Assembly: GCA_030602585.1 (NCBI GenBank)
Contig: JAUVZJ010000016.1
Coordinates: forward strand, 1-38,740
DNA from: Candidatus Methanophagales archaeon
GTDB lineage: Archaea; Halobacteriota; Syntropharchaeia; Alkanophagales; Methanospirareceae
Length of the DNA stretch: 38,740 bases
Reading direction: 5' to 3'
The notes beneath the pieces were generated by a model that saw nothing but the letters and a program-made list of their open reading frames with translations, did no database searches and was not told where the DNA came from. A program made the translations under genes and the position numbers. Shown here in pieces: positions 1-38,740 of this stretch. Position 1 is the first letter of the stretch. Every line of letters starts with the position of its first letter.

Positions 1-110
1 GCGTCTTTAACGATATCTTCCAAAGGCATCTTCTTACGCTGAGATATGCTTTTTAACAGGTTATGTGTTACCGCATCAACCTTCATTTGAACGTTTTTTA
101 TCTCTGACAT
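1..110 (-). CDS. Partial small antitoxin-like protein (N-terminus only)
   Basis: The ATG lies at 108-110 and the frame stays open to the window edge, so only the first 36 residues are seen. They begin MSEIKNVQMKVDAVTHNLL and continue with a lysine-rich stretch ending LEDIVKD. A short beta-like start followed by an amphipathic helix resembles ribbon-helix-helix or VapB-type antitoxins, which often begin with a phrase such as 'vkvdeethelLk'. No partner gene is visible because the rest lies outside the window. The family assignment is an inference from a short fragment. Confidence 0.45.
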   Translation of the reverse strand, partial: MSEIKNVQMKVDAVTHNLLKSISQRKKMPLEDIVKD

Positions 111-157
111 CTACATCACCACTACATTCTTTAGTCCCGTACCATATAAAGATATTG

Positions 158-295
158 GTATGTGTTTAGGTGAAACGAGAAATAACCAAGGAGACCGCTT
201 TGTTTATGATGGAAAAATTTCAAAATCAAAACGGAAGCTTCTCGAAGGAGGAATAAACGTATTTAAGAGTAGTTTTTTACGAGCTAAACACATAC
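158..295. repeat. 12-bp inverted repeat around a gene-free leader
   Basis: GTATGTGTTTAG at 158-169 is matched by its exact reverse complement CTAAACACATAC at 284-295, about 115 bp apart. The interval holds only a doubtful 63-codon open frame that runs into the following regulator gene. The right arm lies just upstream of the probable TATA box (about 299-309) of the winged-helix gene at 330. It could be a pair of operator half-sites or the ends of a small degenerate element. Confidence 0.4.
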
Positions 296-329
296 GAAAG
301 ATATTTATGGATTATGCCCCAAACCTGCA

Positions 330-644
330 ATGGAAAGAGAAGATGATTTAATAAGGGACGTTCATATCCTGCTGCATCCATTCAGATACAGGATTGTAGA
401 GTTACTTGAAGAGAAACCGATGCATATAAACGAGATAAGTAATGCACTGGAAGAAGAAATGATGCTCGTTTCTTATCATCTGCTCATACTGGTAGAGCAT
501 GGATTTTTACGTAGTAATTTTGAAATATTGGAGCAGACGAAGTCGAAGGGGAAAGTGATAAGAAAATACCAGGTGACGGAAAAAGTGGAGGAAGTGATCG
601 AGCGCTTTGTAGAAACATCGCGTAGAAGACAACGTCAAGCTTAA
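330..644 (+). CDS. ArsR-like winged-helix transcription regulator (copy 1)
   Basis: A 104-residue protein with a helix-turn-helix core: HPFRYRIVELLEEKPMHINE, then a recognition-helix segment ending LVSYHLLILVEHGFL, then a charged wing and C-terminal helix. The arrangement fits archaeal ArsR/HTH_20-type repressors. No metal-binding cysteines are present. A TATA-like element at about 299-309 sits near 25 nt upstream of the ATG, which suggests a leaderless transcript. A close paralogue lies at 2129-2422 on the far side of the histidine kinase, and the two share the stretches HPxRYRIVELL, EKPMHIN and LVSYHLL. The signal it senses cannot be read from the sequence. Confidence 0.8.
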   Translation: MEREDDLIRDVHILLHPFRYRIVELLEEKPMHINEISNALEEEMMLVSYHLLILVEHGFLRSNFEILEQTKSKGKVIRKYQVTEKVEEVIERFVETSRRRQRQA

Positions 645-856
645 AATTTTTAAATATTCTCATTTATTTCATCAAATTTTCGCACATTATAAACAAAAAT
701 TTCAACATGTGGAAGAGAATTTGAAGAACTATTGTAAGTGGTCATTTAAGAATTTGAAGCTTTTATATCAGTTAAAATTAAATTTTAAGCGATGAAAAAG
801 TTTTTATATTGGAAATAAGTATAGATAATTGAGATAGGGTGAAGTGTGACAGCATT

Positions 857-2014
857 ATGGCAGATTCAAGAGCAAGAACCATTTTACTGGTAGAAGACGA
901 AGAAATAGAGGTAGAACTTATTCGTAGGATATTCAAGGATGACAGCTTAGAATGGGAAATTTTTAACGTTTCAAGCCTAAAAGAAGCTTTGAAATGGCTG
1001 GGTGAGAATAAATCCCCTTCCCTCATTATCGCTGATTATTTCCTGCCGGACGGTAGCGGGTTAGACTTGCTTAAAGAAGTGATGGGTCGTGAGAAGAGGG
1101 AAATTACTCCTCTTATCATCATGACTAAGCATAGCACTGAACAGTTGGTAGTCAGGTCTCTCAAGTCAGGTGCCGTAGATTATGTGGTGAAGAGCTTGAA
1201 GGAGTTACAAAATTTGCCATGGACTGCAAAGCGTGCACTTCTTGAATGGAAACAAGCTGTCAAGTTGAAGCAAGCAGAGGAAGAAGCAAAGGGATATATG
1301 AAGGAGTTGGAAATAGCAAAACTTGATCTGGCAGATTTCGCTCATACAGTATCTCATGACTTGAGAGTGCCTCTACGCTCCGTACAAGCTTTTACCACGC
1401 TTATCCTGGAAGACTACGGTGATACGCTCGATGAACGTGTGCGAGAATATTTAGAAAAAGTGAGAGAAGCAGGTGAAAGAATGAGTGCGCTGATTAAAGA
1501 CATTCTCACGTTGTCTCGTGTTGGACGAGAGTTCATTGAGGTAGAAACGGTGGGTTTGAACAAGCTATTAGAGGAGGTGAAAAAAGACTTAAAAGCGATA
1601 ATCGAGGAAAGAGGAGGAGAAGTTGTTGTTGAGGAGTTACCCACCATCTCAACTCAGCGTGTATGGATGAAGGAGCTCTTCATGAATCTCATTGACAATG
1701 GATTGAAGTTTAACAGGTCGGGGAAGCCAACAGTGGAGCTCAGCTATGAAGAGAGGGAAAGGGAAAAGAGAAAAGGGGAAGGTAAAGAGAAAGAGTATCT
1801 GTTTAAGATAAGGGATAATGGTATTGGAATAGAAGAAGAATATCAAAGCCGTATTTTCAATCTTTCCGAGAGGTTACACTCACAGGAATATGAAGGAACT
1901 GGTGTTGGACTTAACATATGCCGGAAAATAATAGATAAACTCGGCGGTAATATCTGGGTTGAGAGCAAAACTGGCAAAGGGAGCACGTTTTTCTTTACCA
2001 TACCTGAAAGATGA
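857..2014 (+). CDS. Response regulator receiver-histidine kinase fusion
   Basis: A soluble signalling protein of 385 residues from the ATG at 857. A GTG start at 839 would add six residues. The receiver domain (about 8-125) has the acidic cluster VEDEE, phospho-acceptor D60 in LIIADYFLPDGSG, a threonine in LIIMTKHS and the conserved lysine in YVVKSL. A short coiled linker leads to a HisKA domain with phospho-histidine H167 in TVSHDLRVPLRS. The ATPase domain has the N box LFMNLIDNGLKFN, G1 motif DNGIGI and G2 motif GTGVGLNICRKI. No membrane segment is present, so it is probably a cytoplasmic relay. A TATA-like tract lies at 801-810. The two flanking winged-helix genes are candidate outputs, which is an inference from position. 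Confidence 0.92.
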   Translation: MADSRARTILLVEDEEIEVELIRRIFKDDSLEWEIFNVSSLKEALKWLGENKSPSLIIADYFLPDGSGLDLLKEVMGREKREITPLIIMTKHSTEQLVVRSLKSGAVDYVVKSLKELQNLPWTAKRALLEWKQAVKLKQAEEEAKGYMKELEIAKLDLADFAHTVSHDLRVPLRSVQAFTTLILEDYGDTLDERVREYLEKVREAGERMSALIKDILTLSRVGREFIEVETVGLNKLLEEVKKDLKAIIEERGGEVVVEELPTISTQRVWMKELFMNLIDNGLKFNRSGKPTVELSYEEREREKRKGEGKEKEYLFKIRDNGIGIEEEYQSRIFNLSERLHSQEYEGTGVGLNICRKIIDKLGGNIWVESKTGKGSTFFFTIPER

Positions 2015-2128
2015 GTTTTTGAAAATTCGGATATTTAAAAAATTTCCACAATATAAATTTCACGTATGCAAATTTTTTAGAAAAAAGCGAAAAATTTATA
2101 AGTAGGTTTTTAGCTAATAAAATTTAGC

Positions 2129-2422
2129 ATGAAAATCAAAGATAGTTTAGTAAAGGAAGTTCACGTGCTCTTGCACCCAATGAGATATAGGATTGTGGAG
2201 CTGCTTGCTGAGAAGCCGATGCACATAAACGCGATATGTAAAGCGCTGGGAGAAGAAAGACGACTCGTTTCTTACCATCTACTTACTTTAGAGGAATACG
2301 GATTCTTGAACAGCAATTACGAAATATCCGAACAGCCGAAGTCAAAGGGGAAAGCGATAAGGAAATACAGGGTGACAGGGAAAGTGGAGAAAGTGTTTTT
2401 AGAACTTAAAGAGAGGCTTTAG
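2129..2422 (+). CDS. ArsR-like winged-helix transcription regulator (copy 2)
   Basis: A 97-residue winged-helix protein paralogous to the one at 330-644. Its core reads HPMRYRIVELLAEKPMHINA, followed by LVSYHLLTLEEYGFL and the same KSKGKAIRKYRVT wing. A TATA-like element (about 2092-2102) precedes the ATG by roughly 30 nt, so the transcript is probably leaderless. It lies 114 bp downstream of the histidine kinase on the same strand. Having near-duplicates on both sides of the kinase suggests a local duplication. The regulated genes are unknown. Confidence 0.82.
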   Translation: MKIKDSLVKEVHVLLHPMRYRIVELLAEKPMHINAICKALGEERRLVSYHLLTLEEYGFLNSNYEISEQPKSKGKAIRKYRVTGKVEKVFLELKERL

Positions 2423-2426
2423 ATTA

Positions 2427-2537
2427 AACCCTTTTCTTTAAACCTTTTAAGAAAAGTTTTATCAAAAATGCTTCGCAGAAAAGAAAAACACCTTTAAAAT
2501 GTTTCTTTGGTAAAGCTTTCTTTTTAAAGAAAGGGTT
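2427..2537. repeat. A/T-rich nested hairpin repeat, copy a
   Basis: The left arm AACCCTTTTCTTTAAA (2427-2442) pairs with TTTAAAGAAAGGGTT (2523-2537). The interior has a smaller hairpin of the form ACCTTTTAAGAAAAG and the phrase TTTGGTAAAGCTTTC. About 60 nt of its left half recur almost unchanged at 4904-4965. It fills the gap between the regulator at 2129 and mmp3. Confidence 0.75.
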
Positions 2538-2586
2538 ATTTCAAGTCAAACGTTATTCGAGCTTTTTGAACAAATAAAAAGAAAAG

Positions 2587-2594
2587 TTTAAAAA
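2587..2594 (+). promoter_or_regulatory. Probable TATA box of mmp3-ubiX
   Basis: TTTAAAAA lies about 29 nt upstream of the ATG at 2620, the spacing expected if transcription begins at or next to the start codon. No Shine-Dalgarno sequence is present, which fits a leaderless mRNA. Confidence 0.45.
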
Positions 2595-2619
2595 TCATCT
2601 GCATACTAAAAATATTGTT

Positions 2620-4164
2620 ATGAAAATCATATTTAATGGCGAGCCTCGAGAAGTCAGAAGCAAGAGGTTAGGCGATATTATCGAAGAGTTAGGCGGTGCA
2701 TACAGGGAAGGCGGTATAATAGCTGTTATCTCAGAGAAAAAGAGAGAGGAGTTGGAAAATGAATTTTCACTGAAGACAGCGAAAGGGGAGGCGAGGATAA
2801 AGATTGTCATAGAAAAAGAGGCGGAGGCGGAAGCGATATCTTTATTCCAGGAGGTTTATAAAAGATTCCACAATGAAGGTGGTAGAATCGGATGGGTAAG
2901 CGAGGATATAACTGCTATTGGGCCAATTGGAACAAATCTAAGCGTTGAAAAAAGCGAGCATAAATACAAGAAATGGGATGTCTTCTTCGGCTTCGGCGGT
3001 TTTGACCCAGGCATGACCTACCTTATGATAAGCAAACGAGAGCATGAAGCGGCTTATGGTACTGGCACCGATGCCGTAATTGGAAAACTAACGAAGGGTA
3101 GAAGCATTATTTCGGATTTGCGCGAAGGTGATAGAATAGAGGAGATAAGCCCCATTGAAACAAAGGCGGAGAGGAGTGGCTTTGTCACCTCTGACTTGAA
3201 TACAGGGATAGAAGAAGGGCAGGAGATATTCACCTTTGCAAAGGTAAAACTATTTCGAGAAGCACCGATGTCAAGTGAACATTTCTTATCGCTTACAAGA
3301 GGGGGTGTTTTCCACGTGGATGCCCGTTCACATACTTATTTGACTTCCGAATCACTAAAGGGGCTTAGTTTGCCCGTTGAGAACGTCCATTACAGGTCAA
3401 AATATTATCTGTCCGTGAGAAATAAAGGGGCTGAGAAAGGGAAAATTTACGTATATAAAGAAAGCAGACTGCCTCACCCGTCTCATAACGTATTTGGTGA
3501 GATAATACAGGGTGGGGAATTGATAGATTACGCAAAATCTGGCGATACCATTTACACGTTGACAGAGCCGAAGTGGATGATGGTGGTGGGAAATACACAA
3601 AAAGAAGCGGCGGATTTTTTTGAGCGTGAGCACGTCGAGCAGGTAAGGGATGGGAATAAGGATGATGACGCAGTGGTTGTGGACCAGGAGCCTGCATTGA
3701 CAGTAGATATTATGGAAACGAGGACGGTAAAGACCGTTGGTGTTGAAGAGAAAGCAGTGCTTGACGTGGCATTATTTCATAAAGAAGCGCCTAAGACCGT
3801 TTGGTATTTCAAAATGATTACAGGGTTGATTAACAGACCAATAGGGTATTTAAAAGTGCATTTCACAGTTCCAGGGACGCTGGTGCTATTTCAGGGAAAC
3901 GAGAATGAAGCAGGGACACTTGTCCCGGAGAACTTGCCAAAAGAAGAGGTTAAAAAGGGTATGCTCGGCGTTACAAACATGTCCAGGTCTAACAAGGGGG
4001 TGATGGGAATAAGACTGGAGGACAGCAAAGAATACGGACCTACGGGTGAGACTTTCAACGGTGCTAACATCGTTCTTTCAATTCTTTCTCTCTCACCTTC
4101 AACTTTGTCTTTCCTCAGCAAGCTAAAAGAAGGGGATATGATTTATGTGAAGGAAAAAGTGTAG
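2620..4164 (+). CDS. Methanogenesis marker protein 3
   Basis: A 514-residue protein that I recognise as the methanogenesis marker 3 / UPF0288 family, related to the cyclophilin-like COG4070. It is found almost only in archaea with methyl-coenzyme M reductase. It starts MKIIFNGEPREVRSKRL, has a glycine-rich centre (FGFGGFDPGMTYL), and a C-terminal half containing PKEEVKKGMLGVTNMSRSN and a domain ending with GPTGETFNGANIV. The length is full and no break is seen. Its biochemical role is not established; it is presumed to support the Mcr system. The stop codon is followed after 4 nt by the ubiX start, so the two are probably co-transcribed. Confidence 0.9.
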   Translation: MKIIFNGEPREVRSKRLGDIIEELGGAYREGGIIAVISEKKREELENEFSLKTAKGEARIKIVIEKEAEAEAISLFQEVYKRFHNEGGRIGWVSEDITAIGPIGTNLSVEKSEHKYKKWDVFFGFGGFDPGMTYLMISKREHEAAYGTGTDAVIGKLTKGRSIISDLREGDRIEEISPIETKAERSGFVTSDLNTGIEEGQEIFTFAKVKLFREAPMSSEHFLSLTRGGVFHVDARSHTYLTSESLKGLSLPVENVHYRSKYYLSVRNKGAEKGKIYVYKESRLPHPSHNVFGEIIQGGELIDYAKSGDTIYTLTEPKWMMVVGNTQKEAADFFEREHVEQVRDGNKDDDAVVVDQEPALTVDIMETRTVKTVGVEEKAVLDVALFHKEAPKTVWYFKMITGLINRPIGYLKVHFTVPGTLVLFQGNENEAGTLVPENLPKEEVKKGMLGVTNMSRSNKGVMGIRLEDSKEYGPTGETFNGANIVLSILSLSPSTLSFLSKLKEGDMIYVKEKV

Positions 4165-4168
4165 CTAA

Positions 4169-4729
4169 ATGAAAATAGTAGTGGGAATTACAGGTGCAAG
4201 CGGCGTGGTATATGGAATAAGACTGTTAGAAGTGCTGAGTGATATAGCGGAAACATATCTCGTCATATCAGAGAGTGCAAAGCAGATAATAGCCATAGAA
4301 ACGGAATATGAACTTGAAGAAATATATGCGCTTGCTTCTCACGTATATGACAATTCAGACCTCGCAGCACCGCTGAGCAGCGGGTCCGTGCAATACGACG
4401 GAGCGATAATAGCGCCTTGCAGCATGAGAACCCTGGGCGGTATTGCATCCGGCATATCTACTACGCTAATCACACGAGCCGCGGAAGTATGTTTGAAAGA
4501 GGGTCGAAAATTGGTTATTATTCCAAGAGAAGCACCGCTCAGTCTTATACATCTGGAGAACATGGTCAAGGTGAAGAAAGCGGGCGCTATTCTGCTGCCT
4601 GCATCGCCGGCATTTTATCATCTACCGAAAACCGTGCTCGATATGGTAGATTTTATCGTGGTAAAAGCACTTGATGTATTTGGTGTAAAGATAAATACTG
4701 AATTAATAAAGCGATGGGGAACAGAGTAA
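4169..4729 (+). CDS. ubiX: UbiX-type flavin prenyltransferase
   Basis: A 186-residue flavoprotein of the UbiX/Pad1 family. The family makes prenylated FMN from dimethylallyl phosphate and FMN as cofactor for UbiD-type decarboxylases. The FMN-binding start MKIVVGITGASGVVYGIRLL, the APCSMRTLGGIASG loop, PREAPLSLIHLENM and the ILLPASPAFYHLPKT segment are all present. It is tightly coupled to mmp3 (4-nt gap). No UbiD partner lies in the window. In this genome the product may serve a UbiD-like step of quinone synthesis, since an MqnD-like gene lies at 13080; this is an inference. Confidence 0.93.
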   Translation: MKIVVGITGASGVVYGIRLLEVLSDIAETYLVISESAKQIIAIETEYELEEIYALASHVYDNSDLAAPLSSGSVQYDGAIIAPCSMRTLGGIASGISTTLITRAAEVCLKEGRKLVIIPREAPLSLIHLENMVKVKKAGAILLPASPAFYHLPKTVLDMVDFIVVKALDVFGVKINTELIKRWGTE

Positions 4730-4781
4730 AATACAAAATATATAACTAAGTTGAAGTAATAAATAACAACAAAAACAAAAA

Positions 4782-4898
4782 GCGTCGATGGTCTAGAGGT
4801 ATGACTTGGGCCTTCCAACCAAACTTTTTATAAAAAAGTCTGATCAAAAAGAAGAGGGAAGATAGCCCACTGCCCGGGTTCAAATCCCGGTCGACGCA
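4782..4898 (+). tRNA. tRNA-Gly (anticodon TCC) with an intron
   Basis: The acceptor arms GCGTCGA (4782-4788) and TCGACGC (4891-4897) pair, and A4898 is the discriminator. The T arm is CCGGG-TTCAAAT-CCCGG. The anticodon stem TGGGC (4807-4811) pairs with GCCCA (4865-4869) around loop CTTCCAA, giving anticodon TCC at 4814-4816. A 46-nt intron interrupts the canonical position 37/38, at 4818-4863 or 4819-4864; both give the same product because an A occurs at either edge. CCA is not encoded. Splicing would need the archaeal endonuclease acting on a bulge-helix-bulge. The intron contains a hairpin like those in the dispersed repeats. Confidence 0.93.
4818..4863 (+). other. tRNA-Gly intron carrying a repeat-like hairpin
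   Basis: After the splice site, the intron has the arm ACTTTTT facing AAAAAGT and then CTGATCAAAAAG. This resembles the repeat at 34556-34584, where a longer hairpin of the same kind ends in GTTTGATCAAAG. The resemblance suggests that the intron shares an origin with the dispersed hairpin family or has been invaded by it. Confidence 0.6.
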
Positions 4899-4903
4899 TC
4901 ATC

Positions 4904-4969
4904 AACCCTTTTCTTTAAAACTTTTAAGAAAAGTTTTATCAAAAACGCTTCGCAGAAAAGAAAAGCGTT
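4904..4969. repeat. A/T-rich nested hairpin repeat, copy b
   Basis: It begins 6 nt after the tRNA with AACCCTTTTCTTTAAA and matches copy a closely for about 60 nt. It ends in its own hairpin: AACGCTT (4944-4950) pairs with AAGCGTT (4963-4969). It could also act as a 3' processing or stop signal for the tRNA transcript. Confidence 0.7.
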
Positions 4970-5069
4970 GACGGAAAAGAAAACACTATTTAACCAATAA
5001 ACGGCTGTGAACCTTCATTCTCAACTAAAACGTCAAATCTTAAAGTCACTGATGTTTAAATGGTTTTTC

Positions 5070-5786
5070 CTAAAATCCTAATGCATCCTCGATTCTTCCT
5101 AACTCCGCACCTGTTGTCTCATATCCGGCAGCATATCCCTTTGTGTTAGCGAGCAAAGCCGCACCTATTAAGGGAACACCGAAGTTAACACTGCCTATCT
5201 CCACGGGCAACTCGAAAATATGTTCTAAAAATTCTAATTCATCCTTCGTGGCATTTTTATGTGCTAATATGCCTTTGTTCGTCGCCACCGCAGCCATCCC
5301 TACGGTTTTTAAGCCGCCTATCGTGCCTTTATATACGTTCACATCCAGCGTTTCCTTTATCACTTCCACCGTCTTCTCCGATAATTGTGGATGAACCAGA
5401 GCAACCGTATCGTTTGCGAGTATGATATTTCCAACAGCGGTCATCCTATCTTTATCAGGCAGTCTGCTAATTTTTACCGTTAGCCCTTCTACTTCTGCCC
5501 GTGTTAATTCCTCTATTCTGCTAATCTCGCTATTCTGTGTGAAAGGAGAAAAGATAAAGCCATTCGAGTTTCCAACAGCCAAACAGCCGATCAGGGAAGT
5601 TTCATCTACCGAAGTTTTTATTGCTTTCACCTTCAACGCCCACTCCATTTCCGCCACTAATCTATCAGATACATGCGGTGGCAAAAGAACCAGAGATTCT
5701 GTGCATGACGCAAAAACACCTATATATGAACTACCATCAACACCAAATATCCTTCTTATCTCTTTCGCTCCTCGCCTTTTCGTCAC
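5070..5786 (-). CDS. eif6: Translation initiation factor aIF6
   Basis: A 238-residue protein of the eIF6/aIF6 family, which binds the large ribosomal subunit and keeps the subunits apart. The pentein-fold repeats are visible as GSSYIGVFASCTESLVLLPP, ETSLIGCLAVGNSNGFIFSP, MTAVGNIILANDTVALVHP, VGMAAVATNKGILAHKNAT and IGAALLANTKGYAAGYETT. The family is usually near 220 residues, so the first 12-15 (MTKRRGAKEIRRIFG) may be a small extension or the start may lie slightly downstream. It follows rpl31e after 6 nt, completing the rpl39e-rpl31e-eif6 operon common in archaea. Confidence 0.96.
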   Translation of the reverse strand: MTKRRGAKEIRRIFGVDGSSYIGVFASCTESLVLLPPHVSDRLVAEMEWALKVKAIKTSVDETSLIGCLAVGNSNGFIFSPFTQNSEISRIEELTRAEVEGLTVKISRLPDKDRMTAVGNIILANDTVALVHPQLSEKTVEVIKETLDVNVYKGTIGGLKTVGMAAVATNKGILAHKNATKDELEFLEHIFELPVEIGSVNFGVPLIGAALLANTKGYAAGYETTGAELGRIEDALGF

Positions 5787-5792
5787 TTTACT

Positions 5793-6065
5793 TTATTCCA
5801 CAAGCTCAGCCTTGATTATGTCCTCTTCTTCTGTTACCCTCACCCTTATCTTGGAAGGGGGCTTCTGTGAACCTCGCTCCCACACCTTTTCGTTTATTGT
5901 AGCATCTAAAAAGATGTCCTCAGATTTTGTATGCCGCTTTAGATATTCCATTATCACCGCTATTGCACGGTTGCTCCTCTTCCACCTCGGTGCTTTTTTC
6001 ACATCCCTTAAAGGTATCGTATAAATACGTTCACCTATCTCTTCGCCTTTTTCGCCTTTTTCCAT
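5793..6065 (-). CDS. rpl31e: 50S ribosomal protein L31e
   Basis: The protein has 90 residues when begun at the ATG at 6063-6065, whose A is also the last base of the rpl39e stop codon (TGATG). The L31e core is [34 protein letters not shown] and the conserved C-terminal segment with [18 protein letters not shown] longer frame starts at 6146 and would add 27 charged residues. That stretch is only the out-of-frame reading of rpl39e, so I reject it. The 90-residue length agrees with archaeal L31e. Confidence 0.94.
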
Positions 6066-6223
6066 CACACTTTTAGCTTTGTCCTCCTCCAATGCCTTCT
6101 TTTCGGATGTGTTGTCACTCTTCGGCTCGTTTTTACCATTATCCATGCCGGGACTCTTCTGTTTTGCTTATTCGCCTTGATAAGCCTGAGCTTCCTGCCT
6201 TTTGTCTTCTTCCCCATTGCCAT
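6065..6223 (-). CDS. rpl39e: 50S ribosomal protein L39e
   Basis: A 52-residue, highly basic protein reading [20 protein letters not shown], then [20 protein letters not shown] and [12 protein letters not shown]. This is an unmistakable L39e, a small protein lining the exit tunnel of archaeal and eukaryotic ribosomes. The second ATG at 6215-6217 would give 50 residues and is equally possible. It is the first gene of the rpl39e-rpl31e-eif6 operon, and its stop overlaps the rpl31e start. It is shorter than many gene callers' cut-offs and could be missed in automatic annotation. Confidence 0.95.
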
Positions 6224-6288
6224 TGTATATATTATCAGAAGTCCTTTTTATTTAAATATCTCTGATGAATATCTGTGTAATCTTATGG

Positions 6289-6297
6289 TTATAAAAG
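6289..6297 (+). promoter_or_regulatory. TATA box for the queD-like gene
   Basis: TTATAAAAG is centred about 27 nt upstream of the ATG at 6320, so the transcript should start at or beside the start codon. The ribosomal operon is transcribed away from the same intergenic region, which also holds an A/T tract (TTTAAATA) at about 6250. Confidence 0.55.
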
Positions 6298-6319
6298 GAG
6301 CTAAACAAATAGAAAAATA

Positions 6320-6673
6320 ATGAAATTAGGAGTATCAACTGATTTTAGCGCTGCGCATTCTCTGCCGAAACATCCGGGGAAATGCAAAAATCTGCATGGG
6401 CATACGTATAAGGTAGAAGTAGTGGTGGAAGGAGAAAAGAAGGAAGATACAGAGTGTGTGGCAGATTTCTCGGAGGTGAAGGCACTGGTAGAAGAAGTGC
6501 TTGAGCTTTTAGACCACAAGTTCTTGAACGAGATAATCTCGTATCCAACAAGCGAGAATATAGCGTTGTTTCTAATGGATGAACTGGAGAAGAAGTTGAA
6601 AGGTTCGAATTTGGGTGTAACGCTACATTCGATAAAACTATGGGAGGGGGCGGACAAATGGGTGATGGTATAG
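6320..6673 (+). CDS. 6-pyruvoyl-tetrahydropterin synthase / QueD-like protein
   Basis: A 117-residue protein of the PTPS/QueD family. The zinc histidines appear in FSAAHSL and in the motif CKNLHGHTYKVEV, which has the C-x3-HGH form typical of QueD. The catalytic-region motif LLDHKFLN, the PTSENIA signature and a C-terminal LWEGADK follow. QueD makes 6-carboxy-tetrahydropterin on the way to 7-deazapurines (archaeosine). Other archaeal members serve pterin synthesis. The substrate cannot be decided from the sequence alone. It is convergent with rnp2. Confidence 0.88.
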   Translation: MKLGVSTDFSAAHSLPKHPGKCKNLHGHTYKVEVVVEGEKKEDTECVADFSEVKALVEEVLELLDHKFLNEIISYPTSENIALFLMDELEKKLKGSNLGVTLHSIKLWEGADKWVMV

Positions 6674-6726
6674 ATGGATTAGATTAAACCCCGGGAATCC
6701 TAAATACTAACGGATTTCCACAATAA

Positions 6727-7083
6727 TTATCGCCGTAGGCGATTAGCTCCTTTTATCGTCCCTGAGATGCCGATTACTTTTATGCCAACCCTCGCTTCAT
6801 TCACCGAATGAATACAAGCCAATACCGCCCTTACTTCCTCGACTTTGTCATGAGCGCATCTCAGGATTCCTACGCCTCCATCGTATTCTATCAGCCATAT
6901 CCTACTTTCACTCGCTCCTGCATCGCCATATAATGAATAAACAGAGTCCCATATCTCTTTCAATAACGACTTCTTATCTATCTCGCGCTCACTCATCAGC
7001 TCAAACACGATATACCTTCTCCGTCCACGAAGAGAAGGCGGAATCAACAATGCAAAATGCAAAATGCAAAATGCAAATTTCAT
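6727..7083 (-). CDS. rnp2: Ribonuclease P protein component 2 (Pop5)
   Basis: A 118-residue Pop5/Rnp2 protein, a subunit of archaeal RNase P that matures tRNA 5' ends. The family core is present: PPSLRGRRRYIVFEL, LLKEIWDSVYSLYGDAGASE, IWLIEYDGGVGILRCAHDKV and IGISGTIKGA. The ATG at 7081-7083 overlaps the rnp3 stop as ATGA. A start 30 nt further upstream is open but lies inside rnp3. The first dozen codons (FAFCILHFALL) are made by a 7-nt tandem repeat and look inserted; related proteins usually go almost directly into the PPxLRxRRRY motif. Confidence 0.92.
   Translation of the reverse strand: MKFAFCILHFALLIPPSLRGRRRYIVFELMSEREIDKKSLLKEIWDSVYSLYGDAGASESRIWLIEYDGGVGILRCAHDKVEEVRAVLACIHSVNEARVGIKVIGISGTIKGANRLRR
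7049..7076. repeat. Four tandem 7-nt repeats inside the start of rnp2
   Basis: AATGCAA occurs four times in succession at 7049-7076. On the coding strand this gives the beginning of Pop5, right after its start codon. Because the unit is not a multiple of three, gain or loss of one copy would shift the rnp2 frame. Confidence 0.85.
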
Positions 7084-7754
7084 ATTATCTCCACTTCTTT
7101 TTCCTTTTTCCATCTCTTCTCTATCACGCCCCTTGGAATATCACTTAATGCACTCGTAGCCTCTTCTTTTCTCATCCCAAATAGTGATGCCAGAGCAATC
7201 ATCTCGCGTGGTGCCCTTAAATCGTATATAGACCGGGCATTGCTGGTTAATATCATCGGGGCTTTATATTTCCGCACGAGCTTCAAATTCTCGCGCATCT
7301 TCAAAAGGATTCGTGCTCTATCGCCTCTTCTGCTGTGAATTATCGCATTCAGGTTGAAGTCTATTGCAACACCGTTCTTGGCGGCATATCTCACCAATAC
7401 GTGGTTCAATTCTCCTTCACCTTCTCCTTTTTCTCCACAGGGATGTGCCAATATATCTACCCGGGAATCCTCTAACGCCGCTCTATTTATTTTAGCATTA
7501 CCACCGTGAACCGCCAATAAGGACACTTTTCCCCTGTGGAGCTTTATTTTTCTTTTCAATTCGGAAGACGAATTTGCTCTTATCTCTACACCGCGGAAAA
7601 TGGAATTTGATACTAAATTCTCGCTCATAGTGTCATCGTGGTTTGTCATTGCGATGCCGGCGAATCCATATCTTTTCGCAACGCTGAGCAATTCCTCTAC
7701 TGGCACATCGGTTTCTGGATACGCATGCACGTTGAGGTCAAAGAAGTTAGGCAT
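7080..7754 (-). CDS. rnp3: Ribonuclease P protein component 3 (Rpp30)
   Basis: A 224-residue TIM-barrel protein of the Rpp30/PHP-like family, partner of Pop5 in archaeal RNase P. It shows the start FFDLNVHAYPET, the segment YGFAGIAMTNHDD, GVEIRANSSSEL, VSLLAVHGGNAKINRAALE with VDILAHP, and the late motif APMILTSNARSIYDLRAPREM. Its stop overlaps the rnp2 start by 4 nt (ATGA), indicating translational coupling. The length matches the family. Confidence 0.94.
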   Translation of the reverse strand: MPNFFDLNVHAYPETDVPVEELLSVAKRYGFAGIAMTNHDDTMSENLVSNSIFRGVEIRANSSSELKRKIKLHRGKVSLLAVHGGNAKINRAALEDSRVDILAHPCGEKGEGEGELNHVLVRYAAKNGVAIDFNLNAIIHSRRGDRARILLKMRENLKLVRKYKAPMILTSNARSIYDLRAPREMIALASLFGMRKEEATSALSDIPRGVIEKRWKKEKEVEII

Positions 7755-7803
7755 TGATTTAAAGAAAGATTATAATTTTAAAAAGGATATACTATACGAC
7801 AAT

Positions 7804-7884
7804 GTGTGTGAAAGAACATTGAAAGTGGAGGAACTGGAAAGCATAAGACTGAAAGATTATCTACGGCTGATGGTTAGTGGTTAG
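7804..7884 (+). pseudogene. Remnant of a UPF0251/DUF134 DNA-binding protein
   Basis: A 26-codon stretch in one frame reads VCERTLKVEELESIRLKDYL and ends RLMVSG. It resembles the LTVDELEAIRLKD segment found in DUF134 (UPF0251) proteins, which carry an HTH domain and often sit beside Mrp/NifX-type genes. The following HTH (normally LSQEEAAEKMGVSR) is missing, and no proper start is present. The position 16 nt upstream of the Mrp-type ATPase supports a decayed neighbour of that gene. Confidence 0.45.
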
Positions 7885-7900
7885 GAGTGATGAATAGAAT

Positions 7901-8713
7901 ATGAATACAGGGGAAGAGGAACAGGATGCAGTAGAAGCGAGGATGGCAAAGGTAAAGCACAAGATAATGGTGATGAGTGGAAAAGGGGGAGTAGGGAAAA
8001 CAACGGTAGCTGCAAACCTTGCTTTCGCTCTCGGTATGAGAGGTTTGGACGTGGGTTTGATGGATGCCGATATGCACGGACCGGACGTGCCGATGATATT
8101 GGGGATAGAGGACAAACGACCGGAGGTATCAGAAGATAAAATATTTCCTGTTTTAGTCACACCGAGGCTGAAGACGATGTCCATAGGTTTTTTGCTTCCG
8201 AGCAGGGACTCTTCGATTATCTGGCGAGGACCGATGAAGATGAATGCTATAAGACAGTTCCTTTCAGACGTAGAGTGGGGTGAGCTGGACTATATGGTTG
8301 TTGACCTCCCGCCGGGGACCGGGGACGAGCCGTTAAGTGTTGTGCAACTGATGAAAAAAGTAGATGGTGCGATAATCGTTACGACGCCGCAGGATTTAGC
8401 ATTACTGGATTCGAGAAAGGCAGTGCACTTCTCAAGGGTGCTGAAAGTGCCTGTCATCGGGATAATAGAGAACATGAGTGGATTTGTGTGCCCGCATTGC
8501 GGGAAAGAGACAAACATTTTCAAGTACGGAGGAGGAGAGAAAGCGGCGACAGAATTAGACGTGCCTTTCCTCGGAAGAGTGCCGTTAGACCCGAAGATGG
8601 TAGAAGCTGCGGATAGCGGAACACCTTTTGTTTTACAGAAAGAATCAAAAGTAAAAGATGCGTTTGAGCAGATTGTCGAAAATGTGAGGGTGTTTGTGGA
8701 AAGTAAGGAATGA
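7901..8713 (+). CDS. Mrp/NBP35-type Fe-S cluster carrier ATPase
   Basis: A 270-residue P-loop ATPase of the ApbC/Mrp/NBP35 group, which carries and delivers Fe-S clusters in the cytoplasm. It has the deviant Walker [21 protein letters not shown] (residues about 25-44), the [10 protein letters not shown] switch, [14 protein letters not shown] and the signature [15 protein letters not shown]. The cluster-binding pair is CPHC in [12 protein letters not shown] near residue 197. It is full length. Its 3' part is overlapped on the other strand by the abnormal extension of aroC. Confidence 0.95.
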
Positions 8714-9851
8714 GTAATTTACCGCTGAGCCCGCAGAGAACACAGAGAGTTAGAAACAAATACTTATTTTCTTTTAGTCCTGTCTTTGCACTCATCAAAT
8801 AATCCACTAACGTCAGAGCAACCATCGCTTCTGCCACGGGCACTATTCGCGGGCATATACAAGGGTCGTGCCTGCCCTTTATCTTTATTTCCATTTCCTC
8901 CAGCTTCTCCATATCAACACTTCTTTGCGGCTTTAAAATAGAAGGAGTAGGCTTCACTGCTATTCTACATATTACGGGCTCGCCAGTTGAAATACCACCT
9001 AAAATCCCGCCTGCATTGTTCGTTTTCGTTCTTATCCGTCCTTCTGTTATATAAAATTCATCATTCATCTCGCTTCCCTTCATCTTAGCAGCCGCAAATC
9101 CCGCACCTATTTCCACTCCTTTCACTGCACCGATACTCATCAAAGCCTTCGCGAGTTCTGCATCCAGTTTATCAAAGACCGGCTCGCCTAAACCTGCTGG
9201 AATACCGAGCGCAATTACTTCGACAATGCCACCTACACTATCTCCTTCCGCTTTCACTTCTTTTATTAACGCTTCCATTCGCACTGCTGCTTTTAAATCT
9301 GCGCACCTGACTGCATTTTGCTCTGCATTACTTATTATTTCCTCAACACTCACTTCCCTCGCTCTTATTCCTCCTACTTCCACTACATGCCCAAGAATTT
9401 GTATATCATGTGCTGCTAAGATTTTCTTTGCTATTGCACCCGCGGCAACTCTCGCAACAGTTTCACGAGCGGAAGCTCTTCCACCACCACGGTAGTCCCG
9501 TATCCCGTACTTCTGCTGGTAAGATAAATCTGCCTGACCGGGTCTCACAATATGTTTTAGGGGCTCATAAGGGCTCGAATCTACGTCTTTATTCCAGACG
9601 AGCATGGAAATAGGAGTGCCAAGCGTTCTTCCTTCAAACACACCGGACAATATTTTCACTTCATCCGCTTCCTTCCTTTCCGTTGTTATTTCACTTACGC
9701 CGGGCTTTCTCCTGTCCAATTCGTGCTGTATGTCCACTTCTGACAGCTCAATCGCTGAAGGACAGCCATCTACAACCACGCCTATTGCTTCTCCGTGCGA
9801 CTCTCCCCATGTTGTCACCTTAAATATCTTTCCAAAAGAATTGCCTGTCAT
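8520..9851 (-). CDS. aroC: Chorismate synthase with an abnormal C-terminal extension
   Basis: A 443-residue frame. Residues 1 to about 361 form a complete chorismate synthase, which converts EPSP to chorismate with reduced FMN. Motifs include [20 protein letters not shown], the [20 protein letters not shown] segment, [18 protein letters not shown] and [13 protein letters not shown], ending [16 protein letters not shown] and VALTLVDYL. The last 80 or so residues have no family counterpart. They are encoded by a dispersed repeat (8716-8766) and then by the antisense strand of the Mrp gene. The overlap with that gene is 194 bp. The enzyme core looks intact; the tail is probably tolerated or trimmed. 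Confidence 0.92.
8716..8766. repeat. Dispersed repeat read into the end of aroC
   Basis: The sequence TTTACCGCTGAGCCCGCAGA with GAACACAGAGAG, followed by AAACAAATACTT, corresponds in reverse complement to the element at 31740-31819 (shared GTTCTCT-CGGGCTCAG and GCGGTAAA). It begins where homology of AroC to its family ends. Confidence 0.6.
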
Positions 9852-9877
9852 GATAAAAAAAGATTTATTGGTTCTCT

Positions 9878-9997
9878 TAAACCTTTCTTTTGAAAAGAAA
9901 GCTTTACCAAATATTATTTCTTTTGGTAAAGCTTTTCTTTAAGCCCTTACAGGGCTTGCGGGGTCGTGGGGCGGAGCCCCACATAAGAAAAGGTTTT
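9878..9997. repeat. Cluster of four hairpins inside an outer inverted repeat (copy c)
   Basis: Four stems follow one another. The palindrome CTTTCTTTTGAAAAGAAAG is at 9883-9901. A 14-bp stem pairs AAAGCTTTACCAAA (9898-9911) with 9922-9935. AGCCCT/AGGGCT is at 9942-9956. GTGGGGC/GCCCCAC is at 9966-9982. The outer arms TTAAACCTTTCTT and AAGAAAAGGTTTTT enclose them. The cluster lies between the 3' end of one gene and the 5' end of aroC on the same strand. Confidence 0.8.
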
Positions 9998-9998
9998 T

Positions 9999-11033
9999 CT
10001 ATGTCTGCGTGTCTTCAAAAAAGAACTCGCTACACAAAGGGTCTTCAGCCAGATAATCGCCGGTATGAAGGTATGCCCGCACACGGCATCCACCGCATAG
10101 ATTTTTAAATTTGCAGACTGCACACCTGCCCTTCACCTCACGATTTTTCAGTTCAACGAAGACTTTCGAGTTCAGTATCTCACGGAGACTCATCGCAGTG
10201 ACATTCCCGGCTTTTAGCTCTAACAGCGGACATGGCACGACGTCGCCGTTTGGTTTGATAGAAAGCATGCCGATAGCTGCTCGACAGCCGGGAGTCTCGT
10301 TGTAAAAGAAATCGGGAACGAAAAGACCTTCTTCTTCCTTTCTCTTCAATACCACCCAGTACTGCGATGCCTGCGTTGTGCATATTTCGAGCCCTCTTCG
10401 CTTGTTCTGTTCTTCACATAACTGCATCAGGTTTTCTGCATACTGGACACCGTCGAGTTCGCCATCAGGCATCTCTTCTTTCCCCCTGCCCATCGAAACA
10501 TAATGGAAAAACCTGCACTGTCTCGCACCTAAATTCTCGGATATATCAAGAATCGTTGCGGTCTCTCCTTCGTTTTGCTTCATGATACAGGGGTCAATTA
10601 CCAGACTCAATCCCGCTTCTTTACATGCTCTTGCACCCTTTACTGCCTTTTCAAAGACACCTCCGCCCCTTATTGCGTCGTGCGTCTCTTGAGTTCCATC
10701 AATGGCTATTATGACTTCTTCGAGTCCTGATTGCTTTAAACGAGTGGCAACTTCTTCGTTGAGCAGCGTTCCATTTGATGCAAGCATCATTCGTAAACCC
10801 CTTTCGCTTCCGTATGAAATGAGGTCAAAAATGTCCTTTCTCAGCAATGGTTCGCCGCCACCAAGGGTGACGTTCGCTTTATCACCAAATACGCTCGCTA
10901 TTTCGTCAAGGAGTGCGAAGGATTGCTCTGTGCTGAGTTCGTCTTCTAATTGCGCACCTGCATCATAGTAGCAGTGTTTGCATCTCAAATTGCATTTTCG
11001 CGTGATGTTCCAGTTGATGTTGTATTTGGGCAT
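9999..11033 (-). CDS. SPASM radical SAM protein, AhbC/AhbD/NirJ-like (copy 1)
   Basis: A 344-residue protein from the ATG at 11031-11033; the open frame continues upstream but overlaps hepT. The radical SAM cluster motif is CNLRCKHC (C-x3-C-x2-C) in WNITRKCNLRCKHCYYDAG, followed by TLGGGEPLLRKDIFDLI and LASNGTLL. The C-terminal SPASM cysteines lie in CRAAIGMLSIKPNGDVVPC and CAVCKFKNLCGGCRVRAY, ending GDYLAEDPLC. That last signature is shared with NirJ and the alternative haem enzymes AhbC and AhbD. It may act in the sirohaem-to-haem pathway, but the exact step is undecided. A paralogue lies at 11847. Confidence 0.87.
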   Translation of the reverse strand: MPKYNINWNITRKCNLRCKHCYYDAGAQLEDELSTEQSFALLDEIASVFGDKANVTLGGGEPLLRKDIFDLISYGSERGLRMMLASNGTLLNEEVATRLKQSGLEEVIIAIDGTQETHDAIRGGGVFEKAVKGARACKEAGLSLVIDPCIMKQNEGETATILDISENLGARQCRFFHYVSMGRGKEEMPDGELDGVQYAENLMQLCEEQNKRRGLEICTTQASQYWVVLKRKEEEGLFVPDFFYNETPGCRAAIGMLSIKPNGDVVPCPLLELKAGNVTAMSLREILNSKVFVELKNREVKGRCAVCKFKNLCGGCRVRAYLHTGDYLAEDPLCSEFFFEDTQT

Positions 11034-11065
11034 CTTATTTAGTTCATACCACAATGTTTTCTCTT

Positions 11066-11407
11066 TTATTTCAATTCTTCCCTTATTCTTAACATTTTCG
11101 TCTTTAAATCCGGAATGTCTTTTGTAACAACCTCCCATGTTAACTCCAAATCTATTCCAAAATATTCGTGAACGAGGATGTCTCGCATACCTGCAATCTT
11201 CTTCCATGGTACTTCCGGGTATTTTCCTTTTATTTCATCCGGGATGTTTTTGACTGCTTCTCCAATGATTTCTATGCGACGAATAACTGAATCTTGAAGT
11301 TGAATTGAGTCAAAGAAATCATCTTCTGTTTTATTCTCAGTATATTTTTCAATCAACTCAATGCACTCTAATATATGCGCTATGAATGTCCTGGCGTCTT
11401 TCTTCAT
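11066..11407 (-). CDS. hepT: HepT-like HEPN RNase toxin (DUF86)
   Basis: A 113-residue all-helical HEPN protein. The catalytic R-x4-H-x-Y motif is intact as R75, H80 and Y82 in [13 protein letters not shown]. It follows mntA with a 4-nt overlap (ATGA). HepT proteins are ribonucleases held inactive when MntA adds AMP to the tyrosine of this motif. The module sits between two radical SAM paralogues and appears functional. Confidence 0.92.
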
Positions 11408-11694
11408 AGGATCACCTCTTGTTCGCTCAATATCCTTTCCTTGAGGAGGGGGTGAAGAGATTTATAAGTAAGAACATCTACCCTCCTTCTCAGTATTTCT
11501 TGAAGCTCTAATTTTAAACCTGCAAGATCTAATAAACTCTTCCTTCCTTCAAATTCAATTAGTAGGTCAATATCACTCTCTTCAGTGGCTTCTCCTCTTA
11601 CTATAGAGCCGAAAAGGGCAGCTTTTTTCACTCCATGTTTCCTCAACACTTCAATGAGCGTCTTCTTTATCTCTTCAATCTGATCTTCCTTCAT
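11404..11694 (-). CDS. mntA: MntA-like minimal nucleotidyltransferase antitoxin
   Basis: A 96-residue minimal nucleotidyltransferase. The active site GS-x10-D-x-D is complete: G29-S30, D41 and D43 in [21 protein letters not shown] third acidic residue lies in RRRVDVLTY. It is the antitoxin that AMPylates HepT in type VII toxin-antitoxin modules. It is the first gene of the pair and overlaps hepT by 4 nt. Confidence 0.92.
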
Positions 11695-11846
11695 GTCTCT
11701 TACCTCTCATATCAGGGATTCAGAATTTCGGACATCCGTAGATATTTCCGTCATCCCTTGCCTTCACCTCTCCGGGATCATACATACCCCAATGGACTCT
11801 CAATACTTAAATCATTTTGTCCCAACTCAACAGCAACGTAATATCT

Positions 11847-12938
11847 CTATCGTCTCCCGCCATCCCCCAAAGAACACACCGGGTCCTCTGCCAAATAATC
11901 ACCCGAAATAGCATACGCCCTCGACCTGCATCCGCCGCACATTTCCTTATATTCGCAGGCGGCACACTGCCCTCTCACTTCTCTCGCCCGCAACGCCTTA
12001 AACATCTCAGAATCCCTGACAATGTCCAAAAATCTCTGCTCCCTTACATTCCCGGTCTTTACCGGCAAATAAGCACATGGAGTTACGTCACCATTAGGAA
12101 AGATATGGAACCTGGTGATACCAGCCGTGCAGCCTGTAAACTCAAATCCATCCTCACGATCCACAAGCCCCTTATCCTTCAGATAAGCCCAGTACTGCGG
12201 ATTGCAAATCGGTTTAAGCCAAACCTTCACTTCCTTTTGTTTATCCGCCACGTAGTCAAAGAACCTCATGTTCTCATCCGTGGATAAACAAGCTTCAGAA
12301 ATATCCTTCCCACGGCCCACGGCAATCAAATATATAAGGTAGATTCGCCAAAGACTTAAATCGTCTGCAAGCTTGATTATTTTTGGGATTGCACCGTAAT
12401 TATCGTGCGTAACCATCGTGAAAAGCTGTATTGCAAGTCCTGCACCTTCACATGCTTTCAGCCCTCGTAGCACGTCATCAAAAGCGCCATCAACACCACG
12501 AAAATCGTCATGTGCGCCGCCAATCCCATCAATGCTTATTGCAGCACGTTCCAGACCCGCTTTTTTTAACTTCTCCGCAACTTCCTTCGTTATCAACGTT
12601 CCATTCGTAGCCATTACCACCTGCATGTCAAAGGACGAAGCGTATTCGATGAGGTCGTAGATGTCTTTTCTCAGCAGAGGTTCTCCACCTGTGAATGCGA
12701 ACTTGACAGGTCCCAGTTTGGCAGCATCTTCGATGATCGCGAACCCCTCTTCTGTTGTGAGCTCCTCTGGGTCTTCTTCGCTAATCGAGCAGTGTTTACA
12801 CCGCAGGTTACACCTTTTCGTGACTGCCCATACAACCTCGCCCGGCAAATAGCTGAAACAGCCTGTGCCAACCGCATCGTTTGCAAATATCTCCTCTTTA
12901 TGTATTCTTATCCAGGACTTTAGCTCTTCCACTGACAT
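11847..12938 (-). CDS. SPASM radical SAM protein, AhbC/AhbD/NirJ-like (copy 2)
   Basis: A 363-residue protein with the radical SAM motif CNLRCKHC in AVTKRCNLRCKHCSISEE, then FAFTGGEPLLRKDIYDLIEY and MATNGTLITKEVAEKL. SPASM cysteines appear in CTAGITRFHIFPNGDVTPC and CAACEYKEMCGGCRSRAY, ending GDYLAEDPVC. Compared with copy 1 it has an extra N-terminal segment of about 30 residues. The two are plausible candidates for AhbC (deacetylase) and AhbD (decarboxylase) of the sirohaem-dependent haem pathway. I cannot assign which is which. A TATA-like tract lies at about 12996-13011. Confidence 0.87.
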   Translation of the reverse strand: MSVEELKSWIRIHKEEIFANDAVGTGCFSYLPGEVVWAVTKRCNLRCKHCSISEEDPEELTTEEGFAIIEDAAKLGPVKFAFTGGEPLLRKDIYDLIEYASSFDMQVVMATNGTLITKEVAEKLKKAGLERAAISIDGIGGAHDDFRGVDGAFDDVLRGLKACEGAGLAIQLFTMVTHDNYGAIPKIIKLADDLSLWRIYLIYLIAVGRGKDISEACLSTDENMRFFDYVADKQKEVKVWLKPICNPQYWAYLKDKGLVDREDGFEFTGCTAGITRFHIFPNGDVTPCAYLPVKTGNVREQRFLDIVRDSEMFKALRAREVRGQCAACEYKEMCGGCRSRAYAISGDYLAEDPVCSLGDGGRR

Positions 12939-13022
12939 TTTGTATCCTTATCCATGCAATTAATTTGCCAGCCATATTTTGCGGTGGGTTACTCTAACAT
13001 ATAAATATATTCTTTTATGTTC

Positions 13023-13040
13023 ATATCCAATAATGGATAT
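13023..13040. promoter_or_regulatory. Palindrome in an intergenic region, possible operator
   Basis: ATATCCA and TGGATAT flank a 4-nt spacer (ATAA) in the 141-bp gap between the radical SAM gene and the mqnD-like gene. It lies upstream of the TATA-like tract for the radical SAM gene. No binding protein is known. Confidence 0.35.
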
Positions 13041-13079
13041 AACATATCACGAGGGAATCCGAACACGAATATATTTAAG

Positions 13080-13889
13080 TTAAGGAAAAAGGATGTCCAC
13101 GGGTGGTCTCTCAAAAAATCCTTTTCTTTCTGCCATTCTGTAAAGCACCTCGAGGGCTTTTACAACTCCTTCTGGCATTTCATACGTGTATTTATTCACA
13201 TACATCAATGCGAATCTTTCGACAAGCTCTTTATCTGCACCCCTTGAATATTTCATGGCGTGCTGCATAGCTTCTTCTACATTCTCCAGCGCATACTGCA
13301 CGCTTTCACGCAAAGCGTCAAGGAATTCACGCTGTGTCCTCACGGGAATATCTCGTTTTATGGCGTTAATGCCAAGCGGTAAAGGAAGCTTCGTTTTCTC
13401 ATGCCACCACTCCCACAAATCAATGATTTTTACAAGTCCGTGCTGTGGATAAGTTATTTGCGCTTCGTGGATTACCAACCCCGCATCCACTTCTCCTCGC
13501 TTCACTGCATGGATGACCTCGTCAAATCTCATTTCGACATGCTGGAAGCCATCAATTGCCAACTTTAGCAGCAGGTTTGCCGTGGTGTATTTCCCGGGCA
13601 CCGCAATCTTCTTTCCTTCAACATCCATACTCCCCCTCGCAACGACTACCGGACCATAACCATCACCTACGCTTGCACCGGCAGACAAAATCCGGTACTT
13701 ATCATGAAGAAAAGCATAAGCGTGGGCTGAGAGCGCCGTGACGTCTATCTCACCCCGGAATGCTTTTCTGTTCAGCGTTTCAATATCCTCAACAACCTGT
13801 TTTATTTCAAAACTGGCAGCGATTTTGCCGCTTAGCAGTCCATAGAACATGAATGCGTCATCTGCATCTGGTGTGTGTGCTATAATCAT
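13080..13889 (-). CDS. MqnD-like menaquinone biosynthesis protein
   Basis: A 269-residue periplasmic-binding-fold protein of the MqnA/MqnD family. Features are the start MIIAHTPDADDAFMFYGLLS, the segment IDVTALSAHAYAFLHDKYRI, GYGPVVVARG, and LVIHEAQITYPQHGLVKIID. In the futalosine pathway MqnD converts cyclic de-hypoxanthine futalosine to 1,4-dihydroxy-6-naphthoate. The start motif and length suit MqnD better than MqnA. No other menaquinone gene is adjacent, although CofG at 17092 belongs to a radical SAM family related to MqnC/MqnE. The pathway assignment is from family only. Confidence 0.78.
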   Translation of the reverse strand: MIIAHTPDADDAFMFYGLLSGKIAASFEIKQVVEDIETLNRKAFRGEIDVTALSAHAYAFLHDKYRILSAGASVGDGYGPVVVARGSMDVEGKKIAVPGKYTTANLLLKLAIDGFQHVEMRFDEVIHAVKRGEVDAGLVIHEAQITYPQHGLVKIIDLWEWWHEKTKLPLPLGINAIKRDIPVRTQREFLDALRESVQYALENVEEAMQHAMKYSRGADKELVERFALMYVNKYTYEMPEGVVKALEVLYRMAERKGFFERPPVDILFP

Positions 13890-13961
13890 AATTTAATATT
13901 ATTGTATTTGGTGTAATATAAAAATGGTATTTGTATAGCTGAAGTAAAAAACCACGAGATT

Positions 13962-14720
13962 TCACGAGATTAATTCTTCCTCTTTTAGCCTCTTCACCAT
14001 CTCTTTAATAACCTCTTTTAAATTTTCATTATTATCGTAATCTTCCAGTAAATTCGCTTTTCCCTTACCTTTCTTCTCCTTCTTTTCTTTAACCACCGAA
14101 ATAATGTTCTTCATTGCCCTTTCTATATCATCCACGATGCTCACGGTCGCATGCCGGGCGGTTCTCGATAAAGGATTCAAATCAATTGTTATCACCTTCT
14201 TTCCCATTTTTACGAGCGCTTCACATCTATCACCGTCTTCTAAAGGTGCAAGAACCACGTCAGCACTGTATATCCCGTCCTTATCAACCTTTGCACGTGC
14301 ATGCTCTATTCCCGGTATTCTGGCATCTGCTTTATCACCAAGCACGTTAGCCGCGCCTTGCTTCCCTAAGTGCTCCTTTATTTTCATCGCACGCTCTTCC
14401 GTCCAGTAAAAGATATTCACTTCTAAAGGTGCATTTATCAACTCGCTTAACTCGATTACCTCTTTTGTAACTAACGCTGCAACGTTTCCATTCACAGAAA
14501 TCACAGGTTTCTTCGCAGCGAGTAACAAAGCAGCAGCAACTTCTGTCGCTCTTCTCGCCGAATTTAGAGTCTTTTCACCAATCAAATAATCAAAAGCTTC
14601 GCCCCTTCCATGCGCTATCAAGCCTTGTTTGCTTGTTATCCCGGCTTCTATGCCCGCTACGAGCTTTTCACGCTTCATTAACGACTCGTATCTGGGATGC
14701 GTTTTTGGTATTTTAAACAT
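13962..14720 (-). CDS. 4-phosphopantoate-beta-alanine ligase
   Basis: A 252-residue protein of the archaeal DUF137/phosphopantothenate synthetase family, which joins 4-phosphopantoate and beta-alanine with ATP in archaeal coenzyme A synthesis. Recognisable motifs are IPKTHPRYESLMKREKLV, QGLIAHGRGEAFDYLIGE, VISVNGNVAAL, ADVVLAPLEDGDR and ITIDLNPLSRTARHATVSIV. It is full length. The lysine-rich linker near residue 210 (KEKKEKKGKGK) is a local low-complexity stretch. It shares the minus-strand direction with PDCD5 and S19e, but a repeat separates them. Confidence 0.92.
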   Translation of the reverse strand: MFKIPKTHPRYESLMKREKLVAGIEAGITSKQGLIAHGRGEAFDYLIGEKTLNSARRATEVAAALLLAAKKPVISVNGNVAALVTKEVIELSELINAPLEVNIFYWTEERAMKIKEHLGKQGAANVLGDKADARIPGIEHARAKVDKDGIYSADVVLAPLEDGDRCEALVKMGKKVITIDLNPLSRTARHATVSIVDDIERAMKNIISVVKEKKEKKGKGKANLLEDYDNNENLKEVIKEMVKRLKEEELIS

Positions 14721-14723
14721 AAA

Positions 14724-14766
14724 CTAAACCTTCTTTTACAAAATAACGCTTTACCAAAGAAGTGGT
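14724..14766. repeat. Degenerate copy of the hairpin repeat (copy d)
   Basis: AAACCTTCTTTTAC faces AAGAAGTGGTTTTT across the phrase CGCTTTACCAAAG, which is also present in the 9878-9997 cluster and, inverted, at 2506-2518. It lies between the pantoate ligase start and the PDCD5 stop. Confidence 0.5.
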
Positions 14767-14769
14767 TTT

Positions 14770-15108
14770 TTATATTCTCTTTATCGAAATTTCACGCTTC
14801 TTCGGCATTATCTGCCGCAGAATTTCCTTAAACTGTGCATCGGTTATCATACTCTTTAGCCGTCCACTTTGCACTAATCCGATTAGCTGATTCTCCAACT
14901 GATCTGCAAATTCCGGCTTTGCCATTTTTATATTATTTAACCTCTCTCTTGCTTCTGACGTGAGAATCTGCCGGATAATGCTCTTTTTCGCCTCTTCTAT
15001 CTCCCTCCTCTTCTCCTCTTCCGCCGCAGTCCCTGCCTGTGCCTGCATCATCTGTTCATACTTTCTCTTTCTTATTTCCTCTAATTCCAATCCTTCTTCA
15101 TCCGCCAT
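14770..15108 (-). CDS. PDCD5-like DNA-binding protein
   Basis: A 112-residue helical protein of the archaeal PDCD5/TFAR19 family. I begin it at the ATG at 15106-15108, preceded by GGTG 6 nt upstream. A GTG nine bases earlier is also open. The family signature AEEEKRREIEEAKKSIIRQI is followed by LTSEARERLNNIKMAKPEFA and the C-terminal ITDAQFKEILRQI. It overlaps the end of rps19e by 11 nt, so the two are translationally coupled. The S19e-PDCD5 pairing is common in archaea. Its cellular role is not settled. Confidence 0.94.
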   Translation of the reverse strand: MADEEGLELEEIRKRKYEQMMQAQAGTAAEEEKRREIEEAKKSIIRQILTSEARERLNNIKMAKPEFADQLENQLIGLVQSGRLKSMITDAQFKEILRQIMPKKREISIKRI

Positions 15109-15568
15109 TTTTAGCACCCGCCTCTCCTTCTATTCCCCCTTTAACTTTATCTTGCATAACTGTTATCTCGTGTGCGGCGTTATCGAGAAAAGACTGCCCC
15201 TCCGGCGATATTTTCCGCCCCCTCTTCGTTTTAGTTACATACTTTGCCTGTTCTAACTGTGAAAGCACCTCTCTTATTATCTTCCCTGAAGCTTCTCTAA
15301 ACCGCTCTTTCTTTACGCCTCTATTAACTCTTCCACCGTAATACGTGCGAAGCCTTGACACCCCTACCGGTCCGTTTATATATATTTGCCGCAACACAGA
15401 TGCACATCGCACCCACCACCAGTCTCTATCCTGCGGCGGTAACTCTTTATTCGCACCCCTTTTAACATCTATGCCCCACTTTGGCAGAGAAATAGCTTTG
15501 TTCTTTTTTAATTTCTCCCCTGCTATCTTCACCAGTTTATCCGGTGGCACATCGTATACCGTTGTCAT
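15098..15568 (-). CDS. rps19e: 30S ribosomal protein S19e
   Basis: A 156-residue S19e. It begins MTTVYDVPPDKLVKIAGEKL and contains PQDRDWWWVRCASVLRQIYI, GPVGVSRLRTYYGGRVNRG and the helix GKIIREVLSQLEQAKYV, followed by GRKISPEGQSFLD. The protein is complete with a short glycine-rich tail (GGIEGEAGAKNGG). It is involved in small-subunit assembly. It is the first gene of the rps19e-PDCD5 unit and is divergent from gatB. Confidence 0.96.
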   Translation of the reverse strand: MTTVYDVPPDKLVKIAGEKLKKNKAISLPKWGIDVKRGANKELPPQDRDWWWVRCASVLRQIYINGPVGVSRLRTYYGGRVNRGVKKERFREASGKIIREVLSQLEQAKYVTKTKRGRKISPEGQSFLDNAAHEITVMQDKVKGGIEGEAGAKNGG

Positions 15569-15653
15569 TTTATTTTTCCATTTTTATTATCCCATCAGAA
15601 CATAAAAACTTATATGATATAATTAATGGATGTTTAATGTAATGCGAGGAGAA

Positions 15654-17087
15654 ATGGATGTAAAAATAGGATTAGAATGTCATGCACAGCTTCTTACGAA
15701 GTCAAAATTATTTTGCTCTTGCTCTACGGACTATCATGATTCCAAACCAAATACGCACGTGTGTGCGACGTGTTTGGGCTTACCAGGCGCTTTGCCTGTG
15801 GTAAACGAGCGTGCAATAAGATATGGTATGAAAGTGGCGCTTGCGTTAGGCTGTGAAGTGCAAGAGGAAATAATCTTCTACCGTAAGAATTATTATTATC
15901 CCGACCTTCCGAGGGGTTTCCAGATTACGCAATATGATTTCCCCATCGCTTTTAATGGGTTAGTGCGAATAGAAAGTGGCGGTGGCGATGGTGGTAAAGA
16001 GCGCGAAATAAGGATAACGCGGGTGCACATGGAGGAAGACCCCGGTAGGCTGGTGTATATAGGAACGATAGACACTGCGAAATATTCGCTGGTTGATTAT
16101 AACAGGTCGGGAATGCCGTTAGTGGAGATAGTTACCGAGCCAGACCTCAAGTCGCCGAAGGAGGCGCGTATATTCTTAGGTAAGTTAAGGAGCACACTGG
16201 AGTATTTGGGCGTGTTTGATGGTGATCTGGAAGGTGCAATGCGAGTTGATGCGAATATATCACTGGAAGGAGGAGATAGGGCAGAGGTAAAGAATATATC
16301 TTCGTATAAAGGCGTGGAGCGCGCTTTATCTTTCGAGATAACGCGGCAGAAGAATTTATTGCGCCGCGGTCTTAAAATTCAGCAGGAGACGAGGCATTAC
16401 GATGAAACGCGTGGCATAACGCTTTCTATGCGGACTAAAGAGTTTGAGCATGACTACCGCTATTTTCCGGAGCCAGACCTCGTGCGCATTCGCATTTCCG
16501 ACCGTATAGAAGAGATAAAGCGGGAAATACCCGAACTTCCTGACGAAAAGAAGAAGCGGTTCACCTCGCAGTATTCCATAACGACGGAGCATGCGAATTC
16601 GCTCACTTACGATATAAACATAGCGGATTTTTATGAGGAAGTGGCGTCAAAAATAGACATGAAGTTGAGTGCTACGTGGATTGCGGATGTTCTGAAGGGC
16701 GAGTTGAATTATCGCTCTATTTCTATGCGTGAGGCGTCAAAAAGAATCTCTACCGCTGATTTCGTCGCCATCTTACGATATTTGAAAGACGGAGTGATTA
16801 CCGAACGGGGTGCGACGGAGATAATGCGGGAGATGCTCGACCGTGGCGGAGTTAAGCCTGAAGAGATAATAAAGAGCAAAGGATTGGCAAGTATCGGCTC
16901 AGAAGAGATAGAAGGGGCAATAGATAAGGTAATAAAGGAGAATGAAGGTGCGGTTGAGGATTACAAAGTGGGTAAAAAGGAAGCGTTGAATTTCCTCGTC
17001 GGGCAGGTGATGAAGCATACGCGCGGGAGAGCGGAGCCAAAAGAAGTTCGTAGATTGCTGGTGGGAAAAATAGAGAGTGAATTTTAG
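15654..17087 (+). CDS. gatB: Asp/Glu-tRNA amidotransferase subunit B
   Basis: A 477-residue GatB from the ATG at 15654, which gives the usual start MDVKIGLECHAQLLTKSKLF and follows GAGGAG by 2 nt. Upstream ATGs at 15630 and 15642 are open. The four zinc cysteines are in FCSCSTDYHDSKPNTHVCAT with CLGLPG. HMEEDPGRLVY, YSLVDYNRSGMPLVEIVTEP and the C-terminal tRNA-binding tail domain are present. GatB phosphorylates and amidates Asp-tRNA(Asn) or Glu-tRNA(Gln) together with GatA and GatC. Those partners are not in the window. A TATA-like ACTTATATGA lies at about 15609. Confidence 0.96.
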   Translation: MDVKIGLECHAQLLTKSKLFCSCSTDYHDSKPNTHVCATCLGLPGALPVVNERAIRYGMKVALALGCEVQEEIIFYRKNYYYPDLPRGFQITQYDFPIAFNGLVRIESGGGDGGKEREIRITRVHMEEDPGRLVYIGTIDTAKYSLVDYNRSGMPLVEIVTEPDLKSPKEARIFLGKLRSTLEYLGVFDGDLEGAMRVDANISLEGGDRAEVKNISSYKGVERALSFEITRQKNLLRRGLKIQQETRHYDETRGITLSMRTKEFEHDYRYFPEPDLVRIRISDRIEEIKREIPELPDEKKKRFTSQYSITTEHANSLTYDINIADFYEEVASKIDMKLSATWIADVLKGELNYRSISMREASKRISTADFVAILRYLKDGVITERGATEIMREMLDRGGVKPEEIIKSKGLASIGSEEIEGAIDKVIKENEGAVEDYKVGKKEALNFLVGQVMKHTRGRAEPKEVRRLLVGKIESEF

Positions 17088-17091
17088 TAGT

Positions 17092-18096
17092 TTATAAAAC
17101 ATTTACTCTCCTCAACCCATCATCATCCGCATACTTCTCTATCAAAGGGCTTATCTCTTCGCTATACCACCCTTTTTTAATGAACACTGGATAGATGGGC
17201 AACCTTTCCCTTAATTTAAAAGGTGCAACAATTCTCCTCAGTTCTTCCTCTCCTGGCCAGGGCGATTCGGGATTTATGTAATCCGGCGTTTTATCCGATA
17301 TTCCACCCAGGTCCGATGCGCCAGGTTCTATTAGTTCCTTAGGCGAAGTCAAATTTGGTGGAACCTGTATCGCTATTTCACCAGGCAATATCTCTCTCGC
17401 CGCAAGCACGACTTCCTTCATCTCCTCGAAACTCGGTGGTTTATTGTTCCACATCGGCGTTAACGGCTTAGGTAAGAAAGGCTGGATAATAACTTCTTGT
17501 ATGTGCCTGTATTTCTCGTGCAGCGATTTTATATCCTCCAAAGAGCGGATGCGGTCTTCTTTTTCTTCGCCAATGCCCAATAGTATGCCAGTGGTGAAAG
17601 GAATTTTCAGTTTACCAGCCGCTTCTATCGTTTTCAATCTCTGTTTTGGGACTTTCCCGGATGATTTCTTATGCGCTTCGAGTTCTGCGGTGGTTTCGAG
17701 CATCAAGCCCATTGAGGCATTTACTTCTCGTAACTCCTTTAACTCCTCCATACTCAGCACACCCAGATTGCAGTGAGGAAGTAATCCGTGCTTTATCGCC
17801 ATTTTGCATAGCTCTTTCGTGTATTCAACGAGAGAGGAACATCCCAAACCAGTTTCAATAAGCCGGTTTTTGAAGAAGGAAGAAAGATTTGCGAGTTCTG
17901 GCTTCTCACCAGTCGTGAAAAGAGCTTCTGTTGCAGTGCCTTTATTATTTATGAGCTCTAAAAATTCTTTCACGCCTATTACGTAAGCGTCTTCGTGGCT
18001 GCGAGCTCTAAATCTGCAGTAGTCGCATGCATTCCTGCATACGTTCGTCACTGGTATGAAAATGTTTTTGGAGAAGGTGATGTATTTGTTTTTCAT
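17092..18096 (-). CDS. cofG: F420 precursor FO synthase subunit 1 (CofG)
   Basis: A 334-residue radical SAM enzyme. The cluster cysteines are C20, C24 and C27 in VTNVCRNACDYCRFRA. LFTTGEKPEL, LLPHCNLGVLSMEEL, GILLGIGEEKEDRIRSL and the GASDLGGISDKTPDYINPE stretch fit CofG. With CofH it makes the deazaflavin chromophore FO of coenzyme F420, the hydride carrier of methanogens and ANME archaea. CofH is not in the window. The gene converges with gatB, with stops only 4 nt apart, and is divergent from prs. Confidence 0.94.
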   Translation of the reverse strand: MKNKYITFSKNIFIPVTNVCRNACDYCRFRARSHEDAYVIGVKEFLELINNKGTATEALFTTGEKPELANLSSFFKNRLIETGLGCSSLVEYTKELCKMAIKHGLLPHCNLGVLSMEELKELREVNASMGLMLETTAELEAHKKSSGKVPKQRLKTIEAAGKLKIPFTTGILLGIGEEKEDRIRSLEDIKSLHEKYRHIQEVIIQPFLPKPLTPMWNNKPPSFEEMKEVVLAAREILPGEIAIQVPPNLTSPKELIEPGASDLGGISDKTPDYINPESPWPGEEELRRIVAPFKLRERLPIYPVFIKKGWYSEEISPLIEKYADDDGLRRVNVL

Positions 18097-18260
18097 TTCC
18101 TTATTTCTTCTCGTTGTATTTTGGCATTATTTTAAACTTGATATTAAATCAAGGAAAAGTAACCCGCACTTTTTGGGTATGATATGTCCTTATAAAACGA
18201 TAAGATAAAAATCAATAAAGCATAAATAAAATCACAAATCAACCTAAAGTAGGCGATAAG

Positions 18261-19121
18261 ATGAAAATAATAGGTGGAATGTCTGCACAGGTTTTGGCTG
18301 CGAGAATTGCGAAAGAACTGGGCTGTAAAGCTTCATTATGTGAGTTCAAAAAGTTCCCCGATGGCGAATTATATACGAGAGTGATGGACGACATAAAAGG
18401 CGAAGAGGTAACCATCGTGCAGAGCATCATAACAGATTCCGACCTGATATGTTTGTTGCAATTGATAGATGCGGTGGAAGAAGCGAGTGAAGCAAAAGTT
18501 GTCATCCCTTATTTGGGGTATGCGAGGCAGGATAAGAGGTTTAAACCCGGCGAGCCGATAAGTGCAAGGGCAATTGCAAGGAGCATAAGCTTTGCTGGCA
18601 TCGTTGATAAGATTTACGTGGTTAATGTGCATAATAAAAGCGTAATGGGGTATTTTGACGTGGATACAAGGGAGCTGGATGCTTCTCCTTTAATCGGTGA
18701 TTACATAGCGAAAAAGAAAATAGCACATCCGGTGATAATAGGACCTGACGAAGGTGCTAAGGAATTGGCGAAAGCAGTTGCTGCTCCTCATGGCTTCGAT
18801 TACGATGTGCTGGAGAAGAGGAGGATAAGCGGCGATGAAGTGCGTATAAACCCGAAAGAGGCAAGCGTGGAAGGAAAGAACGTTGTCATCGTGGACGATA
18901 TTATTTCCACTGGTGGCACAATATCAGAAGCGGCTTCTATGCTAAAAGCACGGGGTGTGAACGAAATTTATGTCGCATGCATACATGGACTTTTTGTGCA
19001 AAATGCAACCCTGCGGATACTCAATGCTGGCGTCGAAGAGATAATCGCAACAGATACAATAGAATCTGTTTTTAGTGCGATAAGCGTAGCGAAGATGGTT
19101 GCAGAAGAGCTGAAAAGGTGA
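18261..19121 (+). CDS. prs: Ribose-phosphate pyrophosphokinase
   Basis: A 286-residue PRPP synthetase that makes phosphoribosyl diphosphate from ribose 5-phosphate and ATP for nucleotides, histidine and coenzymes. It has the family start MKIIGGMSAQVLAARIAKEL, IPYLGYARQDKRFKPGEPIS, VVNVHNKSVMGYF, IIGPDEGAKELAKAVA and the PRPP-binding motif VVIVDDIISTGGTISEAA. The length matches archaeal forms. It is convergent with secY, and the two stops are 2 nt apart. Confidence 0.96.
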   Translation: MKIIGGMSAQVLAARIAKELGCKASLCEFKKFPDGELYTRVMDDIKGEEVTIVQSIITDSDLICLLQLIDAVEEASEAKVVIPYLGYARQDKRFKPGEPISARAIARSISFAGIVDKIYVVNVHNKSVMGYFDVDTRELDASPLIGDYIAKKKIAHPVIIGPDEGAKELAKAVAAPHGFDYDVLEKRRISGDEVRINPKEASVEGKNVVIVDDIISTGGTISEAASMLKARGVNEIYVACIHGLFVQNATLRILNAGVEEIIATDTIESVFSAISVAKMVAEELKR

Positions 19122-19123
19122 AA

Positions 19124-20599
19124 TTATCCCTCGCCGCCGAAGAATCGCCTCATTGCTGGATACATCTCCATCATCTGCTCTGATGCCACGTCCTCATAAA
19201 GCCGGTAAGCAATGCTAACCGCCAGAAGTAAACCAGTGCCTGATGCACCTCCAAGTGTGCCAAGCATATCAGAAAATACGCACAAAACACCCAAAATAGC
19301 ACCTCCCATTAGCGCTATTTTCGGTATGTATCCTTCCATCATTCTCTCTATCGTTACGGGGCTCCTGCGATGCCCCGGTACTTGTAGCCCTGAGCGATGT
19401 ATCTGCGATGCTACATCCTTCGCTCCCATTCCGGTCGTATTTATCCAGAATAGAGCGAATATCGCCCCACCTATGACCATAAAAGAAAGGTCAACAGCCA
19501 ATCTCGTGGCAACTTGCCAACCCGCATGAGGTATTGTCATAAGCCCCGGGAACCAATCCCAGGGACCATACATGGGGTTGAGATAATACACCAAGCCTGA
19601 AGCCGCAGTTCCGCCATCATACGTCCCGAATATAGTAATTCCACGGGAATGAAGCATTCGTCCAAAGCCCTGTATGCTCGCCTGCATCGCTCTCACGAGA
19701 ATCATCGGAAGCACACTTGCGTATAACAGCTTAATTGGGAACTTGCCACGAGCACCTCTTGCCATCGAATGCGCTAACGGTATCTCTAAACGAGTGCTTT
19801 CGAGGTAAACAACGATGAAAAAAACTCCGATAGTTGTGATAAGTGCGATTATGTGATGCTGGAAAAGGAAAACCATTCCTCCTTCCAATATCTCGTATGC
19901 GGGTATTTGCAACGGCGAACCCGGCCATAGTAACTGAATCCATCTGGGTATTACACCCACTGCCAATCCGAACTCGTCTGGCATCCAACCTATAAGCCCG
20001 GTAATTACTTGTTTAGAGACACCCGCGATGATGAACAACGAAACGCCTGACCCTATTCCCCATTTCGATACCACCTCATCCATGAAGTATATAAGCATCC
20101 CGCCGATGAAGATTTGAATGAAGAGCAGGAACGAGATGACCTGCAAAGATACACCGAGTTTATCTGCTATTCCCTGGTCAGGCACATAAAAGCCCACAAC
20201 GTATGTCAAACTGATAAAAACCGAAAAGACCAAAACGAGCAGTTTCTGTAGGTTCTGATAAAACGCCTGGTCTTTGGGGTCGCTCAAGTTCAATTTTATT
20301 ATTCCCGCGCCAACCAGAAGCTGTAAGACAATGGAAGCATCAACAATTGGCATGATTCCAAGAGCGGTTAATGTATATGTTTCACCCGCAAAAATTGCAC
20401 GCCATCTACCGAAAATATCTATTGATTGCTCAACATCCATCCCAAAGAGATAAACATTGCCAAGTGCGAAAAAGAGTACGAGTATGGCAATAGTCCAGCC
20501 TAACTTCGCTTTAAAATGAACGTGCCACGATGGGCGTTCAACCATGGGGAATTTACTTAAAATCGGTGTTAATGCATCTCTTAGTCGTATCTCGCTCAT
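19124..20599 (-). CDS. secY: Preprotein translocase subunit SecY
   Basis: A 491-residue polytopic membrane protein forming the channel of the Sec translocon. About ten hydrophobic segments are visible, starting with LGWTIAILVLFFALGNVYLF. Family landmarks include GIMPIVDASIVLQLLVGAGI, the plug region near residue 60, WGIGSGVSLFIIAGVSKQV and a cytoplasmic loop RSGLQVPGHRRSPVTIERMM near the C-terminus. The ATG directly follows the rpl15 stop (TAGATG), as in the archaeal rpl15-secY order. Confidence 0.97.
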   Translation of the reverse strand: MSEIRLRDALTPILSKFPMVERPSWHVHFKAKLGWTIAILVLFFALGNVYLFGMDVEQSIDIFGRWRAIFAGETYTLTALGIMPIVDASIVLQLLVGAGIIKLNLSDPKDQAFYQNLQKLLVLVFSVFISLTYVVGFYVPDQGIADKLGVSLQVISFLLFIQIFIGGMLIYFMDEVVSKWGIGSGVSLFIIAGVSKQVITGLIGWMPDEFGLAVGVIPRWIQLLWPGSPLQIPAYEILEGGMVFLFQHHIIALITTIGVFFIVVYLESTRLEIPLAHSMARGARGKFPIKLLYASVLPMILVRAMQASIQGFGRMLHSRGITIFGTYDGGTAASGLVYYLNPMYGPWDWFPGLMTIPHAGWQVATRLAVDLSFMVIGGAIFALFWINTTGMGAKDVASQIHRSGLQVPGHRRSPVTIERMMEGYIPKIALMGGAILGVLCVFSDMLGTLGGASGTGLLLAVSIAYRLYEDVASEQMMEMYPAMRRFFGGEG

Positions 20600-21025
20600 C
20601 TATGCAATACTCACCACGCCACCTGCACTTTCTATTTTATCACTCGCTGTCTTAGAAACTTTGTTCGCTTTGAGCATCAGCGTCTTCGTTACTTTTCCCT
20701 TGCCCAATATTTTTTGTATGCCGAGCTCGGTTGCATCGAGATAAATGCCATCCGCTTTCTCTTCCGCTCTTCCTTCTTCTATCAGCTCTTCCAGCATCTC
20801 CTCCAGTTCACCTACATTCACAGCCGTATCGGCACTGCGATTTTGGAGAGGTAGTTGTGATTTGTTTTTTCCCTTTCTTATACCCTTTTTCAAAGACCGC
20901 ACGATGTGATGCGTGTATGCGCCTGCGTTACCGACACCACCTCTGCTTCCTTTCCCTCTTCTCTTCTTACTTGAGCCGCCACCGCAGGTTCTTGTCCCTC
21001 TTATCCTTTTTATCCTCTTTTTCAT
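20600..21025 (-). CDS. rpl15: 50S ribosomal protein uL15
   Basis: A 141-residue uL15, which has the basic glycine-rich start RGTRTCGGGSSKKRRGKGSR followed by GGVGNAGAYTHH and a C-terminal domain ending TASDKIESAGGVVSIA. GGAGGT lies about 10 nt upstream of the ATG. In many archaea L15 ends a long spc operon. Here the upstream genes (such as L30 and S5) are absent, and tbp is transcribed away from the same intergenic region. Confidence 0.95.
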   Translation of the reverse strand: MKKRIKRIRGTRTCGGGSSKKRRGKGSRGGVGNAGAYTHHIVRSLKKGIRKGKNKSQLPLQNRSADTAVNVGELEEMLEELIEEGRAEEKADGIYLDATELGIQKILGKGKVTKTLMLKANKVSKTASDKIESAGGVVSIA

Positions 21026-21074
21026 AAATGTATGCAGACCTCCATCTTATCTTACCAGCAGTTTATAAACTATG

Positions 21075-21085
21075 TTTATATATAC
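21075..21085 (+). promoter_or_regulatory. TATA box of tbp
   Basis: TTTATATATAC precedes the tbp start by about 70 nt, giving a predicted leader near 40 nt. The leader contains AAAGGAGGAT (21131-21140), a strong Shine-Dalgarno sequence. The neighbouring TTTATAAAC at about 21062 could serve rpl15-secY on the other strand. Confidence 0.5.
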
Positions 21086-21149
21086 TTTACTTTTATACCA
21101 CAACAATAGTATAGTTTACTTCATATTAAAAAAGGAGGATTGAAGGGAG

Positions 21150-21707
21150 ATGACAGAAATAAACATAAACATAAAGGTAGAAAATGTAGTAGCGAATGCA
21201 AGTATTGCTGATAGCCTGGACCTGGAATATATAGAATCGAAGTTAGAAGATGCGGTGTTCACGAAAAAGAAGTTCCCTGGTTTGGTGTACAGGACAAAAG
21301 ATCCAAAATCCGCTTTTCTTATCTTTCGTTCCGGGAAAGTAGTGTGCACGGGGTCTAAGACTGCCGAAGGTGTGCGAGTGGTGATGGACAAGCTTGCCGC
21401 CGACCTTAGAAGCTTAGGTATAGACGTGGTGGAGCATCCGGAGTTTAAAGTGCAAAATATTGTTGCTTCTGCAAGTCTTGGGAGAGAACTCAACCTCGGG
21501 GCTATCGTAGTGGGGTTAGAGCTTGAAGGCATGGAGTACGAGCCCGAGGTTTTTCCAGGGTTAGTGTATAGAATAGTCGAACCAAAGAGTGCTATACTGA
21601 TATTCAGCTCTGGAAGGTTGGTTATAACCGGGGGAAAGACACTGGAGGACTGTGAAAAGTCCGTGCAGGTATTGCTGGACAAATTAAGCAGCTTAGAGCT
21701 GATTTAG
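21150..21707 (+). CDS. tbp: TATA-box-binding protein
   Basis: A 185-residue archaeal TBP built from two direct repeats of about 90 residues. The first repeat has VENVVANASIADSLDL and FPGLVYRTKDPKSAFLIFRS with GKVVCTGSKT. The second has VQNIVASASLGRELNLGAIV and FPGLVYRIVEPKSAILIFSS with GRLVITGGKT. The lengths and phenylalanine-containing stirrups agree with a functional general transcription factor. The mvhD start follows the stop codon by 9 nt, so the two may share a transcript. Confidence 0.97.
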   Translation: MTEININIKVENVVANASIADSLDLEYIESKLEDAVFTKKKFPGLVYRTKDPKSAFLIFRSGKVVCTGSKTAEGVRVVMDKLAADLRSLGIDVVEHPEFKVQNIVASASLGRELNLGAIVVGLELEGMEYEPEVFPGLVYRIVEPKSAILIFSSGRLVITGGKTLEDCEKSVQVLLDKLSSLELI

Positions 21708-21716
21708 AAGTTTAAA

Positions 21717-22145
21717 ATGGAGCCAAAAATAGTGGCGTTTTGCTGTAATTGGTGCTCTTACGCAGGCGCAGACCTTGCGGGTGTATCTCGGTATCAATAT
21801 CCCGCAAGTGTGCGAATATTAAGGGTGATGTGTTCCGGAAGAGTAGAACCCGTTTTCATATTCGATGCGTTTAAAAATGGCGCTGACGGCGTCATCGTCA
21901 CTGGTTGCCACCCGGGTGAATGCCATTACGTCTCTGGTAACCTGAATGCGGAGAAGAGGGTGGAAAATACGAGGAAAGCGTTGGAGTATTTAGGACTTGG
22001 AGCAGAGCGGCTTCGTCTGGAATGGATATCCGCATCAGAGGGGTTGAAGTTTGCAGAGGTGATGCGAGAGTTTACAGAGGAAATAAATGCGTTGGGACCT
22101 TCCCCGGTGAAGTCTCATGTGGATGTGAAAAATCCTAAGCACTAA
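21717..22145 (+). CDS. mvhD: MvhD-type [2Fe-2S] electron-transfer subunit
   Basis: A 142-residue protein of the MvhD/FlpD family, which hands electrons to heterodisulfide reductase HdrA. Cysteines for the [2Fe-2S] cluster appear in FCCNWCSYAGADLAG, RVMCSGRVEP and VTGCHPGECHYVSGN. It is complete. There is no Mvh hydrogenase or formate dehydrogenase gene nearby, so the electron source is elsewhere in the genome. It lies 9 nt after tbp and 54 nt before hdrA. Confidence 0.93.
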   Translation: MEPKIVAFCCNWCSYAGADLAGVSRYQYPASVRILRVMCSGRVEPVFIFDAFKNGADGVIVTGCHPGECHYVSGNLNAEKRVENTRKALEYLGLGAERLRLEWISASEGLKFAEVMREFTEEINALGPSPVKSHVDVKNPKH

Positions 22146-22199
22146 ATCCTAAACAAATCCAAATATCTAAATTCAAATCAAAAAGCAAAAAAATAGAAA

Positions 22200-24179
22200 A
22201 TGGAGAAAGTGTACGAAGGTGGAGAAAGGATAGGGGTGTTTGTATGCCGATGCGGCGTGAACATAGGCGGAGTGGTGGATTGTGATGAGGTAGCGAGATA
22301 CGCAGCGACGCTACCCGGGGTGGTTTGCGTATCCGTGAACAAGTTCACGTGTTCTGATTCGGGACAGGCGGACATACAGGAGCATATCCGTAAGTATAAT
22401 TTAAATAGGGTGGTGGTTGCGGCATGCACGCCAAAGACACACGAGCCTACGTTTAGAGTGTGCTGCGAGGAGGTGGGGGTGAATCAATATCTTTTCGAGT
22501 TCGTTAACATCCGTGACCAGTGTAGCTGGATGCATATATGGGACCATGAGGGCGCAACGGAGAAGGCGAAGGATTTAGTTCGGATGGGCGTTTATCGTGC
22601 CAAGCTGTTAGAGCCATTGGAGGAATCAGAAGTTGCAGTGGACCAGAACGCAGTGGTTATAGGCGCTGGAGTTGCGGGGATGCAAGCGGCAATGGACCTC
22701 GGGGACATGGGGTTCCACGTATATTTAGTGGAGAAGGAGCCTTCAATCGGAGGAAGGATGGCTCGTTTTGACAAGGTATTTCCAACGAATGACTGTTCTA
22801 TCTGCATCTTAGGACCAAAGATGGTGGAAGTAGCACGTAATGAGAACATCGAGATAATGTCGTATGCCGAGGTAGTGGAGGTGAAAGGGTTCGTGGGTAA
22901 TTTTGAAGCCACGATAGAACACAAGCCCAGGTATATAGATGTGGATAAATGCACGGGATGCGCGCAGTGTACGGAGAAATGTCCGGTAGAAGTGCCATAC
23001 GACTTCAACGAAGGTTTTGGGACTCGAAAAGCGGCATACGTGCCTTTCCCCCAGGCGGTTCCGCTACGCGCTGTAATAGATTTGGAAAATTGTTTGAGAA
23101 GCGAAGGTAAGGAGTGCAAAGCATGTATAAAAGCATGTGAGCGAGATGCGATTGATTTCTCGCAGGAGAAAAAATATAGCAAGGTGAAAGCAGGAGTGAT
23201 AATAGTAGCGCCGGGGTTCGTAACTTATGACCCTGAACCAAGAAACGATTATGGATATGGGATGGATGACAACGTAATAACGACGATGGAATTTGAGCGG
23301 CTTTTGAATGCCGCTGGTCCAACAGAAGGGCATGTTATAAGAGCTTCTGATTGTAAGGAGCCCATGCGGCTGGGGTTCATCAATTGTGTTGGTTCTCGTG
23401 ACGTTAAAACGAACGTTCATTGCTCTGGCGGGGTCTGCTGTATGTTTAACATGAAGAATGCGATTTTATTGAAGGAGAAGCGACCGGAGATTTCGTGCTA
23501 TCTATTTTATATTGACATAAGAGCACCGTTCAGAGGTTATGAGGAGTTTTACAACCGGGCAAGGGAGCTTGGCATAAGATTCGTCCGGGGAAGACCTTCG
23601 GAGGTAATAGAGAAGGAGAATGGGAATCTGGTGATAAGGGCTGAGGATACGTTGAAGGGAGTGGTAAGGAATATAGAAGTGGATTTAGTTGTTCTTGGCA
23701 CTGGCATCGTGCCGCATTCGGATATAGAAAAGATATCGAAGATGCTGAAGATTCCACGCGCTGCGGATGGGCTGCTTATGGAGGCGCATCCTAAATTGGG
23801 ACCTGTGGATACGGTATTAGGGGGTGTATTCGTTGCCGGCGGTGCATCAGGTCCGAAGGACATACCGCTTTCAGTTGCGCAGGGTAGTGGTGCGGCAGCA
23901 AGAGCCGCGAGATTGCTCGTTACAGGAAAAGCGAAAATAGAAGGAATAACCGCTGTTTCGGATGCGGAACGATGCATAGGATGTTCATTATGCGTGGACG
24001 TTTGCCCTTATGTTGCATTGACGTTGGATAAGAAGGAGGGCAAGGTGATGGTTGTTGAGGCGATATGCAAAGGTTGTGGCACCTGTGCGGCATCATGTCC
24101 CGTGGGTGCGATGGAGCAGAGGCATTTTAAAACCGAGCAGGTAGAAGCCCAGGTGAAGAGCTTGTTTGCGCTTACGTAA
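22200..24179 (+). CDS. hdrA: CoB-CoM heterodisulfide reductase subunit A
   Basis: A 659-residue flavin and iron-sulfur protein. The N-terminal domain has cysteines in GVFVCRCGVNIGGVVDC and VVAACTPKTHEPTF. The FAD-binding Rossmann motif AVVIGAGVAGMQAAMDLG lies at about residues 151-168. A ferredoxin-type motif CTGCAQCTEKCPVEVP is near residue 251, and two more are near the C-terminus (CIGCSLCVDVCP and CKGCGTCAASCP). HdrA bifurcates electrons to ferredoxin and the HdrBC heterodisulfide site. HdrB and HdrC are absent here. The leader is A/T-rich with no clear ribosome-binding site. Confidence 0.95.
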   Translation: MEKVYEGGERIGVFVCRCGVNIGGVVDCDEVARYAATLPGVVCVSVNKFTCSDSGQADIQEHIRKYNLNRVVVAACTPKTHEPTFRVCCEEVGVNQYLFEFVNIRDQCSWMHIWDHEGATEKAKDLVRMGVYRAKLLEPLEESEVAVDQNAVVIGAGVAGMQAAMDLGDMGFHVYLVEKEPSIGGRMARFDKVFPTNDCSICILGPKMVEVARNENIEIMSYAEVVEVKGFVGNFEATIEHKPRYIDVDKCTGCAQCTEKCPVEVPYDFNEGFGTRKAAYVPFPQAVPLRAVIDLENCLRSEGKECKACIKACERDAIDFSQEKKYSKVKAGVIIVAPGFVTYDPEPRNDYGYGMDDNVITTMEFERLLNAAGPTEGHVIRASDCKEPMRLGFINCVGSRDVKTNVHCSGGVCCMFNMKNAILLKEKRPEISCYLFYIDIRAPFRGYEEFYNRARELGIRFVRGRPSEVIEKENGNLVIRAEDTLKGVVRNIEVDLVVLGTGIVPHSDIEKISKMLKIPRAADGLLMEAHPKLGPVDTVLGGVFVAGGASGPKDIPLSVAQGSGAAARAARLLVTGKAKIEGITAVSDAERCIGCSLCVDVCPYVALTLDKKEGKVMVVEAICKGCGTCAASCPVGAMEQRHFKTEQVEAQVKSLFALT

Positions 24180-24438
24180 AGGTGGATCGAACTATTTATT
24201 GTTTTGTAAAGAAAATGTAGAACGATGAGATGATACAATGGAATAATTTACTCATTACATTACAGAAGGAGACAAAAATGATCTAAATGAAGATTGAAGG
24301 AATAATATGGCTCAGAGACGTTGTGGACAAGCTTGCTCTTAAACACCATGTTGAAACTCATGAGGTTGAGGAAGTGCTCAGTGGCAAACCTAAGTTTCGC
24401 TTTGTTGAGAAAGGGGAACGAGAAGGTGAAGGTATATA

Positions 24439-25491
24439 TAGTCAAGGACACAAATAATTGGGCAAAGTTAGGTTAAAAGGTTGTTTATTCCAGAATGATT
24501 TAAGTGATGTCCCGAGTTCTTTTACCGTATTATGAGCTGTATTTGCGGTTTTCTTTTCACGTGTCTGACGCCAGCATTCTTCAAGAGGGTCGAGATCAGA
24601 CGCACCTGTTGGTAAGAACATGTAATCAATGGTTTCCTTGTTCTCTTTGAAATATCCAATAACGAGATTATTCTTGTGCCACGTTGCTCGGTCAAGGATG
24701 AACAACACCTTTTTATACCGCTTGTGCAGCCTTTTTATGAACTTTAGCACTTCCTCTTTGACTTGGCGATCCATCTCTTGGTAGTGGAACTTCCCATGCC
24801 AGGTTAGAGCACCACCCACATTTATTGCCTCTTTTGAACCGTTTGTGTACACGAGGGGTGTTGTCCCCTTACGAGCCCAGCATTTACGTCTGTCCGCGTC
24901 AATTGTAAAATGAACCTCGTCCAAGCAGATTATCACCGTGTCTTCGTCCAGGCTTTCGAGTTTTTTTTGAAATGCTCTTTGAACTCGTCCACGTCTTTCT
25001 GATTTCTGCGTTTGTGTCTTGGTCTTGGAATCAAACGAACAAAACCCAAATTTGAAATAATCCTGCGAACATGCCTTGATCCGTATGAAAACCCAAATTT
25101 TGACTTAATCAAAGCATGCACATCTTTTGTTTGCCAGCCCCTCGTATATCCATTTTCCATCTGGTAAGGGTTTTCTAGAATTGAATCGAGCTCTTTTAGG
25201 TCTGCTTCGCTTAACTTAGGCTTCTTTCCTCTCCCTTTTTTATCACGAAGCCCCTCAAAACCTTCTGCTTTGAATCTACAATGCCAGAAAGAGACTTTGC
25301 TTTTAGATGTGTAGCAAATCTTTTCAATGTCCCTATCTCTGTAACCTTCTTTCAATAAAAGAAGGTAATGCAGACGTTCTTTTATCTTCCCGTCCCTCTC
25401 TCTTTTGTATCGCTTTTCTAACTCTTTTAAATCAACATCCTTCAACTCCATAAAATTATACTTAATGCCCTATTATTTAAAGCCCTCACTA
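24439..25491 (-). mobile_element. IS630-family insertion sequence in brnT
   Basis: An element of 1053 bp with a TA duplication (24437-24438 and 25492-25493), as expected for the IS630/Tc1-mariner group. The ends are imperfect inverted repeats: TAGTCAAGG and, inverted, TAGTGAGGG, continuing to AAATAATTGGGCA versus AAATAATAGGGCA. It contains a single transposase gene in two frames, whose stop codon lies 3 nt inside the left end. Confidence 0.9.
24442..25451 (-). CDS. IS630-family transposase, two frames joined by -1 frameshift
   Basis: The first frame (25451 to about 24933, 172 residues) has HTH domains (GYRDRDIEKICYTSKSKVS) and the linker EFKEHFKKN. At the run of eight A on the coding strand (24961-24968) a -1 shift gives FKKKLESLDEDTVIICLDEV and enters the DDE frame, which runs to 24442. 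Catalytic acids are seen in CLDEVHF, FILDRATWHKN and LDPLEECW. The joined product is about 336 residues, the usual size. Either programmed slippage, as in many IS630 members, or a one-base change could explain the split. The ATG near 24936 is probably not a real start. Confidence 0.87.
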
Positions 25492-25612
25492 TACTTAGCT
25501 TTAGGACAAACTAGCGCAGGGCGATATTTGTCTGTACTTTTTATTTATAAAAAGACAAAAGAAGTATTAATATTGAGTGCCAGAGACATGGCAAGAAAAG
25601 AAAGGAGGCAAT

Positions 25613-25876
25613 ATGACAAAAAGTAAATCTAAAAGCCTACCACGTTTTGGGTCTCTTGATGAACTTGTAAACTTCTTTGATACCCATGACATGGGCGAAT
25701 ACTGGGCTGAGATGCCCGAGGCCCACTTTGAAGTTGATATCAAGAGAAAGACACATCTCTTTGCTATTGACACTGAACTTGCTAATAAATTGACAGAAAT
25801 TGCTAAAAACAGAGAAATCTCTTCCGAGACACTTATCAATGCCTGGTTGAAAGAGAAAATTCAGGAACAGATGTAG
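25613..25876 (+). CDS. brnA: BrnA-like antitoxin of the broken module
   Basis: An 87-residue CopG/BrnA-type antitoxin. The ATG at 25613 follows AGGAGG (25603-25608) and overlaps the brnT end by 14 nt. It starts MTKSKSKSLPRFGSLDELVN, has the family phrase FFDTHDMGEYW and ends in a ribbon-helix-helix part (HLFAIDTELANKLTEIAKNR). The gene is open and keeps its own Shine-Dalgarno, but its normal promoter in front of brnT is now separated by the IS. Confidence 0.88.
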   Translation: MTKSKSKSLPRFGSLDELVNFFDTHDMGEYWAEMPEAHFEVDIKRKTHLFAIDTELANKLTEIAKNREISSETLINAWLKEKIQEQM

Positions 25877-26011
25877 ATAGAGGCAAAGTGGCAGAGTTTT
25901 TAGCAAGGTTGGCAAAGGTAAACCTGGATAAGGATACTGGATGGATAAAAATTTTAAATTAATAGAAGAAGTAAAAGATTAGAAGAGGAGTTGAGTACAT
26001 GGTGAAATGCC

Positions 26012-28426
26012 ATGCTATTGAAAACGCTAACACTGAGGAATTACCGAAAATATAAGAATACGTATGTTGAATTCCCGGATGGCGTTATAGGTATTACAGG
26101 CTTGAACGGGGTGGGGAAAACGACTTTAATAGAAGCGATAGGCTGGGTTTTGTTCGGACATCACGCCGCAAGGACAACAAAAGAACTTATAAAAAGGGAG
26201 GGTGCATCGTCGAATGAGCCTTGCAGTGTTGCCCTGGAATTCGAGCTGGAAGGCGATGGGTATATTGTAATAAGAGAAATGGTGGGCAAGAATTTAGTGC
26301 CAAAAGCAAGCCTCGTTATCAATGGAAAGCAGATAACCAACAATGCCGACGAGGTCACAGGAGTCATAGAGGACAGATTAGGCATGGATTACCAGTCTTT
26401 CTTCACTTCAGTTTTCGCAAGGCAGAAGGAGTTGAATGCGCTGTCAACAATGAAAGCAGCAGAGAGGAAAAAGCTCGTGCTCCGGATGCTTGGCATAGAA
26501 CGGATAGAAAAGAGTATACAGACGATAAGGGAGGAAAAGAGGGGGAAAGAAAAGAAGATAGAGGGTATAAAAGCGGCAACCGTGGATAAAGAAGGCAGAA
26601 AGAAGATAGAAGTGCTTAAAAGTAAGAATGGAGAACTGGAGAAGACGAAAGAGGCACTTTTACCGATTATAAAAGAAATAGATGATTCTAAAGTGGTGAA
26701 AGAGAAAGAAGCAGAGGAAGCGAAAGAAGAATTGGAAACCACCACGAAGAAATATGAGAGATACATGGAGCTGAGTAATACTATGGGCGAGAGAAGAAGC
26801 GACCTGGAGAATGCGAGGAAGAGGCGGGAAGAGAAAGAAAAAGAGCTTGCGGATTTGCTCGTAAAGAATAAGCGGCTTGAAGGAATTGCAGAGAAAGAAA
26901 CAGAATATTTCCGGTTTATAGAGAAGAAGGATGCGCTGGATGCGATGCGGGAAAGTTATCAGCGAAAGCAGGAGTTATTGAAGCGGGAAGAGAAGATCGG
27001 GGTGGAGCTAAATAAACGTGAGGAGAAAATAAGGGGGTTGAATGCGAGACGGGTAGAATTTGAGGGGATAGAGGAAAAGGTGGAAGGGGTAAAGAAGGGG
27101 ATTGAAAAGATAAGGAAACAAAAGGAGAGCATACATTCTTCGCTCGGCGCTTTTAAATCACTCGTATTACAGAACAAAAAGGATATAGAAGAGAGGAAAG
27201 AGAAGAAGAAGAAAATAGAGGTTTTGGGTCCTGATGGTGAATGTCTGATGTGCGAGCGGAAATTGGGAACGCACTACGAAACGTTGATAAAGAAGCTGAG
27301 TGAGGAGATAAATAATAGAAAGGAGAAACTTCGTTCGATTTTTAATGAATACAAAATGAAGAAGGAGGAACTTGCTTCTAAGGAAAAAGAGGAGGATTTG
27401 GTTATAAAGAAGGATAAAGAGCTGGAGAAGCTTGTAACGGAGAAGCGCGCACTGGATATAAGAATTGTTGGGGAAGAGCGTGAGTTAGAGCGATGGAAAA
27501 AGGAATTGGAGGTTATAAAGACCGATTTGGCGCCCATTATGGAAGTGGAGTTTGACGTGAACGTTTACAAGGACGTTATTTCTGCACTAAAAGGTCTTGA
27601 AGTGGTGTATCGTGAGATAATCGGGTTAAGAGCAGAGATAGGAAGGACGGAAGAAGTGAAGAATAACGTGCGGACGTTAAGCGAACTGGAAAGAAAGATT
27701 ACGGAGGATATAACGGCGTTGCAAAGACAAATAGAAGAATTAGCGTTTGATAAAATGGCGTATGTGGAGATGAAGGCGAGATACGAACGTAAGAAGGAGG
27801 AATTGAACGAAGTGAAGCTGCGGCTTTTGGAGAAGAGAAACGAGTTCGAGAACGTGTACAAGGACATAGAGCGTGTATTGGAGGCGGTAGAGGAGCAGAA
27901 GAGGTTAATGGAGGAGAAAGAGAAGGAAGAGACAGCGATAATGTATCTCAGCCTGCTTGAAAAGATAATGAACGACTTCAAGGTGTACATGGTGGGTATG
28001 ATTCGCCCGATGCTTTCCGATTACGCATCTGATATGCTGAGAAGGTTAACGGATGGTAAATACAGCAAGCTGGAGCTGGATGAGAACTACGACGTGTTTA
28101 TTTATGATGAAGGGACGCCGTATGAGATAAACAGGTTTTCCGGTGGAGAGGAGGACTTAGCGAATCTTTGTCTGAGATTAGCGATTTCCGCTGTCGTCAC
28201 TGAAAGAAGTGCCATTCAAACTAATTTCATTATTCTCGATGAGATTTTCGGGTCGCAAGACGCTCTTCGGAAAAGGAATATTATTCTGGCGTTGAACGAG
28301 CTTTCAAAGAAGTTCCGGCAGATATTTCTTATTACGCACATAGAGGACGTGAAGGATTATATGGAATACGTGTTGAGGGTGACGGAAGACGAGGAAGGGG
28401 TGAGTTGGGTGAGGGTGGGGGCGTAG
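26012..28426 (+). CDS. rad50: Rad50-like DNA repair ATPase
   Basis: An 804-residue SMC-type protein. The Walker A site is GITGLNGVGKTTLIEAIGWV (near residue 30). Long charged coiled coils flank a zinc hook CLMC near residues 411-414 (DGECLMCERKLG). The C-terminal ATPase half has signature FSGGEEDLANLCLRLA and Walker B FIILDEIFGSQD, with LITHIEDV. Rad50 works with Mre11 in double-strand-break processing. Mre11 is not adjacent, which is unusual for archaea. GGTGA lies 7 nt before the ATG. Confidence 0.93.
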   Translation: MLLKTLTLRNYRKYKNTYVEFPDGVIGITGLNGVGKTTLIEAIGWVLFGHHAARTTKELIKREGASSNEPCSVALEFELEGDGYIVIREMVGKNLVPKASLVINGKQITNNADEVTGVIEDRLGMDYQSFFTSVFARQKELNALSTMKAAERKKLVLRMLGIERIEKSIQTIREEKRGKEKKIEGIKAATVDKEGRKKIEVLKSKNGELEKTKEALLPIIKEIDDSKVVKEKEAEEAKEELETTTKKYERYMELSNTMGERRSDLENARKRREEKEKELADLLVKNKRLEGIAEKETEYFRFIEKKDALDAMRESYQRKQELLKREEKIGVELNKREEKIRGLNARRVEFEGIEEKVEGVKKGIEKIRKQKESIHSSLGAFKSLVLQNKKDIEERKEKKKKIEVLGPDGECLMCERKLGTHYETLIKKLSEEINNRKEKLRSIFNEYKMKKEELASKEKEEDLVIKKDKELEKLVTEKRALDIRIVGEERELERWKKELEVIKTDLAPIMEVEFDVNVYKDVISALKGLEVVYREIIGLRAEIGRTEEVKNNVRTLSELERKITEDITALQRQIEELAFDKMAYVEMKARYERKKEELNEVKLRLLEKRNEFENVYKDIERVLEAVEEQKRLMEEKEKEETAIMYLSLLEKIMNDFKVYMVGMIRPMLSDYASDMLRRLTDGKYSKLELDENYDVFIYDEGTPYEINRFSGGEEDLANLCLRLAISAVVTERSAIQTNFIILDEIFGSQDALRKRNIILALNELSKKFRQIFLITHIEDVKDYMEYVLRVTEDEEGVSWVRVGA

Positions 28427-28487
28427 AAGATTTTAAGCATCTGTTTTCTCTATATGCAATTTACACATGTTATTTCTACTTAAGACC

Positions 28488-28537
28488 TTTTATATGGCGT
28501 TGAAATAGGATATTAATAGCGCAGATAAGAGATGCGC
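28488..28537 (+). promoter_or_regulatory. Probable promoter and inverted repeat of hsp20
   Basis: TTTTATAT at 28488-28494 is the likely TATA box. GCGCA (28519-28523) and TGCGC (28533-28537) form an inverted repeat just where transcription should begin, a possible operator or 5' hairpin. A strong AGGAGGTG lies before the start codon. Confidence 0.4.
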
Positions 28538-28597
28538 CTTCTTCTATCTGTCTAAAAGTTGGAGGTAAAAGTACATTATGGAAAGGAGGTGGTGAAT

Positions 28598-29074
28598 ATG
28601 GCAATTGAACGATGGAGACCTTTTGGTTGGGGTTTGAGAAGGTGGATGCCTGCCCGTGCGATTCCAACGTTCGAAGAAGAGGTAGAGGATATGTTCGAGC
28701 GAATGTTAGGAGTGCCACGGCACCGTGCTATTGTGGAGACAAGAGGATGGAGCCCTCTTGTAGAGATGTTTGACCGAAAGGATGAGATTCTGTTGAGAGC
28801 CGACCTTCCCGGGGTGAAAAAGGAGGACGTTCATGTCTCGGTCACCGGCGATGTCCTTTCAATAGAGGGCGAGCGGGAAGCAGAAGAGGAGGTCAAGGAT
28901 GAGGACTACTACTGCTGCGAACGAGCATACGGGAGATTCTACCGTGAGATCTTGCTGCCTGCAGGGGTCCAGAAGGATAAGATTGACTCTGAATATAAAG
29001 GAGGTATCCTTGAAATCCACATGCCGAAAGCGGAGGAAGTCAAGCCCAAAGAGATAGAAGTCAAAGTTAAATAG
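28598..29074 (+). CDS. hsp20: Hsp20-family small heat shock protein
   Basis: A 158-residue alpha-crystallin-type chaperone that binds unfolded proteins. The ATG at 28598 follows AGGAGGTGGTGAAT; an upstream ATG at 28578 is not supported by its own ribosome-binding site and lies in another frame. The ORF start at 28559 adds 13 residues without a good signal. The alpha-crystallin domain runs from WSPLVEMFDRKDEILLRADL through PGVKKEDVHVSV to YGRFYREILLPAGV and YKGGILEIHMPKAE. The tail ends in an IEVKVK motif, matching the usual I-x-V anchor. Confidence 0.94.
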   Translation: MAIERWRPFGWGLRRWMPARAIPTFEEEVEDMFERMLGVPRHRAIVETRGWSPLVEMFDRKDEILLRADLPGVKKEDVHVSVTGDVLSIEGEREAEEEVKDEDYYCCERAYGRFYREILLPAGVQKDKIDSEYKGGILEIHMPKAEEVKPKEIEVKVK

Positions 29075-29193
29075 TTGAAGAGATACCCAACCTTATCCCT
29101 AAATTTTGTGGAGGGCGATGTAAATAGCTCTCCTTATTTTTACCGTTCTGTAAACCTCCAATTTTTGCTCTACTTTGAAATGAAACCTGTAAA

Positions 29194-29202
29194 TTATAAA
29201 AA
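29194..29202 (+). promoter_or_regulatory. TATA box of acs
   Basis: TTATAAAAA is centred about 27 nt before the ATG at 29224, consistent with leaderless transcription and supporting that start over the GTG at 29206. Confidence 0.5.
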
Positions 29203-29223
29203 AGAGTGAGTTATTTATATACA

Positions 29224-31137
29224 ATGGAAAAAGCAAAATTTTATCCTGTAAAGGGGTATATAGACCTTCAAAAGAGTGCAACTTCTAACATAGAGAGTTT
29301 CTGGAAGAAAGAAGCAGCGAAACTGGATTGGTTTAAATGTTGGGATAAGGTACTCGAATGGGAAGAGCCATTTGCAAAATGGTTTGTTGGTGGTATGCTC
29401 AATGCATCTTACCTGTGCATAGATAAACATTTACATTCATGGCATAAGAATAAGGTGGCTTTATACTGGGAAGATGAAGAAGGGAATACAAAAGCTTTCA
29501 GCTATTTTCAACTTTACCGTGAAGTGAACAGATTTGCTTCCGTGCTGAAGAATCTTGGAGTAAAAAAGGGAGACCGCGTGGTTTTATACCTGCCGATGAT
29601 TCCAGAACTCCCGATTGCAATGCTTGCAACAGCAAGAATAGGTGCCATCCATACCGTCGTATTCTCAGGATACAGTAGTCAATCCCTGGCAGATAGAATT
29701 AATGACACGTCGGCAGAGGTTTTGATAACCGCGGACTTTGGAATAAGAAGGGGGAAACACATACCGCTTAAAGAGATTGCTGACGAAGCGCTGAAGGCTA
29801 CTCCTACCATAGAGAAAGTAGTTGTGATAAGAAGGACGAGAGAAGATATAAATATAGAACCGGGTAGAGACTTACTCTATCATGAATTAATAAAGGATGC
29901 GGGAGATTATGTTGAACCTGAACCTCTGGAGTCCACGCATCCATTGTATATCCTCTACACATCAGGAACCACAGGTAAGCCTAAAGGAGTCGTCCACTCG
30001 ACTGGCGGATATTTGGTCTATAATTATGCCACCTACAGGTGGGTGTTTAACATATCAGACGAATCGGTGTATTGGTGCACGGCAGACGTTGGCTGGGTAA
30101 CAGGGCACTCATCAATAGTTTATGCGCCTTTACTTCATGGTGCAACGGTTCTTATGTATGAAGGAGCACCCGATTATCCAACTCCTGACCGATGGTGGGA
30201 AATTATAGAAAAGTATGGTGTCACAATCTTTTATACGAGTCCAACTGCAATCAGGATGTTTATGCGTTATGGAGAAGAGCGTATAAAGAGGTATGACTTA
30301 AGTAGTTTAAAGATTCTGGGCTCTGTCGGTGAAGTTATCAATCCAGAAGTATGGGAATGGTATTACAAGCAAATAGGAGCTGAAAGATGCCCGATAGTTG
30401 ATACCTGGTGGCAGACAGAAACAGGAGGAATAATGATCTCGCCAGTACCTGGCTTAGAGCTCGTACCGCTTAAGCTTGGCTCTGCAACCCTGCCCTTACC
30501 CGGTATAGATGCAGAAGTAGTAGATGAGGAAGGCAATCCGGTAGGCACGGGTATAAAAGGCTATTTAGTAATAAGAAAACCCTGGCCTGGTATGTTGATG
30601 GGGCTTTACAAAGACCCTGAAAGGTACAAAATGGTCTATTGGTCAAAATTTAAGGGGATGTATTATACAGGCGATTATGCGATAAAGGACGAAGATGGTT
30701 ACTTCTGGTTACTTGGAAGGACAGACGAAGTATTAAAAATAGCGGGGCATCGGTTGGGCACAGCGGAGATAGAAGGTGCTGTTGTGAAGACACCATCTGT
30801 AGCAGAGGCTGCTGTCATTGGCAAGCCAGACCCTATAAAAGGCGAGAATATTGTCATCTTTGCGATATTAAAAGTGGGATATGAACCATCAGATAATCTA
30901 AAAAAGGAAATAACCAAAGAAGTTCGTAAGCAGATAGGTGCCATAGCTACGCCTCAGGAGATTCACTTCGTTGATAAACTGCCAAAGACAAGGTCCGGTA
31001 AGATAATGAGACGTGTCTTAAAAACCATTATAATGGACAAGCCTGTTGGCGACCTTACAACTCTAGAAGACGAAGCTTCGATAGAGGAAGTAAAGGCGGT
31101 TTACGAAGAGTTCAAGCAGATGATGAAGAGAGCGTAG
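29224..31137 (+). CDS. acs: Acetyl-CoA synthetase (AMP-forming)
   Basis: A 637-residue enzyme that activates acetate with ATP and coenzyme A. The adenylate-forming P-loop YTSGTTGKPKG is near residue 245. The tryptophan typical of acetate-specific enzymes is in DTWWQTETGG. GDYAIKDEDGYFWLLGRTDE and the C-terminal lysine motif LPKTRSGKIMRRVLK, the site controlled by acetylation in relatives, are present. The ATG at 29224 is supported by a TATA box. It may assimilate acetate or run in an energy-conserving direction. Confidence 0.94.
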   Translation: MEKAKFYPVKGYIDLQKSATSNIESFWKKEAAKLDWFKCWDKVLEWEEPFAKWFVGGMLNASYLCIDKHLHSWHKNKVALYWEDEEGNTKAFSYFQLYREVNRFASVLKNLGVKKGDRVVLYLPMIPELPIAMLATARIGAIHTVVFSGYSSQSLADRINDTSAEVLITADFGIRRGKHIPLKEIADEALKATPTIEKVVVIRRTREDINIEPGRDLLYHELIKDAGDYVEPEPLESTHPLYILYTSGTTGKPKGVVHSTGGYLVYNYATYRWVFNISDESVYWCTADVGWVTGHSSIVYAPLLHGATVLMYEGAPDYPTPDRWWEIIEKYGVTIFYTSPTAIRMFMRYGEERIKRYDLSSLKILGSVGEVINPEVWEWYYKQIGAERCPIVDTWWQTETGGIMISPVPGLELVPLKLGSATLPLPGIDAEVVDEEGNPVGTGIKGYLVIRKPWPGMLMGLYKDPERYKMVYWSKFKGMYYTGDYAIKDEDGYFWLLGRTDEVLKIAGHRLGTAEIEGAVVKTPSVAEAAVIGKPDPIKGENIVIFAILKVGYEPSDNLKKEITKEVRKQIGAIATPQEIHFVDKLPKTRSGKIMRRVLKTIIMDKPVGDLTTLEDEASIEEVKAVYEEFKQMMKRA

Positions 31138-31167
31138 AGAGATGGCTATTTTAACAGGCGATGCAAA

Positions 31168-31725
31168 ATGCAAAGGGTAACGCATCATAGACCTGACTTG
31201 AGAGAGAAACTTTTCTTTTGTATTTCTGGATTTATAATAAGCGTTCCCCTCACCCTCTTTATTGGCACGTTCACAGACCAGCTATGCGCAGTGATGCCGA
31301 TATTCTATGCTACGTTATGCACAACCGCGATATTCACGCCGTTCATCGAGGAATTCGCAAAAGTTTATCCGCTCTTCTATCGTCATGGCGAAACAGAGAA
31401 ATCAATTTTTACGCTCGGCTTTTTGGTCGGGTTGGGATTTGGCATCTCCGAATTTTTTGTATATATACTTGTATTAGGAGCGCCGGTATCTATCAGATTG
31501 CCGATGATTTTCTTCCACGCCGCAAGCACTTCGATTGCTGCCTACGGTATTGCAACAAAGCGACCTGCGCGGTTCTATCTGACTGCTGTGGTTCTTCATT
31601 TCTCAAATAACTTTTCTGCATTTTTTGGCACGTTCTGGTTCATAGGCGGAGTTGCTGCGGTAGCAATAGCTTATTTCCTCTCATGGCGGTTCTATCGTAA
31701 AACTTCGGAAAGGTTTGTTGATTAG
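31168..31725 (+). CDS. PrsW-like intramembrane protease
   Basis: A 185-residue membrane protein with about five or six hydrophobic segments. It contains the motifs FTPFIEEFAKVYPLFYRHGE (the E-E-x2-K signature), GLGFGISEFFVY, FFHAASTSIAAYG and VVLHFSNNF. These match the glutamate and histidine pattern of the PrsW (peptidase M82) family within the wider CPBP/PrsW group. The substrate is unknown. It starts 30 nt after acs and may be co-transcribed. Confidence 0.7.
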   Translation: MQRVTHHRPDLREKLFFCISGFIISVPLTLFIGTFTDQLCAVMPIFYATLCTTAIFTPFIEEFAKVYPLFYRHGETEKSIFTLGFLVGLGFGISEFFVYILVLGAPVSIRLPMIFFHAASTSIAAYGIATKRPARFYLTAVVLHFSNNFSAFFGTFWFIGGVAAVAIAYFLSWRFYRKTSERFVD

Positions 31726-31739
31726 GAATAAATAAAAGG

Positions 31740-31819
31740 TATTTGTTTACCGCCGTGGTCACGGAGAGCGCTGAAAAGTGATGAGGTTCTCTACGGGCTC
31801 AGTCAGCGGTAAACAAATA
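31740..31819. repeat. Inverted-repeat element, 14-bp perfect ends
   Basis: TATTTGTTTACCGC (31740-31753) faces its exact complement GCGGTAAACAAATA (31806-31819). The interior carries GGTTCTCTACGGGCTCAG, shared with the repeat at 8716-8766 in the opposite orientation. It may be a small mobile repeat or a terminator-like structure after the PrsW gene. With the remnant that follows, it fills the 333-bp gap between PrsW and the RFC-like gene. Confidence 0.7.
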
Positions 31820-31827
31820 TTTTGCTT

Positions 31828-32003
31828 TTACGCAGGCACGAACTTCGTCCCGTAGTAGATTATCCCCTTCTCACCCTCTTCGAGTTCGATAATCGCAGAT
31901 GTATACGGAGTTTGCCGGTTATGATTCCTCGGAGCCTGGTAAACCGTCGTATAAGTAACAACCACACCAGTTCCCTTGAATTTGTGAGGCTCGATGTTTC
32001 CTC
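31828..32003 (-). pseudogene. OB-fold remnant, possibly DUF35
   Basis: On the minus strand a frame ending at the stop 31828-31830 reads GTGVVVTYTTVYQAPRN, then TPYTSAIIELEEGEKGIIYY and GTKFVPA. This resembles the C-terminal OB-fold of archaeal DUF35 (Zn-ribbon/OB-fold) proteins. No start codon, N-terminal helix or zinc ribbon is present, and upstream the frame runs into the repeat-rich end of the RFC-like gene. I treat it as a truncated relic; the family call is tentative. Confidence 0.4.
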
Positions 32004-32058
32004 CTCTCAGGTGAAGGGATATTATTAAATCATTAAAAAGGTTACCATATTTTTTCTT

Positions 32059-33117
32059 TTAGCACAGGTTTTCTTTTTTGTTAAAAAAGAAAAAGTGTGT
32101 TATCATCTCTTCTAACTGTATCATAGTATTTAAAGAATTGCATAATTTAAAATCCGCCTCACCTTCGTATAAAACAAGCCGGGCGAATTTTTGCGATTCT
32201 TCTATCCCCATCTCTGCTTTCATCTTCCTTCGCAACGCCTCATGTATCTCCACCAGAAGTTCTTTCCCGCCTATTCGCTCTTCTTTCAGCAAAAATTCTA
32301 ATCCCGCTCTCACTTCTTTATGCCGGGATGCGAATGCCGAATCTATCAATTCCTCTGCTTTCTTTCTTTGAAAAAACGCATTTCGCACTACTTCTTCTAT
32401 TCTGGTCTTATCAATCGTTTCTGTAGCCGGAGAAGCTGTTGTTGCTGCTGCTTCCAGCATATTAATGGCAGCGCCAGCATCTCCTCTCGCATATTCCTTC
32501 AGCGTTTTTAAACCCCCTTCTGTAAGTTTTACACCTTCGCCCTCTGCTATTGACTTTATCAATGTCTCCAGCGCATCGCTTTTATCTAAATGCGTGAAGT
32601 GAAGGTTCAGACATCTTGACCTTATAGCGGGGATAACACCAGCGGGTTTCGTAGTGGAGAAAATGAATCTGCTCGTTTTGCTGCTCCGTTCCATAACCCT
32701 TCGTAAAGCCTGCTGGATATTTACGGGAAGGAAATCGGCGTTGCTGAAAAATAACACTTTAAAAGATGCATTTATAGGTGACAACGCCGCATATTCCCTT
32801 ATCATCTCCTTAAAAATATCTATCGCAGATTTCTGCTCATCGTAAAAGAACTTGAATCTTTTATCCTCTTTCAACCATTTTTTCCTTTGCTCAATGAAAT
32901 CCGACGTTTCTATAAGCATAATATTCTCATCGTAGAACTCACCATAGAGCTCCTTCGCTAATGCATAAACCAAAGATGTTTTGCCTGTACCTTTTGGACC
33001 CCAGAGCAATAGATTTGGTATCGTTTTTTCCTTCGCAAAACCTTTTATCCGTTTCACTACCTCTTCTTGCCCTACGATTTCATCCAAACTCTTCGGTCGG
33101 TATTTTTCTGTCCACAT
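32059..33117 (-). CDS. RFC small-subunit-like clamp-loader protein with degenerate Walker B
   Basis: A 352-residue AAA+ protein with a clamp-loader start (WTEKYRPKSLDEIVGQEEVV), Walker A GPKGTGKTS at residues 40-48 and the SRC motif (IRSRC, 167-169). Where active subunits have LDEAD, it has VLFFSNADFL (121-130), so the Walker B acidic pair is lost. It is therefore probably a non-hydrolysing subunit or a specialised RFC paralogue that binds ATP and interacts with PCNA. The last residues (FFFFNKKENLC) are encoded by a hairpin repeat. Confidence 0.85.
   Translation of the reverse strand: MWTEKYRPKSLDEIVGQEEVVKRIKGFAKEKTIPNLLLWGPKGTGKTSLVYALAKELYGEFYDENIMLIETSDFIEQRKKWLKEDKRFKFFYDEQKSAIDIFKEMIREYAALSPINASFKVLFFSNADFLPVNIQQALRRVMERSSKTSRFIFSTTKPAGVIPAIRSRCLNLHFTHLDKSDALETLIKSIAEGEGVKLTEGGLKTLKEYARGDAGAAINMLEAAATTASPATETIDKTRIEEVVRNAFFQRKKAEELIDSAFASRHKEVRAGLEFLLKEERIGGKELLVEIHEALRRKMKAEMGIEESQKFARLVLYEGEADFKLCNSLNTMIQLEEMITHFFFFNKKENLC
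32069..32093. repeat. A/T hairpin forming the end of the RFC-like gene
   Basis: TTTTCTTTTTT (32069-32079) pairs with AAAAAAGAAAA (32083-32093) around GTT. It lies inside the coding region and supplies the phenylalanine/lysine-rich C-terminus. It resembles the other intergenic hairpins. Confidence 0.65.
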
Positions 33118-33118
33118 T

Positions 33119-33190
33119 TCAACTTTTTCTCTAAAGAGAAAACCTTGACTAAAAGAGAACTTTCAACATTTAAATAAAGTTTGATCAATG
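33119..33190. repeat. A/T hairpin repeat before the RFC-like gene (copy f)
   Basis: TTTTCTCT (33125-33132) and AGAGAAAA (33135-33142) form a hairpin. The block ends with AAAGTTTGATCAATG, like the ends of copies at 34556 and in the tRNA intron. A truncated antitoxin frame runs into it from the right. Confidence 0.55.
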
Positions 33191-33204
33191 ATAGCCTCTG
33201 AATG

Positions 33205-33284
33205 AAATTATCCTCATCTTCCGACTTCATGCTTAGCAATAGGTTATATGCGGTGTCAGTAACAGATATTGTCTTTACTCCCAT
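33205..33284 (-). pseudogene. vapB: Truncated VapB-family antitoxin remnant
   Basis: The frame from 33284 begins MGVKTISVTDTAYNLLLSMK and SEDEDNF, the usual N-terminus of DUF217/VapB antitoxins. The remaining frame (IQRLSLIKLYLN and beyond) has no family likeness and is encoded by the neighbouring repeat and by the antisense-free leader of the RFC-like gene. No PIN partner is adjacent. It looks like an antitoxin cut at about residue 27. Confidence 0.6.
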
Positions 33285-33296
33285 CTTTCCAAAATC

Positions 33297-33548
33297 CTAT
33301 TTCTTGAGATGCTCCAAAACCCACGTACGAATGAGAACATTAGGCTCCTTCCCTGCTCCTTCAGCCAATTTCTTCACCTGTTTAAAGGTCTCTTCATCCA
33401 GCTCTATGGTTAACATCCACTTATGCTTCAAAGGGCGAGCGAACTTCACCTCTACGGGCTCAAATTCATCTGTGAACTCTTCAGTATCGTGAGTATCCCA
33501 AAATTCCGCTTCTTCCTCAACACTCTTAAACCTTGGTATCTTACCCAT
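33297..33548 (-). CDS. brnA: BrnA-like antitoxin (second module)
   Basis: An 83-residue CopG/BrnA antitoxin. It has the start MGKIPRFKSVEEEAEFWDTH, DTEEFTDEFEPVEVKFARPL and a ribbon-helix-helix end (LTIELDEETFKQVKKLAEGA). The phrase FWDTHD matches the antitoxin at 25613. The gene follows the BrnT-like toxin by 41 nt, which is the normal toxin-first order. Such antitoxins repress their own operon. Confidence 0.88.
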   Translation of the reverse strand: MGKIPRFKSVEEEAEFWDTHDTEEFTDEFEPVEVKFARPLKHKWMLTIELDEETFKQVKKLAEGAGKEPNVLIRTWVLEHLKK

Positions 33549-33589
33549 TTCACCTTACTATCTTCTCTTGTTGTATATAACAATATCTT

Positions 33590-33853
33590 CTATTTATAAA
33601 ACCTTCTCCGTTCGACTTCTGTAGCCTCTCTCGCCGTAATCACAAAATAACTCCCCTTCCCTCGAGGAGCAAGGAAGATGGCGAGAAAACGTCCGGAATA
33701 GGTTTGACCAATAACCCTTAAAGTTTTATTTCTCGCCCTGGTCACAAAGGGGTTAGAATAGCAAACCTCTTCCACTTCATGTGGTGAAACATTATGCCTG
33801 GCAATATGGTCAATGTTCCAATCATTCCACAGAAGTTCCTGAATGTATATCAT
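33590..33853 (-). CDS. brnT: BrnT-like RNase toxin (second module, intact)
   Basis: An 87-residue BrnT-family toxin. The ATG at 33851-33853 is preferred over an upstream TTG that adds 7 residues. It contains MIYIQELLWNDWNIDHIARH, NVSPHEVEEVCYSNPF, LRVIGQTYSGRFLAIFLAPR and the C-terminal VITAREATEVERRRFY. It shares the architecture of the split toxin at 24287. No lesion is seen. Confidence 0.87.
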   Translation of the reverse strand: MIYIQELLWNDWNIDHIARHNVSPHEVEEVCYSNPFVTRARNKTLRVIGQTYSGRFLAIFLAPRGKGSYFVITAREATEVERRRFYK

Positions 33854-33961
33854 TTTCTTTTGATAAGTGGTCAAAGTGCCAAATAAGTTCTATCCTAAAT
33901 CCTAAAAGGTCCTCAACCCCTCTCTTCACGGTGCTTGAAAATTGTCTCAGAGAGGTTACCT

Positions 33962-34546
33962 TTAATCCCTCACTTTCCTTCTCTCTTCCACTCGCGTAGC
34001 CCTGTCTAACGCTATTCCCAGTGCTTTGAAAATCGCCTCTATCTTGTGGTGTTCGTTCTCGCCCTTCGCATATACGTGAATGGTGAAGTTTGCATGAGTG
34101 GCAAAAGAATTCATGAAGTGTGATATGTTCTCAGTGCTAATATCCTCTACTTTTTCTTTACCGAAGTCCACCTCGAACACGGTATAACATCTACCTTCTC
34201 CTCCTATACCGCCTATGTCCACTGCGCATCTTGCAATAGACTCGTCCATCGGTATAATCGCATCGCCAAACCTCACGGTCTTTTCTCTTTCCTCGGACTC
34301 AACGCCGCCAATTGCTTTTTTAAACGCCTCGCCTAAAACGATACCGGTATCTTCTATGACGTGGTGGTTCAAGTCGCCTTCTGCCTTCACAACCATATCA
34401 AAAAATCCATGCCTTGAAAAAGTAGCCAGCATGTGGTCAAAGAATTTTATCCCTGCGCTTATATCATGCGTTCCAACACCGTCAAGGTTCAACTCCACTC
34501 CGATATTCGTTTCTTCTGTCTTCCTTTTTATGCTCGCCGTTCTCAT
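33962..34546 (-). CDS. hisB: Imidazoleglycerol-phosphate dehydratase
   Basis: A 194-residue enzyme of histidine synthesis that dehydrates imidazoleglycerol phosphate. The manganese-binding motifs are present: DISAGIKFFDHMLATFSRHG, DLNHHVIEDTGIVLGEAFK and HVYAKGENEHHKIEAIFKAL. MDESIARCAVDIGG is also typical. It is a single-domain form, as in most archaea. It is divergent from purC, with repeat copy e between them. Confidence 0.96.
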   Translation of the reverse strand: MRTASIKRKTEETNIGVELNLDGVGTHDISAGIKFFDHMLATFSRHGFFDMVVKAEGDLNHHVIEDTGIVLGEAFKKAIGGVESEEREKTVRFGDAIIPMDESIARCAVDIGGIGGEGRCYTVFEVDFGKEKVEDISTENISHFMNSFATHANFTIHVYAKGENEHHKIEAIFKALGIALDRATRVEERRKVRD

Positions 34547-34555
34547 TTTTGTCTC

Positions 34556-34641
34556 ATCAAACTTTCTTAAAAAGAAAGTTTGATCAAAGAAACTATTATT
34601 TTTTCTTTTCCGAAAACGCTTTTCTTTTTCTAAAAGAAAAG
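34556..34641. repeat. A/T hairpin repeat between hisB and purC (copy e)
   Basis: A perfect 13-bp stem ATCAAACTTTCTT (34556-34568) and AAGAAAGTTTGAT (34572-34584) is followed by a second stem CTTTTCTTTT (34619-34628) with AAAAGAAAAG (34632-34641). It ends in AAAAGGGTTT, the inverse of the start of copies a and b. It lies in the divergent promoter region. Confidence 0.75.
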
Positions 34642-34691
34642 GGTTTATTTATATTTAAAAATAGGTGGTGCTTTTTATATCTGAAAATCGT

Positions 34692-35465
34692 ATGAACGAG
34701 GCAGAGTTTATAAGGAGTGGAAAAGCGAAGGACATTTATCGAAGACCCGACGGTGATATTATTTTCGTGTTTACCGACCGCGTTACTGCGTTTGACGGTA
34801 TAAAAAAAGCGGATTACAAAGGTAAGGGAGAAGCATGCTGTAAATTATCCTGTTTCTGGTTTGAGAAGCTACAAGCAGAGGGAATAAAAACACACTTCAA
34901 GGAATGTATACCTCCAAACATGCTGGTGGCGGAGGAAGTGAGTATTTTGCCGGTGGAAGTGATAGCTCGAAACTTCCTCTATGGGTCTTTGTGGAAAAGA
35001 TATAAAAAAGGCGAGATAAATATAGGCAGCGATTTCCTCGTGCAAGAAGAAAAGCGGGAAGGGATGCCGCTAACTAAAAGCTTCCTGGAGTTCACCACCA
35101 AATTTGAGCGTGTTGACAGACCGATAACAGAAGAAGAGATAATAGAGAAAGGTTGGATGGACAGAAGTGAAATAGAGCATATAAAAAAGGAGACGAGAGG
35201 GATAGGAGATATAATGAAGTCTTATTTAATCCAGAGGGGGATAATATTGGCGGATTTCAAGCTGGAATATGGCAGGAATAAAGAGGAAGGGGATATAATT
35301 CTTGCAGACGAGGTTGGCACGCCGGATGTCTGCCGGTTCTGGGATAAAGAAGCACACGAACAAAGGGGGGAGATACTTAGTTTGGATAAAGACGTGTTCA
35401 GGGAGGGGAAAGGGGATCTCTCGGAGGTTTATCTTGAGGTTTGTAAGAGGATTATGGTGCAATAA
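34692..35465 (+). CDS. purC: SAICAR synthetase
   Basis: A 257-residue enzyme of purine synthesis that condenses CAIR with aspartate. The ATG at 34692 gives the normal start MNEAEFIRSGKAKDIYR; GTG codons at 34665 and 34668 are open. Motifs are FVFTDRVTAFDG, LPVEVIARNFLYGSLWKRY, KSFLEFTTKFERVDRPI, LADFKLEYGR and ADEVGTPDVCRFWD. Its length is normal. A TATA-like tract TTTATATTTA lies at about 34647. Confidence 0.95.
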   Translation: MNEAEFIRSGKAKDIYRRPDGDIIFVFTDRVTAFDGIKKADYKGKGEACCKLSCFWFEKLQAEGIKTHFKECIPPNMLVAEEVSILPVEVIARNFLYGSLWKRYKKGEINIGSDFLVQEEKREGMPLTKSFLEFTTKFERVDRPITEEEIIEKGWMDRSEIEHIKKETRGIGDIMKSYLIQRGIILADFKLEYGRNKEEGDIILADEVGTPDVCRFWDKEAHEQRGEILSLDKDVFREGKGDLSEVYLEVCKRIMVQ

Positions 35466-35562
35466 ATAGAATCCGCTGATCTATGGGTGCCTGCTCATTG
35501 TTGGATTTGCGTTTCACCACCGAATTCTTCAGCGAAAAAAAGGGCTGATTCTAACCTTTTAA

Positions 35563-35745
35563 TTATCCCCTTTCTTCTTCCAACTCTTTTACCGCATCAC
35601 GATAGGCTGCACGCGCCTTCTACATCCCTCGCATTCGTTTTCCCCTTCCGATAATCAAAATATCCGCACCGCCTTTTACCGCCTCTGGTGCATTATCTTC
35701 CCTTATCCCGCCGGCAACCGCTACCAGTATCTTATTATTTTCTGA
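35563..35745 (-). pseudogene. Fragment of a hexulose-6-phosphate synthase/OMP decarboxylase-family gene
   Basis: On the minus strand one frame reads NNKILVAVAGGIREDNAPEA and VKGGADILIIGRG. A second frame briefly gives TNARDVEGA, and the first resumes with RAAYRDAVKELEEERG to a stop at 35563-35565. Joined, they match the phosphate-binding end of 3-hexulose-6-phosphate synthase-type barrels. Two compensating frameshifts and the lost N-terminal part show it is dead. It is bordered directly by hicA on its 5' side. Confidence 0.65.
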
Positions 35746-35973
35746 TTACAGCAATCGTAAAAATTCATCCAGCGTCAAACCAGCCTCCTTGATAATTCTA
35801 TTCAATGTGCCCTTCTTCAATGTCCCATGAACTGGAACTGTGATCTTAATCGTTTTACCGTCTTCAATCTTCTTGAGTCTAACATGCGAACCTCTTTGCC
35901 GTGTTGCTATAAATCCCGCCTTTCTTAAAGCTTTTATCGCATCCTATCCCGTAATTACTGGTAGTTTTTTCAT
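35746..35973 (-). pseudogene. hicA: HicA-like toxin gene with an early amber codon
   Basis: The frame starts at ATG 35971-35973, overlapping the hicB stop (ATGA), and encodes MKKLPVITG, then TAG at 35944-35946 as codon 10. After it the frame continues with DAIKALRKAGFIATRQRGSH and the HicA double-stranded RNA-binding end KITVPVHGTLKKGTLNRIIK. The catalytic histidine motif (GSH) is preserved, so the rest is a well-kept HicA. No in-frame ATG follows. TAG ends other genes here (rpl15, mmp3), so it is probably read as a stop. Confidence 0.85.
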
Positions 35974-36173
35974 ACCATAACTTCCACGACTTTGAGCTGT
36001 GGATACTGCAATAATTCGTCTTCATCAGGCTCAAGATAGAGTCCTATTGCTTCCTTGATATTTTCTAACGCCTCTTCGTATATCTCACCCTGCGATATGC
36101 ACCCTGAAAGGGATGGGACATACACGGTATAGCCACCTTCTTCTTGTGGTTCTAAAACGACTTTTAGTTTCAT
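35970..36173 (-). CDS. hicB: HicB-like antitoxin
   Basis: A 67-residue HicB of the short type: MKLKVVLEPQEEGGYTVYVP, SLSGCISQGEIYEEALENIK and EAIGLYLEPDEDELLQYP. It has the degenerate RNase-H-like fold of the family without a C-terminal DNA-binding domain. It overlaps hicA by 4 nt. The antitoxin is intact, whereas its toxin carries a stop at codon 10. Confidence 0.88.
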   Translation of the reverse strand: MKLKVVLEPQEEGGYTVYVPSLSGCISQGEIYEEALENIKEAIGLYLEPDEDELLQYPQLKVVEVMV

Positions 36174-36291
36174 ATATGCTCTTTATGCCTTTTGGATATT
36201 TAAAGTTTCAACCACGCTACATCCGAATAAAGAGTTTGTCCCATAATTAGATATTTTGCGAAATTGGATGCTTATTTTTGGTTATAAAGCC

Positions 36292-36804
36292 CTATATGAG
36301 CTTCTTTTTTGTTGAGATTTTGAATTGCGGGACAGGCTCGGGAGATCCTATCCTTTCCAAATGAATCACTGGAACATTATTTCCATTACAATACCAATAT
36401 AAAGGACCATCATCTGTTAAAAAAAGCAATTTCTTTCTTTCTGTAATACTAATAAGCGATGTGTCGGTTATTCCGAATTTTGGAAGCTCTGTTCTCTTTA
36501 AAAATTCGTTCTTTTCGATATATTCTTCTCCTAAGCCTAACAAACGCTCTATTGAAGAATTGATGAATCCTGAGTATCTTTCTTCTTTGAGCCTACTTTT
36601 GGCTAGATTTGATGTTTCAGCTAAGACTTGAGGAGTAACAAAAATTTTTTCGAAATTTTCCAGAAATTTAACAAGCGAGATAAAATCCTTTTTATCATAA
36701 TTAAATCGTCTGAGGTCGCTTATGCAATAAAATCCAATTAGGTAGAGTAGTAGCGGTCCTGTATCAATAACGATTTCTTTGAACCTAAATATATTTTCAT
36801 CCAT
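36292..36804 (-). CDS. PIN-domain protein
   Basis: A 170-residue protein of the PIN-like nuclease fold. The acidic active-site residues can be placed as D14 in EIVIDTGPLLLYL, E63 in QVLAETSNLAKSRL, D114 in KFGITDTSLIS and D131 or D132 in LFLTDDGPLYWYC. It is longer than usual VapC toxins (about 130), with a helical insertion. It overlaps the preceding 88-residue gene by 8 nt, so the pair is probably a two-gene unit. Substrate unknown. Confidence 0.75.
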   Translation of the reverse strand: MDENIFRFKEIVIDTGPLLLYLIGFYCISDLRRFNYDKKDFISLVKFLENFEKIFVTPQVLAETSNLAKSRLKEERYSGFINSSIERLLGLGEEYIEKNEFLKRTELPKFGITDTSLISITERKKLLFLTDDGPLYWYCNGNNVPVIHLERIGSPEPVPQFKISTKKKLI

Positions 36805-37063
36805 TCTCTCTTTCGACCACTTTTATCTCTCCGTTTACATCTACTTTAACCGTGTATCTCCGCTTTTCTGAAGAAAATAGATTTTCCTTTACCTCACACC
36901 TTACTACATAGAGCCCTTCTTTCTCCATAGTGCCAATGGCATCAAACCCAATCCAGTTTGAATGTGGAAGATTGAGTGAGCTAATTAACTCCTCTTCTCC
37001 CCGTATTTTACTGAAATAACTCTTTACGATTTCAATTGCCTTTTCCATATTGATTTCTGACAT
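36797..37063 (-). CDS. Uncharacterised 88-residue protein paired with the PIN gene
   Basis: I do not recognise this protein. It begins with an amphipathic helix (EKAIEIVKSYFSKIRG), then a beta-rich half (EKEGLYVVRCEVKENLF and KRRYTVKVDVNGEIKVVERE). The pattern of a helix plus antiparallel strands resembles NTF2/GvpO-like or PepSY-like small domains. It ends inside the PIN gene (8-nt overlap), which suggests it is the partner of that nuclease. No DNA-binding motif is evident. Confidence 0.6.
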   Translation of the reverse strand: MSEINMEKAIEIVKSYFSKIRGEEELISSLNLPHSNWIGFDAIGTMEKEGLYVVRCEVKENLFSSEKRRYTVKVDVNGEIKVVERENG

Positions 37064-37113
37064 GTGTAGTTTTTTTGTTTTCTTATATTAATACTATACT
37101 AACCTACAAAGAA

Positions 37114-37509
37114 CTATTTAGCATTTTCCTCTTCCTTTCTCTTTTTTGCTTCTTCTCGTCTTGCCAGGACGTATTGTTCGAAACCTTCAAAGCTATGGAA
37201 TTCTAACTTAATTCTTTTGTTTAAATATATTAGATATTTTACACCTTTTTTGGTTGTTTTCCAAATTGCATCTTTGTTTCGTTTAGCATCACCTTGTTTT
37301 CGATATTTGTAAAGCAAAACTGTCATGGACTCTGCTGTCTTCTTTTTTTTTGTGCGTAGGTAATCATCCTCATTCAACAAATCCAAGATAGTCCTTGGCT
37401 TATAATACAGGAGAGATAGAACATGGTATTTTAGCAGGGGAAAATACCGATGATGCTCGTTCAACATCTCTTCTAACTGCTCTTTTGTTATTTTACTTTT
37501 TGTTTTCAT
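37114..37509 (-). CDS. Uncharacterised basic protein, possible winged helix
   Basis: A 131-residue lysine-rich protein of unknown family. The centre (YHVLSLLYYKPRTILDLLNE, then MTVLLYKYRKQGDAKRNKDA and IWKTTKKGVKYLIYLNKRI) has the pattern of a winged-helix domain with a strand-turn 'WKTTKKG' wing. The acidic-basic C-terminal helix ends in EEAKKRKEEENAK. It lies 50 nt upstream of the 88-residue protein and reads the same way. Confidence 0.55.
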   Translation of the reverse strand: MKTKSKITKEQLEEMLNEHHRYFPLLKYHVLSLLYYKPRTILDLLNEDDYLRTKKKKTAESMTVLLYKYRKQGDAKRNKDAIWKTTKKGVKYLIYLNKRIKLEFHSFEGFEQYVLARREEAKKRKEEENAK

Positions 37510-37605
37510 GATTTGTGTTTCCTCCTTACAATATTATAAACTATATATATTATTTAAAGAAATTTTATTATATAAAAACTTTTTTAACTTTGTAAAGTTT
37601 GTTTA

Positions 37606-38407
37606 TCACATCTCCGATAATTTTCCTTGTATTAATATATCTTCAGTCAGCCTACCCTTACTTATCTCAACTTCTTCACTACTTATGTCTATTCCAATGC
37701 ATCGGCGATTAGTCTTTTTGCATGCTAAGAGTGTCGTACCAGCACCGCACATAGGGTCTAAAACTATATCACCTTCATTTGTGAAAAATTCTAACAATTC
37801 AGTTGTTGACTTCATATCCTGTTGCCACTCGTGTAGTCCTTTCTCAATACCACCTGCTATAATTATATCATTAATTGTACCCTTTGGCTTTACCATTGGT
37901 GGTTTGTAGAAGACAACAATTGGTTTTTTACATTGCTGTATCTTTCGTGCATAGAAGACTAATTGAGTCCTTATTGTCAATTTTAGACTAAGTGTATAAT
38001 AAAACTCCAAATGTTTTAAGAGACTACTTTGTACTTGAGGTATGTACAAGTTACCACAGTATGCTATGAGGAATTTCCCTGGCTTTAATGCTTTTCCTGC
38101 TAACTTTCCCAACTCATCATATAAATAGAGTGCATCCTTAGCATAAGGTGGGTCTGTAAATATACAATCAACTGAATTTGCGGGTATTCTATCGTATATC
38201 TTAGTGAAGTCCTTTTGAATGACTCTATATCCATTGTTAGATGTGAACTCATTTCCTTTTTCTATATATCTTTCTATTATCTTTTCTTTTCACTTCTCTC
38301 ACAATTTTATCAGCTTTTAGTGATGATAATTCTGGATACTTAGCAAGTGCTCGTGCTATATTTATGTCTTCTATCTGAGTTCCATCAGATAATCTTATTT
38401 GTTTCAT
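37606..38407 (-). pseudogene. DNA methyltransferase (beta-class order) with one frameshift
   Basis: A first frame starts at ATG 38405-38407 (MKQIRLSDGTQIEDINIARA and onwards). Near 38287-38290, a run of four A on the coding strand, a one-base shift is needed to enter the second frame. That frame carries the catalytic motif IFTDPPYAKDALYLYDELG, then the target region, and the SAM-binding motif DIVLDPMCGAGTTLLACKKT. The order DPPY first, then the glycine motif, is that of beta-class amino-methyltransferases (N6-adenine or N4-cytosine). The product would be about 266 residues. It may be a recent pseudogene, recoded, or a sequence error. The restriction partner is not seen. Confidence 0.75.
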
Positions 38408-38622
38408 TTTTTAGTGTCCTAATATCCATTCACCCAATTTTTATATTTTCTACCATTTTTCAGAAATATTACAAATATTGGAATTTTAAATAAAAATATT
38501 AAAAAACCTCTTAAAATAGTTTTTTTCACAAAAATGTTGATAATTTCAGAAATATATCTTATATTTGTTATATTTGTTATTTTTGTGAACCAGAAATATA
38601 AGAGGGTGTTTAGAAAGTCTAT
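38408..38622. other. A/T-rich gap before an IS end
   Basis: I see no gene here. The stretch holds long A/T runs and short ATTTGTTAT-type direct repeats at about 38560-38585. The IS terminal sequence starts at about 38602. Confidence 0.5.
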
Positions 38623-38740
38623 TTACGATCTAAAAGCTCGATTATTTCGCGCCAGACGTCTTATCATGATATTAACCATCGCGGCATAAATCATCGTTTC
38701 ACTGGTTTGGGTCAAGCTTTCATAATCTTTACTGAGTCGG
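38602..38740 (-). mobile_element. End of an IS5-type insertion sequence
   Basis: The sequence GAGGGTGTTTAGAAAGTCT at about 38602-38620 resembles the terminal repeat of the IS5 group. Directly inside it the minus strand encodes the end of a transposase (stop 38623-38625). The element continues beyond the window. Confidence 0.6.
38623..38740 (-). CDS. IS5-family transposase, C-terminal part
   Basis: The partial frame reads RLSKDYESLTQTSETMIYAA and MVNIMIRRLARNNRAFRS before the stop. The phrase RLSKDYE-x-L-x-x-T-S-E-x-M-I-Y-x-A-M matches the last part of IS5-type DDE transposases (the R-x3-E-Y/L region near the third catalytic acid). Only 38 residues are inside the window, so integrity cannot be judged. 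Confidence 0.7.
   Translation of the reverse strand, partial: RLSKDYESLTQTSETMIYAAMVNIMIRRLARNNRAFRS

Follow-up and report, generated by a model that had tools for sequence, protein, structure and literature searches.

A dispersed hairpin repeat within the introns of several tRNA genes of ANME-1 archaea

The origin of archaeal tRNA introns and of their sequences has long been an open question, and few direct links are known between such introns and repeats. MITEs, REP sequences and Rickettsia palindromic elements are short, palindromic, noncoding repeats that occur in many copies, mostly in intergenic DNA, and have no transposase of their own. In the literature that we found, residence of repeats of this type in tRNA introns was not described. 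Transposition of tRNA introns has been reported for the Thermoproteales (Fujishima et al. 2010, as described in PMC4090602 and PMC4033280): the same intron sequences recur there from one tRNA to another, both at canonical positions and elsewhere. In Caldiarchaeum, a tRNA gene is disrupted by a mobile element of 1.8 kb with a recombinase gene, which was proposed to bring the intron by recombination at the tRNA (Sugahara et al. 2012, PMC3293823). In eukaryotes, mobile spliceosomal introns are known as introners (PMC11782384). Our literature search retrieved no report of ANME-1 repeats in tRNA introns, and no small noncoding hairpin repeat common to intergenic DNA and the introns of several tRNAs. 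Here we analyzed a stretch of 38,740 nucleotides (the window) from contig JAUVZJ010000016.1 of a Candidatus Methanophagales genome (GCA_030602585.1; 2.05 Mb in 89 contigs, labelled G000), together with the corresponding tRNA genes of its relatives. Judged by the eIF6 gene next to the tRNA, its closest named relatives are Methanophagales MAGs, which places the window in an ANME-1 genome.

The tRNA-Gly(UCC) gene and its intron

The sole tRNA recognized by Rfam in the window is a tRNA-Gly(UCC) at positions 4782-4898 of the forward strand (RF00005, 52 bits), located between genes which, from reading their sequences, we take to be UbiX-like (4169-4729) and eIF6 (5070-5786, minus strand). A plain ARAGORN run did not report this tRNA because it carries a 46-nt intron at the canonical position; with introns permitted, the program called a tRNA-Gly(TCC) with that intron. 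Based on Rfam and ARAGORN, the 5' exon spans 4782-4818 and the 3' exon 4865-4898, and the intron (CCAAACTTTTTATAAAAAAGTCTGATCAAAAAGAAGAGGGAAGATA), delimited by ARAGORN and RNAfold, occupies 4819-4864, in agreement with the preliminary description of this DNA, which had placed a tRNA-Gly intron at 37/38. A canonical cut between A37 and A38 would set the 5' exon end at 4817 and leave the mature tRNA unchanged. When the intron is removed, the tRNA has the same sequence as intronless orthologues in relatives, such as those of G013 and G014.

RNAfold predicted a helix between GGAAG, in the 3' part of the intron, and CUUCC, in the anticodon loop, with the 3-nt bulge AUA separating this helix from the 3' exon; the second bulge was read from the sequence. 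This predicted structure fits an archaeal bulge-helix-bulge tRNA intron, as had been anticipated for the folded precursor, and the intron ends required by the splicing endonuclease are intact. The body of the intron, at 4820-4848 (CAAACTTTTTATAAAAAAGTCTGATCAAA), is a copy of a hairpin repeat for which we used the consensus CAAACTTT..AAAGTTTGATCAAA, and differs from it at only one of 22 fixed positions. Dinucleotide shuffles of the intron gave a mean of 8.9 mismatches and none of 1000 equalled the real sequence (P = 0.001). The ACTTTTT/AAAAAGT pair and CTGATCAAA, both previously claimed for this intron, were found in it.

Folding of nine repeat-bearing anticodon arms from this and other genes predicted the helix between anticodon loop and intron and the 3-nt bulge in eight of them, the repeat, whole or partial, folding into a hairpin of its own enclosed by that helix. 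The exception was Gly(UCC) of G016, in which just two helix pairs form, and misfolding was predicted for the full-length Arg precursor of G005. As modelled, the splice structure is independent of the repeat sequence.

The repeat in intergenic DNA and in tRNA introns

Further copies of the repeat were located on the forward strand of the window. Copy b, directly 3' of the tRNA, spans 4904-4983 and consists of AACCCTTTTCTTT, a hairpin at 4917-4943 with two mismatches, GCTTCGC and a GCGTTGACGGAAAAGAAAA tail. It begins at the sixth base past the tRNA, much as the preliminary description had it, and its segment 4904-4964 has an intergenic near-twin at 2427-2487 (97% identity over 61 nt). A long-stem copy (ATCAAACTTTCTTAAAAAGAAAGTTTGATCAAAGAAA) lies between divergent genes at 34548-34593; its hairpin, at 34558-34588, shows no mismatch to the consensus, so that the likeness formerly noted between the intron and a hairpin near 34556 is real. 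In the short-stem form the GCTTCGC tail often comes next and the units are sometimes arranged in tandem with a 39-nt period, as in the arrays of three units at G000:C17:18209-18312 and G005:C221:10593-10696; in the long-stem form GAAAC follows.

A search of 258.7 kb of G000 with two mismatches or fewer gave 14 places, the Gly(UCC) intron counted in, and none for the reversed repeat sequence, while a strict pattern gave 21 copies in G000. Of 36 genomes of the ANME-1 family, 33 matched the strict pattern; among 23 from outside the family, 3 did so, with a single match apiece, and a reversed control pattern gave zero in every genome of both sets. Pattern searches and a sample of about 259 kb of G000 are the basis of these genome-wide counts. 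The hairpin repeat is a multi-copy family specific to the ANME-1 lineage. Carriage of the repeat by viruses was set aside, as two exact patterns had no match among IMG/VR contigs. MITEs have terminal inverted repeats and target-site duplications and are moved by a transposase; the hairpin repeat is palindromic, and no duplicated target was recognised at it in the G000/G001 and G013/G029 comparisons. Movement of the repeat was not directly seen.

The copies are mainly intergenic and some of them stand directly after tRNA genes, in sense orientation. We rejected the idea that the repeat strongly favours tRNA 3' flanks, because in G000 the repeat (three mismatches or fewer) was found in the 3' flank of 3 of 41 tRNAs, a modest excess only. 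A role as transcription terminator was likewise rejected as the sole one, since copies also lie between divergent genes. A more general proposal is that the hairpin is a shared functional RNA which serves introns, tRNA trailers and messages as a signal for binding or processing and which was selected and did not spread. It would suit the pairing kept despite varying stem lengths, the motif close behind several tRNAs and the body of the Gly(GCC) intron, which is well conserved across genera. However, copies are found in every gene orientation, gaps between divergent genes included, in 39-nt tandem arrays and, in a few cases, in reverse against tRNA 5' ends. Moreover, introns of the same genes lack the repeat in relatives and several of its intron copies have decayed, which makes this proposal quite improbable.

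Other tRNA introns of G000 also contain the motif. Besides Gly(UCC), with one mismatch, it was identified in the introns of Arg(CCU) and Gly(CCC), with one and two mismatches, respectively. Scaling the 13 copies outside the intron per 258.7 kb to the 232 nt of all five G000 introns, an arithmetic of our own, we would expect about 0.01 copies where three were observed; if non-coding DNA alone is counted (17% of the sample), the figure becomes about 0.07. For the Gly(GCC) intron the relation to the repeat is weak (5 mismatches, P = 0.036), and we did not retain it in the strict family, though AACCTTTCTTT and GTTGACG are common to it and the other intergenic form. The Ser intron of G000 has no repeat, and Met, Ser and Leu introns gave no repeat signal in the mismatch and shuffle test. 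The resemblance might be a chance one, given that an ordinary intron and the repeat are both A+T rich and that poly-T/poly-A hairpins form easily. Yet such a coincidence is extremely improbable in view of the observed and expected numbers of matching introns, the negative Met, Ser and Leu introns, the reversed control and the shuffles: in seven of the family's eight Gly(UCC) introns, not one of 1000 equalled the real sequence.

A second, GC-rich palindromic repeat (TAAGCCCTTACAGGGCTTGCGGGGTCGTGGGGCGGAGCCCCACA) was noticed at 9940-9983 of the window, between the arms of an A+T-rich hairpin, and recurs at many ANME-1 loci. This GC-rich repeat, which is dispersed and unrelated to the hairpin repeat, also interrupts the Arg(CCU) intron of G003 and G005 within its 5' arm. 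In G005, it sits in a copy of the hairpin repeat 3' of tRNA-Gly(CCC) as well. At locus L085 (about 1928-1970), it lies in frame inside an open frame of 510 codons, presumably a Pus10-type gene as judged from reading alone, and encodes the peptide ELKPLQGLRGHGAEPHKT, which recalls the Rickettsia palindromic elements within genes.

Introns of the same tRNA genes in relatives

Our survey in depth covered four tRNA genes, Gly(UCC), Gly(CCC), Gly(GCC) and Arg(CCU), read in up to 41 genomes, those of the family being draft MAGs (from their identical coordinates, G059, G060, G061 and G062 are taken to be G005, G024, G004 and G025, respectively). The Gly(UCC) intron was found in eight family genomes (G000, G001, G002, G004, G005, G009, G016 and G024), is repeat-like in all of them (P 0.001-0.003), and is absent from the remaining family members read. 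The outgroups G038 and G041 have Gly(UCC) introns unrelated to the repeat; that of G041 (L262) is 299 nt long, with several short palindromes of its own. The ends of the outgroup introns (CCA..GGAAGATA) are shared, a weak sign of common descent because pairing with the anticodon loop largely dictates them. Twelve introns were read in Arg(CCU), nine of them repeat-like by the shuffle test and another, that of G004, visibly degenerate (9-10/12); those of G006 and G008 are unrelated. The Arg(CCU) intron of G002 and G016 consists of CAAACTTTTAGAAAAAGTTTGATCAAAA plus CGGGAGAAA, an unaltered repeat copy accounting for 28 of its 37 nt. In Gly(CCC), 5 of 11 introns contain the repeat (G000, G004, weakly, G007, G009, with three partial copies in tandem, and G016). 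Those of G006, G008, G014, G019, G022 and the outgroup G041 are unrelated to it, and the short intron of G021 is doubtful. An intron of 108 nt with an unrelated sequence containing CTTCAAACCTCAACCCTCAAACCTGACACC is common to Gly(CCC) of G014 and G022 (L246, L247) and may be another repeat. Most family genomes have a Gly(GCC) intron, many with a related body (AACCTTTCTTTCTT..AAAGAAAGAAACGTTGACG); it is without repeat in G006, G010, G012, G017 and G041.

The preliminary description had regarded relatives that carry the repeat elsewhere and have an intron unlike it as evidence against its proposal. Such relatives exist for Arg(CCU) (G006 and G008) and for Gly(CCC) (G006, G008, G014, G019 and G022), and there are none for Gly(UCC), for which intron and repeat are inseparable in ANME-1, every known intron of this gene in the family having the repeat.

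Comparison of genomes with and without introns, as had been recommended, revealed that introns vary between sister species. The Gly(CCC) intron of G000 is missing from G001, of the same genus, that of G007 from its sister G018 and that of G016 from G005 and G025, with alignable flanks in every case. Mapped on the eIF6 tree, the presence of the Gly(UCC) intron requires 5 changes, against a mean of 5.4 for shuffled labels; the repeat introns of Gly(CCC) require 4 changes for 4 genomes on the tree, and the Arg(CCU) introns are clustered more strongly than shuffled labels. The eIF6 and aRF1 trees confirm the scattered presence and are neutral as to gain or loss.

The near-random scatter of the Gly(UCC) intron and the sister-species differences in Gly(CCC) would agree with a repeat that makes introns: a hairpin inserted in the anticodon loop would have given rise to the intron of Gly(UCC), and perhaps to others, with flanking bases adapting later to pairing with that loop. 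So would the repeat in eight of eight family Gly(UCC) introns and the 30-nt Gly(UCC) intron of G005 and G016, which is little beyond the hairpin and GAAGATA. The ANME-1 palindromic repeat would then generate tRNA introns with its hairpin as inner helix, as an archaeal, endonuclease-spliced counterpart of introners. Both the insertion event and this wider role seem unlikely. Each intron has a 3' end complementary to the anticodon loop of its own tRNA, which a single generic repeat could not supply. The variant CAACCTTTT with GATCAAAAAG is common to Gly(CCC) introns of several genera, and a leading CC to the Gly(UCC) introns; these gene-specific variants point to one ancestral intron per gene, and their sequences suggest that many losses, or allele exchange, may explain the distribution better than many independent gains. 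Finally, at each of the four tRNA positions an outgroup or another ANME-1 branch has an intron free of the repeat.

The flow could also have been reversed, with excised tRNA introns reverse transcribed and pasted into the genome, the dispersed repeat descending from them. Archaeal introns are released and can circularise (PMC11782384), and in G005 an exact copy of 61 nt from the Gly(GCC) intron stands directly behind the same tRNA (L102, 242 and 354, reverse strand). This duplication suggests local copying of intron segments, although in a MAG sequence an assembly error is possible. We consider this route very unlikely, for the dispersed copies that we read often bear a longer unit, with a TGCTTCGCA tail, and none has intron ends. 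In addition, G000 and G001 have Arg(CCU) introns that look like a truncated form of this longer unit (AAAATGC), which suggests a direction from genome to intron.

Our preferred reading, with a probability of roughly 0.65, is that of a normal archaeal bulge-helix-bulge intron whose body was taken over by a short dispersed ANME-1 hairpin repeat, introns being a tolerated landing site. The repeat would spread to intergenic DNA, to tRNA edges and to already existing tRNA introns, where it would be tolerated because splicing takes it out and the hairpin holds the splice sites close together. Relying on the predicted structures, we conclude that tRNA introns are probably permissive sites for an inserted hairpin. 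The suggestion that tRNA introns are a landing place for this element is thus well supported by its presence in several tRNAs and genera, the second repeat in one intron and the repeat-free introns at the same four positions. The companion suggestion, that the repeat supplied the intron body, holds for the present-day sequences and does not extend to the creation of the introns.

Comparison with known systems

Since many close genomes with and without introns are available for several tRNA genes and one repeat family, intron gain, loss and takeover become traceable stepwise, and our results suggest that spliced tRNA introns can be a shelter for dispersed repeats in a prokaryote. The ANME-1 repeat is like MITEs, REP sequences and Rickettsia palindromic elements in being short, palindromic, noncoding, numerous, mostly intergenic and without its own transposase, a likeness of traits by which we claim membership of none of them. 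The Thermoproteales resemble this case in that different tRNA genes within a single archaeal lineage have similar intron sequences and the introns turn over rapidly; in ANME-1, however, just the intron body is shared, this body is a dispersed intergenic repeat and all the introns are at the canonical position. As in Caldiarchaeum (PMC3293823), tRNA introns are tied to mobile DNA and are polymorphic among close relatives, but instead of a large element with a recombinase gene, ANME-1 has a non-coding palindromic repeat of some 30-60 nt inside the intron. With eukaryotic introners it shares an intron body that is the sequence of a dispersed repeat; introners, however, are spliceosomal, reside in protein genes and are known intron creators, whereas the ANME-1 introns lie in tRNA genes, are expected to be spliced by the endonuclease, and have creation by the repeat as a candidate reading.
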